This document shows, piece after piece, positions 1-64,000 of a stretch of 64,000 nucleotides of DNA (within the stretch, counting starts at the first letter, position 1; the number at the start of each line of letters is the position of its first letter). This stretch comes from Lysobacterales bacterium (lineage in GTDB: Bacteria > Pseudomonadota > Gammaproteobacteria > Xanthomonadales > SZUA-36). The translations under genes were made by a program, and so were the position numbers. The notes under the pieces are model-generated. The model had not been told where the DNA came from and made no database searches. It saw only the letters and a list, made by a program, of their open reading frames with translations. The stretch spans positions 1-64,000 of the forward strand of contig JABDLD010000079.1 of assembly GCA_013001885.1 (NCBI GenBank). Direction: 5' to 3'.

Positions 1-6
1 GGTGAT

Positions 7-465
7 ATGAGTCTGACTCGAATCATAACAGCGATTTTGTTGTCCGCGGCGTGCACTCAGGTCCTGGCTACCGAGATTTATCACTGGGTGGATGAAAACG
101 GAGTTTCACACTACAGCCAGAGCGCGCAGGCAGGCAGTCCGGACGGTGTAAAAACGATGACCCTGGATGACACGGCCCCGCCCGATTACGATCCGGATGA
201 GGACCGCTACGGAGTCGCAGCCCAGGCTGAGCGCATGACGCTGCTGCGCAAAGAGATGGATGAAAAGCGCGAGGCGGAAAGGGATCGACGTCGCAATGCG
301 GCAGCGCAACAGCCGGTCGTGCGCCAAAGTTATCCAGTTAATTCCGGCTACGGGCCGTTCTGGCGGCCGCCATACCGGCCGGTGCCGCCTGTTGAGCCAC
401 GACCCCCGGTTCCCGAGCCTTATCCAACGAGCACGCTCAAACCACCGGGCGTGCCTCCCGACTAG
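7..465 (+). CDS. DUF4124 domain-containing secreted protein
   Basis: A 152-residue protein with an N-terminal signal peptide (about residues 1-21, ending VLA before TEIYHW). The segment YHWVDENGVSHYSQ directly after it is the hallmark of the DUF4124 domain, a small envelope-associated domain common in Gammaproteobacteria and without an established biochemical role. A charged helical stretch follows (about 70-100, rich in E, K and R), then a proline-rich tail with repeated PP and PVP pairs that is probably extended or disordered. The ATG at base 7 leaves only six bases upstream in the window, including a GGTGA that could be part of a ribosome binding site, so an upstream partner cannot be excluded. 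The family call is firm; the function is unknown. Confidence 0.85.
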   Translation: MSLTRIITAILLSAACTQVLATEIYHWVDENGVSHYSQSAQAGSPDGVKTMTLDDTAPPDYDPDEDRYGVAAQAERMTLLRKEMDEKREAERDRRRNAAAQQPVVRQSYPVNSGYGPFWRPPYRPVPPVEPRPPVPEPYPTSTLKPPGVPPD

Positions 466-548
466 GGTTGCCCCGCAAATCTTGAGAATTTGGGAATAAG
501 CAGCGAACATGACTCAGTGTTCGCAAAACGATTGTACGGGAGGAAGCA

Positions 549-815
549 GTGGCCGGCGGCTTTGCCAAAGACGGTGCAGTTCAGGACCAGATCGACGCGA
601 CGATCGAGGATGCGGTTGAACGGGCCCGCAGCCGCTTGCCGCAAGGGGAGAGCCGCTCCGATTGCGATGAGTGTGGCGCCCTCATTCCGGAGGCGAGACG
701 CAAAGCGATTCCCGGCGTCAGGCTCTGTGTTGGCTGCCAGGAAGAGGCTGACCGGCAACAGGCATCCGCGTCGGGCTTCAACCGCAGGGGCAGCAAAGAC
801 AGCCAGCTGCGCTGA
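549..815 (+). CDS. ybiI: DksA/TraR-type zinc-finger protein, YbiI-like
   Basis: An 88-residue protein, the same length as Escherichia coli YbiI and sharing its C-terminal tail RRGSKDSQLR. A C4 zinc finger is formed by Cys39 and Cys42 (CDEC) and Cys60 and Cys63 (CVGC), around the segment ARRKAIPGVRLC typical of DksA/TraR fingers. Unlike DksA it has no long coiled coil with the acidic tip, so direct RNA polymerase secondary-channel control is not assured. The start is GTG at 549, preceded by a GGGAGGAAG ribosome binding site at about 538-546. The next gene also encodes a DksA-type finger, so two such proteins lie in tandem. The family assignment is strong; the cellular role of YbiI is not established. 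Confidence 0.88.
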   Translation: MAGGFAKDGAVQDQIDATIEDAVERARSRLPQGESRSDCDECGALIPEARRKAIPGVRLCVGCQEEADRQQASASGFNRRGSKDSQLR

Positions 816-912
816 TGCTCCCATTTAGTTGATATTTTGATGAGCCAAATCATGAGATAAGCCGGTACTTGTGCTTACTGTAAGGCGTGAGCGATCGCAT
901 GCAGGTGCTGCC

Positions 913-1302
913 ATGTTGACTGAAAAACAACGACGCGAGTTCAAACAACAACTTAAAGACCGTTACTACGATGTGAGAGAGGAGATTCGTCTCGAATTGC
1001 TCAGGTCTGACAACGAGCACTTTATCGATCTGGCCGGGCTGGTGCATGATCCTGAGGAAGAATCCGTCGCAGATCTATTGGTCGACATCGACCTTGCCTT
1101 AGTCGATATGCACGTCGAGCAGATCAGGGACATAGACGCCGCACTGATCCGACTGGCCGAAGGAATTTATGACGTCTGCCTGGACTGTGGAAAGGAAATA
1201 GTGGTCGAACGTCTTCAAGCCTATCCAACGGCAAAACGCTGCACCCGCTGCCAGACCGCCTATGAACGCAGCCACATGGGGCATGAAAATCATACGATGT
1301 AG
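913..1302 (+). CDS. TraR/DksA family zinc-finger regulator
   Basis: A protein of 129 residues from the ATG at 913 (MLTEKQRREFKQQL). The frame is open upstream to 871, but those residues look unrelated and AGGTG precedes 913. The N-terminal two thirds is a charged helical hairpin typical of the DksA coiled coil, including acidic residues (LVDIDLALVDMHVEQIRDID). The C-terminal finger is CLDCGKEI followed by KRCTRCQTAYE, a C4 zinc site. DksA-like proteins bind in the RNA polymerase secondary channel and alter promoter open-complex stability, often with ppGpp. Whether this short paralogue does so is inference. It ends 11 bases before the stop of the convergent addA-like gene. Confidence 0.82.
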   Translation: MLTEKQRREFKQQLKDRYYDVREEIRLELLRSDNEHFIDLAGLVHDPEEESVADLLVDIDLALVDMHVEQIRDIDAALIRLAEGIYDVCLDCGKEIVVERLQAYPTAKRCTRCQTAYERSHMGHENHTM

Positions 1303-1312
1303 TCAGGGTGAA

Positions 1313-4300
1313 CTAGCCGCCGGTCTGGATTTCGACCAGGCGGTCCAGTAGCGGGAAGTAGAGAGCCGTCCGGATCGGGCGAGATTCATTGATTGCCAGA
1401 GCCTGGTGATAACGCTTGAGTTGCTCTCGGTAGCGATCCGACTCGTTCTGCAGGAAGCCTTCCAGGTCGCCGCCGCTGTGACTGGAGGTCTTGTAGTCAA
1501 TAATCCAGCGAGTGCCGTTTTCCACGAAAGTTCGATCCAGAACCAGGCTTTGCGGTTGGTTTTCGACGATGGCGGTAAGCGCCCATTCACACTCAGCTTC
1601 CGGATGTGGCGCCAGCAGCCACTTGCCGTGCCTGGAGGCCAGGCAATTGGAAATCGCTGTCGCGGTCCGCTTGATGATTGATTCTGCTTTTTCACCCAGG
1701 GCGCCTTGTGTGAGCAATTGCCTGCGGCACCAGTCTTCCTGGCGCGCCATTCCGCCCGCCGCGGTCCACGCGGCAATGCCCTCAACAGCTATCTGCTGCA
1801 GCAAGCGGTGCACCAGGTTTCCGGTCAGGCGTGCGTCCTCACCGGCCCACCGAAATTCAATGTAATCGCGTGCATCGGCAAGGACGGCCGCTGCCTGGTT
1901 TATTGGCGCTGGAGGTTCAGGTGGGCGCCAGTCAACCGCCAGTCGGCGGAATTCCTGCGGCAGTGGATATTGGACCGCGTTCGCGTCGGCATCCGCATCG
2001 GATGCATCGGCCTTCTCAGCGGGCCGATGGACCGCCTTGATGGCCGGCCACAATTCACTGAGCAGCGTACCGCCGCCGGGTTTGAATGTTCCGTCTTTTT
2101 TAGGCTCGACGGCGGCGAACAGGTGCAGATCCCGGACGGCACGGGTGGTTGCGACGTAAAGCAGACGTCCGTTTTCCAGGCCCTGTCTGCGTTTTTCGAC
2201 ATCGGAAATGAATCGGATCAGGTTGCCTTCGGAGGTGCCGCGCGACCGATCCGTGGCCGTCTGCATCGGTGACATCACGATGCTGTCCTGCCCGGCCAGT
2301 TCGAACCAGTGCAGCAGCTTGCCCCTGTCGTTGCCGGTGCCGCGATTCAGGCCGGGCATGATTACGGTGTCAAACTGCAGGCCCTTGGCGGCGAAGATCG
2401 TCATGACCTGCAAATTGCCGTCCGCTCTTGCATCCGGTTCCGCGTAGAGGTTCTGCATGCGTTCTTCGAGCGTGTCGCGATCGATCGGCAGACTCTCGGC
2501 TTCAAGCTGTTCCAGGAGATCAAAGAAGGTTGCAGCGTCTGCGAGTTCGCTCTCGTTCTGAACGCAAACGGGCCCCCCGAGCGCTGTCCAGGCAGATTCG
2601 ATCAGCGTGCGGGCCGTTTCCCGTCCGCGCCGGGATGCGGCCGCAAGCAGCAGCGGGGCGATCCTCTGCAATCGCCGGCGCCCGTCCGGGCTCAATTTCA
2701 TCGCGGCGCCGTTTTCAGGGTCCAGACAGCCGGTCAGCGCATCCAGGATGATACGATCGGTATTCCCGCCTGCCAGCGCGTCAAGATCCGCCAGATCGAG
2801 ACCGCACCAGGGCGCGCGCAAAACGGCGAACCAGGCCAGGCGGTCTGCCGGTTGGGTTAACGCCAACGCCAGCGATACGAGATCCTGGATCGCCGGCGTC
2901 TCGGCCAGTGGATTGAAATCGATTGCCCGGTAACGGAACCGGGGATCGTTCAGCTTCGAGCGGTCAAGCTGGCCCAGGACGGCAGCTGCGTGATTGCGCG
3001 AGCGGACCAGGATCGCGATGGAGCGGTCCGGTTCCGAGGCGGTGATCACGTCGATCACATGCCGGGCCTCCTTCTCGTCATCACGCTTCGGTAACAGGTG
3101 AACGGCAACGGCGCCGCTTCCCGGGGCGCCGGGCCGTGCACGGGATTCGCTGTAATGCACCGCATCCTTCACCGGATCGCTGTGCTGCGGCATAACCCGC
3201 GGAAAGACCTGGTTTACCCAGTCCACGACCGGGGTGGACGAACGAAAGTTCACCATGAGCTGCAGGGGCTGCAGATTGACCTGCTGGAACAGGTGGCCCT
3301 CGAATGCCTTGATGAACAGGCTGACCTCGGCCTTGCGGAAGCGGTAAATGGACTGCATCGGGTCGCCGACAAGGAACAGCGTCCGGCCGTCGTCACGGCT
3401 CCACCCTGCCGTCAGTTTTTCCAGCAGGCGGATTTGACTGAGGGAGGTGTCCTGGAACTCGTCGACCAGTAAATGCTCAATCCGGTAGTCCAGGCGCAAT
3501 GCCAGGTTGCTGGGCTCGTCTGCATGGCCCAGTGCCTCGATCGCGCGGGCCGCGATTTCACTGAAATCCGTCTCGCCGGTCTCAGCCATCACCAGTTTCC
3601 ATTCCTGGTGGGCTCGAATCAGGATACGCATCAGGGACTCGAGTGACTCCCACGATTCCTGGTCGTAACCCGGCTGCGGCAATTTTCGGATCGTATTGAG
3701 CTGGGATAACAGTTCCTCGTTGTCGCGCAACGAGTCAAGCAGCAACCGGAATTCGTCTTTCCACTCTTTGCAGCGCAATTTATCTTCACCGCGGGCATTG
3801 GAGGGGGCGGGGAAGCCCATGCCGGTGGTTGCGTTGGCCCACCAGCCGCCGCCCTTGGTCAGAAGGTAGCTGATCATGGTGATCCAGTGGGGCAGGGCCT
3901 GGGCCGTCACCGGCAGGTCAAGGTAATCACTGGCCGCGCCTCCGCAGGCCGCCAGCAAATCACGCACCGGCGTCTCGTCGGGGGCCAGGTTGGTCCGGGC
4001 ATAGCGCAGAAAGCGGGGAAATTCACAGAGCAGGTGTTGTGGCAGGCTGTCGCGGGCTGTCCTTAATTCGGACTCGATCAGCAGTTCCAGTGAGTCTTCG
4101 AGCGCGTCGCGGTCGAAGCCGCCGTTTTTCCTGATCGACAGCAGATGGCCAATCCATTGCTCTCGCTGTCCGAGCATGCCGGTCAGAAGTTCAACCAGGC
4201 GATCGTACTGGTTGTCGTATCGGTCGAGTACCCGGATGACATCAGCCTGCAGGGTGTCAGAGTCGTCTTCGAGGATCGCCATGGTCCCGGCCGCCGCAAT

Positions 4301-4756
4301 GCGGTACAGGGCGCCCGCATCTTCGGCAATCTGCTGCCCGCCTCCCAGGCCGGAAAGCAGGGGCAGTTGCCTGGCAAGTTCGCTGCACAGACTGTCGATG
4401 GTGCGTACACGTAGCCTGCTCGGCTGCTGCAGCAGGTTCCAACCGCGCTGCTTATCGTTTTCCAATGCAGCCAGTGCCAGTTCACGACTGGTTTGTTCGT
4501 GTGGTTCAAGCGTTCCGGCGGGCTCGTCATGGGCCGCCTTCAGGCGATCCGCGATCCGGTGCCTCATTTCGGCGGCGGCCTTGCGAGTGAAGGTGATGGC
4601 GATCACATTTTCCGGGTTTTCGACCCGGGCCAGGAGCCCCAGCATTCGCTGGGTCAGAAGCTCGGTTTTGCCCGATCCCGCGGGCGCCTGGACAATCCAG
4701 GAAGCATTGGGATCACGCGCTTTTTCACGTTCCCGCCAGTCGACCGGACGATTCAT
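1313..4756 (-). CDS. addA: AddA-like UvrD-family helicase/nuclease
   Basis: A 1147-residue superfamily 1A helicase with a C-terminal RecB-type nuclease, the architecture of AddA. Walker A is APAGSGKT (residues 24-31). Motif Ia is AITFTRKAAAEMR, motif II DEFQDT (432-437), motif III VGDPMQSIYRFRKAEV, motif V IFAAKGLQFDTVIMPG and motif VI LLYVATTRA. The nuclease motif IDYKTSS is at about 1086-1092, with a QLKRY motif downstream. The gene overlaps the upstream addB-like gene by four bases (ATGA), so the two are translationally coupled. The expected role is end resection of double-strand breaks for RecA loading, replacing RecBCD. Gammaproteobacterial members are often annotated only as UvrD-helicase domain proteins, so the symbol is by analogy. 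Confidence 0.85.
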   Translation of the reverse strand: MNRPVDWREREKARDPNASWIVQAPAGSGKTELLTQRMLGLLARVENPENVIAITFTRKAAAEMRHRIADRLKAAHDEPAGTLEPHEQTSRELALAALENDKQRGWNLLQQPSRLRVRTIDSLCSELARQLPLLSGLGGGQQIAEDAGALYRIAAAGTMAILEDDSDTLQADVIRVLDRYDNQYDRLVELLTGMLGQREQWIGHLLSIRKNGGFDRDALEDSLELLIESELRTARDSLPQHLLCEFPRFLRYARTNLAPDETPVRDLLAACGGAASDYLDLPVTAQALPHWITMISYLLTKGGGWWANATTGMGFPAPSNARGEDKLRCKEWKDEFRLLLDSLRDNEELLSQLNTIRKLPQPGYDQESWESLESLMRILIRAHQEWKLVMAETGETDFSEIAARAIEALGHADEPSNLALRLDYRIEHLLVDEFQDTSLSQIRLLEKLTAGWSRDDGRTLFLVGDPMQSIYRFRKAEVSLFIKAFEGHLFQQVNLQPLQLMVNFRSSTPVVDWVNQVFPRVMPQHSDPVKDAVHYSESRARPGAPGSGAVAVHLLPKRDDEKEARHVIDVITASEPDRSIAILVRSRNHAAAVLGQLDRSKLNDPRFRYRAIDFNPLAETPAIQDLVSLALALTQPADRLAWFAVLRAPWCGLDLADLDALAGGNTDRIILDALTGCLDPENGAAMKLSPDGRRRLQRIAPLLLAAASRRGRETARTLIESAWTALGGPVCVQNESELADAATFFDLLEQLEAESLPIDRDTLEERMQNLYAEPDARADGNLQVMTIFAAKGLQFDTVIMPGLNRGTGNDRGKLLHWFELAGQDSIVMSPMQTATDRSRGTSEGNLIRFISDVEKRRQGLENGRLLYVATTRAVRDLHLFAAVEPKKDGTFKPGGGTLLSELWPAIKAVHRPAEKADASDADADANAVQYPLPQEFRRLAVDWRPPEPPAPINQAAAVLADARDYIEFRWAGEDARLTGNLVHRLLQQIAVEGIAAWTAAGGMARQEDWCRRQLLTQGALGEKAESIIKRTATAISNCLASRHGKWLLAPHPEAECEWALTAIVENQPQSLVLDRTFVENGTRWIIDYKTSSHSGGDLEGFLQNESDRYREQLKRYHQALAINESRPIRTALYFPLLDRLVEIQTGG

Positions 4757-7533
4757 CGTGCAGCCTCACCGTCGCGCATCCTGTCCGAAGCCTCCAGCTC
4801 GCCGATCCGGCATACAGGCTGCAGCTTGCAATAGCTGGTGTCACAGGTTTTGCGTCCATTCTTGGGATCGATTGCGGCTTCACCCGATAAAAAATCAGCC
4901 ATCAACCGGTGCAGTACCTGTCGCCAGTTCGCTACCGTTAACGGCATCTGCAGCCCGGCTTCGGAAATTGCCGCGGCATGCGCGCCGCGCTTCTGAGGTA
5001 ATCCCGGGAAGATCCCCTCTCTTGTGACCACGCCCCGGTACAGGCACTCTTCGTCCCGAATGACCGCAAAGGCTACCGCAGAAGGCAACTGGTCCGCGCT
5101 GATGGAGTACAGCGGAAGCTGCGGATCTTCCGGCCGGTCGCCAAACCATTTCTTCGGATCCACTTTGCCGGTCTTGTAGTCGATGATCACCTCGCCGCCG
5201 TCGGGCAGACGGTCGATGCGGTCGATGATCAGGCGAATCTCCTGGCCTTCGATTTCCTGCAGAATCTCTTGCTCGAAACCGATGACCTCGAAAGGGTCGC
5301 GCTCTTTCTCCAATACCAGGCAAGCAGACGCAAGGCGCACCAGCCGTCTTCCCTCCACCCGCCTGAATTCCGGGCGGTCGTTGAAACTGCGCTCGCCGTC
5401 AATCACTGCATCCACATGCTTGCGAATGCGGGCCGCCAGTTGCTCGTCGTCGAGCGCAAGCAAGTCCTGCTGGTTCAGGGTTTCCTTCCAGAAGTTTTCC
5501 AGAACCCGGTGCACCAGGCTGCCGTGCAACATCGGGCTGATGCCGTCGACCGGAGTTTCCAGGCCGTCAGCCGCCAGTCGGTTACTGGCAAATGCCCGAA
5601 ACGGGCACAACGCCTGGTGTTTGAGAATTGAGCTTCCTCCCCGCGCGGTGCCGTGCTCCAGCGGGCCGGGCATCAACAACGGGCCGGTTACCGGCGGCTG
5701 TGCGGCGCTCACCGTACTTTGCCAGCTTTCCCCTTTCCAGCCCTCTATCGACTCAACGACACTGACTCCTTCGTTCAGCAATGGGCTGGGCAGCGCCGGC
5801 TCGCCTTCAATCTGTCCGGGGTAACTGAAAACACAGTCAGTGGCCGTTTCCAGCAGGCGGCGGGTAATGCCGAGCGCCACTTCCAGCTCCCGCTGGGGGC
5901 TGGATTTGGGCAGCCGCGCCTTGTGCTGCAACCGGCCGGGAATGAACGGGTTGGGCTGGGCAGTGGCGGGCCAGTTGTCGTTGTGCAGGCCAAGCACCCA
6001 CAGGTGGTCGAAGCGCAGCCCGCTGACTTCGTAAAGACCCAATACCTGTATGTTGGCCGGCGGTGTCCGTGGTTGAAATATCCGTTCTCGGCATATCTGA
6101 CGCAGCTGGCTGATAGCCGGCTGACGGTCCAGCACAGGTACCGTGGCGTCCAGCGCGGCCAGTTCACGCAATGCGTCCTGCCAGGCCTGGAACGCCTGCC
6201 AGGCCTCGCTTTGCTCCTGCTCAGACAGCTCCGAACCGGTCTCGTCGTTCAGCGGCCAGCCCAATTTCGACAACAGCCGGCCAAATGCTTCCGCCCAGGC
6301 CGACGGCGCACGCTTGCCCCGGTTTTTCTGCTCGAACCGCAGCAACTGGTTGAGCAGCGTGACCATGTCCGGACTGTTCCACGGCCGCGCCTGCCACTGG
6401 TCTGGCGGCAGGTCCCTGTGCTCGAGGTCGTGCTGCCTGATTTCGCCGGCGCGGTAACGCACCTCTGTCAATTTCAATTGCCGCGGATAGTGGTCCCGCA
6501 GGCACTTTTCCAGCAATGCGCGACTGTTACGTTCCGATGCGGCACCGCGTATCCAGGGCGTACGAAGCACCCGGCCGATGTCCTGTATGTCGATACGCCT
6601 TCGCAGCAGGCGCAACAGGTCAAACGCAGACTCGATCATGGGTACACGCAGCAGCGGCGTGCCCATCGACAGGTTCCACGGCCTGGCTTTACCGCGGGTG
6701 TTGCCGGGTGTGAGTATCTCGGCCAGGTGCCGTTCCACTTCCTGACGCCGGGTTTGCAAGTCGGGCACCACAACCGCAATTCGGGCGCCCGGCTCTTGTT
6801 CGAACCAATACCGCACCCAACGAGCCATCTGCTGAAGTTCGTCTTTTACACCGTAACTTTTCCACAGTCGCGCACTCGATTCTGCCGGTTTGATCGCCAG
6901 CTTCGTCACGGGGCGGCCCGCTTGGCCCAGAGCATCGATCAATTCAAGCTGAGCCGGGTTGAACTCATCGAAACCCAGCAACCCTGTTCGGGCCGGCAGG
7001 GGGAAATCCCCATCCAGGACAGCCCGGCTGAGGATCGCGGTCCGGTCCTCCGGGGCAATCCAGTGCTGACGCCGGCACAAGGCGTCGAAAGCGCGGTTCC
7101 ACTGGATGAATGCGGTGTGGTTTTCGTTGTCGTCACCGAACCAGCAGGGGTGGTTCAGGTCCAGCCGCCAGTCGACGGCCAGTTGTCGGGTGTCACGCAG
7201 CCAACCTGCCATGGATTCCGGGCGCAGCAGTTGGCGGGCCCGCGGGTCGTCGCGAAGAACGCTCTCCCACAGGCTCAGCAGCTGCTGGCTGCCCGGCACC
7301 GCCCGGGTTGTGTTCTCAGCGCCGCGCAGGCCGGCGGTCTCCCACAGGGTTCCCAGCCAGCTGTCCCACGAAAGAATCGCCGGGCTTTCCCACTGGCGAT
7401 CCGCGCGGCCAATCCGCCACTGGCTGTACTGACTGGCCAAAACGCGAGCGAGCCGGCTGTTTCCCGTCACCAGGTTGAGGCCGGACGACAGCGCTTCGAA
7501 CAATGTCTCGTAATCGACGGTGGAAACAGTCAT
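4753..7533 (-). CDS. AddB-like PD-(D/E)XK nuclease subunit
   Basis: A 926-residue partner of the AddA-like protein. The N-terminal half resembles a degenerate SF1 helicase: where AddB would carry a nucleotide-binding loop it has LVTGNSRLAR, with no GKT/GKS. The C-terminal nuclease has EVIIDYKTGKVDPKKW and a QLPLYS motif. One cysteine in LCPFRAF and three near the end (Cys897, Cys902 and Cys908 in CDTSYCKLQPVC) match the iron-sulfur staple of AddB-type nucleases. It looks like the family annotated as probable DNA repair protein (TIGR03623) in Beta- and Gammaproteobacteria, which sits beside an AddA-like helicase. It probably supplies the nuclease for the second strand and recognition functions. 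The ATG at 7533 follows the non-coding gap upstream of the divergent NTF2-like gene. Confidence 0.82.
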   Translation of the reverse strand: MTVSTVDYETLFEALSSGLNLVTGNSRLARVLASQYSQWRIGRADRQWESPAILSWDSWLGTLWETAGLRGAENTTRAVPGSQQLLSLWESVLRDDPRARQLLRPESMAGWLRDTRQLAVDWRLDLNHPCWFGDDNENHTAFIQWNRAFDALCRRQHWIAPEDRTAILSRAVLDGDFPLPARTGLLGFDEFNPAQLELIDALGQAGRPVTKLAIKPAESSARLWKSYGVKDELQQMARWVRYWFEQEPGARIAVVVPDLQTRRQEVERHLAEILTPGNTRGKARPWNLSMGTPLLRVPMIESAFDLLRLLRRRIDIQDIGRVLRTPWIRGAASERNSRALLEKCLRDHYPRQLKLTEVRYRAGEIRQHDLEHRDLPPDQWQARPWNSPDMVTLLNQLLRFEQKNRGKRAPSAWAEAFGRLLSKLGWPLNDETGSELSEQEQSEAWQAFQAWQDALRELAALDATVPVLDRQPAISQLRQICRERIFQPRTPPANIQVLGLYEVSGLRFDHLWVLGLHNDNWPATAQPNPFIPGRLQHKARLPKSSPQRELEVALGITRRLLETATDCVFSYPGQIEGEPALPSPLLNEGVSVVESIEGWKGESWQSTVSAAQPPVTGPLLMPGPLEHGTARGGSSILKHQALCPFRAFASNRLAADGLETPVDGISPMLHGSLVHRVLENFWKETLNQQDLLALDDEQLAARIRKHVDAVIDGERSFNDRPEFRRVEGRRLVRLASACLVLEKERDPFEVIGFEQEILQEIEGQEIRLIIDRIDRLPDGGEVIIDYKTGKVDPKKWFGDRPEDPQLPLYSISADQLPSAVAFAVIRDEECLYRGVVTREGIFPGLPQKRGAHAAAISEAGLQMPLTVANWRQVLHRLMADFLSGEAAIDPKNGRKTCDTSYCKLQPVCRIGELEASDRMRDGEAAR

Positions 7534-7590
7534 GGCAATATCATACTGTGTGGGTTCTCAAAACCTGAGACTTTTGGACGCCCTATCGAG

Positions 7591-8064
7591 ATGAACAGTT
7601 TTGCAGCCGCCCCGCGCGCATTTTTCTTGATTTTCACCCTCCTTGCCATGGCCTGGAGTCCGCCGGTCCGGTCGGCCTCCGATACGGAAGCGCTGACGCA
7701 AATGCTGAACGAATTCCTGGCGGGGGCATCGGTCAATGATGCCGCTGCGCATGATCGGTTCTGGGCCGAAGACCTGGTCTATACCTCCTCGAGCGGCCTG
7801 CGCTTTGGGAAGGTGCAGATCATGGAAGGACTTGACGACGGGGGAGAGCCGAGTGAGGACCAGCCTTCGGTCGTTTACACGGCCGAGAATATACTTATTC
7901 GTCAATATGCAGACACGGCCGTGGTTGCTTTCCGCCTGTTGGGAACCCCGCAGCAGGGTGATGCCAAACTGAAGCAGTATTTCAATACCGGCACCTTCGT
8001 CAGGCGCAACGGTGAATGGCGCGTGGTCGCCTGGCAGGCCACGATCATTCCGGAAACCGAGTGA
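7591..8064 (+). CDS. NTF2-like (DUF4440) secreted protein
   Basis: A 157-residue protein from the ATG at 7591. An N-terminal hydrophobic signal (FFLIFTLLAMAW, cleavage near VRSA) is followed by a SnoaL/NTF2-type cone-shaped fold: DTEALTQMLNEFLAG, HDRFWAEDLVYTSSSGLRFGK, then paired strands ending NGEWRVVAWQATIIP. This closing pattern is characteristic of DUF4440 proteins. The same frame is open far upstream, back to 5653, but that part is antisense to the addB-like gene and reads as non-protein. No catalytic residues can be assigned; members bind small molecules or act as isomerases. It converges with the CapA-family gene with a five-base gap. The fold is likely; the function is unknown. Confidence 0.72.
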   Translation: MNSFAAAPRAFFLIFTLLAMAWSPPVRSASDTEALTQMLNEFLAGASVNDAAAHDRFWAEDLVYTSSSGLRFGKVQIMEGLDDGGEPSEDQPSVVYTAENILIRQYADTAVVAFRLLGTPQQGDAKLKQYFNTGTFVRRNGEWRVVAWQATIIPETE

Positions 8065-8069
8065 TCGCA

Positions 8070-10154
8070 CTACCGGGTCGCGGAGCCCGCATGGCTGGCC
8101 CTTTTATTCATTACCGTGGCAGGCACCGGGCCGTTTCCGAGCGGCGGGCTGAGCCACTCGATCAACCCTATGTCATCAAACCAGCTGTAGTGGTCGGCTG
8201 AAGAATCCTCCGGGGTGATTTTCAAAACGACGCGATATGAAATGGCCGTGACCCGGGGGGAATCGAAATCAAAACGTAATTCCTGCCAGACGCCGGGCGA
8301 AAGTTCCATTTGCCCGATGGGCCTGAGCCTGGCCGTCGCCAGCGCTTCCAGCCGGTTCTCGTCTCTTTTGCGCCATTGCTGATAAGCGGTCACAACCGCA
8401 GGCCCGGAACTCCGGGCTGACACGACGAAACTGGTCGGGGTGCCGGGCTTGAACGTGTATTCGAACGTCCGCATTCCGAGGGTTCCTTCCGGCTGTCCAG
8501 CCGGTATCACCAGTTGCATAACGTTGCGGCCGCTGGGTGCGTCGTCCCGCTGAATGATGGCCTGAGTGCCGTCCTCTAACCAGCTCAAATCCGGGGCGTC
8601 ATGCAAAAAGTGGGATTCCAGGTGGCCCATCGGCAGCAGGTCCTGGCCCAGAAAAAATTTTCTGTCGTCACCCGCCTGCAGGGCAATGGTTTCAACCGAT
8701 TGGTTCCAGTCAGCTGCAGTGAGCCGCCAGACCGTGTTTTTCGCGGAATACTCTGCCGGAGGCGGCGAATAGGCCAGGGGCGAAGAATCGGCCGTGCCAG
8801 GCTGCGGCAAAATGACCGCGTTTCCACCGGAGGCCCGAAGTTCGACCCCGCGCCGGCTGGAAAGATCAAACGCCCGCCTCAGGATTGCACCGCGGAACGT
8901 GTCCGTTGCCGGCATCGGGGTATAGCCTTTGATGCGCAGCGGCATCACCTCCGCCCGGTGCAGACGGCCACCGTCCATCCAGACGTAAAGCAAGTAGGAT
9001 CGCTTGGTGGCGTAGTGGAACTGGTCGAAAATGAAATTGCCCATTGAATAGGCGATCAGCTTGCCGTTGTAGATTTCAAAACCCTGGACAATGTGCGGAT
9101 GATGGGCAATGGCCAGCACGGCGCCGTCGTCGATGGCCTGTTTGAGCCGCGTCTCGGTGGCCAGTGTCGGCTCATCGGTGTATTCCCGGCTGCCATGGTA
9201 CTGGACCACCGGCAAGTAACCCTGTCCCGCCTCGTTCCGGACGGCATAACGGATATTCGCTGTCGTTCCGAACGCAGCACCGCCTTTGCCGTCACCCTGG
9301 GCAACCTGGTTCGGGGTGAAGTTACCCGCCCAGCCCAGAAAACCGAGGAAACTCATTGCATTACCGTTAATGCCGGTTCTAAACGACCGTAGCGATTGTG
9401 ATTCGGTCAATCCGGCGCCGGACCAACCCAGGCCGGAAGCGTCAAGCGCATCCAGCGTCGATTCTAGCCCGTCCTGCAGGTAGTCATACGTGTGGTTGTT
9501 TCCCAGGGTTACGTAATCGACACCGGAGACCTTCAGCGCCTGCAGCGCTTCCGGCGGTGTGAAGAAAACATAGGATTTGGGCGCTTTCTGCTCCGGCCGG
9601 GAAGACATGACCTGCGTTTCCAGGTTGACGGAGGCGAAGTCCGCCAGGTCGAGATAAGGCTTCATGTGCCGCAGCAGGGCTTTCGTGTCGTCTGCTTCGT
9701 AGCCTTCGCGGATTAACTGCGGTTCGCCTTCGTTCGGCTCGGAGAATCGCCGCCCCATCATCGCGTCGCCGCCGAATGCGAGCATAACGCGGTTCGCAGC
9801 CCGCTCGACCAGCGTAACTTCGGGCACTTCGGCCGCACCGCCCGGGCCGCTTTGCAACCAGCTCAGTTCCAACGGGCTGTAGGCATGAATCATCGGGAAA
9901 TGGTCTTCCGCCGAGTAGTGCAGCAGATAGATATCTCCCGCGGCGGTTTCGATTGCAAAACGCCCTCTGGCGTCCGTCAGGGCAGTGGCTTCTCCGGCAC
10001 GCACCGTCACTCCAGGCAGGGGCTGGCCGGATTCGGAAAGCACCCTTCCGTTTATGCCGACACCGGCGAGACCCGGTAGTGATAACGAAAGCAACAGCGC
10101 CAGTAGCAGTGAACGGAGGGTCCGGCTTTTTCTCAAGGGTTCATGGTCAGTCAT
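8070..10154 (-). CDS. CapA-family (PGA_cap) metallophosphatase-like exported protein
   Basis: A 694-residue exported protein. The signal peptide (hydrophobic core about 14-30) is followed by a carboxypeptidase-regulatory-like beta domain (about 33-90, GRVLSESGQPLPGVTVRAG). The PGA_cap domain follows, with FGGDAMMGRRF (127-137), NLETQV, GNNHTYDYLQDGL, VVQYHGSREY, IAHHPHIVQGFE and YSMGNFIFDQ. These are the conserved metal-site blocks of CapA/PgsA proteins, a calcineurin-like fold linked to poly-gamma-glutamate and capsule handling. The last 220 residues or so look like a carbohydrate-binding beta sandwich. No capB or capC homologues are nearby, so poly-gamma-glutamate synthesis is not implied. 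The combination with a regulatory-like N-terminus and a jelly-roll C-terminus suggests an envelope hydrolase or phosphatase on a polymer, which is inference. Confidence 0.82.
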   Translation of the reverse strand: MTDHEPLRKSRTLRSLLLALLLSLSLPGLAGVGINGRVLSESGQPLPGVTVRAGEATALTDARGRFAIETAAGDIYLLHYSAEDHFPMIHAYSPLELSWLQSGPGGAAEVPEVTLVERAANRVMLAFGGDAMMGRRFSEPNEGEPQLIREGYEADDTKALLRHMKPYLDLADFASVNLETQVMSSRPEQKAPKSYVFFTPPEALQALKVSGVDYVTLGNNHTYDYLQDGLESTLDALDASGLGWSGAGLTESQSLRSFRTGINGNAMSFLGFLGWAGNFTPNQVAQGDGKGGAAFGTTANIRYAVRNEAGQGYLPVVQYHGSREYTDEPTLATETRLKQAIDDGAVLAIAHHPHIVQGFEIYNGKLIAYSMGNFIFDQFHYATKRSYLLYVWMDGGRLHRAEVMPLRIKGYTPMPATDTFRGAILRRAFDLSSRRGVELRASGGNAVILPQPGTADSSPLAYSPPPAEYSAKNTVWRLTAADWNQSVETIALQAGDDRKFFLGQDLLPMGHLESHFLHDAPDLSWLEDGTQAIIQRDDAPSGRNVMQLVIPAGQPEGTLGMRTFEYTFKPGTPTSFVVSARSSGPAVVTAYQQWRKRDENRLEALATARLRPIGQMELSPGVWQELRFDFDSPRVTAISYRVVLKITPEDSSADHYSWFDDIGLIEWLSPPLGNGPVPATVMNKRASHAGSATR

Positions 10155-10220
10155 GGGGATAGTTTAACGGTAGTTACAGAATGTTTGGCCTGTTCTGAAG
10201 GCCCGGCAGTTGGCCGGAGG

Positions 10221-10616
10221 TCAGGGTTCCGGTTGCGGACAAGGTCCGGGGCTGCACACGCTGACGCTGTCGGCATTGGCCACCAGCGCGATCAGGGCCG
10301 CGATACCGAGCGCGCCCAGGACATAGCTCCAGGTGCTGTCGTTGTCTCCTTTCGGTGTCTCAACGCGCAGGCTCTGCATGTCTTCAAAGCGGAAAAAACC
10401 CGGTTTACCGCCGAGACCATCGGCACTCATCTCGGTGACTCGAAACTTGTGGGTCTTTCGCTCCAGCGTCTTTACTTCCACCAGGCTGCCGTAATCTACC
10501 CCGCGCGCAGCAGACTGGCGCATGGCGTTCTCTATATCCACGGGTTGCATCGAAGAACAGGCCGTCATGTTGACGAGCATCAGGCAGAGAACATAACCTT
10601 TGACAAAACGCAGCAT
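10221..10616 (-). CDS. Putative lipoprotein
   Basis: A 131-residue protein beginning MLRFVKGYVLCLMLVNMTAC. The MTAC lipobox puts the lipidated cysteine at residue 20. The mature part is mostly polar (MQPVDIENAMRQSAARGVDYGSLVEV...) and includes a short beta region around VKTLERKTHKFRVTEMSADG that resembles small outer-membrane-associated lipoproteins. A second hydrophobic segment near the C-terminus (SYVLGALGIAALIALVA) is followed by a short tail with two cysteines and prolines. A lipid anchor plus a transmembrane helix is slightly unusual. I do not recognise the family. It is transcribed in the same direction as the small membrane gene upstream, but a terminator at 10661-10678 separates them. 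Confidence 0.6.
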   Translation of the reverse strand: MLRFVKGYVLCLMLVNMTACSSMQPVDIENAMRQSAARGVDYGSLVEVKTLERKTHKFRVTEMSADGLGGKPGFFRFEDMQSLRVETPKGDNDSTWSYVLGALGIAALIALVANADSVSVCSPGPCPQPEP

Positions 10617-10660
10617 AGAAACGCAATTGTACTGCTAACCCGGGGGCGGTAAAACGAAAA

Positions 10661-10678
10661 CCCCGCCTCGCAGCGGGG
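10661..10678 (-). terminator. Rho-independent terminator after the YqaE-like gene
   Basis: A perfect six-base GC stem (CCCCGC, loop CTCGCA, GCGGGG). On the minus strand it is followed directly by TTTTCGTTTT. It lies about 30 bases beyond the stop of the small membrane protein gene at 10708, the expected position for its terminator. Confidence 0.75.
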
Positions 10679-10707
10679 TCCTCGCGGAGAGTGAGAAATC
10701 AGGGGCG

Positions 10708-10941
10708 TCAGTATGCGCCGCGGTAGTATTCCCGGCGCCAGCGATCCGGCTTTTCGTACATTGCCGCATCGATGATCGACCAAAGGTGGATGATCCAGCC
10801 CAACAGGATCAGCCACAGCAGTGCGGTCATGATGAACATGAACCCAGCGAGCAGCCAGCGGCCCTGCAGCAACTGGCCGAGGCCCGGAATGAAAAAACTC
10901 GCCAGGGCGGCAAGGACGTTTCCACAGCTTCCGCTTCCCAT
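10708..10941 (-). CDS. Small YqaE/Pmp3-like membrane protein
   Basis: A 77-residue protein with two closely spaced hydrophobic helices (about 9-25 and 31-56, FMFIMTALLWLILLGWIIHLW). It starts with a glycine/alanine-rich segment and carries the turn IPGLGQLLQGRW, then ends in the charged tail AAMYEKPDRWRREYYRG. The size and the FIPGLGQ-type loop resemble YqaE/Pmp3 proteolipids and small TM2-like proteins; I cannot separate these by eye. Members are often stress-induced and influence membrane potential. A strong ribosome binding site (GGAGG) sits seven bases before the ATG, and a rho-independent terminator follows the gene, so it is probably a single-gene unit. Confidence 0.65.
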   Translation of the reverse strand: MGSGSCGNVLAALASFFIPGLGQLLQGRWLLAGFMFIMTALLWLILLGWIIHLWSIIDAAMYEKPDRWRREYYRGAY

Positions 10942-10980
10942 TGTTAACCTCCGATGAATGTACAGTTAGGTAGATGCAGA

Positions 10981-11010
10981 TTGCATGCCAACATTTTATC
11001 TGTTTAATAT
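10981..11010 (+). promoter_or_regulatory. Candidate sigma-70 promoter upstream of the giant enolase/PPDK gene
   Basis: TTGCAT at 10981-10986 and TAATAT at 11005-11010, separated by 18 bases, in an AT-rich pocket of otherwise GC-rich sequence. It would give a leader of roughly 140 bases before the ATG at 11154. The -35 match is only partial, so this is a weak prediction. Confidence 0.25.
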
Positions 11011-11153
11011 CATGTAGTTAAAGTTCCCTTGCGCAACTGGCGCGGTGTATTCGACTGCTTTTTAGCCTATTTGGCCGCTCAGCGGGCGGGGCCTGACTCA
11101 TGTCATTGTTGAGCGGTTGACCCGCGGGTAGAGTTCAAACCCACCCACCGGGG

Positions 11154-14100
11154 ATGCGCGAAGTGGGCCCAGAGACCATACCGCAAGCTCTGTTCGAGCG
11201 AATTCTGGCCAGGATCGGACGACGCCGGAGGCGGGAGATTGTGGCCGCCGGAATGTTTTTGCAGGAAGGCTGGGTCATTGCGAACCACATACTGGTCTCT
11301 TTTCACGTGGCGTTTATCTCTTCCGTGCTCGCCATACCCGGCGATGTCACCACGCGCACAGAAGTATTGCGGTTTATTTTCACCAGCCGGGAGACGCTTG
11401 TTTCAGCGCTGTTCACCTACATCGTATTCCACAGTGCAATCGCGCTCCATGAATTGGGCCACTTTCTCGAGGCTGCCCGCCTGCGGGCCCTGACAGACTC
11501 CATCCAGGATGGGGTCGAGGCCCGTCTGGCCCAACCGTTGATCCCACGTTTCCGTTACCTGGCCGGTTTATTCCTGCAGATTCCTTATGGCCGGGCGACC
11601 GGTATCAAGCGTGAGGGATTGAACTACTATCCGGATGCGCCCTACAACCTGGCGGTCGCTGCTGCCGGTCCGCGCGCGAGTCTGCGGGTATCACTGGCAA
11701 CGCTGCCTTTGGCCGGACTTCTTTTGGCTGCGGGGATGTTGATTGACTCTTCCGCCGCGCTCAACCTGGGCCGTCTGTTACTGGGCCTGGGCGTGGTCAG
11801 CGGCCTGGATTTCCTACTGGCGGATCCGGGAAAGTATCGTGAATTCAGGCGCCGGGAACGGCGGGCAAGCGAGACGGCCGCCATGCTTCCCGCAAGTGAC
11901 AGTTGGCTTGCCTCGGTCGCAGAAGTAAAGCAACGAATCGTTCAGCGCAGCATGCAGGAAGCCCTGCACCCGCGCCTGGGTCTGGTGCGGGCGCCGTGGC
12001 AGTTCCGCAACTGCGGAATGGGCGGGCGCCACACCGAAAAGGAATACCCTGAATCCAACATCAGTATGCAGGAAGCGATGTTTCTGATCCTCGGCGCCGA
12101 GGACTCGCAGGAGGCGCAGGAGATGACCGTGCGTCTGCAAAACCGGCTCAAGGAGATACTGGAAAAAGCGGAAGGCTGCAGGGTCATGGGCATTGGCCTG
12201 GAAGGGGGGCTGGCGCCTTATGTAGACCGGGGAACCTACGAGCTGCCTGAATTGCGCCTGTGGGCCATGATGAAGCAGGCGATCAGGGAATGCGGCTACC
12301 GCCCCGGGCTTGACGTCGCGATCGCGCTGGATCCCGCATTGACCGAACTGGAAATCGCTTATCGTGAAGAATTCGACATCCCGGACAGCGTCGGCATGTA
12401 CCTGTTCTGGCGCGATCATTCCAAGAAAGTGATGGACCGGGAGGCAGTCCTGGGGGTGTACGAAAAAGCAATACGTGAGTACGACATTCCGATTCTGTCC
12501 ATCGAGGACGGCTTTTCGGAGCACGATGTCGAGGGCTGGAAATTGCTGTTATCCAGCCTTGGCGACCGGCTTCTGATCATTGGCGATGATCTGGTGACCA
12601 CCAACGACCGCACCATCGAGACGGCGGCAAATGACGGACTGATCAACACGGTGCTGGTAAAGGCCAACCAGATCGGCACATTGTCCGAGACCCTGCTGGC
12701 GGTACTGGTAGCCATCGGCAAGGGGCAGGAACTGGTAGTGTCGCACCGCTCAAAGAGCCCGAACGACGACATGGAGGCGCATATCGCGCTCGCCACCAAC
12801 GCCCTGGGCCTGAAGTGCGGCGGCGGCGCGAACACCGAGAGGCTGATCAAGTACCAGGCCGTGACGACGCAAATGGAACGTGTGCTGGAGGCCGCGGTCG
12901 GGGAGCCGGACCTGCCGGACTTCGCCCATGTCGAGCGCCTCAGGGCCAGGGAAGAGCCGACCAATGCAGGAATTCCCACGGTTGGCGTCGATGTCCACAT
13001 GGCGACACCCGGCGGGAAGCCGGGCAGCCTGGTGCGAATGACGTTCCACGGGGCCACGCCGCTGGGGACATCGTCCGGCTCGGCCGAGGCCGTTCACCTG
13101 GTCGACAATGCATTCGAGCGAGCCGAATACCTCGAAGCCGTGGAAGCGCACTACGGCCTGCTGCGAGAAACCGAGCCGGGTGTGTTTTGCTTCAGAAGCG
13201 AAGTCACCCGCGCCACGGTGGAAGCAACGGGGGACGATGTGCTGATCGAACTATTCCGGCGCGCGGGCCGCTATGGCGGAAAAGGGTGCCTGTATGCGGT
13301 CGATAACGTCCTGGAATATGCTGCTCCTTACTTCATCAACAGGGACGTTGCCCGGTGGAGCCTGCTCGACATTGACCGGGCCCTGCTCAGCCTGGAACTG
13401 ACGACGGCGCAACGGCGCGGCAAGTTGCCGCCTGGTGCTGAAGCCGAGAATGAAATTCGCTTGATGCAGAGAAAACAGAACGTCGGCATGAACTCGATCC
13501 TGTCGATCTCACTGGCCCTGGCGCGTGGTGTGGCGCACGTTCGCGGACAAGACCTGTACGAATTCCTGCGCGAAGAAATGCTGGTGATCATTGAACGCCT
13601 GGCCGCCGTGCACGGAGTCACCATTCACGGTAGCCGTTTCCCGGATTACGTCGATGCTTTACGCGAGGTGAACATGCAACTCGAAAAGGATAAAAAACCG
13701 CTTCATGAAGCTCTTCGGGACGTCACCGGCATTTATACTGGAAACGGAAATCAGGCGGCCGCACCCGCGTCGGCCCTGGATCCTGAGAACAGGGCAGGTT
13801 CACCTTTCGACCCGGCGGAAAGCGAGCAGTTGGAGGCGCTTAACCGGGCCCTGATTTCCGCTTACGGCCCCGATGGAACCGACGAGGCGCACCAGCTGGC
13901 TTTGCGGCAATACCTTCAGACCATGCGTTTCCTGCACCGCCGTTACCGGATGTTTGAAATTGCCAATCACCGCATCTTCAAATGCGGCGACACCCTGATC
14001 GTGCCCTACGATGCCCATGGACGTTTGGCGATCCATGAAATCAAACCGGAGGCGAGCCGGGTCATCGTTCAGTCGCGGTTGCCGATGGGTAAACTGATCA

Positions 14101-17100
14101 CCGACGATTTGATCGCAGATCTCAGCGGCTGCCGCGGAGAAGTGGTGGATCTCGAGAGAGAGATTTACCACCTGGAAGTAGACGACACACCGGCGATACA
14201 GGTATCACGCCTGCGAGACCTGGCGAGGCTGCTGAGACGACTCAATACTTGCGGCAGCCGCCACGAAGCCGTTTATTTGTTGCGCTTCCTCGTGGCTCGT
14301 CTATGCAGCGCCTCGTATCGCGGGGTTGCCGGGGCGAAAAATCTCAAGCCGGAAATCGTTCGCGTGCGCAACGAGCTGGTCGAGTTCATGAACGGACCTT
14401 TCGCCCAGCGTCTCAGGCTGCCAACCCGAATCCTGGTTCGCAGCATATCGGGCCTGGTATCCCGGCCCAAACTGATCGACGAAGTGTGGCAGGACACGAT
14501 CGACCTGTCGGAGGTGCATGCACGGGGCAGCGCGATTGCCAACGAGATTCGCCGCAGCACGCACCACGCCATGGGCAAGCAGACGCTGAAGCTGGCCCGG
14601 GCCTACCGGCAATGGCTGCAGACCGGTGCAGCCGAGTTTCCGGACCCCGATCGCGAGACACCCACGGATGTCGATCAGGCAGCGCGCTCCAATCCGGTGG
14701 TGCTTGAGCTGGTTGCGCGCATTGTGAGCGACCTCGAACAGTTGCTGGGAACCTCGCAAATGGCCACCCGCATGGAGGAGTGGCGCGATACCTATGCGCG
14801 CGAGCTGGCCCTCTGTGAATCGGGCAACACGCTGCAGGAAGAGCTGGATTCGCTGGTGACCAACGGCGTTCGCGCCGGCAACCGGTGGGTTATTCAGCAC
14901 CGTTTACGCAGCCTGGCGAACAAGGCTCATGGCGGAGCCTGGGCCGCCGAGGCACGCGATTCCTTCAGGGCCAGCCTGGACCAACTACAGCAAAGCCTGC
15001 CGGGAGACGATGGGTTCCTGCCGGAACGCGCAGAAGGCGCAGCGCGAGAGGCGGTTGAGCACTTCGAGCAGCGGATTCGGCATGATCATCAGGACCGCCT
15101 GTTTTACGAACTGGACGTGCTGCTGAAGTGTTATGAAGGCGACAGGCCATTCGAGGTATTCGAGCGCAGCTGCGCGCTGCGGCGCCGTCTCTCCGCGCAA
15201 GTGGGCAACGGTGTTTTTCCCAGTCAGCGATATCTGCTGCACCAGTTGGATTGCTTGCTGGAGGAGTTGGGGTTCTTCGCGCTTCGGCACGTGGCCTCGG
15301 GTTATCACGATAACGGAGTGGATCTTGTCGAATGCCTTGCAATCGTGTTCATGTGTGCGGGCAACCTGGATCGTGATGGTTTGTACTCACGCGAACTTTG
15401 GGACCTGTCATCCATGCTGGCGAATCCTTCCCGCACACCGTCCGAGATGCTGGACGTGCTCGAACACATACAGAAAAACTATCATCGCCTGGTGCTCCGC
15501 GTCAGCGAAGCTTACGACGTAATGGCGGAGCACCTGGGTTACAGCGTGGACGAAATGCGCGCCGTGCAGGGCAATTACCAGCGCACGATGCATGATCTCA
15601 ACAGCCTGGTCCATTTTTCCGACCTGGCGCGCGCTCATGTTTCCGAGCAGCGTGAGAACATTCCCGAGGCCGGCGCGGGGGCGCTGGGTGAAGAACCCTG
15701 GGATTTCGTTCACCTGTCCCATGGTGAGGACATCAAACGCCGGGTGGAAGACCGGACCGCGGCCAGCCTGCAGGCGCGTTTCGGCGGAAAGGGTTCCGGC
15801 CTCATTTATATTTCCTACCTTGGCGTTCCTACCCGGGACGCCTTCATTATCCCCACCGTGCTGCCGCGCATGAATCTGCACGAAGCCGAAGCGGAAAAAC
15901 TCGACCGGGAATTGATGCGGCATGTCGGCATATTGCAGGACGATATTGCCCGCAACGACGCCCGCAACGTTCGACTGGGTGACCCGGATACCCCGTTGTT
16001 GCTGGCTGTTCGCGGCGGCTCGGTATTCTCCATGCCGGGAATGCTTTCTACCGTCGTTTTCGCCGGCATGACCGAGGCCGTAGCCGAGGCGCTGGCGGCA
16101 AAGGACGAGTGGTTTGCCTGGGATTCTTTCCGACGATTTCTCGCCTCCTACGCCGCGGCCATCTGGCATATGGACCTGGAAGAACTCGATCTGGTCGAGA
16201 AGGCCAAGCGCCGCCAGGGCGTTGATTTGAAAATCGAACTCCCGGGAGCGGCGATGCGCGAAGTGGTCGAGGCGTCAAAAGACGCCATTCGAAAGGCGGG
16301 GCATGGAGAACATCTGGATGCGATACTCAATGACGCGGAGCTCCAGGTTAAAAACGCCATGCGGGCAGTTCATGCCTCCTGGGAAGGCAAACGCGCGCGG
16401 GAGTACCGCTCCATCAAGCATTTGAGTGAAGGCTGGCATACCGCCGTCATCGTGCAGGAGATGGCTTGCGGAAACCGCTCGAATGAAGAAGACCTCAAGC
16501 CCGGCATGGACGAGATGCGGATTTCGCTCACCGGTGTCATACCCAACACCCGCATAACCACTTCGGGCATTCGGGTCTTTACCGGCGACGTCAAATTCAG
16601 CGCCTGCGGCGATGACCTCGTCGGCGGCCTGACGGCGGCGCAGTCCTTTGAGCCGGTGCAGGAGCTGCGCTCCCAGGCGCCCATGCTGGAACGAAAATTG
16701 AACCACATCAGTGCGCGCCTGAGAAGGTTCCTCGGGTCGGATACAGAAATCGAATTTACCGTCGAGCGCGGAATACTGAGCATCCTGCAGACCCGAAGCG
16801 CGCAGACTGAGCATCATTTCTCTCCGCGCACGTTTGACGATCCGGGTGACGCCGATGGCCGCGGTATCGGAATCAGCGGCGGTGCATTCCGCGGCGTGGT
16901 GGCCTTCAACGAGCTGGATGTCGCAAGGCTCAGAGAATCCGGAGCCGTCGGTGAAGCCGGCGTGGACGGAATCCTGCTGCTGGTGGAAAACCCGATTCCG
17001 GACGAGATTCCGCTGATTCTCTCGGTCGATGGCCTGCTGGCTGCAAAGGGCGGTTCTACATCGCATGCGGCCGTCGCCGTCCACGGTATCGATGAAAAAC

Positions 17101-17300
17101 CCTACTCCGCTGTGCTGGGCGTGTCCGAGTTATGTGTGTCCGGCGATGGAACCGCGTTACTGGGGCCGGACGGCGAACCTGGGCTAGCCATTCACGCCGG
17201 CGATGTCGTTTCCATTCACGGGCAGACCGGAGAAGTTTACTCAGGAATACGGCAAATTCTGCGGGTGGGCGAGACTGACGAGGATGGTCTGGCTGCCTAA
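11154..17300 (+). CDS. Giant fusion: M50-like membrane domain, circularly permuted enolase, PPDK-like ATP-grasp and phosphohistidine domains
   Basis: One uninterrupted 2048-residue ORF. Residues 1-230 hold several membrane helices with HELGH (99-103), AGPRASL (171-177) and GLDFLLADPG (217-226), a pattern like M50 site-2 proteases. Residues about 275-580 are the enolase barrel: His293 and Glu307 (SMQEAMF), Glu350 (LEGGLAP), Asp393, Glu451 (SIEDGF), GDD at 477-479, Lys503 (VKANQIGT), HRS at 531-533 and Lys554. Residues about 604-815 are the enolase capping domain (PTVGVDVHMATPGG, GKGCLYAVDNV, NVGMNSILSISLALA), which is N-terminal in every normal enolase, so the domain is circularly permuted. 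Residues about 860-1515 are mostly helical and unrecognised. Residues about 1540-1885 resemble the PPDK nucleotide-binding domain (GGKGSGL, SMPGML, ILQTRSAQ). His1971 in AAKGGSTSHAAVAVHG is the phosphohistidine. The PEP-binding barrel of PPDK is missing. The ATG is the first start after an in-frame stop at 11118-11120 and has no clear Shine-Dalgarno sequence. The function is unknown. Confidence 0.9.
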   Translation: MREVGPETIPQALFERILARIGRRRRREIVAAGMFLQEGWVIANHILVSFHVAFISSVLAIPGDVTTRTEVLRFIFTSRETLVSALFTYIVFHSAIALHELGHFLEAARLRALTDSIQDGVEARLAQPLIPRFRYLAGLFLQIPYGRATGIKREGLNYYPDAPYNLAVAAAGPRASLRVSLATLPLAGLLLAAGMLIDSSAALNLGRLLLGLGVVSGLDFLLADPGKYREFRRRERRASETAAMLPASDSWLASVAEVKQRIVQRSMQEALHPRLGLVRAPWQFRNCGMGGRHTEKEYPESNISMQEAMFLILGAEDSQEAQEMTVRLQNRLKEILEKAEGCRVMGIGLEGGLAPYVDRGTYELPELRLWAMMKQAIRECGYRPGLDVAIALDPALTELEIAYREEFDIPDSVGMYLFWRDHSKKVMDREAVLGVYEKAIREYDIPILSIEDGFSEHDVEGWKLLLSSLGDRLLIIGDDLVTTNDRTIETAANDGLINTVLVKANQIGTLSETLLAVLVAIGKGQELVVSHRSKSPNDDMEAHIALATNALGLKCGGGANTERLIKYQAVTTQMERVLEAAVGEPDLPDFAHVERLRAREEPTNAGIPTVGVDVHMATPGGKPGSLVRMTFHGATPLGTSSGSAEAVHLVDNAFERAEYLEAVEAHYGLLRETEPGVFCFRSEVTRATVEATGDDVLIELFRRAGRYGGKGCLYAVDNVLEYAAPYFINRDVARWSLLDIDRALLSLELTTAQRRGKLPPGAEAENEIRLMQRKQNVGMNSILSISLALARGVAHVRGQDLYEFLREEMLVIIERLAAVHGVTIHGSRFPDYVDALREVNMQLEKDKKPLHEALRDVTGIYTGNGNQAAAPASALDPENRAGSPFDPAESEQLEALNRALISAYGPDGTDEAHQLALRQYLQTMRFLHRRYRMFEIANHRIFKCGDTLIVPYDAHGRLAIHEIKPEASRVIVQSRLPMGKLITDDLIADLSGCRGEVVDLEREIYHLEVDDTPAIQVSRLRDLARLLRRLNTCGSRHEAVYLLRFLVARLCSASYRGVAGAKNLKPEIVRVRNELVEFMNGPFAQRLRLPTRILVRSISGLVSRPKLIDEVWQDTIDLSEVHARGSAIANEIRRSTHHAMGKQTLKLARAYRQWLQTGAAEFPDPDRETPTDVDQAARSNPVVLELVARIVSDLEQLLGTSQMATRMEEWRDTYARELALCESGNTLQEELDSLVTNGVRAGNRWVIQHRLRSLANKAHGGAWAAEARDSFRASLDQLQQSLPGDDGFLPERAEGAAREAVEHFEQRIRHDHQDRLFYELDVLLKCYEGDRPFEVFERSCALRRRLSAQVGNGVFPSQRYLLHQLDCLLEELGFFALRHVASGYHDNGVDLVECLAIVFMCAGNLDRDGLYSRELWDLSSMLANPSRTPSEMLDVLEHIQKNYHRLVLRVSEAYDVMAEHLGYSVDEMRAVQGNYQRTMHDLNSLVHFSDLARAHVSEQRENIPEAGAGALGEEPWDFVHLSHGEDIKRRVEDRTAASLQARFGGKGSGLIYISYLGVPTRDAFIIPTVLPRMNLHEAEAEKLDRELMRHVGILQDDIARNDARNVRLGDPDTPLLLAVRGGSVFSMPGMLSTVVFAGMTEAVAEALAAKDEWFAWDSFRRFLASYAAAIWHMDLEELDLVEKAKRRQGVDLKIELPGAAMREVVEASKDAIRKAGHGEHLDAILNDAELQVKNAMRAVHASWEGKRAREYRSIKHLSEGWHTAVIVQEMACGNRSNEEDLKPGMDEMRISLTGVIPNTRITTSGIRVFTGDVKFSACGDDLVGGLTAAQSFEPVQELRSQAPMLERKLNHISARLRRFLGSDTEIEFTVERGILSILQTRSAQTEHHFSPRTFDDPGDADGRGIGISGGAFRGVVAFNELDVARLRESGAVGEAGVDGILLLVENPIPDEIPLILSVDGLLAAKGGSTSHAAVAVHGIDEKPYSAVLGVSELCVSGDGTALLGPDGEPGLAIHAGDVVSIHGQTGEVYSGIRQILRVGETDEDGLAA

Positions 17301-18325
17301 GGAGCCGATTCTGCGACCTTGACGACCAGTTTTCCGAAGTTCTTGCCTTCAAACAGCCAGTTGAAGTATTCCGGAGCTTTCTCCAGGCCTTCCAGCAGGG
17401 TTTCGCGGTACTTCAGTTGACCGCTGGCTACCCACTCGACCAGCTTCCGGTTGGCTTCCGCGTACTCAGACACGTAATTGAACACCAGGAAGAACTGGTG
17501 CCATGGCGGATTTTCCAGTTCGCCGAAAATATCGAATGGGGTGCGGGTCTGCGCGATCTTTTCTGCGTTGTAGCTCGATATGTAGCCGCAAATCGGAACG
17601 CGCGCCCCCGGGTTCAGTTGCTTTGCCACGGCTTCAGACAGCGCGCCGCCGACGGACTCAAAATAGATATCGATGCCGTCGGGGCAGGCGCGGGCCAGGG
17701 CTTCGTCCAGGTTTTCGTTTTTGTAGTCGATGCACTCGTCAAAACCCAGCTCGTCTTTGACCCAGCTGCATTTTTCCGGTCCGCCGGCAACACCGACAAC
17801 GCGCAGTTTCCCCATTTTTCCCAGTTGGCCGACAACGGAACCCACGGCGCCCGACGCAGCGGAAACAACCAGCGTCTCGCCCGCGCGCGGCTTCGCTTCG
17901 CGCAGCAAACCAAAATAGGCCGTCCGCCCCGGCATGCCGCATACCCCGAGATAAGCGGGGAGCGGGACCTGTGTTGGATCCACCGGGTAAATCATCAGGT
18001 CGTTCTCCTCACCGACATAATACGACTGCCAGCCCGACGGGCAGCACACATGGTCACCTTCGTTGAAACGCAGGGATCTCGATTTGACTACGATGCCTGC
18101 CGATTCTCCGGTGATGACTCCGTCGATCGGAACGGGGTCGGCATAGGATTTCTCTTCGCTCATGCGTCCGCGCATGTAAGGATCCAAAGAGAGATAAAGC
18201 ACCTTGATCAGGACCTGTCCCTTTTCAAGTTTCGGCAGTGATTCATGTTCAATCCGGAAGTTTTCCGGGGCGGGCATGCCCTTTGGCCGGCTGGCGAGGA
18301 CGATTCGTGTGTTTTCGACGGTCAT
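17297..18325 (-). CDS. NADP-dependent medium-chain oxidoreductase (zinc-free MDR, CurA/leukotriene-B4-dehydrogenase type)
   Basis: A 342-residue protein from the ATG at 18325 (MTVENTRIVLASRP). The longer frame to 18373 adds residues that do not fit the family and would run into the divergent gene. The N-terminal GroES-like domain contains LSLDPYMRGRM and GVITGESAGIVVKS, typical of the prostaglandin reductase/CurA group. The Rossmann part has VSAASGAVGSVVGQLGKM and a KDELGFDECIDYKNE block. Zinc ligands of alcohol dehydrogenases are absent, as expected for this group. It reduces activated double bonds of enones using NADPH; the natural substrate is not evident. The stop overlaps the end of the giant ORF by four bases on the opposite strand. 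Its neighbours on the other side are two more dehydrogenases. Confidence 0.85.
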   Translation of the reverse strand: MTVENTRIVLASRPKGMPAPENFRIEHESLPKLEKGQVLIKVLYLSLDPYMRGRMSEEKSYADPVPIDGVITGESAGIVVKSRSLRFNEGDHVCCPSGWQSYYVGEENDLMIYPVDPTQVPLPAYLGVCGMPGRTAYFGLLREAKPRAGETLVVSAASGAVGSVVGQLGKMGKLRVVGVAGGPEKCSWVKDELGFDECIDYKNENLDEALARACPDGIDIYFESVGGALSEAVAKQLNPGARVPICGYISSYNAEKIAQTRTPFDIFGELENPPWHQFFLVFNYVSEYAEANRKLVEWVASGQLKYRETLLEGLEKAPEYFNWLFEGKNFGKLVVKVAESAP

Positions 18326-18367
18326 TGTGTAATCATAACCGGAGAACCGGCAAAGAAAGGAGTTTCG

Positions 18368-19327
18368 TTGCATAACGCGGACACAATCAGCCGGCCTTCG
18401 GTCCTGGTTCTCTCGCCGGACGCGGAAGCTTATTTTCCGGTGCTGGAAACGCTGGTCAGCGAAGGGGTTGAACTGGCCGCTGCTACTTCACCGCATGCCG
18501 CGCGCAAAGTTTATTCAGGTCAGCCGGTGATTCTCGGCCAGCCGGACCTGGTTGCTGAAGTTCTTGCCGATATGCCCGAAGTGGCTTGGGTACAGTCCAG
18601 CTGGGCCGGTGTGACTCCGTTGCTGGATGCTGGGCGTTCGGATTATCAGCTCACCGGAGTCAAGGACACGTTCGGGCCGCAAATGACTGAATACGTGCTG
18701 GCTTACCTGCTGGCCCATGAGCTGAAGCTTTTTGAGCGGCTCGGGCGCCAGGCGAACCGCAGCTGGTGGGCGCAACCATCGGGGACGCTGAAGGGTAAAA
18801 CCATCGGGATCATGGGAACGGGATCGATCGGCAGTCATATTGCCCGTTTGGTGGGTCTTTTCGGCGCCCGCATCATCGGCTTCAGCCTGAGCGGCGCCCC
18901 GGTAGAGGGCTTTGACAGGGTGTTTGCCGGTGACCGGCTGGCCGATTTCCTGGCCGATCCCGACTACATTGTCTGTGTGCTGCCGGATACGCCCGGGACC
19001 CGCCATTTGCTCGATGCTGAGGCATTCAAACTGATGAAAAGCCACGCCCTGCTGGTGAACATCGGGCGCGGAACAGTGGTTGATGAAGCAGCCCTGGTTC
19101 AGGCTCTGGAGGCGGGGGAACTGGCGGGCGCCGTGCTGGACGTCTTCCAGCAGGAACCGTTGCCGCCGGACAGCCCGTTATGGCACTCGCCGGGCGCGAT
19201 CCTGACGGGCCACGTTGCGGCGCGCAGCCTGCCGCAGGACATAGCGGGAATTTTCATCGAAAATTATCGGCGATACTGTGCCGGTGAACGGCTCAGATAC
19301 CGGATCGATTTCGACCGCGGGTACTGA
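18368..19327 (+). CDS. D-2-hydroxyacid dehydrogenase family protein (TTG start)
   Basis: The frame is open from 18245, but the first 41 codons are antisense to the divergent oxidoreductase. A TTG at 18368, five bases after AGGAG (18358-18362), gives a 319-residue protein and is the preferred start. The Rossmann domain has GIMGTGSIGSHIARLVGLFG. The catalytic triad of the family is visible as Arg in NIGRGTVVDE, Glu in FQQEPLPPDSPLW and His in LTGHVAA. Substrates of this group include glyoxylate, hydroxypyruvate and other 2-ketoacids; GhrA-like activity is one possibility. It is followed after about 30 bases by an SDR gene on the same strand, probably as an operon. Confidence 0.85.
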   Translation: MHNADTISRPSVLVLSPDAEAYFPVLETLVSEGVELAAATSPHAARKVYSGQPVILGQPDLVAEVLADMPEVAWVQSSWAGVTPLLDAGRSDYQLTGVKDTFGPQMTEYVLAYLLAHELKLFERLGRQANRSWWAQPSGTLKGKTIGIMGTGSIGSHIARLVGLFGARIIGFSLSGAPVEGFDRVFAGDRLADFLADPDYIVCVLPDTPGTRHLLDAEAFKLMKSHALLVNIGRGTVVDEAALVQALEAGELAGAVLDVFQQEPLPPDSPLWHSPGAILTGHVAARSLPQDIAGIFIENYRRYCAGERLRYRIDFDRGY

Positions 19328-19357
19328 CGGGGTTTTCAGATCAAAACGGAGCGAATC

Positions 19358-20113
19358 ATGGCTGGAGTAGAAGGAAGAGTGGCGCTGGTGACGGGTGCGG
19401 GTCGCGGAATTGGACGGGTGACGGCCGAGATCCTGTCCGCGAGGGGCGCAATCGTCATGGCGGCGGCCCGGAGCGAAAACGAATTGGCCAGCCTGGGTTT
19501 CGACTACACGGTCGCCGACCTGGGCACCGCCAGCGGATGCTCACACGCGGTGGAGGAGACGGTTCGCCGGCTGGGTCCGATTGAAATCTTTGTCTGCAAT
19601 CATGGGATTGGTTCCGCTGATGAACGGGTGATCTGGGAGCAGGACCCGGCGCTCTGGGAGGAGACCATGCGGATCAACCTGGACGGACCGTTTCACCTGT
19701 CGCGTCTGATCACGGCGGGCATGGTAGAAAAAGGGTACGGTCGCGTGGTCTACACCAGCTCCACGGCCGGGCAGGTGGCTGAATATGCCGGTTCGGCGTA
19801 CAACAGTTCCAAGCACGGACTGCTGGGGCTGATGCGCTCCGTCGCCCAGGACGGTGGCCAGCACGGTATCACCTCAAACGCCGTGCTGCCGGGTTGGGTG
19901 CGCACCGAGATGGCGGAAAATTCCGCGATTGCTGAGGCCAGGGAACGCGGAATGACGGTGGAGGAAGTGTGGGCGGAACGGGACAAGCTTTATCCACCCG
20001 GCCGTGTGGTGACGCCGCAAGAAGTTGCCGAGGTTATAGCCTTCCTGGCATCGGAGGAATCCAGGGGGGTCAGCGGTGAGGCGATAACCGTCGCGCTGGG
20101 CAGTATCTGGTGA
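19358..20113 (+). CDS. SDR family oxidoreductase (FabG-like)
   Basis: A 251-residue classical short-chain dehydrogenase. It has the cofactor motif TGAGRGIGR at about 12-20, the NAG-equivalent CNHGIG, the catalytic serine in VVYTSSTAG, YNSSK as the Tyr-x3-Lys pair, and a PG motif (VLPGWVRTEM). The C-terminal VIAFLASEESRGVSGEAI is typical of FabG-like 3-oxoacyl or sugar/alcohol dehydrogenases. A CGGAG ribosome binding site precedes the ATG. It sits directly downstream of the D-2-hydroxyacid dehydrogenase, so the two may act on the same oxo/hydroxy acid. The precise substrate cannot be read from sequence. Confidence 0.87.
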   Translation: MAGVEGRVALVTGAGRGIGRVTAEILSARGAIVMAAARSENELASLGFDYTVADLGTASGCSHAVEETVRRLGPIEIFVCNHGIGSADERVIWEQDPALWEETMRINLDGPFHLSRLITAGMVEKGYGRVVYTSSTAGQVAEYAGSAYNSSKHGLLGLMRSVAQDGGQHGITSNAVLPGWVRTEMAENSAIAEARERGMTVEEVWAERDKLYPPGRVVTPQEVAEVIAFLASEESRGVSGEAITVALGSIW

Positions 20114-20136
20114 GTTTTCCCTCGCCGTGCTGAGAG

Positions 20137-20487
20137 TTATTTCCGTTCCGGAACGTAGTGAATGACCCGGACCTTTTCGAGTGTGACCAGTCCGCCGCAA
20201 TTGGCTTGTTCCATCAGTTGGGATAGTACCGGCTGAAAAGCGTCGATTTTCGCTTCCCCGTCGACGATTTCCACCACCATGGAGAGATCGGCGGATAGAT
20301 CGAGGATCTTGGTCGTCCTGATGCGGGCGGATGCGCCAAAGCCCAGCACACCCTTCAGAACGGTAGCGCCCGCCAGTCCCGCCTCCCGGGCTCTCTCGAC
20401 GATGACTTCGTGCAGGGGGTGGTGTCCCACCTTGTCACTCTCGCCGATGAAGATTCTCAATAATACCGCTTGCCCGGCAATTTCCAT
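20137..20487 (-). CDS. DUF190 domain protein, CrcB partner
   Basis: A 116-residue protein of the DUF190 family, which adopts a PII-like fold. Visible hallmarks are the opening LLRIFIGESDKVGHHPLHEVIVERAREAGLAGATVLKG, GFGASARIRTTKILDLSADLSMVVEIVD, and the closing GGLVTLEKVRVI (the first is described here in parts: LLRIFIGESDK then GLAGATVLKG). DUF190 genes are frequently placed next to crcB. Here the start lies three bases after the crcB stop, so the two are co-transcribed and probably coupled. A sensory or regulatory role in fluoride efflux is inferred from this association only. Confidence 0.85.
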   Translation of the reverse strand: MEIAGQAVLLRIFIGESDKVGHHPLHEVIVERAREAGLAGATVLKGVLGFGASARIRTTKILDLSADLSMVVEIVDGEAKIDAFQPVLSQLMEQANCGGLVTLEKVRVIHYVPERK

Positions 20488-20490
20488 GGC

Positions 20491-20880
20491 TCACCTCGTA
20501 GCAAATTCAATGATCAGTAATCCAACAGCAAAAGCAATCCCCGCCCCCGCCACCGTGGCGACGAAATAGGATGAGGCGAAGAAGTACTCCTTGTCCTGCA
20601 CAAACTGGCCCAGTTCGTAAATGAAAGAGGACATGGTCGTGAAGCCACCGCAGAAGCCGGTCGCCAGCAGCAGGCGCATTTCAGTGGACATCAGTTCGGT
20701 CTTGCCGCTGATGCCCGCGATTAATCCGATCAGAAGACAGCCCGCGAGATTGGAAACCAGTGTGCCGTAGGGCAAACTGAAGACGGACAGGTTCTGGGTG
20801 GCCAGGGTCATACCGTAACGGCTCAGGCCGCCCAGCATGCTGCCGAAGCCGACAAAACCGAGGGCGAGTAGGGTCTGCAT
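20491..20880 (-). CDS. crcB: Fluoride ion transporter CrcB/Fluc
   Basis: A 129-residue membrane protein with four predicted helices, the usual length of Fluc channels. Conserved blocks are GGLSRYGM, the pore motif TLVSNLAGCLLIGL, and GFCGGFTTMSSFIYE, the Thr/Ser/Phe track with the GGFTT signature of the family. The ATG at 20880 is used because the two codons further upstream would need a TTG start. Dual-topology dimers expel fluoride at low cytoplasmic concentration. It is the first gene of a two-gene unit with the DUF190 protein. I looked upstream for the fluoride riboswitch (crcB motif) and did not see its conserved core. Confidence 0.92.
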   Translation of the reverse strand: MQTLLALGFVGFGSMLGGLSRYGMTLATQNLSVFSLPYGTLVSNLAGCLLIGLIAGISGKTELMSTEMRLLLATGFCGGFTTMSSFIYELGQFVQDKEYFFASSYFVATVAGAGIAFAVGLLIIEFATR

Positions 20881-20934
20881 CGTCAAAACTTTAGCACCTT
20901 GCCGGTCATAATACGTCTTGGAATCAGAGAAATA

Positions 20935-20949
20935 TGATCCTACGGATCA
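20935..20949. promoter_or_regulatory. Short inverted repeat in the crcB-malQ intergenic region
   Basis: TGATCC, TAC, GGATCA: a perfect 6-3-6 inverted repeat in the 210-base divergent intergenic region between crcB and malQ. It could be an operator for either gene. Repeats of this size arise by chance at appreciable rates. Confidence 0.25.
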
Positions 20950-21090
20950 AATGTAGAAAAGGGATTCAAAGTAAAGTGCACATTTTGCGGTTAGCAGGAT
21001 AGACTGGCGAGCGCGTCGGTAACAAGTGAATCCAGCGAATCAAACTCCATCGACCGTTAAACGTAAGGACAAAGCTGACGAGATGCCCGT

Positions 21091-22644
21091 ATGAATGAAG
21101 TCATACACGACGAAATTGGATCTGCCGTCCAGCAACTCGGCCGCAAGGCCGGCGTAGGGATCCACATCAGCTCGCTGCCCGGTGCTCACGGAATCGGTGA
21201 TATCGCAGATTCCGCCCTGTCGTTTCTGGATACGCTGATCGAGATGGACATCGGCGTCTGGCAGTTCCTGCCGACCGGCCCCACGGCCTATGGCGACTCG
21301 CCCTATCAGCCGTTGTCTGCTTTTGCCGGCAACGCCATGCTGATCGGGATGCGGCCGCTGGTGCAGCTGGGCTTGCTGGACGCAGATGATCTCAGCCCGC
21401 TGCAAAACCTGCCGCGTGATTTTGTGGATTACGGCCGCTTGATTCCGGCCAAGCGCGCCTTGCTGGCCAAGTCGGCGGAGCGCTTTGCCAACCGGTCCGT
21501 CAACGGCCTGCGCGCTGATTATGAGGATTTTTTGCACCTGCATGACGCCAATTGGCTCGACGATTACGCGCTGTTTCGCGTGTTGAAATCTCTGCACGGT
21601 GAACGTCCCTGGCCGGAATGGGAGAAAGGCTTTGTGCGCCGTGACCCCGCCGCCCTCGAGAAAGTGAAGAACGAGCAGCGAGTAGCTATCGAGCACGGCC
21701 GGATCAAGCAGTTTCTGTTCTGGCGGCAGTGGCAGCATCTCCGTGCCGAGGCAGCGGGCAAAGGCATTTGCCTGTTCGGCGATATGCCGATTTATATTTC
21801 CCTGGACAGTTCAGACGCCTGGTCCCATCCCGAAATGCTGCTGATCGACCAGGACGGCCGGCCATCAGAAGTCGCCGGCGTACCGCCCGACTATTTCAGC
21901 GCGGACGGACAGTTGTGGGGCAACCCCCTGTATGACTGGTCGCATCATGAGCGCACCGGCTTTCAATGGTGGGTGGAACGGATGAAACATGCTGCGTCCC
22001 TGAGTGACGTGGTTCGAATCGACCATTTTCGGGGTTTCGAGTCGTTCTGGTCGGTGCCGTTCGGTTGTGAAACGGCGCGCGAGGGGGAGTGGGTGCCGGG
22101 TCCCGGAGACCGCTTGTTCGAAAAGCTGGAGCAGGCACTGGACCGTCTTCCAATCGTGGCCGAAGACCTGGGTGTGATCACGCCCGAGGTCGATAAGCTG
22201 CGGCTCGATCACGGTATGCCGGGTATGGTGGTCCTCCAGTTCGAGATTGGAGATCCGGAATTCGATATCGGTGCTCTGGATCAGAACAGCGTGTGCTACA
22301 CCGGAACCCACGACAACGACACCACGGTGGGGTGGTTTCTCGGTACCGGGGAGGACACGCGGACCGAAAAGGAAGTGCTCGAGACCCGCAAGCTCGCACT
22401 GGAAGTGACCGAAGGAAGCGCAGACACCATTCACATGGACATGATCCGGCTCGCTTATTCCAGCCTAGCGACGCTGGCGGTGGCGCCGATGCAGGATTAC
22501 CTGGGGCTGGGTTCCGAAGCAAGGCTCAACATTCCCGGGACTACGTTGAACAACTGGCGCTGGCGCATGCAGGAAGGCGAGCTGAACGCCGCGCTGATCG
22601 AATCGGTGAATAACGAGGTTCAGGCCGCTTCACGTGGGCGTTGA
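21091..22644 (+). CDS. malQ: 4-alpha-glucanotransferase (amylomaltase)
   Basis: A 517-residue glycoside hydrolase family 77 enzyme of the shorter amylomaltase type. The N-terminal part is GVGIHISSLPGAHGIGDIAD and WQFLPTGPTAYGDSPYQP. The barrel carries GDMPIYISLDSSDAW, VAGVPPDYFSADGQLWGNPLYDW, RIDHFRGF with the nucleophile aspartate, VAEDLGVITPEV with the acid/base glutamate, and YTGTHDNDTTVGWF with the stabilising aspartate. All catalytic positions are present. It transfers maltooligosaccharides between 1,4-glucans. Its TGA overlaps a possible TTG start of glgX, so the two genes form one operon for glycogen or maltodextrin turnover. Confidence 0.95.
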   Translation: MNEVIHDEIGSAVQQLGRKAGVGIHISSLPGAHGIGDIADSALSFLDTLIEMDIGVWQFLPTGPTAYGDSPYQPLSAFAGNAMLIGMRPLVQLGLLDADDLSPLQNLPRDFVDYGRLIPAKRALLAKSAERFANRSVNGLRADYEDFLHLHDANWLDDYALFRVLKSLHGERPWPEWEKGFVRRDPAALEKVKNEQRVAIEHGRIKQFLFWRQWQHLRAEAAGKGICLFGDMPIYISLDSSDAWSHPEMLLIDQDGRPSEVAGVPPDYFSADGQLWGNPLYDWSHHERTGFQWWVERMKHAASLSDVVRIDHFRGFESFWSVPFGCETAREGEWVPGPGDRLFEKLEQALDRLPIVAEDLGVITPEVDKLRLDHGMPGMVVLQFEIGDPEFDIGALDQNSVCYTGTHDNDTTVGWFLGTGEDTRTEKEVLETRKLALEVTEGSADTIHMDMIRLAYSSLATLAVAPMQDYLGLGSEARLNIPGTTLNNWRWRMQEGELNAALIESVNNEVQAASRGR

Positions 22645-22664
22645 TTGGGATTAGACTCCCGCAC

Positions 22665-24740
22665 ATGATTCTCGAAGGCGCCCCGCTCCGGCTCGGAGCC
22701 AGTCTTGAAAGTGACGGTGTGAACTTTGCGCTCTGGTCCGGCGGAGCCGAAGCGGTCGAACTGTGCCTGTACGACGAGCGCCGGAACGAGACAGCAAGGC
22801 ACTTTCTGCCGGCGCAAAGCGACGGGATCTGGCATGGATTCGTTCCGGGCATCGGCCCGGGCCAGCGGTACGGCTACCGTGCTCATGGGCCGTGGGCGCC
22901 GGAAATGGGGCTTCGCTTCAATCCGGCCAAGCTGTTGATTGATCCCTACGCCAGGTGTTTGGACGGCGTTTTCAGCTGGAATCCGGCGCTTTTCGATTTT
23001 TTGCCGGTTGAAGAGGCAGCGGCCTGGCAAATCAATGAGCAGGACAGCGCACCCTTTGTGCCGCTCAGCGTGGTAGATCACGGGCAAGAGCGAACGGCGG
23101 CTTCGGCTCACTGGGTGCCGTGGGCGGAGACCATCATTTACGAGGCCAACGTGCGCGGTTACACCATGCGCCATCCCGGACTTGCGGAAAAGGAGCGGGG
23201 TAAATTCAGCGGCATGAGCAACGGGCAGGTGCTGGATTACCTGAAGGCCCTGGGCGTTACTTCAGTCGAACTCATGCCGGTTCATACCCTGGTGGACGAA
23301 GCTTTTCTGGTAGAGAAAAAGCTGCGGAACCTGTGGGGTTACAACAGCATCCAGTTTTTTACGCCCGACCGCCGTTTTGCCGTGCATGATCCGGTCGCAG
23401 AATTTCGCGAGATGGTCGACGCGATTCACGACGCCGGCATGGAGGTGATACTCGATGTGGTCTACAACCACACGGCCGAGGGCGGCGAAACCGGCCCGTC
23501 ACTGAGTTTTCGCGGTATCGACAGCCAGGCTTATTACCGCCACGAACCCGGGGAACCGGGCCGTTACATCAACGATACGGGTTGCGGAAACACGCTGAAC
23601 TGTGACCACAAACGCGTGCAGGACCTGGTTATCGACAGCCTGACTTACTGGCACCGCGATATGGGCGTCGACGGCTTTCGTTTTGACCTGGCGACGGTGC
23701 TTGGCCGGACGGATACCGGATTCAGCCGAAAACATCCGCTGTTGAACCGGATCGGCACCACTCCCGAACTGTATCGCGCCAAGCTGATCGCGGAACCCTG
23801 GGATCCGGGACCGGGTGGCTACCATTTGGGTCATTTCCCCATAGAATGGGCCGAGTGGAATGACCGTTACCGGGACAGTATCAGGCGCTACTGGCGTGGC
23901 GACGCGGCGCAATCCAGCGAATTTGCCCGGCGCATCCACGGCTCGGCCGACCTGTTCGAGCGATCGGGGCGGGATGCCTTTGCCAGCATCAATTTCATTA
24001 CCAGTCACGACGGGTTCACGCTTCAGGACGCGGTCAGTTACGAGCACAAAAACAACCGCGCCAACCTGGAAAATAACCGGGACGGGCATGCACATAATTT
24101 CAGCGCTAATTATGGGGTGGAGGGCGCGACTTCGGATGTCGCCATCAGCCGGGTTCGACGCCAGCAACGCCTGAACATGCTCGCGACCCTGTTGTTTTCA
24201 CAGGGAACGCCCATGCTGCTCGCCGGTGATGAGTTCGGAAACAGCCAGCAGGGAAACAACAACGCCTATGCGCAGGATAATGAAACCGGCTGGCTCGACT
24301 GGTCAGGGCTGGAAAAGGACCCGGATTTTACCGGCAAGGTCAGAGAATTGATCTACCTGCGTCGCCGCTTGCCCCTGTTGCGCCAGCCGCGTTACGTGCA
24401 CGGCCGCATGCCGACCGGGCAGGGCTGGTGTGATATCGCCTGGCTGCACCCGGACGGACGCCCCATGCAAGAGGATGACTGGGAAAATGGCCGGCAGATT
24501 TCGCTCTACTTCACCTGCCATGAAGAGCAGCATGAGTATTCTCCGGTCAAGCACGCGATTGCGATACTGTTCAACGCCTCGCCAGAAAAGCAGGATTTTA
24601 CGTTACCATCGGGCCTTTCAGCTGATTGGGACTTGCGCTTTTACAGTAGTGAACTTCCGCCGGAACGGGCTGAGGATGAAAGATGGACACTCTATTCGCG
24701 CTCACTGGCGCTGGCAACCCTTGGGATTGAATTGAGCTGA
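22665..24740 (+). CDS. glgX: Glycogen debranching enzyme GlgX
   Basis: A protein of 691 residues from the ATG at 22665 (an in-frame TTG at 22641, overlapping the malQ stop, would add eight residues). The N-terminal CBM48 domain begins LGASLESDGVNFALWSGGAE and includes YGYRAHGPWAPEMGLRFNP. The GH13 barrel shows VILDVVYNHTAEGG, DGFRFDLATVLGR with the nucleophile, AEPWDPGPGGYHLGHFP with the acid/base glutamate, and FITSHDGFTLQDAVSY with the third acid. GlgX hydrolyses 1,6-branches of phosphorylase-limit glycogen. It lies in an operon with malQ. A phosphoglucomutase gene about 20 kb away could feed the product into glycolysis. Confidence 0.95.
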   Translation: MILEGAPLRLGASLESDGVNFALWSGGAEAVELCLYDERRNETARHFLPAQSDGIWHGFVPGIGPGQRYGYRAHGPWAPEMGLRFNPAKLLIDPYARCLDGVFSWNPALFDFLPVEEAAAWQINEQDSAPFVPLSVVDHGQERTAASAHWVPWAETIIYEANVRGYTMRHPGLAEKERGKFSGMSNGQVLDYLKALGVTSVELMPVHTLVDEAFLVEKKLRNLWGYNSIQFFTPDRRFAVHDPVAEFREMVDAIHDAGMEVILDVVYNHTAEGGETGPSLSFRGIDSQAYYRHEPGEPGRYINDTGCGNTLNCDHKRVQDLVIDSLTYWHRDMGVDGFRFDLATVLGRTDTGFSRKHPLLNRIGTTPELYRAKLIAEPWDPGPGGYHLGHFPIEWAEWNDRYRDSIRRYWRGDAAQSSEFARRIHGSADLFERSGRDAFASINFITSHDGFTLQDAVSYEHKNNRANLENNRDGHAHNFSANYGVEGATSDVAISRVRRQQRLNMLATLLFSQGTPMLLAGDEFGNSQQGNNNAYAQDNETGWLDWSGLEKDPDFTGKVRELIYLRRRLPLLRQPRYVHGRMPTGQGWCDIAWLHPDGRPMQEDDWENGRQISLYFTCHEEQHEYSPVKHAIAILFNASPEKQDFTLPSGLSADWDLRFYSSELPPERAEDERWTLYSRSLALATLGIELS

Positions 24741-24748
24741 TCAGAACT

Positions 24749-25504
24749 TTAATGGGTGCGATAGAATTCGAGCGCGTTTGTGTACAACACCCGCTCCGCG
24801 GCCTTTTCCCCCAGGGTGTCGAGAACCCGATTGAAATCGCGATAGGTATAAGGCCGCTTCGCCCGGGCTGAAGGCAAGTCGGTTCCGAACATCAGGCAGG
24901 CGGGGTTCGCGGCATGAAGGCTTTTCAGTGCCTCTTCTACGTCGAAATTCACCCGGCCAAACCCGGATGCTTTCACCCGGATGCCTTTTTCAGCAAGCTG
25001 AAGCAGCGTGGGCAAGCCCTCCGCAGAAAGTCCGAGATGATCAATACTGACCGCTGGTAACGCAATGAGCGTCGGCACAAGGTCGCCGATTTCCCTGGCA
25101 TCGACGTAAAGTTCTACATGCCAGCCAACTGTCTCGTGGATTCTGCGAGCCATCGTATCCAGGTGTTTTACATCTTCAGAGCCTCCCCGTTTCAGGTTGA
25201 AGCGAACGCCACGCACGCCGGCATCGTTAAGCTCGATCAATTCCTCATCGCTTACCGTCACCGGCAGTTGGGTCACTCCGACAAACCCGGGGCCGAGTCG
25301 TGCAAGCGCATCGACCAGATAATCCTGGTCAAAAGCCTGGAAGGAAGCGGAAATAATGGCGCCGCCGCGAAGATCGTAGGCGGCCATTTGATCACGGTAA
25401 TCATTGAGCGTGTAACGCTCCGGTATAAAGCCCTGGTTCGGCACTAGCGGAAAACGCGGGTCGATGACGTGGAAATGCGCGTCGAATAATCTGAAAGCAG
25501 CCAT
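24749..25504 (-). CDS. Amidohydrolase family protein (amidohydro_2 type)
   Basis: A 251-residue TIM-barrel metal-dependent hydrolase from the ATG at 25504, after AAAAG. Motifs: the N-terminal metal pair FDAHFHVID, a mid-barrel GVRGVRFNLKRGGSEDV, HVELYV, the histidine of VSIDHLGLS, and the late aspartate motif LMFGTDLPSARAKRPY. These match the amidohydro_2 group, which includes lactonases, 2-pyrone-4,6-dicarboxylate hydrolase and decarboxylases. It is slightly shorter than typical members (270-290). Nothing nearby indicates a pathway. The gene converges on glgX with a gap of about ten bases. Confidence 0.82.
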   Translation of the reverse strand: MAAFRLFDAHFHVIDPRFPLVPNQGFIPERYTLNDYRDQMAAYDLRGGAIISASFQAFDQDYLVDALARLGPGFVGVTQLPVTVSDEELIELNDAGVRGVRFNLKRGGSEDVKHLDTMARRIHETVGWHVELYVDAREIGDLVPTLIALPAVSIDHLGLSAEGLPTLLQLAEKGIRVKASGFGRVNFDVEEALKSLHAANPACLMFGTDLPSARAKRPYTYRDFNRVLDTLGEKAAERVLYTNALEFYRTH

Positions 25505-25663
25505 CTTTTTGCACTGTGGCGGGGACATCGCCGATAGCTAAAATGCTATCGGACGCAGATTGCAAAGGAAATGATCCAGATACCTGAAATTTCAATTCGT
25601 CCGCACAAATTCGTCATTTTCAGGCGGCCATCGGCTTTTTGTTCTATGGTTCAGGGGACCAAA

Positions 25664-25682
25664 TAAAACGATAATCATTTTC
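25664..25682 (+). promoter_or_regulatory. Candidate Fur box
   Basis: Bases 25664-25682 match the 19-base E. coli Fur consensus at 15 of 19 positions by direct comparison; the right 13 bases (GATAATCATTTTC) match at 12 of 13. It lies 17 bases before the ATG at 25699, overlapping the expected promoter/leader region, with the ribosome binding site AAGGAG just downstream. Confidence 0.45.
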
Positions 25683-25698
25683 AGACAAGGAGATCACA

Positions 25699-26244
25699 AT
25701 GAAACTGCATTCGAAGGTAAAGCTGGCTTTGATCTGTTCCATCGGGTGCGCGTTAAGCGGCTCGCTGGCAGCCGATGATTCCACTCTTGTAAAGATGGCG
25801 CAGGCAATGTCCGCCGCCCCGATATCGATCAGCGGGCAGGCAACGATCATGGATAACGACGGCACCATCCTGCGTGAAGGCAGTAACGGCTGGACCTGCA
25901 TGCCGCACACCATGCCGGGCGACAACGCACCCATGTGCAACGACGCGGTCTGGATGAAGTTAATGCAGGCGGTGGGCAGCCAGTCGGATTTCGAAACGGA
26001 TCGCATCGGCATTTCCTACATGCTCCAGGGTGATGTCGGGGCGGGCGTGAGCAACGCAACGCCATACCACCCTGATCCAAAAAACGCTGAGGACTATACC
26101 GAGACCGGGCCGCACCTCATGATCGTAGTGCCCAAAGAAATGCTCGCCGGAATAACGGACGATCCGAAATCGGGAGGGCCTTACGTGATGTGGGGAGATA
26201 CCCCCTATGCGCATATCATGGTGCCGGTTACCGACCCGGAGTAA
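25699..26244 (+). CDS. Secreted protein of unknown function, possibly iron-regulated
   Basis: A 181-residue protein with a signal peptide (MKLHSKVKLALICSIGCALSG..., cleavage near SLAAD). The mature part includes ISISGQATIMDNDGTILREG, a pair of cysteines in WTCMPHTMPGDNAPMCND that may form a disulfide, the aromatic/Met-rich AVWMKLMQAV and IGISYMLQGDVGAG, and a C-terminal GPHLMIVVPKEML...GGPYVMWGDTPYAHIMVPV. The several Met and His residues could bind a metal, but this is speculation. A strong AAGGAG ribosome binding site precedes the ATG. A Fur-box-like sequence lies directly upstream. I do not recognise a characterised family. Confidence 0.7.
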   Translation: MKLHSKVKLALICSIGCALSGSLAADDSTLVKMAQAMSAAPISISGQATIMDNDGTILREGSNGWTCMPHTMPGDNAPMCNDAVWMKLMQAVGSQSDFETDRIGISYMLQGDVGAGVSNATPYHPDPKNAEDYTETGPHLMIVVPKEMLAGITDDPKSGGPYVMWGDTPYAHIMVPVTDPE

Positions 26245-26264
26245 GTTGGTGTATCTTTTGTTCT

Positions 26265-26636
26265 ATGACAGATGCGCCGATTTCCACTGACGTCCTGAGC
26301 CTTCGGGCCAGTGTGCTGGACCATTCAAGCGAGTTCGTGGAACTGGTTTCCCGGGCCGCGCCCGGGGAATACCAAAGATTGATCGACTCCGGTCGTTTTC
26401 GCCAGGAACTGGCCAGCGAGAGTGTGTTCAATCACGGCAAGCTGTTCGCCTATGCTGAATTCGTGGTATTCAGGCGGGAGTTCACTGAGCGTTTTCCTGA
26501 TGCCTCAAAAGCCGCCTGTATCAATGCGTTCAGCAGTCTTTTGCTGAAGAACGACATTTCGATCACCCACCTGGTGGACTTTGTTGAAGGCCCGGATCAT
26601 CGCGAACAGTTGTTGTTGAACCAGCCGGGCGGCTAG
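26265..26636 (+). CDS. Hypothetical protein
   Basis: A 123-residue soluble, mainly helical protein from the ATG at 26265 (the frame is open 25 codons further upstream into the previous gene). There are no cysteines and no membrane segment. It has alternating charged and hydrophobic stretches such as EFVVFRREFTERFPDASKAACI and a closing LVDFVEGPDHREQLLLNQPGG (quoted in parts: EFVVFRREF, then LVDFVEGPD). I do not recognise the family. It starts about 20 bases after the secreted protein gene and may be co-transcribed with it. Its stop overlaps that of the HMG-CoA reductase gene by four bases on the opposite strand. Confidence 0.6.
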   Translation: MTDAPISTDVLSLRASVLDHSSEFVELVSRAAPGEYQRLIDSGRFRQELASESVFNHGKLFAYAEFVVFRREFTERFPDASKAACINAFSSLLLKNDISITHLVDFVEGPDHREQLLLNQPGG

Positions 26637-28198
26637 GAGGCCGCCCGCGGGTCGTTTCTTCCAAACCGGTCGTGGCTGGATACCCAGTCCAGCGAGGATA
26701 TGGCTGCCGCCAGTGAAATCTCTCCGGCAAGCACCGTCCCGGCGACGATCTCAGCGAATTTAAGGACTTTCCCAACGCCGTAACATCCGAGCGCCTCGAG
26801 CGATTCTCTTTGCGTCGGGAGGCCGGTGCCGCCGCCGCAGGTCGCCACGATCAGGGACGGCAGAGTAATGGACAGGTATAGGTCGCGTTCCGGTGTGAGT
26901 TCCGAATACAGCAGCCCCATTGACGATTCTGAAACATTGGCCACATCCTGGCCGGTTGCCAGAAACATCGCGGTGATGGCATTGGCGGCGTGACAGCCGT
27001 TATTGTTGGCTCCGGAAAGCATGGAACCCATGTTGGCGACCTTCCCGTGGTAGTAGATTGATTCGGTATCGGCATCCATGATTTCGAGCAGGACGTCGCG
27101 CTTGACAACGGCTTCGGCTACTACCCTTTTGCCCCGGGTTTTCAGCATGTTGATCATCGACGATTTTTTGTCGGTGGCGAAATTCGATTCAAGGAAGAAC
27201 CGCTGGATCTCCACGGTGTCGCAATGCTCCAGAATCCAGTTGCAGGCCGCGAAAGTGGCCTTGCCGACCATATTCATGCCCGCGGCATCGCCGGTCTTGA
27301 AATTGAATCTCAGGTAGGCAAATTTAGCGGCGAGGTAGTGATCGATGTAATCCATCTTCACAAAAGGATCGGTCGCATCTGCGGCAATTTTGATTTCCCC
27401 GGTGTTTTCAACCAGCCAGTCGATAAAACGGCGCGCCGAGGCGGCATCCTCAAAGATGAAAACGGGCGCACGCTGCATGTTGTCGCCGACAACGGCGCAT
27501 TTCACTCCGCCGCTCCGGTGCAGTACCTTCATGCCGCGGTTGTAGGAGGCGACCAGGGTGCCTTCGCTGCAGGCGAGCGGCACGTAGAACTCGCCCTGCG
27601 CATGCTCACCATGCACCAGCAACGGGCCGGCAAAGCCTAACGGGACCTGCGCAACGCCCGTGAAATGTTCGATATTGCCCTGGGTCACATGCGGATCGAA
27701 AGAGTAACTGGCGATGTGTTTCAGGTCGGCGCCCGTTTGTTCGCCGATGAATTCCTGGCGGGTTCGGATAATGGCCTCGCTGTAATCGTCGCTGGAGTCG
27801 CGCGGTACAGCGCCTGGCGCTCGCTTGCCGGTTTTCAGAGCGTCCTGAACCTCAAGGTTCAGCCGTCCGAACGGATGGGCATCGAAGGACATGCTGATGT
27901 CGTGCGTGCCCTCGGCCATGGGTTCGATCTGAAGGAAGAAATGCACAAGTGTTCCCAGGGGGAAATCAACCGGGCTGGCTGGACTGATGCTGCTGACCGG
28001 CACAGCTTCATTGGATTCAACCGAGAGTGATATTCGTTCAGGCGCCACCGCATGTCCATCGATCGAGACCTGCGATATCTCGAGTAAGGTGGACGGGCTG
28101 AGGCGGTTTTTTACAGAAAAAGTGACGAAGCCGTTTTCGTTTCTGAGGCTGGTCCGGTTATACAGCTTGCTCAGCACCGACTTGGGAATAAACTGCAT
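26633..28198 (-). CDS. Hydroxymethylglutaryl-CoA reductase, class I-like
   Basis: A 521-residue protein from the ATG at 28198, preceded by GGAGAG; upstream codons to 28258 do not fit. The catalytic part begins around residue 150. It shows PLACSEGTLVASYNRGMKVL with the catalytic glutamate, DAAGMNMVGKATF (NADPH and lysine region), SGANNNGCHAANAITAMFLA, QDVANVSESSMG, CGGGTGLPTQRESLEALGCYG, and SSHDRFGRN with the C-terminal histidine. The CGGGTGLPTQ form points to the class I, biosynthetic type. About 130 N-terminal residues precede it, with a beta-rich region unlike the eukaryotic sterol-sensing domain. The reaction is reduction of HMG-CoA to mevalonate. No other mevalonate-pathway gene is in the window, so its use here is uncertain. 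Confidence 0.9.
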   Translation of the reverse strand: MQFIPKSVLSKLYNRTSLRNENGFVTFSVKNRLSPSTLLEISQVSIDGHAVAPERISLSVESNEAVPVSSISPASPVDFPLGTLVHFFLQIEPMAEGTHDISMSFDAHPFGRLNLEVQDALKTGKRAPGAVPRDSSDDYSEAIIRTRQEFIGEQTGADLKHIASYSFDPHVTQGNIEHFTGVAQVPLGFAGPLLVHGEHAQGEFYVPLACSEGTLVASYNRGMKVLHRSGGVKCAVVGDNMQRAPVFIFEDAASARRFIDWLVENTGEIKIAADATDPFVKMDYIDHYLAAKFAYLRFNFKTGDAAGMNMVGKATFAACNWILEHCDTVEIQRFFLESNFATDKKSSMINMLKTRGKRVVAEAVVKRDVLLEIMDADTESIYYHGKVANMGSMLSGANNNGCHAANAITAMFLATGQDVANVSESSMGLLYSELTPERDLYLSITLPSLIVATCGGGTGLPTQRESLEALGCYGVGKVLKFAEIVAGTVLAGEISLAAAISSLDWVSSHDRFGRNDPRAAS

Positions 28199-28286
28199 TG
28201 TGCTCTCCGCATGGTAAACGGGGGCATCTATTTTACGCCGCGCGGTGGCGAAGAGCATTGACCTGACGCAAGGCCAATGCGTGCTC

Positions 28287-28904
28287 CTAGCCAGAAGGAG
28301 CTGACTTCAATATCCAGATAAAGACGCCAATAAAGGAACCCACGCCGAGGATCAGCGCCGCCATGAAAGCATTGTAGGCCCACTTCAGCAGTGCAAATTT
28401 TTTCCTCAGCACCGCACCCAGGCCGTACAGGTTGCGGATCATGGTCTCGTAAACCAGCGTCTTGTCCTCCATCAGGCTCATCATGCCTTCGGTGAAATCA
28501 TCCTGAGTGAGATTGGCAAAGTCGCCGAAGAACAGGATATTGCCCTCGCTGTGCTCCAGGTCCTCCAGCGTGATGCTTGTTGTGCTGACCCGCGGACGGG
28601 CCGCAAGGATGGCGTAAACGATGGAGATCAGCGTGCCGCATAGGAAAACGGTCGCGGGAACCAACAGCCACGGATTGGAATCCAGCTTGGGCGCAACCGC
28701 CGCAATGATGATGGATATGATGATGCCGTTGATGCTGATCATCATGTTGGCCTTGTTGTCAGCCAGGCCGGTCAGGTCCATCTGAACCCGGTAAGCGCTG
28801 CGGAAAAGTGTTTCTATCCCCCGCGCGGTGCCCGGCTTTTTATGCTTCGCGGCATGTGCCAGGTTCTTCACCTGCGTTTCGGCTTCATCCAGTTTTTCTT
28901 TCAT
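28287..28904 (-). CDS. Pycsar-effector-like membrane protein (DUF5706/PycTM type)
   Basis: A 205-residue protein. After a charged helical N-terminus comes LFRSAYRVQMDLTGLADNKANMMISINGIIISI, the signature of the PycTM (DUF5706) fold (seen as LTGLADNKANMMISINGI). Two hydrophobic helices (about 55-72 and 77-98) follow, then a cytoplasmic helical region and a final helix (about 180-199). In Pycsar anti-phage systems such proteins bind cUMP or cCMP made by a neighbouring cyclase and damage the membrane. No cyclase or other defence gene is next to this one, so it may be a housekeeping relative. The family call is from recalled motifs. Confidence 0.6.
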   Translation of the reverse strand: MKEKLDEAETQVKNLAHAAKHKKPGTARGIETLFRSAYRVQMDLTGLADNKANMMISINGIIISIIIAAVAPKLDSNPWLLVPATVFLCGTLISIVYAILAARPRVSTTSITLEDLEHSEGNILFFGDFANLTQDDFTEGMMSLMEDKTLVYETMIRNLYGLGAVLRKKFALLKWAYNAFMAALILGVGSFIGVFIWILKSAPSG

Positions 28905-28979
28905 GCCAACATTCTATCCCCTTGTGCGGGATTTTTCCGTTGTAATGAACTATCTTGACAAAAACCACGGGAGAAATTC

Positions 28980-29363
28980 ATGGAATACGCAGTCCTCGTC
29001 ATCTTGCTTGCACTCGTCCAGTTCACTTACTTTTCAATCCGGGTTGGCGCTAATCGCGAGAAATACGGAATCAAAGCCCCGAAAACGACCGGCGATGAAA
29101 CCTGGGAGCGCTTGCACCGGGTGCAGCAGAACACGATGGAGCAGTTGGTCCTGTTCGTTCCGGCCATGCTGGCCTTCAGTTTTTACCTCAGCGCCCGTTG
29201 GGCCCTTATCCCCGGCATCATGTTCCTCGTGGGGCGGCAACTTTATTCTTACGAATACGTCAGCAAACCGCCAAGCCGGGTTCCGGGAATGGCGTTGACC
29301 TTGTTCGCCAACGCTGTGCTGCTGGTTGGCGCACTGGTCGGAATTGGACTGAAAATAGTCTGA
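28980..29363 (+). CDS. MAPEG family membrane protein
   Basis: A 127-residue protein with four hydrophobic helices, the size and layout of bacterial MAPEG proteins. The family signature NREKYGIKAPKTTGDETWER and RLHRVQQNTMEQLVLFVPAM (the Glu-rich loop and the Asn/Gln helix) is clear. Members are glutathione-dependent transferases or peroxidases in the inner membrane; bacterial ones are largely uncharacterised. GGGAG precedes the ATG. It converges on the cardiolipin synthase gene with no gap. Confidence 0.88.
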   Translation: MEYAVLVILLALVQFTYFSIRVGANREKYGIKAPKTTGDETWERLHRVQQNTMEQLVLFVPAMLAFSFYLSARWALIPGIMFLVGRQLYSYEYVSKPPSRVPGMALTLFANAVLLVGALVGIGLKIV

Positions 29364-30761
29364 TCAGAGGTAAGGGGTGAACAGTGCTGATGCTCCGTCC
29401 CGCAGTCGGGCGAGTGTCCCGCGCCCGCGCAACTGGTCCAGCGTGAAGGGGGCGCATGCGCCGGCCATTTCCTTGAAGTGCCGGCTAAGTTCACTATTTA
29501 GTTCCGAGTCGAACAATTCGACACCGAGCTCGAAATTGAGCCTCAGGCTGCGCGGATCCAGGTTGCTCGATCCGACCAGCGCATAGTCGTCGTCGATGAC
29601 CATGCATTTGCTGTGCGCAAATGGCGGCGGCCGCCGCAAAATTTGCACCCCGGCATCCAAAAGCTCGGACATGTTGTGCTGCAGCGCCCACTGGACCATG
29701 GGCCAGTTGTTCTTTTGGGGGACCATGACCTGCACGTCCACGCCGGTCAGGGCAGCCGCCTGCAGGCAGCCGAGTATTTGCCGCTCCGGCAGAAAGTACG
29801 GGGTCATGATCCATACGCGTTTCTGAGCGCTTGAAATAACGCCCATGATGACCAGCATCAGCGAATCCAGTGTGTCGTCCGGGCCATCCGAGATCAGGCG
29901 GCAGCTTGCTGTTCCGCGGGCGGGACAGGATTCCACCCAGTCCTGCAGAGGCTCACCCCCGGAAAACTTCCAGTCGTCTGCAAACAGGCGCACGCAGTCC
30001 GTTGTCAGCGGCCCCTCGAACCGGAAATGCAGGTCGCTGGCCCGATGCGGCGAGGGGCCGTTCACCAGTTGCCTGTCGCCGATATTCATTCCTCCTGCAA
30101 ACGTGATCTTGCGGTCTAAAATCAGCACTTTCCGGTGTGTGCGCAGATTGATGCTGAAACCTGGCGGAAACAGCCGCATGGGCATGAACCGGCGGTAGGC
30201 CAGGCGATGCTTTTTGAGTTCGCCGAGAATCGACGGAAAACTGTAACGGATGCCCACATCATCCACCAGGACACGAACCTGGCAACCCCTTTCACGCGCC
30301 GCCGACAGCTTATCAACGAACCGTTTTCCGGTTGTGTCGTTATCAAATATGTAGCTGCTCAGAAGCACCTCGCGCTGCGCCTGTTCGATGGCATCGAGCA
30401 TTCGAGGAAATGCCTCCTCGCCGTCGTAACAGGTCCTGACGCCGTTGCCGGATAACGGTTCACTGCCGGTTACCCTGAAACCGGGCCCGGCGCGTGACAG
30501 GCCATCCGTCAGCTGTCTGACCAGTGCTTCCTTGCCGGGTTCGGCATCCGCTTCGCGCGATACCCGCTTCGCTTTGCGCTTCACGCGGTTGATGCCGAAA
30601 AGGGCGTAAAGCAACGCCCCGGCGATAGGGAACACGATGATCAGCCCCAGCCAGCCGAATGCAGCCCGGGAATTGCGAACGTACAAAAGGACATGCACGC
30701 CTGCAGTAACGGCGATGAACAGGTAAATCGACAGCAGCGATAACAGGTGCTCGAGCCACAT
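29364..30761 (-). CDS. cls: Cardiolipin synthase (ClsA type)
   Basis: A 465-residue phospholipase-D superfamily enzyme. Two N-terminal membrane helices are followed by RKAKRVSREADAEPGK, then two HKD motifs: HRKVLILDRKITFAGGMNIGD and HSKCMVIDDDYALVGSSNLD (each with His, Lys, Asp and a GG/GS turn). Length and the membrane N-terminus match ClsA. It condenses two phosphatidylglycerols into cardiolipin at the inner membrane. The C-terminus is normal (RDGASALFTPYL, where active ClsA proteins end similarly). It is probably transcribed singly. Confidence 0.92.
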   Translation of the reverse strand: MWLEHLLSLLSIYLFIAVTAGVHVLLYVRNSRAAFGWLGLIIVFPIAGALLYALFGINRVKRKAKRVSREADAEPGKEALVRQLTDGLSRAGPGFRVTGSEPLSGNGVRTCYDGEEAFPRMLDAIEQAQREVLLSSYIFDNDTTGKRFVDKLSAARERGCQVRVLVDDVGIRYSFPSILGELKKHRLAYRRFMPMRLFPPGFSINLRTHRKVLILDRKITFAGGMNIGDRQLVNGPSPHRASDLHFRFEGPLTTDCVRLFADDWKFSGGEPLQDWVESCPARGTASCRLISDGPDDTLDSLMLVIMGVISSAQKRVWIMTPYFLPERQILGCLQAAALTGVDVQVMVPQKNNWPMVQWALQHNMSELLDAGVQILRRPPPFAHSKCMVIDDDYALVGSSNLDPRSLRLNFELGVELFDSELNSELSRHFKEMAGACAPFTLDQLRGRGTLARLRDGASALFTPYL

Positions 30762-30814
30762 GGGATTAGACCTTACGCGACCGAGCAGGCGCTCACAAGC
30801 AGCCTGCCGGCTCG

Positions 30815-31609
30815 TCAGTTTGAAGTATAGGCGACAAGCCGTTGCCGGGCGATGCGGAGGCCTTCGGCACGAGACGCGGGGTCATTAGTCGAAAGCGTGT
30901 TGGCCAGGTTGGCGCGGGCCTGCCATTGCGGCAGTCGCAGCAACGCTCCGGGTAAACTGCTGACCAGCGCGACAGCGCTTTCTGGGTCATTCTGCGCCAA
31001 TGCAAGATCGACCGCCAGGCCCAGCAGCGAGGTTTCGCGTGGGAAGCGCGCAAGCCCGGAATCGAGCATTTCTTCTGCGGCCGGCCATTGGCTATCGCCG
31101 GCCTGTACCAGGCAACGCGCCGCCAGGCGAAAAAGTTCTGGCGCGGGCGCCTCGCTCAACTTGATCGCCTCGCCATAGTCCTGCGCCGCCTGCTCCATGC
31201 TGCCCTGGGCTGAGCGCGCTTCGGCCCTCAGGACATAAGCTGTTGCGTGCTTTGGCATGGCGCCGAGGTAGCGGCTGAACGAATGCTCCGCGGCAGCCGC
31301 CTGGCCACTGTCAAGCTGCAGGCGGCCCTCGTAAAACGGCAGTTCGGCCGGGACCGTTTCCGCCTGCCCGGCAGCGGCCAGGTCGCGTTTGGCCGAGACG
31401 AAATCTCCGTGCCGTCGATACAGGTCCGCGCGCTGCAACAGCAGGGCCGGATTGCCGGGTTGCTGCATGAGCTGCGCGTTCAGGACATCTATCTGGCTTT
31501 GGATTTCCGGGTGTGAAAAAGCGGCCGGCGGCAACGCCAGCATTAAAGCCAGTATTGCCGCCGGGACACTGAGTCGCGCGATGCGATGCTTAGAAAACGA
31601 CCGTCGCAT
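30815..31609 (-). CDS. Tetratricopeptide-repeat protein, exported
   Basis: A 264-residue protein with an N-terminal hydrophobic signal (LSVPAAILALMLALPPAAFS). About five TPR-like helical pairs follow, for example NPALLLQRADLYRRHGDFVSA and HATAYVLRAEARSAQGSMEQAAQDY (each ending in the A-x-Y/R-G spacing of the repeat). Probable periplasmic scaffold. Its start lies inside the last codons of the upstream metallophosphoesterase gene (20-base overlap), so the two are translationally coupled and probably linked in function. Confidence 0.8.
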   Translation of the reverse strand: MRRSFSKHRIARLSVPAAILALMLALPPAAFSHPEIQSQIDVLNAQLMQQPGNPALLLQRADLYRRHGDFVSAKRDLAAAGQAETVPAELPFYEGRLQLDSGQAAAAEHSFSRYLGAMPKHATAYVLRAEARSAQGSMEQAAQDYGEAIKLSEAPAPELFRLAARCLVQAGDSQWPAAEEMLDSGLARFPRETSLLGLAVDLALAQNDPESAVALVSSLPGALLRLPQWQARANLANTLSTNDPASRAEGLRIARQRLVAYTSN

Positions 31610-34600
31610 CGTCCGAACAATCGCCGGTATCTACCTCGCAGACCCGGTAAACATAAGTCGCTCCGCCCTTGTTCCCGGTATTGTCGGTGAAGCTGCTGCC
31701 GCCGATATTTTCTGCCTGGACCGTTTCGTTGCGGATTATGTCAACAGGGCCGGTAGCGCCGGACCAGCTGAGGTCGACGATATGTTTACCCTTCACCTTG
31801 TAACCCGAGACCGTTAGCGAAATCGCCGCGGCCGCGGTCGTCGAGCCGCTGGCGGTCGCTGACCAGGCGGAAGCGCCTGCGCTGTTGCGCGCCCGGATGC
31901 GGTAGTCATAGGAAGTCGCCGGGCTCAAACCGCTGTCGGTGTATGAGGTGCTGCCGGCTCCGGGGCTGGGCAGGGCGGTCCAATTCATGGATCCGGCAGG
32001 AGCCCTTTCCAGGTCGAACGACTGCTCGTTGTCGCTTGCGCGCTCCCAGGTCAGCAGTATGGCAGTGGTGCCAAGCCCGGTTGCTGACAGGTTGGTCGGC
32101 GTACCCGGCGGAACCTGGGGTGTGGAGTTATCGCTGCGAATGTAGAGCTGATCGATATACACCGTGTCGAGCGCCCGGTTGCCGCTTGTCTGGTCGGTGT
32201 CGGTCACGCGGATATAAATGGTCCCGCTGGCGGCAATCAGGCCGGACTGCATGTTGGACTGCGCCGTGTTGCTGATTATAAACAGTTCGAAAAAATCGAG
32301 GTTGTTCTCGGACCATTCGAACCGGAAAGTGTCACCATCAGAAGAGCCGCCGGACCATGCATTGGCATGCAGTGTGACCGGCGAACCCGGCTGCACAGAG
32401 AATCTCCAGGTGTGCGACAGGTAACTGTGACGCCTGTTTTTCTTACCTCCGCTTTCGCGCTCGGTGATGGTCTGGGTGACGCTGTCGTCGGAATGGGTAG
32501 CCGTAAAGCTCCCGCTGACCGTCCCTGCGGAGGGCAGATCAGCCAACGCGAACTGGTCGGTGGAAGTTGGAGGTTCGGAAACGCTGACCTGGCTGGTGAA
32601 GCTGTCAACGGCGCTTTCATCATCGGTCACAGTGAGTTCCACAACGTAATCACCGGCTGCTGCAAAGCTGTGGGAAGGACTTTGAGCGTTTGATGAGTTG
32701 CCGTCTCCAAAATTCCAGGACCAGGATGCGACCAGGCCATCACTATCGCTGGACGCGTCGGTGAAGTCACAGTCCAGGCCGGTGCATTCAAAGGTGTAAT
32801 CAGCGACCGGAGAGATGTTGACCGGTCCGGCCGGAACGCGGTAGGTAACTTCCAGCCTGGGACGCGCCATCGCGGTCGATGATTCGCTCGAATGGAAATC
32901 CGCGCCGTCCGAGGTGGAGGAATCAGAAATAACCAGGCCGTGATTACCCGCCGGATCGTTGACCCAGGATTGCACCAGCGCAATGCCGGCTGCGTTCAGT
33001 CCGACGTTCAGCGTCCCCGTCACGCCGGCCGTGACGGTGCACGCGGGTGCACTGTCGCGGTCCGATGAGGCCTCGGCGCCGGGCGAACCCCACGGCGTTC
33101 CGCTGCCCGCCTGGTTCCAGGTGACGGTGGCTTCGTTCCAGTCCCGCAGCACTCCGTAACACGTGTAGGAGCCGTTGCTAGGATTGGTCACTGCGAGTTG
33201 GATGGCCACCGACTCGACGATCGCGTCAACCGGAATAGCGGCGGTGTCCCAGCGCAACAGGATATTCATGTCGTTTGTGCTGCCGGCAGGCTCGTCACCA
33301 TCGACCTGCAGGCTGGTCTCGAGGCCGTGGGCGGTAGTGGCTGATGCCTCGCGGATGTAGGCGTCCGAGGTGCCGGCATAGCCGTTATCCGGCGCGAGGC
33401 CCTCCTGGAACGCGACGGTCATGGTCTCGTGAAACTCGAAGCTCACCTGGCTGTCGGCCTGGATGGTATTGAGAACCAGGTCCTGGAGGTTGTTTACGAC
33501 CAGGGTGTAGGAACTGCCTGAAGACATGTTACTGGTGGTCAGGCGCACGCTGCGGTCGCCACTCAGCAGTTCCGCCGAGTTGACGCTGAGGCCGTCTACC
33601 GAATAATTCGACGTGTTCAGGGCTTCCGTCGAGTCCAGCGGTTCGTTGAAATCGACAATGACATGGGTTGCATCTTGAGCTCCAGCCGCCGTGATCAGAG
33701 GCGCCTCCTGATCGGGTGTTTTCAGAATCGTGAATTCATCCTGAACCGAGCCGGTCTCGTTCAGGAACACGACGTCCATCCGGTTTCCGGCCACGTCGAC
33801 AACAAGTGATCCCAGCATGTTCAGGGAAACAAGCATGGCCGGGTGGTTAAGGGCGCCGCCGGAAATTTTTCCGGAACTGCCCGCCACCGCGTACACGGCC
33901 CCGGCATTCTGCACCGCAACCACGTCCGGTTTTTCATAGGCGCCGTCGCTGGCGGCATTTCCGTCGCCGGGGTCCAGTATGTTGAAATCCGGGTCCAGAG
34001 AGCCCGACATGCCGTAATGGCCGTCCAGCAGGTAGGAGCGTTCATACGAATGGCTGTGTCCGCTCAGGACCAGGTCCACGCCCCATTGTTCGAGGATCGG
34101 CAGCGCGTTCTGACGCATATCGATCAGCCTGCCTTCCGTGTCCGAATTGTGTGAACCCTTGGTGTAGGGCGGGTGGTGCCAGAAAGCGATAATCCAGGGT
34201 TGCGTGTTCTGCGCGAGATCAGCCTGCAGCCACTGCAGCATGCTGCCGTTCACCGAGCGGTCGGTGTCGTACGAGTCCAGGCAGATGAAGTGGATATTCG
34301 CATAATCGAACGAATAATAGGCCTCGGTGAAGGATTCAAAACCACCGGCTTCAGCCTGCGTGGGCAGGTTGAAAATATCGTAATAAGGTCCGGTCTGCGA
34401 AAACGAATCGGCGCTGTAGCCGTCGTGGTTACCCAGGGTCGACCAGAGCGGCAGCTGGCGCAGAATTTCCGGGTAAGTGTTGAAGACGGCGGCCTGGTAC
34501 TCGGAATCGGTGCCGTTGTTGTAGGCGTTATCACCTAACATGATCCAGAAATCGGCCGGGTCGGACCCGGTCCAGGTCTTGTAGGCATCGCGAACGGAGC

Positions 34601-35006
34601 GGGCATCGGCATTCGCCGTTCCGGAGTCTCCGATCACCCAGATCCGGGTATCTGCCGCCTGCCCCCTTGTCGGCGCCGTGTGAAAGTGGTAACTCGCGTC
34701 TCCGGCGAGGATGCCGCTGCTGTCACCGACGGCATACCAGTACTTTTGAGACTGGCTCAGTCCGATCAGGGTGACCGCATGGTCGGTTTTTAGCACCGGA
34801 TCGTTAACCGACTGGTCGAGGTTTGCCGCGGAAAGCCCGAAGCGGACCTCGGAATCGGTGGCCGTGTCGGTGCGCCAGTGGATGGTGATGCTGTCGCCGG
34901 TCTGCATTTGCAGGTACGGACCGCGTGTGACCGACTGCGCCAGCAGAGAAGTGGAAAAAACGACGAAAAACACAGCACAGGATGCTGATTTGATGAACTT
35001 ATTCAT
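31590..35006 (-). CDS. Secreted purple-acid-phosphatase-like metallophosphoesterase with adhesion-type repeats
   Basis: A 1138-residue exoprotein. The signal peptide (1-23) is followed by a purple acid phosphatase N-terminal FN3-like domain (about 25-112, TRGPYLQMQTGDSITIHWRT). The metallophosphatase has GDSG (126-129), GDNAY (158), GNHD (192-195), FWHHPPYTKGSHN and SGHSHSYERS, a complete dimetal site. Then come an Ig-like strand-swap domain (about 430-530), a DNRLRE carbohydrate-module-like domain (about 545-700), a PKD domain (about 725-805, FGDGNSSNAQSPSHSFAAAGDY in part), an unassigned beta domain and an FN3 domain (about 985-1075). The likely role is release of phosphate from organic phosphoesters while bound to polysaccharide or particles. 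There is no C-terminal sorting anchor. A TPR gene overlaps its 3' end. Confidence 0.88.
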   Translation of the reverse strand: MNKFIKSASCAVFFVVFSTSLLAQSVTRGPYLQMQTGDSITIHWRTDTATDSEVRFGLSAANLDQSVNDPVLKTDHAVTLIGLSQSQKYWYAVGDSSGILAGDASYHFHTAPTRGQAADTRIWVIGDSGTANADARSVRDAYKTWTGSDPADFWIMLGDNAYNNGTDSEYQAAVFNTYPEILRQLPLWSTLGNHDGYSADSFSQTGPYYDIFNLPTQAEAGGFESFTEAYYSFDYANIHFICLDSYDTDRSVNGSMLQWLQADLAQNTQPWIIAFWHHPPYTKGSHNSDTEGRLIDMRQNALPILEQWGVDLVLSGHSHSYERSYLLDGHYGMSGSLDPDFNILDPGDGNAASDGAYEKPDVVAVQNAGAVYAVAGSSGKISGGALNHPAMLVSLNMLGSLVVDVAGNRMDVVFLNETGSVQDEFTILKTPDQEAPLITAAGAQDATHVIVDFNEPLDSTEALNTSNYSVDGLSVNSAELLSGDRSVRLTTSNMSSGSSYTLVVNNLQDLVLNTIQADSQVSFEFHETMTVAFQEGLAPDNGYAGTSDAYIREASATTAHGLETSLQVDGDEPAGSTNDMNILLRWDTAAIPVDAIVESVAIQLAVTNPSNGSYTCYGVLRDWNEATVTWNQAGSGTPWGSPGAEASSDRDSAPACTVTAGVTGTLNVGLNAAGIALVQSWVNDPAGNHGLVISDSSTSDGADFHSSESSTAMARPRLEVTYRVPAGPVNISPVADYTFECTGLDCDFTDASSDSDGLVASWSWNFGDGNSSNAQSPSHSFAAAGDYVVELTVTDDESAVDSFTSQVSVSEPPTSTDQFALADLPSAGTVSGSFTATHSDDSVTQTITERESGGKKNRRHSYLSHTWRFSVQPGSPVTLHANAWSGGSSDGDTFRFEWSENNLDFFELFIISNTAQSNMQSGLIAASGTIYIRVTDTDQTSGNRALDTVYIDQLYIRSDNSTPQVPPGTPTNLSATGLGTTAILLTWERASDNEQSFDLERAPAGSMNWTALPSPGAGSTSYTDSGLSPATSYDYRIRARNSAGASAWSATASGSTTAAAAISLTVSGYKVKGKHIVDLSWSGATGPVDIIRNETVQAENIGGSSFTDNTGNKGGATYVYRVCEVDTGDCSDDATVVF

Positions 35007-35096
35007 GTGGTTATCCCCTTATTACGCGACCTATAGTACTCCGATTCGTACGAAATTAAAATTTCACCCCGCTACCGTTGCTCTTATCATGGGCCG

Positions 35097-35975
35097 ATGA
35101 ACCACTGTGCATTCCTGACTCTTTGTGAACGCGGGGACTTCGTGATCGACGACGAGCACGCGATTCAGCCTCTTGCTGAACTCGGCTGGCGGGTTTCCAC
35201 GGTATCCTGGCGACAGGTTGAAATCCCGTGGCGTGAATTCGATGCGGTCATCGTTCGCTCGACCTGGGACTACTGGAATGACGTGGCCGCTTTCCTCAAG
35301 GCCCTGGAGAACATAGACCGGGAAACCCGGTTAGCCAACCCGCTGGATACCGTACGCTGGAACCTCGAGAAGACCTATCTTGCCGATCTGGAAAACAGTG
35401 GGGTCGGCATTGTGCCCACGATCTGGCCGGCTGAGGTGCAGCCGGACTCCTTCGCGGCCTGGTCGGAACAGCTGGCTTGCGAAGACCTTGTGATCAAGCC
35501 CGTGGTCGGAGCTAACGGCGACAAGGCGTTCCGGGTTTCAGCCGCAGATGCGCTGGAGCGCCGAGAGGCGATCAGCCGCTGCTTCGATAATCGGCGGGCC
35601 CTGGTTCAGCGGTTCATGCCGCACATTCTGGACGAGGGTGAATACTCATTGTTTTATTTCAACGGCGCGTTCAGCCACGCCATTCTGAAGGTTCCGGCCC
35701 CGTCGGAATTCCGCTCCCAGGAAGAGCGCGGAGCGGACGTTCAGCCCGTGGCGCCTGAAAAACGGCTGTTGCAGTGCGGGCAACGGGCGCTGAAAGCGAT
35801 TGCCGAAACTCCGCTTTATGCCCGGATTGACTTTGTGCGCAATGACAACGGCGATTTCGTGATCATGGAGCTCGAATTGATAGAGCCTTCGATGTATCTG
35901 CGGACTGACCCGGGCGCGCCGATGCGGTTCGCCCGGGCCATCGATCAACGATTCCGGCCCGTCAGTCGCCCCTGA
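35097..35975 (+). CDS. ATP-grasp domain protein (RimK/glutathione-synthetase-like)
   Basis: A 292-residue protein. It begins with a small Rossmann-like region (LGWRVSTVSWRQVEIPW, FDAVIVRSTWDYW). The ATP-grasp core follows: ANPLDTVRWNLEKTYL, DLVIKPVVGANGDKAFRV, LVQRFMPHILDEGEYSLFYF and a metal-binding FVIMELELIEPSMYLR. The STWDYW block and order of motifs resemble the prokaryotic glutathione-synthetase/DcsG-like group that ligates carboxylates to amines. The substrate is unknown. Its 3' end overlaps the convergent BNR-repeat gene by 14 bases. Confidence 0.75.
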   Translation: MNHCAFLTLCERGDFVIDDEHAIQPLAELGWRVSTVSWRQVEIPWREFDAVIVRSTWDYWNDVAAFLKALENIDRETRLANPLDTVRWNLEKTYLADLENSGVGIVPTIWPAEVQPDSFAAWSEQLACEDLVIKPVVGANGDKAFRVSAADALERREAISRCFDNRRALVQRFMPHILDEGEYSLFYFNGAFSHAILKVPAPSEFRSQEERGADVQPVAPEKRLLQCGQRALKAIAETPLYARIDFVRNDNGDFVIMELELIEPSMYLRTDPGAPMRFARAIDQRFRPVSRP

Positions 35976-38900
35976 CGTGCGGTACATCGTTACGCTTCGC
36001 CCATGAGTTGATGGGCTCGATGTGATCTGAGCGAATGGCGTCCCGCCGGGCCTGCAAAGCCGCCCATTCCGATTTAAGATCGGACAGCCTGAGCAGCGTT
36101 CCTTCCGCGACCGGCGCTCCGGTCTGGTCGATAACATCCAGTACAAAGCGGATCTGGCCGGCGAGCATGGTCTCCCAGGCGTCTTCGTCCTCGAGGGTTT
36201 CGTGCAACGGCTGGATGATCCGGTGATCCCAGGCGTCAATCGCGTCCAGGGCCGCCTGTGCTGATTGCTGAAGCTCTGAATCCTGTTCATAGTCCGCCTT
36301 CAGCACTTCGATTTGCGCGCGTGATTTGCGCAGTTCTGCGAGGCCGGTCAACACGTCTTCGAGCAATGCCGATGCCTCATCCAGCCGCGCCGACCATTCC
36401 CGTATTTCATCCGGCATTGCACTGAGGCGCGGATCCGCCGCCAACTCGAACGAGACCTCCTGCTGATCGCTCCCCGCCGTAATGCGGGCCCTGTATTTGC
36501 CCGGCGCCACGCTGGCGCCCGCGAGTCCGGCGAACAGGGTCATGTCCTCAACGCAGGTGAAGCCCTGGCGCCGAGTATCCCAGTTCCACTTGTTCAAGCC
36601 TGCCCTGGCGGACGGATACTCGGGCTCGTATGGCGACCTGGGATCCATGTTGTGCAGCAGGCAGCGCTCGAAATCGCTCTCCTCGCTGGAGTAGGCCCTG
36701 ACCAGGCTGCCGTCACTGTCCAGTATTTCGAGCGTCAGCGGGCCTTCGATGTCTTCCTCGAGGTAATAATAAAGCGGCACGCCGCCGGCCGGGTTTTCTG
36801 CTTCGAATTCCTCGGACGACCAGCCGCGCTTGATCATGTTGGCGGTTTTCCCCGGCGCAAAAAGCTGTACGGATTCTTCTCCGAGGCCTTCGGCCGCGGC
36901 GCGCACCATGAACAGGTCATCCAGCGTCCAGAAGCCGCGCCCCTGGGTCGCAGCCACCAGGCTGTCCTGGCGGATGGTGAGATCGGTAATGGGAACCGGC
37001 GGCAGGTTCAGGTCCAGCGGCTGCCAGTCGCCGCCGTCACTAAAGGAGACAAACATTCCGGCCTCGGTTCCTGCATACAGCTGGCCTTTGCGGGAAAGGT
37101 CCTCGCGCACAACCCGCACGAACGTATCTTCCGGAAGCCCCTCGTCAATCCGCTTCCAGCGTTTGCCGTAATCCGTAGTTTTGTAAATGTAGGGCTTGAA
37201 ATCGTTCAGTTTGTAGGCGGTGACGGCCAGGTAAACTGTGCCAGGGGCATGCGGGCTGATCTCAATAGCGTTGATCATCGCTTCCCCTTTGTGGGGCGGC
37301 GATACGTTATTCCAGCTGTCGCCGCCATCCCGGCTCAGGTGAACCAGGCCATCATCGCTTCCAACCCAGAGATGGCCTTTTTCCAGCGGCGATTCAACGA
37401 TATAAAACAGCGTGTTGTAGAACTCCGCCCCCACATTTTCCGGGGTCAGCGGGCCGCCGTTGCGGCCCTGTTTTTCAGGGTCATTGCGGGTGAGGTCAGG
37501 ACTGATCTCGGTCCAGGTCGCGCCGCGGTCGGTGCTCTTCAGCACCATTTGCGTGCCGTAGTAGATTACGGAGGGGTCATGCGGTGAAACCGCAACCGGT
37601 GCATTCCAGTTGGTGCGGTATTTCAGGTCTCTGGAGTCTTTGCCCCAGACCACTTCCGGATAGGGGATGATCGACCGCTCCAGCTGCGTTTGGTGGTCGT
37701 ATTCTGTCAGCGTTCCGTTGATGGTGGTCGCATAAATCAAACGCGGATCATCCGGATCGAACGCGATGTGCGCGCTCTCGCCCCCGCCGATGTCGTAATA
37801 GTCGGCCACGCCGATTCCGCCGTACAGGCTGCGGCTGGCGATGGACATCGTGGTGTTGTCCTGCTGCCCGCCGTAAATACGGAACGGCACCTGGTTATCC
37901 GTGGTGACGCGGTAAAACTGCGCGGTCGGCTGGTTCATGATGCTGGACCAGGTTTCCCCGCCGTCGAAAGTAATGGTGGCGCCGCCGTCGTTGCCGTTGA
38001 TCATGTTGCGATTGTCGTCCGGGTTGATCCAGTGATCGTGATGATCGCCGTGGGGCGTGGTCATTTTTTCCCAGCTCTCGCCGCCGTCGATGGACTTCAT
38101 CAACGGCACGTTCAGCACGTACACCGTATCCTCGTCCACCGGGTCGGCTGCGATATGAATGTAATACCAGGCCCGTGAGTGCAGGACCCGGTGGCCGTTA
38201 ATCAGAGTCCAGGTTTCGCCTGCATCGTCGCTGCGCCAGAGGCCGCCTTTCTCCGGCTCGGCCTCGATGATGGCGTAGACCCGCTCGGGATTGCTGGCGG
38301 AGACGTCAACCCCGATTTTGCCGATCATTTCGGGCAGGCCGCCCGTCAGTTTGGCCCAGCTGTCGCCGGCGTCGGTGGACTTGTATATACCGCCGTCGGT
38401 GCCGCCGGAATGGATAAACCAGGGCTTGCGGCCATGGTTCCACATCGCAGCGTAGAGAATGCGCGGATTGGTCGGATCCATGGACAGGTCGGTTGCACCG
38501 GTGTTGGAGCTGACCTTGAGCACATGTTCCCAGTTCTCGCCGCCGTCCGTGGTGCGAAATACACCGCGCTCCGGGTTGGGTCCCCAGATCTGGCCTTGCA
38601 CCGCAACATAGGCCATGTCCGGATTTTTCGGATGAATCTCGATCCGGGAAATTTGTCCGCTTTTCTCCAGGCCCAGGTGTGACCAGGTTTTGCCGGCATC
38701 GGTGGATCGCCACACGCCGTCGCCGTGGCTCGTGGTCACGCCGCGTATCGGCGCTTCACCGGTGCCGACATAAATAACATTATGGTCCGAATTGGCGACG
38801 GCAACCGCACCGATTGTGCCGACTTTAAAATCACCGTCGGAAATGTTTTCCCAGGCGCCGCCCGCATTTTCAGTCTTCCAGACGCCGCCGCCTGTGGCAC

Positions 38901-39111
38901 CCATGTAGTAAAGGTTCGGATTGCCCGGGACGCCGGTGACGGCGGTTACGCGTCCGCCGCGGTATGGTCCGATCATGCGCCATTCCAGGCCGTCAAGCTT
39001 CGATGTCTGCCCTGCGGCGGCGGAGGCAGTGATCGGCGAGGCGTAAAGGGCAGCGGCAGCCAACAAGGCTACCGAGAGGGTGGATATCAACTTGGAAAAA
39101 TTGTGATGCAT
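35962..39111 (-). CDS. Exported BNR/VPS10-type repeat beta-propeller protein
   Basis: A 1049-residue protein with a signal peptide (hydrophobic core about 9-28). It contains about a dozen sialidase-type Asp-box repeats (consensus S-x-D-x-G-x-T-W), for example STDAGKTWSHLG, TTDGGENWEH, STDAGDSWAKL, SDDAGETWTLI, STDRGATWTEI and SRDGGDSWNNV. They form one or two large propellers like VPS10/sortilin proteins. The final 250 residues hold a beta sandwich and a long charged coiled region (LDEASALLEDVLTGLAELRKS...). Catalytic sialidase residues are not evident. In related genomes such proteins are annotated as glycosyl hydrolases without proof; surface binding of peptides or polysaccharide is equally plausible. 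Confidence 0.85.
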   Translation of the reverse strand: MHHNFSKLISTLSVALLAAAALYASPITASAAAGQTSKLDGLEWRMIGPYRGGRVTAVTGVPGNPNLYYMGATGGGVWKTENAGGAWENISDGDFKVGTIGAVAVANSDHNVIYVGTGEAPIRGVTTSHGDGVWRSTDAGKTWSHLGLEKSGQISRIEIHPKNPDMAYVAVQGQIWGPNPERGVFRTTDGGENWEHVLKVSSNTGATDLSMDPTNPRILYAAMWNHGRKPWFIHSGGTDGGIYKSTDAGDSWAKLTGGLPEMIGKIGVDVSASNPERVYAIIEAEPEKGGLWRSDDAGETWTLINGHRVLHSRAWYYIHIAADPVDEDTVYVLNVPLMKSIDGGESWEKMTTPHGDHHDHWINPDDNRNMINGNDGGATITFDGGETWSSIMNQPTAQFYRVTTDNQVPFRIYGGQQDNTTMSIASRSLYGGIGVADYYDIGGGESAHIAFDPDDPRLIYATTINGTLTEYDHQTQLERSIIPYPEVVWGKDSRDLKYRTNWNAPVAVSPHDPSVIYYGTQMVLKSTDRGATWTEISPDLTRNDPEKQGRNGGPLTPENVGAEFYNTLFYIVESPLEKGHLWVGSDDGLVHLSRDGGDSWNNVSPPHKGEAMINAIEISPHAPGTVYLAVTAYKLNDFKPYIYKTTDYGKRWKRIDEGLPEDTFVRVVREDLSRKGQLYAGTEAGMFVSFSDGGDWQPLDLNLPPVPITDLTIRQDSLVAATQGRGFWTLDDLFMVRAAAEGLGEESVQLFAPGKTANMIKRGWSSEEFEAENPAGGVPLYYYLEEDIEGPLTLEILDSDGSLVRAYSSEESDFERCLLHNMDPRSPYEPEYPSARAGLNKWNWDTRRQGFTCVEDMTLFAGLAGASVAPGKYRARITAGSDQQEVSFELAADPRLSAMPDEIREWSARLDEASALLEDVLTGLAELRKSRAQIEVLKADYEQDSELQQSAQAALDAIDAWDHRIIQPLHETLEDEDAWETMLAGQIRFVLDVIDQTGAPVAEGTLLRLSDLKSEWAALQARRDAIRSDHIEPINSWAKRNDVPHVRGD

Positions 39112-39244
39112 GACACTGGCTTCCTACGAAACAAGGGCTGCAGGATACTGGAGAGCATAATAATTTAACAGGCGCGGGGCGCTTTTGGGCGTGCATCCGA
39201 CGACGCCATGGACGTCGTTGCCGGTGTACCGTGCCTGGCCGCGT

Positions 39245-40771
39245 CTAGCCTCTCTGTAACTCGTCGAACATGGGCTGCAGGCAGTCCCCGTACTTCTCCC
39301 AGAGCTTGATGGAACTGGTGTACATGGGTTGGCGCACCTGGTAAAAACTGGCCGTCGTCACCACGGCCTCGCTCTTGTGGAACTTCAGGCAGCTGTCTTC
39401 CCATTCCAGCTCGCACGCCTCGAGCAATTTCCTGATTTCCGGTTCCGGATTCTGCGCCAGGGCTTCGTAGTTGAGGTCGTAAATGGCCCCCGGCAGAACC
39501 TCGTGCCAGTGCTTCATCAACGCGCGATAGATGTTGTGGAACTGGGCCACGCTCTCGAGGTTGTAAGCAAAACGGTAGTTTTCAGTTGCGAAATTCTGTT
39601 TGTAGATCGAAAGGCAATTGTCGCGGGCGTCCCTGACGCAATGAATGATTCTGGCGTTGGGCAGGGCCTTTCTGATCAAACCGATAAGCATGAAGTTGAA
39701 CGGCAGTTTGTCGGTGACCCGCGGGGCTTGAGTATCCAGTTGCGCCAGTTTCTCCAGGTAGTCTTTTCCAAGCTGTTCGAACCTCGAAACCGGATACGAC
39801 TCGACCGGGTCGTACTGGTAATGCCGTGAGGGGTTAAGAAAACTCTTCGCGGCCAGCGCATAGAAGTAGTCCAGTTCGCCCGCGCCGAATACCTGGGAGT
39901 GGCTGGACAGGATTTTTTCAACCAGCGACGTGCCTGAACGGGGCATTCCGAGGATGAAGATGGGCCGGTTCGACTGCTCGGCATTAACCTCGATGCGCTC
40001 GAGCGCCTCATGGCTGAACATCTGCATCGTGTTCTCGAACAGCGCCTTGTCCCCGTCTATCGAGTACCGGTATTTTTCGGAACGGAGGTCGTTGCCGGCC
40101 TTCAGGAACTCGAAGGCGCGGGGGAAATTACCGATGTCTTCGAAAGCCTTGGCCAGCGAGAAAGCCAGCTGGATCCGGGCATCATTTTGCAGTCTGCTCC
40201 CCCGATAAAGCCCGAGCATCGTCGCGATGTGGGGATCAGACTCATCCCGGTATTTGTGCAGCCCGGAAAACGTGAAATGTGCCTGCGTGTAATCAGGGTG
40301 CTTCGCCATCACCTGTTGGTACAGGTCAGCTGCTTCCTGCAGCTTGCCCTGTGCCTTGAGCAGGTTGCCCAACAGGTATTTGGGGGCCGCCATGCCGGGG
40401 CGCGCTCTATCGGCTTTCCGGTAGTGTTCCATGGCCTGCTCCATCTCCCCGGCATTCTGGTAACTGCCGGCAAGTTGCATCCTCGCCTCAAAAAAACCCG
40501 GGTCCATGGAAAGCGACTTCGTCCACAGCGCGCGGGCCTCCCGGTCGCGTGAGGACTGGGCGCAAATCAGTGCCAGGTTGTAAAAAAGCTGTGGTACCCG
40601 GGCCCGGTCTGCAATCAGGCTGCGATAAATCGACTCGGCCATTTCCAGATTGCCGCTCGACTGGGCCTGGACGCCCTGCTGCAGCCGGATATTATGTTGC
40701 GGGGAAAGTGTGGGTCGGGGCCTGGCCGCCTTTTTGAATTTCTTTTTGGCGTTTCGTTTCTTGTTACTCAT
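39245..40771 (-). CDS. TPR-containing sulfotransferase family protein
   Basis: A 508-residue protein from the ATG at 40771 (MSNKKRNAKKK, Lys-rich start). Several TPR repeats occupy the first 230 residues. A P-loop sulfotransferase domain follows, with the 5'-PAPS-binding block PIFILGMPRSGTSLVEKIL and the 3' block HCVRDARDNCLSIYKQNFA. The C-terminal LLEACELEWEDSCLKFHKSE and QVRQPMYTSSIKLWEKY are typical of this bacterial group. It transfers sulfuryl groups from PAPS to an unknown acceptor; the TPR part may recruit a protein substrate. The upstream frame to 40819 overlaps the start of the divergent cytochrome gene and is not used. Confidence 0.85.
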   Translation of the reverse strand: MSNKKRNAKKKFKKAARPRPTLSPQHNIRLQQGVQAQSSGNLEMAESIYRSLIADRARVPQLFYNLALICAQSSRDREARALWTKSLSMDPGFFEARMQLAGSYQNAGEMEQAMEHYRKADRARPGMAAPKYLLGNLLKAQGKLQEAADLYQQVMAKHPDYTQAHFTFSGLHKYRDESDPHIATMLGLYRGSRLQNDARIQLAFSLAKAFEDIGNFPRAFEFLKAGNDLRSEKYRYSIDGDKALFENTMQMFSHEALERIEVNAEQSNRPIFILGMPRSGTSLVEKILSSHSQVFGAGELDYFYALAAKSFLNPSRHYQYDPVESYPVSRFEQLGKDYLEKLAQLDTQAPRVTDKLPFNFMLIGLIRKALPNARIIHCVRDARDNCLSIYKQNFATENYRFAYNLESVAQFHNIYRALMKHWHEVLPGAIYDLNYEALAQNPEPEIRKLLEACELEWEDSCLKFHKSEAVVTTASFYQVRQPMYTSSIKLWEKYGDCLQPMFDELQRG

Positions 40772-40817
40772 CGCTGGATTATAGTAATACATATGGACAG
40801 CTGATCGGGAGAATGTC

Positions 40818-41150
40818 ATGCGTATCTCCGGGTATATTCTGGCGGCGCTTTTAATTGGATTGACCGCAAACGCTGCGGCCAGGGAACTGCAGGGAGTGAT
40901 CTCCGAATGCGAAGCCTGCCATGGGCCCGGCGGCGTGTCCTCAGATGAAGATGTGCCCAGCCTGGCCGGAATGGGTTCTCAGGAACTTCTGGATTCACTG
41001 GAACAGTTTTATTTCTATGAACGCCACTGCTCGACAACGACCTACCGCCATGGAGACCGTCCAAAAACCCCGATGAATATGTGTAATGTCGCAAATACGC
41101 TAAGCGCGGAAGAGAAGTCGACCATCGCCGGGTATTTTGCCGATCAATAA
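40818..41150 (+). CDS. Periplasmic monohaem cytochrome c
   Basis: A 110-residue protein with a signal peptide (about 1-21, ending AAAREL). It has one haem-binding motif, CEACH, at about 34-38, followed by GPGGVSSDEDVPSLAGM. A distal methionine is likely in TPMNM. Two further cysteines (HCSTTTY and MCNV) may form a disulfide. The size and motif order match class I c553-like cytochromes. GGGAGAATG precedes the ATG. It probably shuttles electrons in the periplasm; a partner is not obvious. Confidence 0.85.
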   Translation: MRISGYILAALLIGLTANAAARELQGVISECEACHGPGGVSSDEDVPSLAGMGSQELLDSLEQFYFYERHCSTTTYRHGDRPKTPMNMCNVANTLSAEEKSTIAGYFADQ

Positions 41151-41284
41151 AAGTTGAAGCGCACTCTTGCATCCGTCACGCCGCTCTTGATTGGAGTGGC
41201 TATAGCACCTGCCGTTCTCCGGCTCTCTGGCCTCGATGCAGACCGCGTCCCAGGTTTACGAAGAGGAGCTGTGAGGCGAGTTTT

Positions 41285-42043
41285 ATGTGCCTGATTCTCT
41301 TTGCCTGGCAGAACCACCCCAGGTATTCGCTGGTAGTGGCTGCCAATCGTGATGAATTTCATCAGCGGCCGTCTGCCGACGCCGGCTATTGGAACGATGA
41401 CCCAAACATCCTGGCCGGGCGCGACCTGCAGGCCGGCGGCACCTGGCTCGGCATCACGCGGACCGGGCGATTCGCCGCGATCACCAATTACCGTGAACCG
41501 GCCGTCCCGGAACCTTCCCTTGAGCATTCCCGCGGCCACCTGGTGCGCGATTATCTGCGAGCGCACACTGAACCGCTGGCTCATGCCCGTGAGTTGAGCC
41601 GGCGGGGGAGTGCTTTTCGTGGATTCAACCTTTTGCTCGGCAGCGCCGGGTCGCTCGTTTATATGTCGAACCGTAACGGTGAACCGCGTGAAATCAGCGC
41701 GGGCAGTCATGGCCTGAGCAATCACCTGTTGGATACGGACTGGCCGAAAGTGCACGCCGGGCGAGAGCGGCTGGCAGCAATTCTGCAGGAACACGAGCTG
41801 CAAACCGAGGCCTTGTTTGAACTGCTCACGGACAAAACCCTGACCCCGGGCGAAATTCCCGAAGACCTCGGTGCCCACCTGGCGCCGGAACGATTAATGA
41901 AGCATTATTTCATCGTGTCCCCGATTTACGGAACGCGCTGTTCAACCCTGTTGCTGGTGGACCGTGAGGGGGGAGTCCAGTTTCATGAGCGGCAGTTTGA
42001 TCCGGCAGGCGGGGCCACTGGCACACGGAGTTTTAGTTTCTGA
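41285..42043 (+). CDS. NRDE family protein (TANGO2-like)
   Basis: A 252-residue protein with the family signature from the first residue: MCLILFAWQNHP and VVAANRDEFHQRP, where NRDE names the family. It continues with AGRDLQAGGTWLGITRTGRFA and FRGFNLLLG. The N-terminal cysteine after Met is the expected Ntn-hydrolase-like nucleophile position. The family is homologous to eukaryotic TANGO2, implicated in haem or acyl-lipid handling; the bacterial function is unsettled. The stop overlaps the ATG of the HAD hydrolase by one base (TGATGG), so the two are co-translated. Confidence 0.88.
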   Translation: MCLILFAWQNHPRYSLVVAANRDEFHQRPSADAGYWNDDPNILAGRDLQAGGTWLGITRTGRFAAITNYREPAVPEPSLEHSRGHLVRDYLRAHTEPLAHARELSRRGSAFRGFNLLLGSAGSLVYMSNRNGEPREISAGSHGLSNHLLDTDWPKVHAGRERLAAILQEHELQTEALFELLTDKTLTPGEIPEDLGAHLAPERLMKHYFIVSPIYGTRCSTLLLVDREGGVQFHERQFDPAGGATGTRSFSF

Positions 42044-42810
42044 TGGAAAAAGGTCTGAAAGCACTGATTTTCGACGTGGACGGAACGCTGGCGGATAACG
42101 AGATGGATGGTCATCGTGTCGCCTTCAACCTGGCGTTTCGAGCCGCCGGACTGAACTGGCACTGGGACGAGCCGACCTACCACCGGCTGCTCGAGGTTTT
42201 TGGCGGCAAGGAACGGATTCGCTACTTCGTCGAAGCCTATGACCCCCGGTTCAAAGCTCCGGACGGTCTGGACGCCTTCATTCTCGACCTGCACAAGGAA
42301 AAAACCCGGCAGTACATGGGCTTGCTCAAAGCGGGCGCGCTGCCGTTGCGCCCCGGTGTCGAGCGGCTTTTGAGGGAGGCGCGATCCGCAGGCGTCCGGC
42401 TGGCGGTTGCGAGCACGACCACGTTCGAAAATGTGACCCTGCTGTTGAGCGAAACGGTGGGCGAGCATGCCGTCGGCTGGTTTGATGTCATCGCAGCGGG
42501 TGACGTGGCGAAAAACAAGAAGCCGGCGCCGGACATTTTTCTTCACGCGCTCGAGCGGCTGGAATTGGATGCGGCGGAATGCCTGGCTATCGAAGACACC
42601 GAGGCCGGGTTGGCCTCGGCGCGGGCGGCGGGACTGAAAACGCTGATCACAGTCAATCCCACGACCCGGCACGAGGATTTCACCGGCGCCGTCCTGGTCG
42701 TTGATCAACTGGGCGAGCCGGATCGGCCTTTCGAAGTTCTGGCCGGTGACGCCGGCGGCGCTACCTATGCGGACCTGGCCCTGCTCAGGCGGCTTCATTC
42801 AGCCGAATAG
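42043..42810 (+). CDS. HAD-IA hydrolase, CbbY-like phosphatase
   Basis: A 255-residue HAD superfamily hydrolase with a helical cap. Motif I is DVDGTLADNE, motif II VASTTTFEN, motif III the lysine in AKNKKPAPDIF, and motif IV IEDTEAGLASARAAG. The cap and the length match CbbY, a xylulose-1,5-bisphosphate phosphatase that protects Rubisco. There is no Rubisco gene in the window and CbbY relatives also act on other sugar phosphates, so the substrate is open. It is coupled to the NRDE gene. Confidence 0.87.
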   Translation: MEKGLKALIFDVDGTLADNEMDGHRVAFNLAFRAAGLNWHWDEPTYHRLLEVFGGKERIRYFVEAYDPRFKAPDGLDAFILDLHKEKTRQYMGLLKAGALPLRPGVERLLREARSAGVRLAVASTTTFENVTLLLSETVGEHAVGWFDVIAAGDVAKNKKPAPDIFLHALERLELDAAECLAIEDTEAGLASARAAGLKTLITVNPTTRHEDFTGAVLVVDQLGEPDRPFEVLAGDAGGATYADLALLRRLHSAE

Positions 42811-42823
42811 GGGCGCGCAAAGC

Positions 42824-43696
42824 TCAGAGCTGGTCGTAAGACATCGCGAAGGTATCGCCCTCCTCGATCCGGCCACTTTGCAACCCCTTGTTGAACCAGC
42901 GCATCCTCTGTTCCGACGTGCCGTGCGTGAATGTGTGCGGGACTACTTTGCCGCGCGTGCGGCCCTGGATGGCGTCATCGCCAATCGCGTTGGCTGCCCG
43001 CATCGCCTCCTCGATGTCGCCGCGGTCCAGGTAACGCTGGTTGTTGTGCGCCCAGACGCCGGCATAATAATCGGCCTGTAACTCGAGCCTGACGGAGTAC
43101 TCGTTGTAATCCGGCCTTCCCCGCATGCCGTGTACTTTTTGTGATGTGCCCATCAGGGTTTGGATATGGTGGCCCACCTCGTGCGCAATCACGTAGGCCT
43201 GGGCGAAATCCCCGGGTGCCTGGAATGAACGTTCGAGTTCATCATAAAAACTCAGGTCAATGTACACCTTGCGGTCGCCGGGGCAGTAAAAAGGCCCCAT
43301 TTGCGCACTGCCTGCCCCGCACGCGGTGTTGATCCGGCCGGTGTAGATCTCGAGTTGAGGCTCCGGATAGGTTTCGCCGTGCCGGCTGAATTCCGCCTTC
43401 CAGACATCTTCAGTGTCAGCCAGCACTACTTTTACGAAGTCGAACCGCTCCTGTTCGGCCGGGTTGGGCTGGTATGGAGCCGACTGGGTGGTCGTTTGTC
43501 CGCCCAGGAACATGGCCGGGTCTACCAGTCCGGTCATCCACAGGACACCGACAACGGCAATCATGATCAGGATGCCCTTGATGCCGAAACGGCGCCCAAC
43601 CAGGTTGAGCAACATGCCGGCCCCGGCTGTCCCCACAACCCGCTTCCCCCGGCTGTCCACGACGTTGGTGCTCTCGCGCCTTCCTTTCCACTTCAT
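42824..43696 (-). CDS. ypfJ: Neutral zinc metallopeptidase, YpfJ family
   Basis: A 290-residue protein with a single membrane helix (about 38-58, [11 protein letters not shown]). A periplasmic zincin-like domain has the HExxH motif in [15 protein letters not shown] and the third-ligand region [15 protein letters not shown]. The opening [17 protein letters not shown] is characteristic. The start overlaps the pgm stop by four bases (ATGA), so it lies in an operon with phosphoglucomutase. The physiological substrate of YpfJ is not known. Confidence 0.88.
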
Positions 43697-45342
43697 GATG
43701 AGTCTCCCGACAGTGCCGCCGCTACGATTTTACGGGCTTCCTTTTGAATTTGCTCCAGGTGTTCCCGCCCTTTGAAACTCTCGGCGTAAATTTTGTAGAT
43801 GTCTTCCGTTCCGGATGGCCGCGCCGCGAACCAGCCATTTTCGGTGACGACCTTCAGCCCGCCTATCACGGCGAAGTTGCCCGGGGCGCGGGTCAGCCGT
43901 GCGGTGATTACTTCTCCGGCAAGCTCGGTGGCGGTCACCTGCTCCGGGGAGAGTTTCGCCAGGATGGCTTTCTCGGCCGGCGTGGCCGGGGCATCCATCC
44001 GCTCGTAAACCGGTGTTCCGAAACGGCTGGACAGGTCCGTGTAGTGTTCAGCCGGATCACGTCCGGTTCGGGCGGTGATTTCGGCTGCCAGAAGGTTCAT
44101 GATGATGCCGTCCTTATCGGTGGTCCACACCGTTCCATCCCTGCGCAGGAATGAGGCGCCGGCGCTTTCCTCGCCGCCGAACCCGTAAGAGCCGTCCAGC
44201 AGGCCGTCAACAAACCATTTGAAGCCGACCGGCACCTCGCTCATTTTTCTGCCGTTGTCAGCGGCAATGCGGTCAATCATGCTGCTGCTGACGAGGGTTT
44301 TGCCGATCGCCGCATCTGCACTCCAACCCGGTCGATGGCTGAACAGGTACGAAATCGCAACGGCCAGGTAGTGATTGGGGTTCATTAGCCCGGCGCTGGG
44401 CGTTACGATACCGTGCCGGTCGAAATCGGTGTCGTTGCCGAAAGCGATGTCGTATTTGTCCTTCAGGCCGATCAGCCCGGCCATCGCCGGTGGAGAAGAA
44501 CAGTCCATTCGAATCCTGCCGTCCTTGTCAACGCACATGAAACGGAAGGTGGGATCCACGCTGGTGCTGACCAGATCCAGATTGAGCCGGTATTTGTCGG
44601 CAATGGGCTGCCAGTAAGCGACACCGGAGCCGCCCATCGGGTCCGCGCCGATGTGAATGCCGGACTCGCGGATAACGTCCATGTCCAGAACAGTTGCCAG
44701 GTCGTCAACATACGGCTTGATGTAATCGCGTCGATGAACATTGTCCTGGCGCAGCGCGCGCGCCCACGGCATGCGCCGGATTGCAGCGGGGTCAGCCAGT
44801 AACTCGTTGGCGCGCTGTTCGATCAGCTCAGTTACGGCGGTATCCGCCGGACCCCCGCTGGGCGGGTTGTATTTGAAACCGCCGTCTGAGGGCGGATTAT
44901 GTGACGGCGTGATCACCACACCATCGGCCTGGCGCCCCGGATTTTCACGGTTGTGGCACAGGATCGCATGCGAAATGACCGGCGTCGGCGTGTAGCCATA
45001 GTCCGCATCGATCATCACCTCGACACCGTTTGCCGCGAACACTTCCACGGCGCTGATCAGGGCCGGCTCGGACAGCGCATGGGTGTCCATGCCAAGGAAA
45101 AGCGGGCCGGAGATCCCCTGGCTGGAACGGTATTCACTGACGGCCTGGCCAATCGCCAGGATGTGGTTCTCATTGAACGTGAGATTGCCGGAACTGCCCC
45201 GATGGCCGGATGTGCCGAACGCAACCCGGTGGCCGGGTTCCGCCGGATCCGGCGCCAGACTGTAATACTGGCTGATCAGCCGGGGGATATTTTCAAGAAT
45301 CGATTCAGGGGCCGGCTTGCCCGCCAGGGGATGCAGTGTCAT
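43693..45342 (-). CDS. pgm: Phosphoglucomutase (alpha-D-glucose phosphate-specific)
   Basis: A 549-residue phosphohexomutase close in length to E. coli Pgm (546). The opening block is [15 protein letters not shown]. The active-site phosphoserine loop is [14 protein letters not shown], the metal loop [12 protein letters not shown], the sugar-binding loop [15 protein letters not shown], and the phosphate-binding loop [16 protein letters not shown]. All four loops are intact. It interconverts glucose-1-phosphate and glucose-6-phosphate, linking glycogen and nucleotide-sugar synthesis with glycolysis, and so complements the malQ-glgX operon. It is first in an operon with ypfJ. Confidence 0.95.
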
Positions 45343-45413
45343 GGGTCAAATCTCAACGATTGTGTCTTGGGCCGCGATTTCATACTGCTCATGATCGCCC
45401 GACGGGCTGCTTG

Positions 45414-46331
45414 CTACAAGTAATCGGCGGCTAATTCTTCAGATACCTTCCACAAGCGTACAGCGAGTTCCGCGTTCTGTGCATGCGCACTCATCCGCGC
45501 CGGGTTGCAGTCGGCGAAATAATGACCGCTGAATCCTTCGAGCCCTGGCGAAGTCGCGACATAACACTGGGTTGCCGCCCCTTGTTCCACGCTGCGGCTG
45601 ACCGGCCAGCTCGCGAGGCTCGCCAGGGTGCTCCTCAGACTGCCGATATTTCGCATCAGCGGGGTCATGATAATGCCGGGATGAATCGCGTTCGAGGTAG
45701 CGTTGCTGCCGCGCAGTTTCCTGGAAAGCTCGTTGGACATAAGCAGGTTGGCAAGCTTCGACTGGCCGTAAAAGGTGAACGGGACGTAGTTTTTCTCACC
45801 GGATAGGTTGTTGAAATTAATCCCTCCGGGGACCGACGTATAGTGCCCGAGGCTTGATACCATCACGATGCGGCCGGCTGGAGCCTGTTTTACCCGGTCG
45901 AGCAGCCGGTTCACCAGCACGAAATGCCCCAGGTGATTGGTCAAAAACTGCATCTCGAGCCCGTATTTTTGCTGTAATTCCGGTAAAGCCATGATCCCGG
46001 CATTACAGATCACAACATCCAGTGGCTGATTCATTGAGCTGACGCCATCGGCGCAGGCGGCCACCGAATCCAGTTCGCTGAGCTCGCAGGCCACCGGGAC
46101 CACCTCACCGTCAATTTTCCGGGCGGCGGTTTGTGCTTTTTCCAGGGTTCGGGCAGCGCCGATGATTCGCGCGCCACGACTGGCCAGAACGCGTGCGGTC
46201 TCGAAGCCCAGGCCGGAGTTGCAGCCGGTGATCAATACGGTTTTGCCGCTCAGGTCGATTCCCAAGGTTACTTGCTCCGCCGTGGAACGGCGCGTGTAGC
46301 GGGAGCGGGGCGGATTTGCTTTTTGATCCAT
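45414..46331 (-). CDS. SDR oxidoreductase, retinol-dehydrogenase-like
   Basis: A 305-residue protein from the ATG at 46331 (MDQKANPPRSRYTRR); the longer frame overlaps nadB antisense and is rejected. It carries TGCNSGLGFETARVLASRG as cofactor motif, VICNAGIMALPE, SSLGHYTSVPGG and YGQSKLANLLMSNEL with the Tyr-x3-Lys pair. The layout matches the RDH/WWOX-like extended SDR group. The C-terminus is longer than in FabG-type enzymes. The substrate is unknown (lipophilic alcohols or ketones are usual). It is divergent from nadB with a gap of about 105 bases. Confidence 0.85.
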   Translation of the reverse strand: MDQKANPPRSRYTRRSTAEQVTLGIDLSGKTVLITGCNSGLGFETARVLASRGARIIGAARTLEKAQTAARKIDGEVVPVACELSELDSVAACADGVSSMNQPLDVVICNAGIMALPELQQKYGLEMQFLTNHLGHFVLVNRLLDRVKQAPAGRIVMVSSLGHYTSVPGGINFNNLSGEKNYVPFTFYGQSKLANLLMSNELSRKLRGSNATSNAIHPGIIMTPLMRNIGSLRSTLASLASWPVSRSVEQGAATQCYVATSPGLEGFSGHYFADCNPARMSAHAQNAELAVRLWKVSEELAADYL

Positions 46332-46436
46332 CACAGTTATCTGGGGGCAGTTTCTTTTAATCAAAATATACCGCCATGTGGTCCGACGGAAGCGGACTTT
46401 TGACGCAGCGGGAGTAAGCCGGTAACTTCCCTTGTG

Positions 46437-47990
46437 ATGGAAATTATACGAACTGACTGTCTCGTTATCGGTGCAGGACTGGCCGGAGCCGCTTACGCAC
46501 TGCAGGCTGAGCGGGCCGGTCTTGCGGTGCATATGCTCTCTCTTGGCGGGGCTACCAGCGCAAACAGCGACTGGGCCCAGGGCGGCATAATCTACGATAC
46601 GGATTCCAGCTCCGGTTTGTTGCACCAGGACATCATGGAGGCCAGTGACCACACCGCCAACCCCGATGCGGTAAATCATTTGGTTCAGGAGGGGCCGGCG
46701 GCTGTTCGGGAATTCCTGATCGATGACTTACAGGTGGATTTCGACCGCCACGATGACGGTGAACTGGAGTTTACCCGCGAGGGCGGGCACAGTGCGCGAC
46801 GAATCATTCACGCCAGGGACCTGACCGGCCATGCAATCCTTTCCGCCGTGGCGAAGCGGGTCGGGGAAACCGCCGGCATTACCCGGCACGAGGGCGCCGT
46901 CGCGATTGACTTGCTGACGCTGTCACACAATACCGACAGCGCGGCTGACCGCTACTCCCCGCTGACCTGCTTTGGTGCTTTCGCGTTGCCGGCGGGAACA
47001 AGTGAACCGGTCGCCATCGTGGCAAAAAAAACGGTGCTCGCAACCGGAGGCCTCGGACAGGTGTTCCAGCACAGCACCAATTATCCGGGGACTGTCGGCC
47101 ACGGCGTCGCCATGGCCTACCGTGTCGGAGCGAGGCTGATAGACCTCGAGTTCGTCCAGTTCCATCCCACGGTTTTCTACGGCAAACACGCCCCCCGGTT
47201 TTTGATTACCGAGGCCATCAGGGGCGAGGGCGGCGTGTTGGTCAATCTCGCCGGGGAGTCTTTCATGGAAAAGGTCCATCCGCGCGGATCGCTTGCGCCC
47301 CGCGATATCGTGTCGCGCGCCATCCACCAGGAACTTGCTCACAGCGGAGAGCCTTGTGTTTACCTGGATTTGAGTTCAATGGACAAGAACTTCCTGCGCC
47401 AGCGGTTTCCGTCCATCTACGATCGCTGCCGGGAAAACGGCGTCGACATCAGCCAGGACCCTATTCCGGTGGTGCCCGCCGCGCACTATTCCTGCGGGGG
47501 CGTACATGCCGACCTGCAGGGCCGGACCAGTATCCTGCACCTGAATGCGATCGGAGAAACCGCGTGTACCGGGCTGCACGGGGCAAACCGGCTGGCCAGC
47601 ACGTCCTTGCTGGAATGTCTGACCAGCGCAAAATTCACCGCCCGGGCTGATGCCAGGGACATCGCTGAACTGGACTTCAAACAGCCAGAACCCAGGGCCT
47701 GGAAAAGCCCGCGAACGGCCGCCGACCCGACACTGGTGGCCCAGGACCTGAACCTGGTGCAGCAGACCATGTGGAACTACGCGGGTATCGTGCGTTCACC
47801 CCGCCGCCTCACTCGCGCCCGGCGAATCCTGCTGGAGGCGCGCGAAGAAATCCAGTCGTTCTACCGCGACTGCCAGGTCACCCCGGAATTGGTGGAATTG
47901 CGCAACGCCGTGCAAACGGCGCTGCTGGTGGTGCATGCCGCCTCGTTGAACCCGCGCAGCAAAGGTGCGCACTACGTGGTCGAGGAGTAG
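46437..47990 (+). CDS. nadB: L-aspartate oxidase
   Basis: A 517-residue flavoprotein from the ATG at 46437 (a GTG three bases upstream is also possible). The FAD-binding block is VIGAGLAGAAYALQAERAG, followed by NSDWAQGGI. Then come HSARRIIHARDLTG, LATGGLGQVFQHSTNYPG, EFVQFHPTVFYG and VPAAHYSCGGVH, the fumarate-reductase-family catalytic region. NadB oxidises aspartate to iminoaspartate for NAD synthesis. The nadA and nadC genes are not adjacent. Confidence 0.94.
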   Translation: MEIIRTDCLVIGAGLAGAAYALQAERAGLAVHMLSLGGATSANSDWAQGGIIYDTDSSSGLLHQDIMEASDHTANPDAVNHLVQEGPAAVREFLIDDLQVDFDRHDDGELEFTREGGHSARRIIHARDLTGHAILSAVAKRVGETAGITRHEGAVAIDLLTLSHNTDSAADRYSPLTCFGAFALPAGTSEPVAIVAKKTVLATGGLGQVFQHSTNYPGTVGHGVAMAYRVGARLIDLEFVQFHPTVFYGKHAPRFLITEAIRGEGGVLVNLAGESFMEKVHPRGSLAPRDIVSRAIHQELAHSGEPCVYLDLSSMDKNFLRQRFPSIYDRCRENGVDISQDPIPVVPAAHYSCGGVHADLQGRTSILHLNAIGETACTGLHGANRLASTSLLECLTSAKFTARADARDIAELDFKQPEPRAWKSPRTAADPTLVAQDLNLVQQTMWNYAGIVRSPRRLTRARRILLEAREEIQSFYRDCQVTPELVELRNAVQTALLVVHAASLNPRSKGAHYVVEE

Positions 47991-47992
47991 CG

Positions 47993-49414
47993 CTACATTT
48001 TGGGTAACGTAATGGCGTGGAAATCCAGCCAGCCCACGTCACCGTTCTTGTCGCGCCGGAATACCATTTCGTGTCCCGGCTGGCCGTCGCTTCGAACGGT
48101 ATTGAAACGGTCGCCTTCAATGCGTTTCAGCAACACCATTTCACCGATCGGATCCATGCTGGGCAGCGACACAACCGCCAGGCCGCCCTGCCAGGGGAAC
48201 ACGAGGGTTTCGCCGTCCCAGGGCGCAAGGTTATAACTGCCGGCATACTCATCCAGGGTGTCCGTCAGGCCTTCGCCGCCGTTGGCGGGCGCTGATCCTC
48301 CGGCCTCGAGAATGTCGAACATCACCCTGGCGTAACCGTCGACGTCGACCCGGTTACGATTAGCCAGCACGCTGACGGCATACAGGCTGATGGGATCCAG
48401 AAAAAGGCGTGTGTTGAATCCCGGGCAATCGCCCGCGTGGCCGGTCAGCGTGCGATCGCCGACTCGGTAGACCCCGAAGGCCAGTCCCCGCGCGACTTTC
48501 CAGTCCCAATCCATCCAGTGTACGCGCTGCATCTCGCGCAGGGTGTTGGGTTCGAGCACCTCGCCCGTCTTGCCGGCACGCACACGGAACTGCCAGGACG
48601 CAAACCTGCCCAGGTCCAGCGCTGTCGAAGCAAAGCCGGCCGCCGGCGTGATTCCCCTTGCATCATAGCGGGGCATGGCAGTCAGCTGGTGACCCCGGCC
48701 GGGGTAGGCATAACCGGTTGCGATGCGCGGCTCCCTGTGATCCACCGGAAATCCGGTAGCCGTGTCGGTCAGGTGCAGCGGCGTCAGGATCTGATCCTGC
48801 ACGTAGGTTTCAAAGTCCTGCCCGGATTTCGCGGCGACGATCTCACCCACCAGGGTCAGTCCAAGATTCGAATACTGGTAATAGCGGTCTGCCGGATAAA
48901 GCGTCGACTGATCGCTCAGCATGCCCTGGATTTCCTCGCGTGTGGGAAAAATGAAGTCCGGCCCCACCCAGTACGGATAATCGGACTCACGGGGAAGCCC
49001 CGCCGAGTGCGTCAGCAAGGCTTTCAGCGTAATTACGGGGCTTTCCACATAGTTCTGCTGCAGCTTGAACCACGGCAGCAGGCTGGCCACCGGGTCTTCA
49101 AGGGCCACCATTCCCTTGTCCCTTACCTGCATGGCAGCTATGCCCGTGAACAATTTCGATATGGAGCATATTCCGTAGATGGTGTCGGTTTGCGCCGGCT
49201 GCTTCTCGTTCAGGTCCGCGTAACCGAAGGCTCCGCTCCACAACGTCTCCTGGTCATGCACAACAGTGGCCGACAAACCAGGAACGCGGTCATAGGCCCG
49301 CTGCGCTTCCAGCCAGCTTTCAATCAACGCAAGCTCGTTATCAAGGTCTTCGGCGGCCTGAAGGCCTAGGGAGACCATCAGGGCCATCAGCGCCATGGTT
49401 GATTTTTTCATCAT
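47993..49414 (-). CDS. Serine hydrolase (class C beta-lactamase/esterase fold)
   Basis: A 473-residue exported protein (signal peptide about 1-21). The catalytic S-x-x-K is Ser84-Lys87 in GICSISKLFTG. The Y-x-N motif is in YYQYSNLGLTLVG, and the third motif is replaced by HAGDCPG, as in many esterase-type members. A C-terminal beta domain of about 110 residues follows (YAGSYNLAPWDGETLVFPW). Such proteins are peptidases or esterases, seldom true beta-lactamases. It converges on nadB with two bases between the stops. Confidence 0.87.
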   Translation of the reverse strand: MMKKSTMALMALMVSLGLQAAEDLDNELALIESWLEAQRAYDRVPGLSATVVHDQETLWSGAFGYADLNEKQPAQTDTIYGICSISKLFTGIAAMQVRDKGMVALEDPVASLLPWFKLQQNYVESPVITLKALLTHSAGLPRESDYPYWVGPDFIFPTREEIQGMLSDQSTLYPADRYYQYSNLGLTLVGEIVAAKSGQDFETYVQDQILTPLHLTDTATGFPVDHREPRIATGYAYPGRGHQLTAMPRYDARGITPAAGFASTALDLGRFASWQFRVRAGKTGEVLEPNTLREMQRVHWMDWDWKVARGLAFGVYRVGDRTLTGHAGDCPGFNTRLFLDPISLYAVSVLANRNRVDVDGYARVMFDILEAGGSAPANGGEGLTDTLDEYAGSYNLAPWDGETLVFPWQGGLAVVSLPSMDPIGEMVLLKRIEGDRFNTVRSDGQPGHEMVFRRDKNGDVGWLDFHAITLPKM

Positions 49415-49468
49415 TGAACTGTCTATTCCATTCGTCCGGTAACAGCAGATAGATTAGCATTGCATTCA

Positions 49469-50278
49469 ATGGATGACTGGATTTCGAGCATTGAACCCGA
49501 CTTTCCCTGCTGGAAGGGATACAGCAGGCTCCTGGCGGAACTTCCCGGGTCCGGTTTTCCGGATGCTGAAAGCCTGAACAGGTTGTTGCCGGCCGGCTTG
49601 GTCAGCGCCAACGATGCGCCCATTCAATTTGTGCCCTCCGAGAGCCTGCCTGATGTGGACTACGAGCGGCATATTTTTAGGGCCGGCGAAGTCAGCACAC
49701 GGAAACACAACTGGCATGACCTGTTCAACGCGCTGGTTTGGTGCCGGTTTCCGCAACTGAAAGTAACGATGAACGCACTGCATTTTGATCAACTGCAGCG
49801 TGAAAAACCGGGCCGGCGGGGCAAGTTACGGGACGCACTGACTCTGCTCGACGAGAGCGGCGTCATTGTTGCCGGTTCGGACATGAGCCTGCTGACCGCG
49901 CTCGCGAGCCGCGACTGGCAAAGTGCATTTGTAGCGCAGCGTTCCGGTTGGGCGGAAGCAGTCCAGGTTTTCGTGTGCGGCCATGCCATCCTGGAAAAAT
50001 TCCTGAGTCCGTACAAATCCATTACCGCGCATGCGTTGCTGGTGTATTGTTCCGCCCCGCCGGCCCTGCATGACCTTGACCGCATGCTGGCCGCTCTGGT
50101 CTCTGATCCCGGTGTGTTCAGTTCAACCGCTGACCTGTCGCCGCTGCCGCTGATGGGGATTCCAGGGTGGTGGCCGCGGGGTGGACAAAACCAGGACTTT
50201 TATGACGATGCGGACGTGTTCCGCACTTTATCGGGGCGTAAGAACCCATCTCGTGTCATTTTTACCGGTGATATTTAG
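49469..50278 (+). CDS. DUF3025 domain-containing protein
   Basis: A 269-residue protein from the ATG at 49469. The core TRKHNWHDLFNALVWCRFP is the DUF3025 signature, followed by LRDALTLLDESGVIVAG, VFVCGHAILEKFLSPYKSIT and LPLMGIPGWWPRGG. The conserved His, Asp, Gly and Trp suggest an enzyme, but no activity is known for the family, which is widespread in Beta- and Gammaproteobacteria. It is divergent from the serine hydrolase gene, with a gap of about 54 bases. Confidence 0.82.
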   Translation: MDDWISSIEPDFPCWKGYSRLLAELPGSGFPDAESLNRLLPAGLVSANDAPIQFVPSESLPDVDYERHIFRAGEVSTRKHNWHDLFNALVWCRFPQLKVTMNALHFDQLQREKPGRRGKLRDALTLLDESGVIVAGSDMSLLTALASRDWQSAFVAQRSGWAEAVQVFVCGHAILEKFLSPYKSITAHALLVYCSAPPALHDLDRMLAALVSDPGVFSSTADLSPLPLMGIPGWWPRGGQNQDFYDDADVFRTLSGRKNPSRVIFTGDI

Positions 50279-50359
50279 TTTTTTCTGACACAGGACATAT
50301 GCAAAATTCACCCGCCGGCTGACAATGAAAAAGTCTCTTCTGTTTAAGGAGGGTTTGCC

Positions 50360-50845
50360 ATGTCCACTCACCATGGATTGAAAAACACGCTGTCAGTCTG
50401 TCTGGCCGCCGTCATTGTGCTGGCCGTTTCGGCCTGCGGCGATGCAACCGGTCCCGTCAAGGGATTCGTCCTGCCCCAGGGTGATATTCCCCAGGGTGAG
50501 CAGGTTTTTATTGACTTCAACTGCCATGCCTGTCACTCCATTCCCAAGATGGAGTTTCCTGAAGTAGACTTCACCCCGCCATTCATCATGCCCATTGGCG
50601 GAGAGGTATACCGGGTGAGAAATTACGGTGAGCTTTTAACCGCCATCGTCAATCCGGACCACATCATTTCACCGAAATACAAGGCGATGCTGGAGCAGGC
50701 GGAACGGGAGGCGCTGATTTCACCCATGCCGAATTACGGCGAGGAAATGACGGTGGCTGAACTGATCGACGTGGTCGAATTTCTGCATGCACAATATACG
50801 AAGCTGCAGCCGCAATATTACCGGGGCTACTACCTGATCAAATAA
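50360..50845 (+). CDS. Lipoprotein cytochrome c
   Basis: A 161-residue protein with a lipobox (VSAC, lipidated cysteine near residue 31) after a hydrophobic signal (SVCLAAVIVLAV). One haem motif, CHACH, lies in DFNCHACHSIPKMEF; several methionines (IMPIGGEVYRVRNYG, SPMPNYGEEM) can provide the distal ligand. The pattern of a c-type domain ending ELIDVVEFLHAQY resembles small C-family cytochromes attached to respiratory chains. A strong AAGGAGG ribosome binding site precedes the ATG. A membrane-anchored electron carrier is likely. Confidence 0.85.
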   Translation: MSTHHGLKNTLSVCLAAVIVLAVSACGDATGPVKGFVLPQGDIPQGEQVFIDFNCHACHSIPKMEFPEVDFTPPFIMPIGGEVYRVRNYGELLTAIVNPDHIISPKYKAMLEQAEREALISPMPNYGEEMTVAELIDVVEFLHAQYTKLQPQYYRGYYLIK

Positions 50846-50911
50846 GGCGTTGACTGCACGAATCCTAGTATAATGCCCGCCATTAACTCAGGGTCTTTGG
50901 TGAGTCCGGGA

Positions 50912-52330
50912 ATGCGTGTGCAAAACAAAAAATCGGCCATGAAGCAGCCATCGCGTTCTTCATTGCAAGTAATCCGTCCGTATCTCACCCTGACAGCCGC
51001 GCTTTTTTATGCCGGAAGCGTTCTTGCAAACAATGGGCTGGCCACGCACGGTTACGGAAGCAAGAACAAGGCGATGGGCGGCGCCGGAATCGCATATCCC
51101 GAAGAGGCCTCTGCTGTCATCAACAATCCCGCCGTGGCGCTTGCCGTGGCCGGTCAGATGCAGGCTGGATTAACCGTCTTCCGCCCGCGCGCCCGTTACT
51201 ACAGCGGTGAGAGCACCAACAACGGGGAAAACGGTGCTTTTACCATCGGTGCAGGTAAATTCGATGCGGAAACTCAAACCAGCTGGCTGCCGTATTTCAG
51301 CACCAGCGCCAAACTCCAGGACGATTCGGCCGTAGCGGTTTCTCTCTACACCCGTGCGGGTATGAATATCGATTATCGGGGCGGTTCGGCGACGTTTGAT
51401 CCGGACGGAGAAGGCCCGGAACCGGTGCAGACTTTCCCGGGGACTCTGGGGGACGGCGATACCCGCTGGCGATTGTCCCAGGTCATGCTGGATATAACGT
51501 ATGCCCGGCAATTGAATGAAAAAGTTTTTCTCGGCGTATCGGGCGTGCTGGCAACCCAGTCGTTCAAAGCCGAGGGACTGGCCAGGCTGGCCAAGCTGAC
51601 GGAAACCTATGCGGCGAGCGACGGCGACCTGATGCCGGAAAACCTGTCGGCCAATGGTAGCGACCGGTCTTACGGCGCGGGAATCAAGGTCGGGCTGCAC
51701 GCGCAGTGGACCCCGACCATCAGTGTTGGCCTGATGTACCAATCGAAAATTTACATGGGAAAGACCAAAGATTATTCTGATTTGCTGCCTGCCGCCGGCA
51801 AGCTGGATATCCCGGCCAACCTGAAGCTGGGCTTCACCTGGCAGCCGCTGGAAAACCTGGCTTTCAGTATCGATGCAGAGCGTGTTTTCCATACCAGTGT
51901 GGGCGTGCTGGGCAACTCGCTCGATGATCTGCTGCAGTGTCCAACGGCGAATCGCGGAGGCGCCGACCTGACCACCTGTCTCGGCGGCAAGAACGGTGGT
52001 GGGCTCGGCTGGCGCAACATGAACATCTACAAGATCGGCGGCAGTTGGGATGTGAACGATAAATGGACTTTGAGGGCAGGATTCAGTGTAGCGAATCAGC
52101 CGATCAGCGTTAGTCAGACAACCAATAACTTGCTGACTCCGTACCTTGCCGAAGCCCATTACACGTTCGGTTTTTCCCGGGCCATCGGGGCCAACGGCGA
52201 ATTGAATTTTTCCGCGGCCTACTCCGAGGAAGAATCCCAGATTTCGAGAAATCGTTTCGATCCGGGCCAGGAACTGACGATCGAGTCGGACCAGTTCGAT
52301 TTTGACCTGAGTTACAGTTGGAAATTCTAA
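50912..52330 (+). CDS. FadL/OmpP1-type outer-membrane transport protein
   Basis: A 472-residue protein from the ATG at 50912, chosen because CCGGGA precedes it (alternatives: 50873 and 50939). A long n-region signal ends SVLA before NNGLATHGYGSKNKAMGGAG, the FadL hatch-domain opening. The sequence then alternates short beta strands and turns over about 420 residues, including EEASAVINNPAVAL, and ends with aromatic FDFDLSYSWKF, the outer-membrane C-terminal signature. FadL proteins import long-chain fatty acids or other hydrophobic compounds; the neighbouring fatty acid hydroxylase and CoA-transferase fit a lipid context. Confidence 0.88.
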   Translation: MRVQNKKSAMKQPSRSSLQVIRPYLTLTAALFYAGSVLANNGLATHGYGSKNKAMGGAGIAYPEEASAVINNPAVALAVAGQMQAGLTVFRPRARYYSGESTNNGENGAFTIGAGKFDAETQTSWLPYFSTSAKLQDDSAVAVSLYTRAGMNIDYRGGSATFDPDGEGPEPVQTFPGTLGDGDTRWRLSQVMLDITYARQLNEKVFLGVSGVLATQSFKAEGLARLAKLTETYAASDGDLMPENLSANGSDRSYGAGIKVGLHAQWTPTISVGLMYQSKIYMGKTKDYSDLLPAAGKLDIPANLKLGFTWQPLENLAFSIDAERVFHTSVGVLGNSLDDLLQCPTANRGGADLTTCLGGKNGGGLGWRNMNIYKIGGSWDVNDKWTLRAGFSVANQPISVSQTTNNLLTPYLAEAHYTFGFSRAIGANGELNFSAAYSEEESQISRNRFDPGQELTIESDQFDFDLSYSWKF

Positions 52331-52335
52331 ATGTC

Positions 52336-52959
52336 ATGAAGGATACAGCTTCCCCTCTTCCCGACCACCTCGTTCCGCGGCAGGGTGAACTCATCATGTT
52401 CGAGAATAACCGCTTTCTCGAGCGCATGAGCCGCATGCGGCCGGGCACGGTTTTGCTGGTGTACCTGCCGGTGATCGCCGTCGCCGCGTTTCTGAGCATC
52501 ACCGGCGGAACCGGCTTTTTGAAGACCGTCGGACTGATGCTGGCCGGCGCCGTTTTCTGGACGTTTTTCGAATATTTTTTCCATCGGTTCGTGTTTCATT
52601 TCAACGCCACGACGCCTTTCCAGCACAAGATCCTGTTCACCATTCACGGCGTTCACCACCAGTATCCGAACGACAGGGATCGGCTGGTGATGCCGATCAC
52701 GGTCAGCATTCCGCTCGCGGTTCTGTTCGGTCTGCTCTTCACATCCATGATGGGTAACGCAGGCTGGGGGTTCTTCGCCGGCTTCGCTGCCGGCTATGTT
52801 TCCTACGACATGATGCACTACGCGGTCCATCACGTTCAGAATTCCAGGTTTGCGCTGTTCCGGAAAATCAGGCGCCACCACATGGCCCACCATTTTCGCG
52901 ATACACGCCAGGGATTCGGTGTGTCTTCCTATTTTTGGGATCTCGTTTTCAGAACCTGA
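52336..52959 (+). CDS. Sterol desaturase/fatty acid hydroxylase family membrane protein
   Basis: A 207-residue protein from the ATG at 52336; an in-frame TTG at 52318 inside the end of the porin gene is less likely. Two or three helical hairpins carry the histidine boxes of the family: FHRFVFHF, IHGVHHQYPND, HYAVHH and RRHHMAHHF, eight or more histidines that bind a diiron centre. The order resembles fatty acid 2-hydroxylases. The activity is probably oxygen-dependent hydroxylation of a membrane lipid. The start lies just after the porin stop, suggesting an operon with it. Confidence 0.85.
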   Translation: MKDTASPLPDHLVPRQGELIMFENNRFLERMSRMRPGTVLLVYLPVIAVAAFLSITGGTGFLKTVGLMLAGAVFWTFFEYFFHRFVFHFNATTPFQHKILFTIHGVHHQYPNDRDRLVMPITVSIPLAVLFGLLFTSMMGNAGWGFFAGFAAGYVSYDMMHYAVHHVQNSRFALFRKIRRHHMAHHFRDTRQGFGVSSYFWDLVFRT

Positions 52960-52976
52960 ACTTCAACGGCAAAGTC

Positions 52977-54182
52977 ATGGATAAAAACAGCCGCCCCCTG
53001 GACGGAATTCGAGTGCTCGAACTGGGCCAGCTCCTGGCCGGTCCGTTTACCGGCAGTATTCTGGGTTACTACGGTGCCGAAATTATCAAGGTGGAACCGC
53101 CGGGGGGAGGCGATCCGCTGCGGCAATGGCGTGAGCTGGACGAGAACGGGACTTCATTCTGGTGGCGCAGCATTGGCCGCAACAAGAAATGCATCACCGC
53201 GGACCTGCGCAGCGAAGAGGGCCGGGATCTGGTGCGCTCCCTGGCCGTAAAGTGCAACGTGCTGGTCGAGAACTTTCGCCCCGGCGTGATGGAGAAATGG
53301 GGCCTGGGGCCGGCAGATCTCTGGGCTGACAACCCGAAACTGGTTTTCGCCCGCATTTCCGGTTACGGCCAGGATGGACCTTATTCAGAAAAACCGGGCT
53401 TCGCCTCGGTCTGCGAGGGCGTGGGCGGGCTGCGTTACGTAAACGGTAAGCCCGGAGAGCCGCCGATGCGTCCGAACCTGAGCCTGGGCGATACGATAGC
53501 CGGTTTGCACACCGCGTTGGGTATCGTCATGGCCTGCCTGTACCAGGCAAACCATCCGGGCAGCAAGGGCCAGGTCATCGATACCGCCCTGTACGAAGCC
53601 GCGTTCAACCTGCTGGAGGGCGTTGTGCCCGAATACGACGGCGCGGGTGTTGTCCGGGAGCCGTCCGGCTCGACCATTACCGGCATCGTACCGACCAACA
53701 CCTACCGTTGCGCCGACGGTAAATTTATAGTCATTGGCGCCAACGGCGATTCCATCTTCAAGCGTTTGTGTGAAAAAATGGGCCGGGCGGACATGGCGGC
53801 GGACGACCGCCTGGCCAGTAACGCCGGGCGTGTCGAGCACGAGCAGGAAATTGATGATGCGATCGCGCAATGGCTGGCGGCGCGGGATTCCGTTACCGCG
53901 CTGTCGTTGCTCGACGAGGCCCGGGTTCCATCCGGGCCGATCTACAGCGTAGCGGACATGATGGTAGATCCTCATTTCATCGCCCGAGGGTTGTTCGAAG
54001 AAGTCAACGTAAACGGCAAACCGTTGAAAATACCGGCGATGGTTCCGAAGTTCAGCGAGACTCCGGGCAGGACCGAGTGGGCCGGCCCCGAGGTGGGCTC
54101 CTACAACAGTGAGATCTACAGCGGCCTGCTGGGACTCTCTGCTGCCGAAATCGAGGCGCTTAAAAAACGTGGGAGCATCTGA
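52977..54182 (+). CDS. CaiB/BaiF family CoA-transferase
   Basis: A 401-residue class III CoA-transferase from the ATG at 52977 (the frame opens at 52935 inside the previous gene). Family blocks: LDGIRVLELGQLLAGPFTG, YGAEIIKVEPPGGGDPLR, GRNKKCITADLRSEEGRDL, VENFRPGVMEKWG and ISGYGQDGPYSEKPGFA. The catalytic aspartate is expected in the region GLRYVNGKPGEPPMRPNLSLGD, near the GDTIAGLHTALG block. These enzymes move CoA between carboxylates (carnitine, formate, succinate, bile acids). The acceptor here is unknown. Confidence 0.88.
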   Translation: MDKNSRPLDGIRVLELGQLLAGPFTGSILGYYGAEIIKVEPPGGGDPLRQWRELDENGTSFWWRSIGRNKKCITADLRSEEGRDLVRSLAVKCNVLVENFRPGVMEKWGLGPADLWADNPKLVFARISGYGQDGPYSEKPGFASVCEGVGGLRYVNGKPGEPPMRPNLSLGDTIAGLHTALGIVMACLYQANHPGSKGQVIDTALYEAAFNLLEGVVPEYDGAGVVREPSGSTITGIVPTNTYRCADGKFIVIGANGDSIFKRLCEKMGRADMAADDRLASNAGRVEHEQEIDDAIAQWLAARDSVTALSLLDEARVPSGPIYSVADMMVDPHFIARGLFEEVNVNGKPLKIPAMVPKFSETPGRTEWAGPEVGSYNSEIYSGLLGLSAAEIEALKKRGSI

Positions 54183-54204
54183 GCGCCGGGCGATCCGGGT
54201 TGAG

Positions 54205-55149
54205 TTACAGGGAGCGGCCGTAGAAAAGCGTGACCGCGTGCCGGGCCTCGGCAAAAAACAGCCAGCGTTCGATAACGACCCCCCCCAGGCCAAAGCACAG
54301 CGCCAGGGCCAACAGGGCGAGCTGGACCAGGCCGTTCGACACGCCGGCCAGCACCAACAAAATTCCGGGCAGAAGCAAGCCAAAATTCAACGCCATACGC
54401 CGCAATTTCGTGGCGTGTTTGCGTGCGACCTCGAAACCCATCTCTTTCAGCAGATAATTTTCGGATGTGTGCGGCGCTTCGAGCTGGCTTACTTGCCCAA
54501 GGTGCCCCAGGCCAGTGGCGGTGGCTGTTGTGCTGGCCGGTGACTGGCGGTCGATGTAGCGCCAATAGGCCCACTTGACCGCCCAGGAAACGAGTAAAAC
54601 GGCCATCATCAGGACCATCGTCGGTTGGTTGGCCGCGCCGGACACCGCCAGGGCAATACTGAACAGCAAGCCGCCGCTGGCAATCGCGAGCGCCACGTAA
54701 ACCGGCACGACCCATGCGTTGTTCCAGCGCGGAATGGTGGTCAGCGAGGCGTAAATCATCCCGGTGCTGATGACGGTGATCACGGACAACAGTAGAGTGG
54801 CTGCAGCCGCTGCATTCATGATGCTCGCCGGAATGATGCTCCAGAACCAGCCGGCGGTGAAAATCAGCGCAGCCGGGTAGGTCAAAATCGCAAAAATGCC
54901 CTCACGGCTGAGCCAGGAACTGCGCCATTGAGACATGGCGCGCCACGCCCTCTCGGGATGGCCCAGGTGGAACGTGGAGGAAAGCAGGCCGGTTGTGATC
55001 AGCGCCAGCGCCACCAGGCAGGTGATTCCTGCCGCGAGCGGGCTGAGCTGCCAGAACCCGGACAACCGGGTGAAGGCCAGCCAGGCGATCAGGCCGTAAC
55101 CGGCGCCTGATGCCGAGGTGAATAGAATGACGGAATATGCCGGATCCAT
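54205..55149 (-). CDS. soeC: DmsC-like membrane anchor of the SoeABC-type complex
   Basis: A 314-residue integral membrane protein with about eight hydrophobic helices. The block STFHLGHPERAWRAMSQWRS (split: STFHLGHPERAW, RAMSQWRSSWLSRE) is the DmsC/SoeC signature. It delivers electrons to or from the quinone pool, probably menaquinone or ubiquinone; no haem ligands are expected in this family. It is the last gene of a three-gene operon with the iron-sulfur and molybdopterin subunits. Naming as SoeC follows from the absence of an export signal on the catalytic subunit. Confidence 0.83.
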   Translation of the reverse strand: MDPAYSVILFTSASGAGYGLIAWLAFTRLSGFWQLSPLAAGITCLVALALITTGLLSSTFHLGHPERAWRAMSQWRSSWLSREGIFAILTYPAALIFTAGWFWSIIPASIMNAAAAATLLLSVITVISTGMIYASLTTIPRWNNAWVVPVYVALAIASGGLLFSIALAVSGAANQPTMVLMMAVLLVSWAVKWAYWRYIDRQSPASTTATATGLGHLGQVSQLEAPHTSENYLLKEMGFEVARKHATKLRRMALNFGLLLPGILLVLAGVSNGLVQLALLALALCFGLGGVVIERWLFFAEARHAVTLFYGRSL

Positions 55150-55166
55150 GAGTGTCTATCTCTCCT

Positions 55167-55913
55167 TTACCTCGAAAGCGCCTTGTCCAGCCAGCTGAAA
55201 AACGAACTGCCTGAAGAGCTGTCTTCCGCTGCCTCGAGATGATCGGTGGTGCCGGTGTCACCCGCCCGGTCTTTGCGCGGGCGGGGCGGCAAATATTTAT
55301 TGACGGGCTGGTATCCCGTCTCCGGCATCAGCGCGTAACCCCCGCGCTGTTCGACCAGCCTGGAAATATCCGACTCCGGATCGCCGAGGTCGCCGAAGTG
55401 GCGGGCGCGGGCGGGGCAGGCGATGACACAGGCCGGCTGGCGTTCGCTCTCTTCCAGGTTTTCGTTGTAGATGCGGTCGATGCACAAGGTGCACTTTTTC
55501 ATGATGCCGTCATCGGCATCGTATTCCCGGGCACCATAGGGACAAGCCCAGGAGCATAGCTTGCAGCCGATGCATTTCTCGGCGTCGACCAGCACGATGC
55601 CGTCCTCTTCGCGCTTGTAGGATGCGCCGGTGGGGCACACGGTTACGCAGGCCGGCTGTTCGCAGTGCAGGCAGGAGCGTGGAAAGTTGACGGTTCGCGT
55701 GTTGTGGCCGTCATCGGTTTCATACACGTGCACCCGGTTGAACCAGACGCCGCTTGGATCCTTGCCGTAGGCGTCGCTGTCGGTCAGCGGCGCCGAATGG
55801 CCGCTTGCATTCCACTCCTTGCAACTGACCGCGCAGGCGTGGCAGCCCACGCAGATGTCGAGGTCGGTTACGAGCCCAAGTTTCTTCTGTGTTTTTTTCG
55901 GTAAGCTGGTCAT
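55167..55913 (-). CDS. soeB: Four-cluster [4Fe-4S] ferredoxin subunit of the SoeABC-type complex
   Basis: A 248-residue protein from the ATG at 55913, four bases overlapping the stop of the catalytic gene (ATGA). The four cysteine groups of DmsB-type ferredoxins are visible: CVGCHACAVSC (Cys21 onward), CLHCEQPACVTVC, CIGCKLCSWAC, and CTLC with the later ACVIAC. They carry electrons between the molybdenum centre and the membrane anchor. There is no signal peptide, consistent with a complex facing the cytoplasm. Confidence 0.87.
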   Translation of the reverse strand: MTSLPKKTQKKLGLVTDLDICVGCHACAVSCKEWNASGHSAPLTDSDAYGKDPSGVWFNRVHVYETDDGHNTRTVNFPRSCLHCEQPACVTVCPTGASYKREEDGIVLVDAEKCIGCKLCSWACPYGAREYDADDGIMKKCTLCIDRIYNENLEESERQPACVIACPARARHFGDLGDPESDISRLVEQRGGYALMPETGYQPVNKYLPPRPRKDRAGDTGTTDHLEAAEDSSSGSSFFSWLDKALSR

Positions 55914-58807
55914 ACCTGGTCCTTCCGCCGCCAACTGCCTTTGGGCAGGAATTGTTCTCCGAAACGGAGGGTCTTGGATTTTTTCTGCACGCCCGGAACG
56001 GGTTTGAGCGGTTCGAATTGCGGTTCACTCACCTGCGCTCCGGCTTCAGCCTTGCTGATACTGACCCGTAAATCAAACCAGGCCGCCTGCCCGGTAACCG
56101 GGTCGGAGTTGCTCATCCGGCGTCTTTTGCCATCGCCACTGGCCGGCAGCAACTCGGAAATCAGGTGGTTGAGCAAAAAGCCCTTTTCACCTTCGGCCGC
56201 GTCGTTTTCCAGGTTCCAGGCGCCCCGGCGTTTGCCGATTGCGTTCCAGGTCCACACAGTATTTTTTTCGCAGCCGGTCATGGTGCGCACCTGGGCCTTG
56301 ATTTTGCCGTGGTGGCTTTCCACGTGAACCCAATCATCGTCCTCTACACCCAGTTCACGGGCCAGGTCACGGTGCATGCACAGGCGGTTGTAGCCGTGAA
56401 TCTGCCTGAGCCAGGCATTCTGTGACCCCCAGGAGTGGTACATAGCGGCCGGCCGCTGGGTGATCGCGTGATACGGGTACTTATCCAGCGGAACCATGCT
56501 TTCCTCGACCGGTTGATACCAGATCGGCAGCGGGTCAAAAAACTTCCCAACGCGCCCACGCAATTCTTCCGGCGGCTGCACCGCGCCATGTCCCCTGGCC
56601 GCCAGTTGAAAGCGCTGCAAGGGTTCACTGTAAAGCTGCATGATGATCTGGTCGGAGGAAGGAATAAACCCCATCTTGTGGGAGAACTCCAGGTAGTCCT
56701 TATTAGCATGTTTATAATATTGCTGGGACTCCGGCAGGTCGTGCTTCCAGAAACAACCGTTCTCTATGTAACGCTCCAGCTGCTGCGGATTGGACTCGCC
56801 TTTGCCGTGCTGATCGCCGTTCGCGCCGCGCCACCCCGCCAACGGCCCGATGCCGGGCATGCGCTCGTGGTTGACCAGGTAATCCGGATAACCGCCCGGG
56901 TACGCGGCCGAGCCGTCGTCGTTGCTGAATCCGGGTAACCCCAGGCGGGCCCCGAGTTCAATCAGCACATCCTGGAACGGACGCACGTCACGGTCGGGCT
57001 GCACCACGGGCTGTCGGATCGAGTCGGCCGGTCCGTGCGCGGTGCTGATCGGCCGGTCCAGCAGGCTCACGCAATCCCAGCGCTCCAGGTATGTCGTATC
57101 GGGCAAGATGAGATCGGCGTACGACACCATCTCCGAGGCATAAGCGTCTGAGTAGATGATGTGGGGAATACGGTACTCACCGGTGGACTCGTCGAAATCG
57201 GTCAGCATCTCCATCGTGCCTTTCGAGTTCATCGAGGAATTCCACGCCATGTTGGCCATGTACAGGAACAGCGTGTCGACCGGGTAGGGGTCGGACGCCC
57301 AGGCGTTGTGTATCACCATGTGCATCAGGCCGTGGGCGGAAAAAGGGTGCTCCCAGGAAAAGCCCTTGTCGATGCGGCAGGGGCTGCCGTCCTCGTTGAC
57401 CAGCAGGTCTTCCGGGCCGTTGATGAAGCCCAGCGGCGGCCCCGGCATCGGTTCGCCGGCGTTGACCTGGCCGGGTTTCCCCGTGGGCTTTGGCCCCGGC
57501 GGGCAGGGCCGGGGAAACGGCGCCTTGTAGCGGAAACCGCCCGGGCAGTCGATGCTGCCCAGCAGCATCTGTAACAGGTGAATCGCGCGGCAGGTATGGA
57601 AACCGTTGGAATGCGCCGAAATGCCGCGCATCGCGTGCATGGAAACGGGGCGCCCGATCATCTTGTCGTGCTTGCGGCCGGCCCAGTCAGTCCATTCGAC
57701 GTCCAGTTCGATTTCCTGCTCGAACGCGGCGTGGGCCAGCTCAGCCGCGATTCGCTTGATGGTGCCGGCCGGAATACCGGTAATTTCAGCTGCCTCGACG
57801 GCTGAGTACTCCTGCCCCAGGTAGCGCCGGGCCATCAGTTCGAAGGCTGGGCGCGCTTTGCTGCCGTCCGGCAGTTCGAACAGGCCGCTGAGTTCCGGAG
57901 CAATGTCCGGCAGCAGCGCGTTGACCTGTTCCCCGCCGTACTTGTCCCAGGCCAGCGGGTTGCCGTTGCCGTCGCGCAGGAACAGGCCGTCCTCAGGATG
58001 GCCGTCTTCGACCCGCACCAGCCACGGCGCGTTGGTGTAGCGGACCAGGAAGTCGAGGTCGACTTTCTGCGACTTGAGCAGCTCATGAATAATGGCCATC
58101 ACGAACATGCCGTCCGTGCCGGGTTTGATTCCAATCCATTCGTCGGCAATCGCCGAGTAGCCGGTGCGAACCGGGTTGACCGAGACGTACTTGGTGTTCT
58201 CCCGTGTCTTCAGCCGGCCCAGTCCCGTCTTGATCGGATTGGAATCGTGGTCTTCAGCCACGCCGAACATCATGAAGTATCGAGTCAGTTCCCAGTCCGG
58301 TTCGCCGAACTCCCAGAACGAACCGCCGATGGTGTACAGGCCCGCCGCAGCCATGTTGACCGAACAGAAGCCGCCGTGCGCCGCGTGGTTGAGCGTACCG
58401 AACTTGGTGGCCCAGAAAGCGGTTAGGGACTGGCTCTGGTCGCGTCCGGTAAAAAAAGCCAGTTTTTTCGGATCGGTCTTGCGGATGTCGCTCATCCAGC
58501 CGGTGGCGATATTGAACGCTTCCTCCCAGGAAATCTCCTCGAATTCGCCGCTGCCCCGGGGGCCGGTTCTTTTCAACGGAGCAGACAAGCGGGCCGGAGA
58601 CAGGTGCTGCATGATGCCGGAAGAGCCCTTGGCGCAGAGCACGCCGCGGTTCACGGGATGATCCGGATTGCCCTCGATATAGCGTACCTGTCCGTCCGTC
58701 AGGTGCACCTTGATGCCGCAACGGCAGGCGCACATGTAGCACGTTGTGTATTTGACTTCGTCAGAGACTTTCGGGGATGTTTCTACCTGTTCCTGCCGCA
58801 GGGCCAT
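55910..58807 (-). CDS. soeA: Molybdopterin oxidoreductase, SoeA-like (sulfite dehydrogenase, cytoplasmic)
   Basis: A 965-residue bis-MGD oxidoreductase. The N-terminal [4Fe-4S] site is Cys23, Cys26, Cys30 and Cys58 (CYMCACRC...VLCAKG). Blocks include ATKFGTLNHAAHGGFCSVN, with a cysteine that may ligate molybdenum, KYVSVNPVRTGYSAIADEW, GTDGMFVMAIIHELL, YLERWDCVSLLDRPIS and the C-terminal SHHGKIKAQVRTM. There is no twin-arginine signal, so the enzyme stays in the cytoplasm, as SoeABC of purple sulfur bacteria does; polysulfide and DMSO reductases of this architecture are exported. Sulfite oxidation to sulfate is therefore the best guess. Phenylacetyl-CoA oxidoreductase of similar size is an alternative. 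Confidence 0.82.
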   Translation of the reverse strand: MALRQEQVETSPKVSDEVKYTTCYMCACRCGIKVHLTDGQVRYIEGNPDHPVNRGVLCAKGSSGIMQHLSPARLSAPLKRTGPRGSGEFEEISWEEAFNIATGWMSDIRKTDPKKLAFFTGRDQSQSLTAFWATKFGTLNHAAHGGFCSVNMAAAGLYTIGGSFWEFGEPDWELTRYFMMFGVAEDHDSNPIKTGLGRLKTRENTKYVSVNPVRTGYSAIADEWIGIKPGTDGMFVMAIIHELLKSQKVDLDFLVRYTNAPWLVRVEDGHPEDGLFLRDGNGNPLAWDKYGGEQVNALLPDIAPELSGLFELPDGSKARPAFELMARRYLGQEYSAVEAAEITGIPAGTIKRIAAELAHAAFEQEIELDVEWTDWAGRKHDKMIGRPVSMHAMRGISAHSNGFHTCRAIHLLQMLLGSIDCPGGFRYKAPFPRPCPPGPKPTGKPGQVNAGEPMPGPPLGFINGPEDLLVNEDGSPCRIDKGFSWEHPFSAHGLMHMVIHNAWASDPYPVDTLFLYMANMAWNSSMNSKGTMEMLTDFDESTGEYRIPHIIYSDAYASEMVSYADLILPDTTYLERWDCVSLLDRPISTAHGPADSIRQPVVQPDRDVRPFQDVLIELGARLGLPGFSNDDGSAAYPGGYPDYLVNHERMPGIGPLAGWRGANGDQHGKGESNPQQLERYIENGCFWKHDLPESQQYYKHANKDYLEFSHKMGFIPSSDQIIMQLYSEPLQRFQLAARGHGAVQPPEELRGRVGKFFDPLPIWYQPVEESMVPLDKYPYHAITQRPAAMYHSWGSQNAWLRQIHGYNRLCMHRDLARELGVEDDDWVHVESHHGKIKAQVRTMTGCEKNTVWTWNAIGKRRGAWNLENDAAEGEKGFLLNHLISELLPASGDGKRRRMSNSDPVTGQAAWFDLRVSISKAEAGAQVSEPQFEPLKPVPGVQKKSKTLRFGEQFLPKGSWRRKDQV

Positions 58808-58859
58808 CAGCCAATTCCTGGTGAGTTTAATTATGCCGGGTTATCTCGCCAACAATAGC

Positions 58860-58888
58860 ATATTAGCAAATGGTAATAAATGGGCTAA
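58860..58888 (-). promoter_or_regulatory. Weak candidate promoter of the soeABC-like operon
   Basis: On the minus strand TTAGCC (58888-58883) and TAATAT (58865-58860) are separated by 17 bases, about 53 bases before the ATG of the catalytic subunit. The -10 box matches at four of six positions and the -35 at three of six. The region is AT-rich compared with its surroundings. Confidence 0.25.
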
Positions 58889-58904
58889 AGCCAAGGTTGG
58901 GTCG

Positions 58905-58954
58905 GCCTGTCAAGCGGCGAAGCCCTCTTGGGTCGCTTAAGCAAGACGTTAGGC
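58905..58954 (+). repeat. attC-like recombination site (integron type), site 1
   Basis: Fifty bases that can fold into an imperfect hairpin: GCCT...AGGC at the ends, then AAGCG-GCGA against TCGCTT and CCC-TCTT-GGG at the tip. The right end GACGTTAGGC carries the R' consensus GTTRRRY (GTTAGGC, 58948-58954), and CGCTTAA precedes it as in typical attC L' boxes. It lies upstream of the soe operon. No integrase gene is visible. The assignment is by eye. Confidence 0.42.
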
Positions 58955-59017
58955 AGCCACCCCATATCTTGCCAATACCATAAATGGTGTATGTGCTTTT
59001 TCGGCCCCGCCCGTTAT

Positions 59018-60076
59018 TTATTCCGTCGAGCAGGAATTCCCGTCAACGCCGACGATTTTCTGGGCATTGGATACCTTTACCCCATCGACTCCGTCCAGCG
59101 TGAAGACGCCGGTCGTGCAGCCGTCCAGGACCACCTGCAAAGTTCCCCAGGACGTCAGCTCGCTCGAAGGGGTGGGCTCGGTGTAGGATCCTGGAGCGCC
59201 GACGAGCATCGAAAACTCGTAGGTTGTTCCAAATTCCACCGGATCGATCGTAACGATGTCCGATACCAGCCAGAGCCTCTGGTTGTCCGACGAATAGCCG
59301 AAGTAGTAGATCAACCAACCTGCCGGCGTGACGAAGACCAGGTAGCCTTCGCCGTCCAGCGTCGGGTCGAACCACGGGCCGGACCAGTCGGATCCCGGCG
59401 CCGGGCCTGGATCATTCGAGAGATACTCGACTTCGAGCATGGGTCTTTGTTCTTGCATGGGGTTTTCCCGGCTGTTGAACCGCCTGGCGCTCGTGGCGCC
59501 CTCGTCGGCGAGCAGAATCCAGCCGAAATTGCTGTTCGGATCGTCCAGCCAACCCTGTACGTCGGCGACCAGCGCCTGCGTGGATTCGATCATGTAGGCC
59601 CCGTTGTTGTCCACCGTGATCTGCGCGCTGGCGGTTGCCGAAAAATCACCGCCGGGATTGTTCCAGGTCAGGTTGTCGAAGAAGCGATGATTCCAGGTGG
59701 CGTCACCCGCCGTGGCGGCGGCGCCGGCGCCTTCCTGGCCGGAGGCATTGGAAGTGCCCTCGCCCCAATCCGAGTCCAGCCGATGGACGCTCAGCGTTGT
59801 CGCCGCGGCATTCTCCCTTGACTGCCAGAGGTGTATCCGCACGGACTGGATGGTGGCGCCTTCGGGAATTTCGCCCAGGTCCTTGAAGGCGATCACGGCG
59901 CGCCGAAGCCCCTGGTTCAGGGTCCTGCCGGCGAACAGGTAGTCGCCGGCGCCGTTGCTCAGCGCGCCCTGAGAGCTTTCATAGAGTGTGTTGTCCTGGC
60001 TAGCATCAATGACGACCGTTTCCGCAGATACAGGTGCTGCCAGCAGGCAGCAAACGAGGATGAGGAATAAACGCAT
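59018..60076 (-). CDS. Secreted DNRLRE-domain protein
   Basis: A 352-residue protein with a signal peptide (1-18, ending APVSA before ETVVIDASQDNTLYE). A DNRLRE domain covers about residues 19-215: QDNTLYESSQGALSNGAGDY, RRAVIAFKDLGEIPEGATI, WNHRFFDNLTWNNPGGD and GWILLADEGATSARRFNSRE. The same type of domain occurs in the large metallophosphoesterase of this window. A C-terminal beta domain (about 225-340, WSGPWFDPTLDGEGYLVFV) with two cysteines near the end follows. It is probably surface-exposed or secreted and polymer-binding. Function unknown. Confidence 0.75.
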   Translation of the reverse strand: MRLFLILVCCLLAAPVSAETVVIDASQDNTLYESSQGALSNGAGDYLFAGRTLNQGLRRAVIAFKDLGEIPEGATIQSVRIHLWQSRENAAATTLSVHRLDSDWGEGTSNASGQEGAGAAATAGDATWNHRFFDNLTWNNPGGDFSATASAQITVDNNGAYMIESTQALVADVQGWLDDPNSNFGWILLADEGATSARRFNSRENPMQEQRPMLEVEYLSNDPGPAPGSDWSGPWFDPTLDGEGYLVFVTPAGWLIYYFGYSSDNQRLWLVSDIVTIDPVEFGTTYEFSMLVGAPGSYTEPTPSSELTSWGTLQVVLDGCTTGVFTLDGVDGVKVSNAQKIVGVDGNSCSTE

Positions 60077-60365
60077 GACTAACTCCGTATTGGTTTGCCG
60101 ACAAATTCTAAGTTACTCGAATTATAGACGCACAGGATGATCGTGCCGGGCCGGCGGAGTGCGGGCAGTCTGATTTAAGAGAGGCTCTCAACTCATCAGG
60201 CTCAAGGTCATGCAGCCTTCCGGTGGTAGAATGGTCGACGGCGATCGGCCAGCGTTCTCAGCTTAATGCGTCGTCGGCGGTTAAGTACGGTCTGTCCCCG
60301 GCCGGCGTTCGGGATCATCCCGGTCGTTTGAACGCCAGGACGCTATGCAGCAAGAGGAACGCCAA
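60077..60365. other. Intergenic region without a recognised gene
   Basis: Two hundred and eighty-nine bases upstream of the secreted DNRLRE gene and of a small membrane gene on the other strand. I see no tRNA, no plausible ORF and no strong terminator. It ends with GAGGAA as ribosome binding site for the next gene. Confidence 0.4.
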
Positions 60366-60668
60366 ATGAACCCCGGAAACAATGACGTGATTTTTCAAAA
60401 AAGTGTCTTCGCCTGGATCGCCTTTGCGACGGGCCTGATACTAATGATCCCCTTGATCGCAAGTCAGTTTACTGACGAGGTGAACTGGGATAGCGCAGAT
60501 TTCATTGTTATGGGAATTCTCCTGTTCAGCGCCGGCAGCTTGTTCGTGCTGGTTTCGAGGAGGCTGCCGCGCAGGAGTCGGGTGGTCACGGGCATAATGA
60601 TTGCGGCAGCGTTTCTCTACCTATGGGCAGAGCTTGCGGTTGGCGTCTTTACGAACCTGGGAAGTTGA
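60366..60668 (+). CDS. Small three-helix membrane protein
   Basis: A 100-residue protein from the ATG at 60366, preceded by GAGGAA (the ORF also opens at 60345). Three hydrophobic segments are seen: SVFAWIAFATGLILMIPLIA, DFIVMGILLFSAGSLFVLV and VTGIMIAAAFLYLWAELAVG, with a basic loop RRLPRRSR between the second and third. I do not recognise a family. An attC-like site starts 25 bases after its stop, the usual geometry for an integron cassette. Confidence 0.6.
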   Translation: MNPGNNDVIFQKSVFAWIAFATGLILMIPLIASQFTDEVNWDSADFIVMGILLFSAGSLFVLVSRRLPRRSRVVTGIMIAAAFLYLWAELAVGVFTNLGS

Positions 60669-60692
60669 TATGCGGCTCATGTTGGAGTTCGC

Positions 60693-60755
60693 GCCTGACA
60701 AACCGTTTAACGCGGACGCCAGCGATGCTCGCGCCGGTTAATTCTGACGTTATAC
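60693..60755 (+). repeat. attC-like recombination site (integron type), site 2
   Basis: Sixty-three bases from GCCTGAC to GTTATAC. The inner boxes TTTAACGCGGACGCC and GCGCCGGTTAATTC read like the L-box arms of known attC sites, with GCGA-TGC-TCGC as terminal hairpin. The right end is GACGTTATAC, where the GTTRRRY box has one mismatch. It sits between two small genes on the same strand, 25 bases after one and 17 bases before the next. Confidence 0.45.
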
Positions 60756-60772
60756 GATATAAAGATTGAGTA

Positions 60773-61153
60773 ATGGTGCTTAAAGAAATAGTGAACACAG
60801 GTCAGGTTTCCGGCAGAGGATTCCGAAGGTGGTTTTCAGATCCGAAAGTCGACCTTTTTGTTTGGGAGGATGCTGACGCTAATATCGCAGGTTTCCAACT
60901 GTGTTATGGAAAAGGCTCGGATGAACACGCCTTTACATGGCAAAAATCCAAAGGCTACACACACCATAAAATCGATGACGGTGAGGACGTGGTAATTGGG
61001 CATAAAAGCAGCCCAATTTTGGTGCCGGATGGGCAATTTGATCCATCTGCACTAAGTCAGTATTTCATTTCAAAAAGTAAGAAATTGGATTCAAACATCA
61101 CACGGTTCATTTGTGAGAAGCTGACTGAATATGAAAAAGAGAAGGCAGGCTAA
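60773..61153 (+). CDS. Hypothetical small protein in a cassette-like position
   Basis: A 126-residue soluble protein of lower GC content than its neighbours. Motifs seen: RRWFSDPKVDLFVWEDADAN, GFQLCYGKGSDEHAFTWQKS, GYTHHKIDDGE and a basic C-terminal helix ending EKEKAG. A beta-rich core with a mixed charge surface is likely. I do not recognise the family by name. It begins 17 bases after an attC-like site, and no clear attC follows it. Confidence 0.65.
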   Translation: MVLKEIVNTGQVSGRGFRRWFSDPKVDLFVWEDADANIAGFQLCYGKGSDEHAFTWQKSKGYTHHKIDDGEDVVIGHKSSPILVPDGQFDPSALSQYFISKSKKLDSNITRFICEKLTEYEKEKAG

Positions 61154-61376
61154 TATCCATCGCGTCAGGTTCATAACTGAAACGTCAGGTGCTCTGAGAA
61201 GTTGATCGCCAGATCGAAGAATGAGATTCGCATACTCTCTTCCATGAAGTTGGTTCCGTCGCCATTGAGGAATCTGGTTTGAATTCATTGCCGGCGATAC
61301 TGAACATGACCTCCCCTGATGCCTTTCGATAGGTAGTTAATGCGTTCCTCGGCTTGCCAAGAGACTGAAGATTCCC

Positions 61377-61868
61377 ATGTCCGACCAATTTCAGAGTATT
61401 CTTCTCGGGACAGCAGGCCTGTCTCTCGCTGCCGTCGTTTCGCTTCTCTTAACTTTCCTGCGCGGCTCAACTTCTTTGGACCACGTTCAGAAGTTACAGC
61501 GGCTGACGCTCATCGGTTTGATCTTGCACTCGATTCACTTTGGTGAAGAAACACTCACCGGGTTCTACGAGAAATTCCCCATGCTGCTGGGCTTAGCGCC
61601 GTGGCCCATCAATTTCTTCGTTGGCTTCAATCTCTCTTGCATCGCTCTGTGGTTGCTGTGTATCCCTCTCATCAAAAAACACAGTCTGGCAATAGCGCCC
61701 ATTTGGTTTCTCGCTATTGCCTCCATCATCAATCTGGCGGCTCACCCTCTTCTATCCATCGCAACTGGAGGGTATTTTCCGGGCTTGTTTAGTTCGCCCG
61801 TGGTCGGCATTCTGGGCATTGTACTTTTCAGGCAGCTTATATCGGCTACTCAAAACCATGTTCTCTGA
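61377..61868 (+). CDS. HXXEE domain membrane protein
   Basis: A 163-residue integral membrane protein with about five hydrophobic helices. The HXXEE motif is seen in ILHSIHFGEETLTGFYEKFP (His, two residues, Glu-Glu). Other segments are LGLAPWPINFFVGFNLSCIALW, IAPIWFLAIASIINLAAHPL and GLFSSPVVGILGIVLFRQL. The HXXEE family is described as having a conserved His and two acidic residues, possibly a metal site; function unknown. It is probably an accessory gene in the low-GC part of the window. Confidence 0.75.
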   Translation: MSDQFQSILLGTAGLSLAAVVSLLLTFLRGSTSLDHVQKLQRLTLIGLILHSIHFGEETLTGFYEKFPMLLGLAPWPINFFVGFNLSCIALWLLCIPLIKKHSLAIAPIWFLAIASIINLAAHPLLSIATGGYFPGLFSSPVVGILGIVLFRQLISATQNHVL

Positions 61869-61996
61869 CGTTGATCTGGTCCCGTATGACGAAGCGCTCC
61901 ACCTGCGGAAGTGGGCGGCTGAGGGCGCCTGCTAGATCTTTGTAGCGGCAAGCAATTTTTAACTTAGTAACGAACTATTCGGGTTGTATCGCGACT

Positions 61997-62341
61997 TCAC
62001 TCAGTCTGCGGCCGGTAAAATTCGCGCAGCCGCCTGTTTCTGAACACCAGCCCTGAAAGCGCGGTAAACAGCGCAACGGAACCGAGGATAACGGCGAGCC
62101 GGGTCCAGGGCTGATCCCAGGCAATTCTTATCGCGGCGAACATATAAAGGGCACGGAGCCATTCGAGGGCTCCCAGTATCAGCAAGCCCTGGAAGAGCCT
62201 GGGAACCCAGCGCTTTTTAAGCAAAAGCAGCGGCAGAAGACCGAGGCAAATGATAACCAGGGGAATTTGACCGGCGCGGTAAAAATGGGCGGAAAGCAGC
62301 AGGAAGCTGACGATTACGGGTAGTAATTTGAGTATCTTCAT
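61997..62341 (-). CDS. Small membrane protein
   Basis: A 114-residue protein from the ATG at 62341 (MKILKLLPVIVSFLL); the longer frame to 62476 is unlikely because it overlaps the divergent gene. Four hydrophobic stretches are visible: LLPVIVSFLLLSAHFYR, IPLVIICLGLLPLLLL, GLLILGALEWLRALYMFAAI and LAVILGSVALFTALSGLV. It ends FRNRRLREFYRPQTE. This resembles small uncharacterised DUF-type inner membrane proteins. No family can be named. Confidence 0.6.
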   Translation of the reverse strand: MKILKLLPVIVSFLLLSAHFYRAGQIPLVIICLGLLPLLLLKKRWVPRLFQGLLILGALEWLRALYMFAAIRIAWDQPWTRLAVILGSVALFTALSGLVFRNRRLREFYRPQTE

Positions 62342-62456
62342 TGTCCCTGGCATCTTACCGTAACGGTTTGAATGCAGTCGTTGTCCCGTGCGCCTGATTC
62401 GCCATTGCATCGGTCTGCACGTATATTCAGATTGACAATTTATCGGGGAATGAAAG

Positions 62457-62666
62457 ATGAAAAACGGAATGGGCAAAGAGACGGGGTCTTCTCATTACAT
62501 GGGGGCGGGTATTGCAATTGGCATCGGCGTCGGAACGGCTCTGGGTGTTGCAATAGGTAACATAGCGGCCGGCATAGGCATTGGAATTGCGATTGGTGCC
62601 GGCATTGGTGTGGCTTTGGCCGCTAACAAAGATAAAACCGACCCCGATGACCAGGACAAAAGTTAG
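62457..62666 (+). CDS. Glycine-zipper small membrane protein
   Basis: A 69-residue protein whose centre (about 16-57) alternates Gly, Ala and Ile: MGAGIAIGIGVGTALGVAIG continuing with IAAGIGIGIAIGAGIGVAL. Such GxxxG repeats pack transmembrane helices tightly. The C-terminus is acidic (DKTDPDDQDKS). Small glycine-zipper proteins may form oligomeric membrane pores, but this is inference. An AT-rich hairpin with a T-run follows the stop. Confidence 0.6.
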   Translation: MKNGMGKETGSSHYMGAGIAIGIGVGTALGVAIGNIAAGIGIGIAIGAGIGVALAANKDKTDPDDQDKS

Positions 62667-62683
62667 CTGAAGCTAATGAAAGC

Positions 62684-62705
62684 GGTTTATTAAAGCCTTC
62701 TTTTT
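62684..62705 (+). terminator. Weak rho-independent terminator
   Basis: GGTTTATTAAAGCC can form a five-pair stem (one wobble pair) with a four-base loop, followed by TTCTTTTT. It lies about 18 bases after the stop of the glycine-zipper gene. A separate perfect TTAGC-TGAA-GCTAA hairpin overlaps the stop codon itself (62663-62676). Confidence 0.4.
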
Positions 62706-62867
62706 AATTTTGTTACCGGGGCGATAGCCGGTTCGTTGCCGTCCTGCACGGCAGGTATTGAACATCTCAATTCAATTTTCTCGTGCCCGGTAACCCGCCA
62801 CATGCGAGGCGACGGCACGCCATTGAGCACCTTCCTTGATCAACACGTTGCTCAGATCGCAGTTTTC

Positions 62868-64000
62868 CTATGCGGTTGGCTTTACATTGGCATTCAGGCG
62901 GAACAGGTTGGTTGGGTCATAGGTGTTCTTGATCTGCACCAGCCGTTCGTAGTTGCCCTGGTAGTTGCGGTTGACGGTTTTGTCTGCATGGTCTGCGACG
63001 TCATTGGTGTACCAGCCATCTGTGAACGGCTCGAATTCTTTCCAGTATTCCTTGATGTATTTCACGTGTGATTCGCGTGACTCCGCCAACGGCCATTCCA
63101 CCAAGGCGAACATATTGGCGATGGCTTTACGGTGCGCAAACGCGGTGGCGCCTGCCGGCACCCGACCTATGGCGCCGCCCGAATGCTGGAAGAAAAGGGT
63201 CGTGCCGCGCTCATTAAAGGCTTTGTAATTCTGCACGATGGTATCGACCAGGCGGTCCGGAAATTCATCGATGAAGCCGGACTTCAGGTAACTGCCGGTA
63301 TTGCGCGGATCCGCATTGTCCCAGGCGCGCTGGATGGCGACGTAATCGACCGCCTTGATGCCGTCATGCACCGGTGTGCCCGCCTTGCGGATGGGCGCGA
63401 GCACCTGCTCCGCCTGCTGTTCGGGCCCTGAATAACAGGCGTGCAGTATGACGGCCCCGTCCTCCTTGCCGATATCGGAACTGACCACGAAATCCAGGTA
63501 CAGGTCGTCCGGTGCGCTGGCGACCTGGTCGGCGTAAAAACGCAGCACATTCGGCAGGTCTTTCATTGGGAAGACAACGTCGCCGCCGATGACCGTTCGA
63601 TTCATCGAGTGCAGTTGGAATTCAAACGAGGTCACGACGCCAAAATTGCCGCCGCCGCCGCGTACGCCCCAGTAAAGGTCGGCGTGCTCGTTGGCGTCTG
63701 CGTGCAGGAGTTTGCCGTCGGCCGTTACGATATCCACACCGGTGACGTTATCCAGCGCCAGGCCGTAACGTCTCGCCAGCCGGCCGAAACCACCGCCGAG
63801 CGTCAAACCACCTACGCCGGTATGCGACACGGTGCCGGCAGGGGTGACCAGGCCGTGCGCCATCGATTCGTGATCCAGTTCGCCCAGCAGGCTGCCGCCA
63901 GCGACATAGGCCTTGCGGGCCTCTGTGTCCACGCGGGCGCTGCGAAAGGAGGAAAGGTCGATTTGCATGCCGCCCTCACAGGTCGACTTACCCGAGAAAC
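62868..64000 (-). CDS. FAD-linked oxidase, berberine-bridge-enzyme type (5' end outside the window)
   Basis: At least 376 residues; the frame stays open to the last base of the window, so the N-terminus lies beyond it. Reading through the window edge gives FSGKSTCEGG before MQIDLSSFRSARVD, the expected order for the FAD-binding domain of BBE-like oxidases. Then come GTVSHTGVGGLTLGGGFGRL, DIVTADGKLLHADA, LYWGVRGGGGNFGVVTSFEF and the C-terminal BBE block YERLVQIKNTYDPTNLFRLN. The cysteine in STCEGG lies near where the 6-S-cysteinyl FAD link is expected. These enzymes oxidise alcohols, sugars or alkaloids with oxygen. No pathway context is visible. Confidence 0.88.
   Translation of the reverse strand, partial: FSGKSTCEGGMQIDLSSFRSARVDTEARKAYVAGGSLLGELDHESMAHGLVTPAGTVSHTGVGGLTLGGGFGRLARRYGLALDNVTGVDIVTADGKLLHADANEHADLYWGVRGGGGNFGVVTSFEFQLHSMNRTVIGGDVVFPMKDLPNVLRFYADQVASAPDDLYLDFVVSSDIGKEDGAVILHACYSGPEQQAEQVLAPIRKAGTPVHDGIKAVDYVAIQRAWDNADPRNTGSYLKSGFIDEFPDRLVDTIVQNYKAFNERGTTLFFQHSGGAIGRVPAGATAFAHRKAIANMFALVEWPLAESRESHVKYIKEYWKEFEPFTDGWYTNDVADHADKTVNRNYQGNYERLVQIKNTYDPTNLFRLNANVKPTA

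Follow-up and report, generated by a model that had tools for sequence, protein, structure and literature searches.

The 64,000-nt window analysed here encodes a 2048-residue protein in which an M50-like membrane metal unit, a circularly permuted enolase, a large middle domain and a PPDK-type dikinase tail follow one another in a single chain. Our preferred reading, with a probability of about 0.5, is that the enolase is active and tethered to the membrane, that the histidine dikinase joined to it phosphorylates itself, and that the chain has an accessory role at the 2-phosphoglycerate (2-PG)/PEP node. The domains, their order, the intact residues, their conservation and the modularity of the fusion are read from the sequence. 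All three recognisable parts depart from their nearest known family in a defining feature (domain order, a missing barrel or profile score), yet keep the catalytic residues that were checked. The first-pass annotation knew of no described protein with this architecture, and we likewise found no published description of the fusion in the open-licence PubMed Central literature. Searches there for permuted enolases, enolase–site-2 protease fusions and membrane or MAG fusion reports returned nothing relevant, and a paper on enolase and PPDK in trypanosome flagella concerns a different protein. A core enzyme of glycolysis that is naturally permuted, maintained by strong selection across many bacterial phyla and in archaeal MAGs, set beside a conserved metal site in the membrane and joined, in one clade, to a histidine dikinase without its usual barrel, would amount to a new kind of central-metabolism device.

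The fusion is encoded by a single reading frame

The open reading frame runs without interruption on the forward strand (11154..17300, ATG start), as first annotated. Residues 1–33 are poorly kept (0 of 33 columns invariant among 38 aligned sequences), and conservation starts at residue 34, where an in-frame ATG lies at 11253; the true start codon is uncertain, 11253 being a possible start. The GC content of the gene is 0.603 against 0.590 for the window, and its composition gives no sign of a recent foreign origin.

We collected 55 family loci, all of them from MAGs, with well-conserved versions in many bacterial groups and a shorter form in genomes classified as archaeal. The first-pass annotation had suggested searching for homologues with the same domain order, and had reckoned with a base error or assembly join, or with parts encoded by separate genes in every other genome. 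Instead, the fusion was found end to end in one ORF at 21 of the 55 loci, from different assemblies and at least seven phyla. Between the window copy and L011, dN and dS over residues 111–1275 were 0.019 and 0.179 for the membrane part, 0.017 and 0.202 for the enolase, and 0.021 and 0.170 for the middle domain; comparison with L028 gave 0.178 and 1.81 for the PPDK part, with dS near saturation. Purifying selection acts on all the parts compared. A chance join, or an assembly join or frameshift that merged adjacent genes, is therefore ruled out by the homologues with the same single ORF together with this selection, and we assign it a vanishingly small probability; the one point found in its favour is that in the acidobacterial L033 the halves are two adjoining genes, so the arrangement can be split.

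The membrane unit carries an invariant HE.GH motif

The M50-like membrane domain (residues 34–236; 11253..11861, forward strand) was delimited by conservation, weak Peptidase_M50 matches and hydropathy. In the 38-sequence alignment (A1), 39 of its 203 columns are invariant. A1 holds 38 of 42 sequences, the window copy included, with four close gammaproteobacterial relatives (L003, L007, L017 and L021) left out; L049 and L055 lie outside it because their called starts are downstream. H99, E100 and H103 of the HELGH motif (residues 99–103; 11448..11462, forward strand) are each present in 38/38 sequences, and so are N44, H45, H51, N165, P173, D219 and D224. Hydropathy peaks at residues 41–59, 81–99 and 179–197, and the structure model predicts an extra helix at residues 200–223. 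All 38 sequences have an HExxH in a membrane helix followed by a later Asp (H99, E100, H103 and D219, with helices taken from the model), and D219 would, from its position, be a metal ligand.

This region had been called membrane protease-like. The membrane unit with its HELGH stood up, but the likeness to M50 proved remote, the window copy scoring 13–14.5 bits against a Pfam cut-off of 27.2. Peptidase_M50 was weakly matched (E ≤ 1) by 31 of 37 homologous membrane domains, the best at 7.9e-5 (a separate Pfam run on the homologues gave a best E of 1.8e-5), and hhalign against the RseP-like protein of the same genome gave a weak match (12.9% probability, P 0.0022). A sequence search with the membrane profile (A4, 37 of the 38 rows, L012 left out) found no credible relative in the PDB, the best hit being a thioredoxin at E 1. 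Like the site-2 proteases of M50, the unit has an HExxH, an AGP segment and a later Asp in the same order; unlike them, it falls below the Pfam cut-off, has the extra invariant N44, H45 and H51, and has an enolase attached. Intramembrane proteolysis by this M50-like unit is putative.

The enolase is circularly permuted and retains its checked active-site residues

The enolase of the fusion is circularly permuted, with the barrel before the N-terminal domain. The C-terminal (TIM barrel) domain comes first (residues 275–582; 11976..12899, forward strand; from Pfam and the model) and the N-terminal domain second (residues 595–815; 12936..13598, forward strand; from Pfam and alignment). Pfam matched Enolase_C at residues 289–572 (8e-48) and Enolase_N at residues 595–752 (4.2e-12), and both domains were matched in 38/38 aligned sequences; the enolase module had been recognised before, its reversed domain order overlooked. 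The order is C–N in 51/51 family ORFs with both domains (the window copy included as L002, and nine ORFs lacking one or both domains uncounted), versus N–C in 9/9 ordinary enolases, the same nine on which the profiles were trained. The barrel model aligned with enolases at Z 26.5 (rmsd 2.3, 283 residues); the VIA rows for this model (model 1) cover the barrel alone and barely probe the membrane and N-domain folds.

In an alignment with ordinary enolase, 13 active-site positions are invariant (38/38 each). We take these to be yeast S39, H159, E168, E211, D246, E295, D320, D321, K345, H373, R374, S375 and K396, presumably including the residues for the carboxylate, the phosphate, both metals, and the catalytic acid and base. 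Other segments have changed: the DEGG motif has Leu (35/38) or Thr (3/38) in place of its Asp, the H159 loop is longer and carries NCGMGGRHT in 38/38, SKSP replaces SGET (the K in 37/38, the other letters in 38/38), and SRGNPT, a segment presumably at the dimer interface of ordinary enolases, reads NAGIPT. The N-terminal domain has an insert of ~50 residues relative to ordinary enolases. The barrel is 32% identical to the ordinary enolase of the same genome, and the NCBIfam enolase model gives 211.5 bits, below its cut-off of 300. The fusion enolase resembles an ordinary enolase in its two domains, barrel fold and 13 checked catalytic positions, but differs in its swapped domains, the membrane unit in front, the longer loops, the changed SRGNPT and the score under the family cut-off. 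The active site is complete, and the domain most likely still catalyses the 2-PG/PEP reaction, or the same reaction on a closely matching compound.

The C-terminal part is a PPDK derivative without the PEP/pyruvate barrel

Between enolase and kinase lies a mostly helical middle domain of ~620 residues (884–1506; 13803..15671, forward strand; defined from conservation and the model), which the four-region account of the first-pass annotation had missed. Among 24 sequences, 58 of its 622 columns are invariant, H1137-H1138 included. No Pfam family was common to most homologues in this domain, and Foldseek and VIA, run on it within a longer model in which it is helical, gave no match above helical-bundle level. 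A hydropathy peak at residues 1387–1405 (1.42) falls inside the domain and was not accepted as a membrane helix.

The tail comprises a PPDK-type ATP-grasp nucleotide-binding domain (residues 1536–1885; 15759..16808, forward strand; TIGR01828, profile and model) and a phosphohistidine swivel domain (residues 1941–2026; 16974..17231, forward strand; PEP-utilizers in 24/24), as previously annotated. Pfam placed PPDK_N at residues 1611–1774 (2.8e-11) and PEP-utilizers at 1941–2026 (1.8e-4; 21.5 bits, just below the cut-off of 23.1). On the whole protein, NCBIfam TIGR01828 gave E 3.2e-64 with its best stretch at 1536–1885 (217 bits against a cut-off of 843). Profile A2 (24 of 27 sequences; L017, L021 and L039 out) matched PPDK in the PDB at 7.8e-71; A3 is made of 20 of the 24 A2 rows (L003, L006, L007 and L008 out). 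The model aligned with 1dik at Z 30.1 (rmsd 4.0, 438 residues, swivel included), with a pLDDT below 50 at the swivel-histidine stretch (A2 residues 1094–1116). K1546, R1620, E1865, E1867, Q1879, R1881 and H1971, aligned with the nucleotide domain and swivel of PPDK, are invariant (24/24); the codon of His1971, in GGSTSH, was checked at 17064-17066 on the forward strand.

Neither the fusion protein of the window nor any of the 24 C-parts in the alignment matched PEP-utilizers_C, the PEP/pyruvate barrel, and the genome search gave no such match at the fusion locus; the chain stops 22 residues past the swivel match. The first-pass annotation took PEP to be a metabolite common to both catalytic parts. 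As worded, this is not supported: the PPDK part has lost its PEP/pyruvate-binding domain, and an exchange of phosphate between PEP and the histidine can no longer be assumed. The tail resembles PPDK in its nucleotide-binding and swivel domains, in order and sequence, but it lacks the barrel and has the 620-residue domain and the membrane-enolase in front.

VadK (Rv1127c) is reported to be a truncated PPDK of ~50 kDa, a histidine kinase that autophosphorylates His422 and is proposed to act on a partner protein (PMC13400623). Like the tail, VadK is a PPDK derivative with ATP-binding and phosphohistidine domains and no PEP barrel, whereas the corresponding part of the fusion ends a membrane-bound chain that also has an enolase and an additional domain. 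Rifampin phosphotransferase (RPH), which has its own separate acceptor domain (PMC4844700), and the two-component dikinase HpeHI (PMC12167813) share with the fusion an ATP-grasp and a swivel His, with a separate acceptor domain, in the fusion a putative one, in place of the PEP barrel; in the fusion, by contrast, the acceptor candidate precedes the ATP-grasp, and an enolase and a membrane unit are present. The model aligned with HpeI at Z 14.0 (rmsd 4.8, 216 residues) and with 5hv1 at Z 14.9 (rmsd 3.4, 225 residues), the latter over model range 648–1114, outside the middle domain. By analogy with RPH, the middle domain is a candidate acceptor site; a homology between it and the RIF-binding domain of RPH would be hypothetical.

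The halves are separable and the genome encodes the ordinary enzymes

The family spread and modularity, overlooked at first, take in at least seven phyla with the fusion and several lineages with the membrane-enolase half alone (WOR-3, Stahlbacteria, Omnitrophica, Cloacimonadota and two archaeal MAGs). The enolase half occurs without part 2 in 16 of 20 genomes searched, and the genome of L020 encodes part 2 but lacks part 1. The halves are separable, and tight coupling of both activities is therefore not general. Two tree labels are uncertain, both at contig ends: L038, labelled fused (its C-part unmatched), and L036, labelled alone (a C-part frame lies on another contig). The family is patchy, being absent from 4/4 other genomes of the same genus (76–95% complete).

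A genome-wide check for a second, normal enolase gene, suggested with the first annotation, found one on contig C30, which rules out the fusion as the sole enolase of the cell. The same genome encodes an ordinary PPDK (a 932-residue frame with PPDK_N and PEP-utilizers_C), a 586-residue protein with PEP-utilizers_C, similar in size to PTS enzyme I, and pyruvate kinase. With ordinary enolase, PPDK and pyruvate kinase present, the fusion is taken to be an accessory device. Ordinary enolase was also present in 10/10 other genomes searched. At 8 of 15 loci without part 2, an ordinary enolase gene lies near the membrane-enolase gene, in two orientations; comparing these nearby enolases across the WOR-3/Stahlbacteria, L051 and archaeal loci gave identities of only 44–53%. 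No ordinary enolase was found near the fused loci.

Proposed mechanism and alternatives

We infer catalysis, membrane orientation, acceptor and purpose as follows. Part 1 (residues 34–815), the membrane metal unit and permuted enolase as one anchored unit, would catalyse the reversible conversion of 2-PG to PEP, or that of a closely matching compound, on the inner side of the membrane. Part 2 (about 884–2041), a PPDK-derived histidine dikinase that has lost its PEP/pyruvate barrel, would load a phosphate of ATP onto His1971, and the swivel would carry it to an acceptor in the middle domain, as in RPH, or would alternatively have a partner protein as its target, the role suggested for VadK. Both parts would cooperate in an accessory role around the 2-PG/PEP node, not as housekeeping enolase or PPDK. 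The invariant enolase site, the permutation in 51/51 ORFs, the barrel match (Z 26.5), the seven kinase residues (K1546 to H1971), the absent PEP/pyruvate barrel and the purifying selection argue for this active enolase–dikinase reading, as do the VadK and RPH precedents (PMC13400623, PMC4844700); the ordinary enzymes of the genome speak for an accessory role, and the enolase gene close by in 8/15 part-2-less loci points to the PEP node. However, a conserved site could bind its ligand without turnover, or accept a relative of 2-PG given the altered DEGG and SRGNPT; the low model confidence at the swivel histidine, the separable halves, the patchy distribution, and fused loci with neither a cross-phylum neighbour nor an ordinary enolase nearby also weigh against it.

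Less probable, though deserving real weight, is a metabolite-controlled membrane protease or signalling protein, in which the enolase senses 2-PG/PEP, the dikinase senses ATP/AMP, and both gate the M50-like unit. In SpoIVFB-type site-2 proteases, nucleotide-binding CBS domains gate the protease. The invariant HE.GH and downstream Asp, the N44, H45 and H51 kept as strictly as an active site, and the weak M50 matches of 31/37 homologues are consistent with such gating, and VadK is reported to be a PPDK remnant acting as a regulator (PMC13400623). Against gating, the window copy scores below the M50 cut-off and aligns poorly with the RseP-like protein, no substrate gene recurs alongside across phyla, and the enolase keeps every checked catalytic residue, acid and base too, which exceeds the needs of a sensor. 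We hold it rather unlikely that the permuted enolase takes another phosphorylated acid, made or used by the dikinase, as a bifunctional enzyme of a membrane-linked pathway. The family-wide changes next to the active site (the NCGMGGRHT loop, SKSP and the lost DEGG Asp) would suit another acid, and an ordinary enolase coexists in this genome and 10/10 others, so 2-PG to PEP conversion is already covered; yet the residues presumed to contact carboxylate, phosphate and metals are all invariant, and the nearby enolase genes point to the 2-PG/PEP node. A broader proposal is improbable: a membrane phosphoryl-transfer machine of a new kind, its PEP barrel replaced by the permuted enolase, in which the swivel histidine would exchange phosphate with a 2-PG/PEP-type acid produced at the membrane by the enolase site. 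Such a machine would link both the ATP/AMP pool and the 2-PG/PEP node to whatever the M50-like metal unit does, be it proteolysis, a lipid reaction or transport, and the dikinase-less form seen in archaeal MAGs and in further bacterial lineages would be the ancestral membrane enolase. Even less probable is the narrower idea that the enolase barrel stands in for the lost barrel and the swivel His trades phosphate with a 2-PG/PEP-type ligand. In its favour, the chain combines an ATP-grasp and a swivel with a TIM-barrel enzyme whose ligand is related to PEP, has no PEP-utilizers_C match, and joins the two halves in many phyla. Against it, the dikinase half is missing beside the enolase half in 16/20 genomes, the loops of enolase close over the bound ligand, and the large conserved middle domain is a simpler acceptor site.

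Gene neighbourhood

Around the fusion gene, no Rfam element reached its gathering score in 9000–19000, no tRNA was found in the window, and promoter- and terminator-like sites occurred at chance level. No neighbour is common to fused loci across phyla; clusters comprise 3–4 loci, mostly gammaproteobacterial. Pfam assignments of 20 neighbours in relatives and 10 window proteins gave no common theme. Six WOR-3/Stahlbacteria loci, from closely related lineages, have several neighbours in common, namely a ~525-aa protein, a 4Fe-4S protein and a small family without a Pfam match (186 aa in L041). Isolated neighbours belong to central carbon metabolism: an acetyl-CoA synthase subunit is encoded near L035, and a malic enzyme-phosphotransacetylase adjoins L033.

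Architecture of the fusion

The reading frame at 11154-17300 (+) is uninterrupted over 2048 codons. It begins with a hydrophobic N-terminal unit (residues 34-236, HELGH at 99-103), and Pfam/NCBIfam profiles then matched Enolase_C (residues 289-572, the first enolase domain in the chain), Enolase_N (residues 595-752, with an additional stretch up to 805), PPDK_N (within a PPDK match of residues 1536-1885) and, last in the chain, a PEP-utilizers swivel domain (residues 1941-2026). The single-frame fusion of a HELGH membrane unit, enolase, PPDK-type and swivel regions described in the first-pass annotation is thus upheld. Residues 1-33 are not conserved, so the ATG at 11253 may be the true start of the gene.

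A circularly permuted enolase

In ordinary enolase, a small N-terminal domain precedes the barrel; in the fusion family, the barrel precedes the N-terminal domain. By profile search, the order was C-N in all 51 family ORFs with both enolase domains (window copy included; nine further ORFs missing one or both domains were omitted) and N-C in 9/9 ordinary enolases, the same nine from these loci on which the profiles were trained. Once re-ordered by script, permuted and ordinary enolases could be aligned across both domains. S640, H293, E307, E350, D393, E451, D478, D479, K503, H531, R532, S533 and K554, the equivalents of yeast S39, H159, E168, E211, D246, E295, D320, D321, K345, H373, R374, S375 and K396, respectively, were each found in 38/38 sequences. 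The predicted structure of the membrane-enolase half (870 residues, pLDDT 84.4, pTM 0.81) matched enolases with Z 26.5 and rmsd 2.3 over 283 residues, covering the barrel alone. The loop carrying H159 is longer than in ordinary enolase and contains NCGMGGRHT in 38/38. Furthermore, among the 38 members the Asp of DEGG is replaced by Leu (35) or Thr (3), SGET by SKSP (K in 37, other positions in 38) and SRGNPT by NAGIPT (N, G and P in 38; A in 36, I in 33, T in 37).

The membrane unit

H99, E100, H103, D219 and D224 were invariant (38/38). So were three first-helix residues, N44, H45 and H51. Peptidase_M50 matched 31 of the 37 homologous membrane domains at E <= 1 (best 7.9e-5); the window copy scored 14.5 bits, below the cut-off of 27.2. 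Using hhalign, the genome's own RseP-like M50 protein paired HEFGHF with HELGHF and AAGP with AAAGP, a weak match (P 0.0022, probability 12.9%). By sequence, the unit is M50-like rather than M50, and proteolysis is putative.

A dikinase lacking the PEP/pyruvate barrel

Residues 1514-2041 in a second model (mean pLDDT 77.4) matched PPDK with Z 30.1 and rmsd 4.0 over 438 residues, rifampin phosphotransferase with Z 14.9 and rmsd 3.4 over 225 residues, PEP synthase with Z 14.2 and HpeI with Z 14.0; the PDB matches included the PPDK mutants K22A and R337A. K1546, R1620, E1865, E1867, Q1879, R1881 and H1971 were invariant (24/24), and the PPDK alignment places K1546 in the GGKG segment and R1881 in the LQTR segment. 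Around the swivel histidine, the model has low confidence (pLDDT < 50). The chain stops 22 residues past the swivel match, and the PEP/pyruvate barrel is absent.

The two halves are separated by ~620 mostly helical residues. This middle domain has 58 invariant columns of 622, H1137-H1138 among them, and no Pfam family was common to most of its 24 homologues; MbeD_MobD matched 6/24 (best 4.6e-4), which we took as chance. The domain is rare, occurring in 2/294 genomes, centre included, of a planctomycete carrier's phylum.

The halves are separable

Scanning one genome per species gave 55 relatives, every one of them from a record titled as a MAG. The first-pass annotation had suggested looking for homologues with the same domain order; a single ORF spanning query residue <=36 to >=2031 was present in 21/55, and several of the remainder are truncated at contig ends. 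By record names and tree labels, the end-to-end carriers belong to Pseudomonadota, Acidobacteriota, Myxococcota, Gemmatimonadota, Thermodesulfobacteriota, Planctomycetota, Krumholzibacteriota and Aminicenantes, i.e. seven or eight phyla, depending on whether Aminicenantes are placed within Acidobacteriota. One assembly (Ww343) contains two differing copies, whose best segments share 67% and 96% identity with the window; either the genome carries both genes or the bin is mixed.

In an acidobacterium (L033), the halves are two adjacent genes. The membrane-enolase half occurs without part 2 (middle domain and dikinase) in fifteen loci, from WOR-3, Stahlbacteria, Omnitrophica, Cloacimonadota, Sifarchaeum and Borrarchaeum (archaeal by MAG record names), a dehalococcoid and an unplaced bacterium. 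Over 20 genomes, the part 2 profile was missing in 16 (those of the fifteen loci and of L054) and present in four (L018, L033, L036 and L037). Conversely, another Lysobacterales genome (L020) carries part 2 alone from its own ATG, and its sole enolase is ordinary. In a tree rooted at the midpoint only and with two tips' labels uncertain, 12 copies without part 2 grouped on one side with full support; the fused copies made up the opposite side, at whose base the dehalococcoid copy branched.

In Omnitrophica, the membrane-enolase half lies inside a 3214-residue chain (L050:751-10395). By eye, a dehydrogenase-like segment precedes the permuted enolase and a sugar-nucleotide transferase-like segment follows, connected by repeated LASNAGL-type linkers.

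A patchy accessory gene

The second, normal enolase gene that the first-pass annotation had proposed seeking genome-wide is present on contig C30, and an ordinary enolase was found in 10/10 other genomes searched. The window's genome also encodes a 932-residue PPDK-type frame, a PTS enzyme I-sized protein and pyruvate kinase. Along with the fusion and the contig C6 PPDK, the genome has a third PPDK_N-type protein, at C2:11963-13090 (open frame 986 aa). The membrane-enolase was detected in 14/61 near relatives, own genome included, all within the same family (14/37 inside, 0/24 outside); it was absent from the four other same-genus genomes, and a wider draw of the class gave 1/274, the own genome. 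The gene is thus patchily distributed and accessory. It is under purifying selection.

Proposed mechanism

We favour a reading in which part 1 would be an active membrane enolase and part 2 a histidine dikinase acting on a new acceptor; what the fusion catalyses, which acceptor it uses, how it is oriented in the membrane and what it is for are inferred. The earlier proposal that the enolase and PPDK-like parts share PEP is weakened, because the barrel is missing and the halves are separable. Published work provides precedents for the favoured mechanism: the truncated PPDK VadK, which phosphorylates itself on histidine and has been proposed to act as a regulator (PMC13400623); rifampin phosphotransferase, with a different acceptor domain replacing the PEP barrel (PMC4844700); HpeHI, with dikinase parts split over two chains (PMC12167813); and the swivel movement of PPDK (PMC5371819). 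Listings and excerpts of open-licence papers described neither a naturally occurring circularly permuted enolase nor a membrane-enolase-dikinase fusion. Each recognisable part fails a test that defines the family nearest to it, yet keeps the catalytic residues checked; we therefore regard the system as categorically new, with a putative function.

Neighbouring genes

The fusion's neighbours in the window are unrelated (a UvrD-type helicase, a PGA_cap protein, oxidoreductases and glycogen enzymes). A D-2-hydroxyacid dehydrogenase-type gene lies nearby at 18245-19327; a link through it to glycerate metabolism is imaginable, and it did not recur when relatives' neighbours were clustered.

An ordinary enolase gene lies close to the membrane-enolase in 8/15 loci without part 2, next downstream on the same strand in six and convergent, with a small frame in between, in two archaeal loci. 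None was found near the fused loci examined. The nearby enolases are 75-96% identical inside the WOR-3/Stahlbacteria group and 44-53% identical between this group, L051 and the archaeal pair. Proximity in 8/15 loci, with enolases this divergent between groups, speaks for a genuine link to the 2-PG/PEP node, although an ancient inherited arrangement may instead explain it and some of the flanks available are short.

In six WOR-3/Stahlbacteria loci, a family of small proteins (182-206 aa; L041:11797-12357, without a Pfam match, and equivalents in L042, L045, L046, L047 and L049) is encoded downstream of the membrane-enolase and, in those loci that have the enolase gene, beyond that gene as well.
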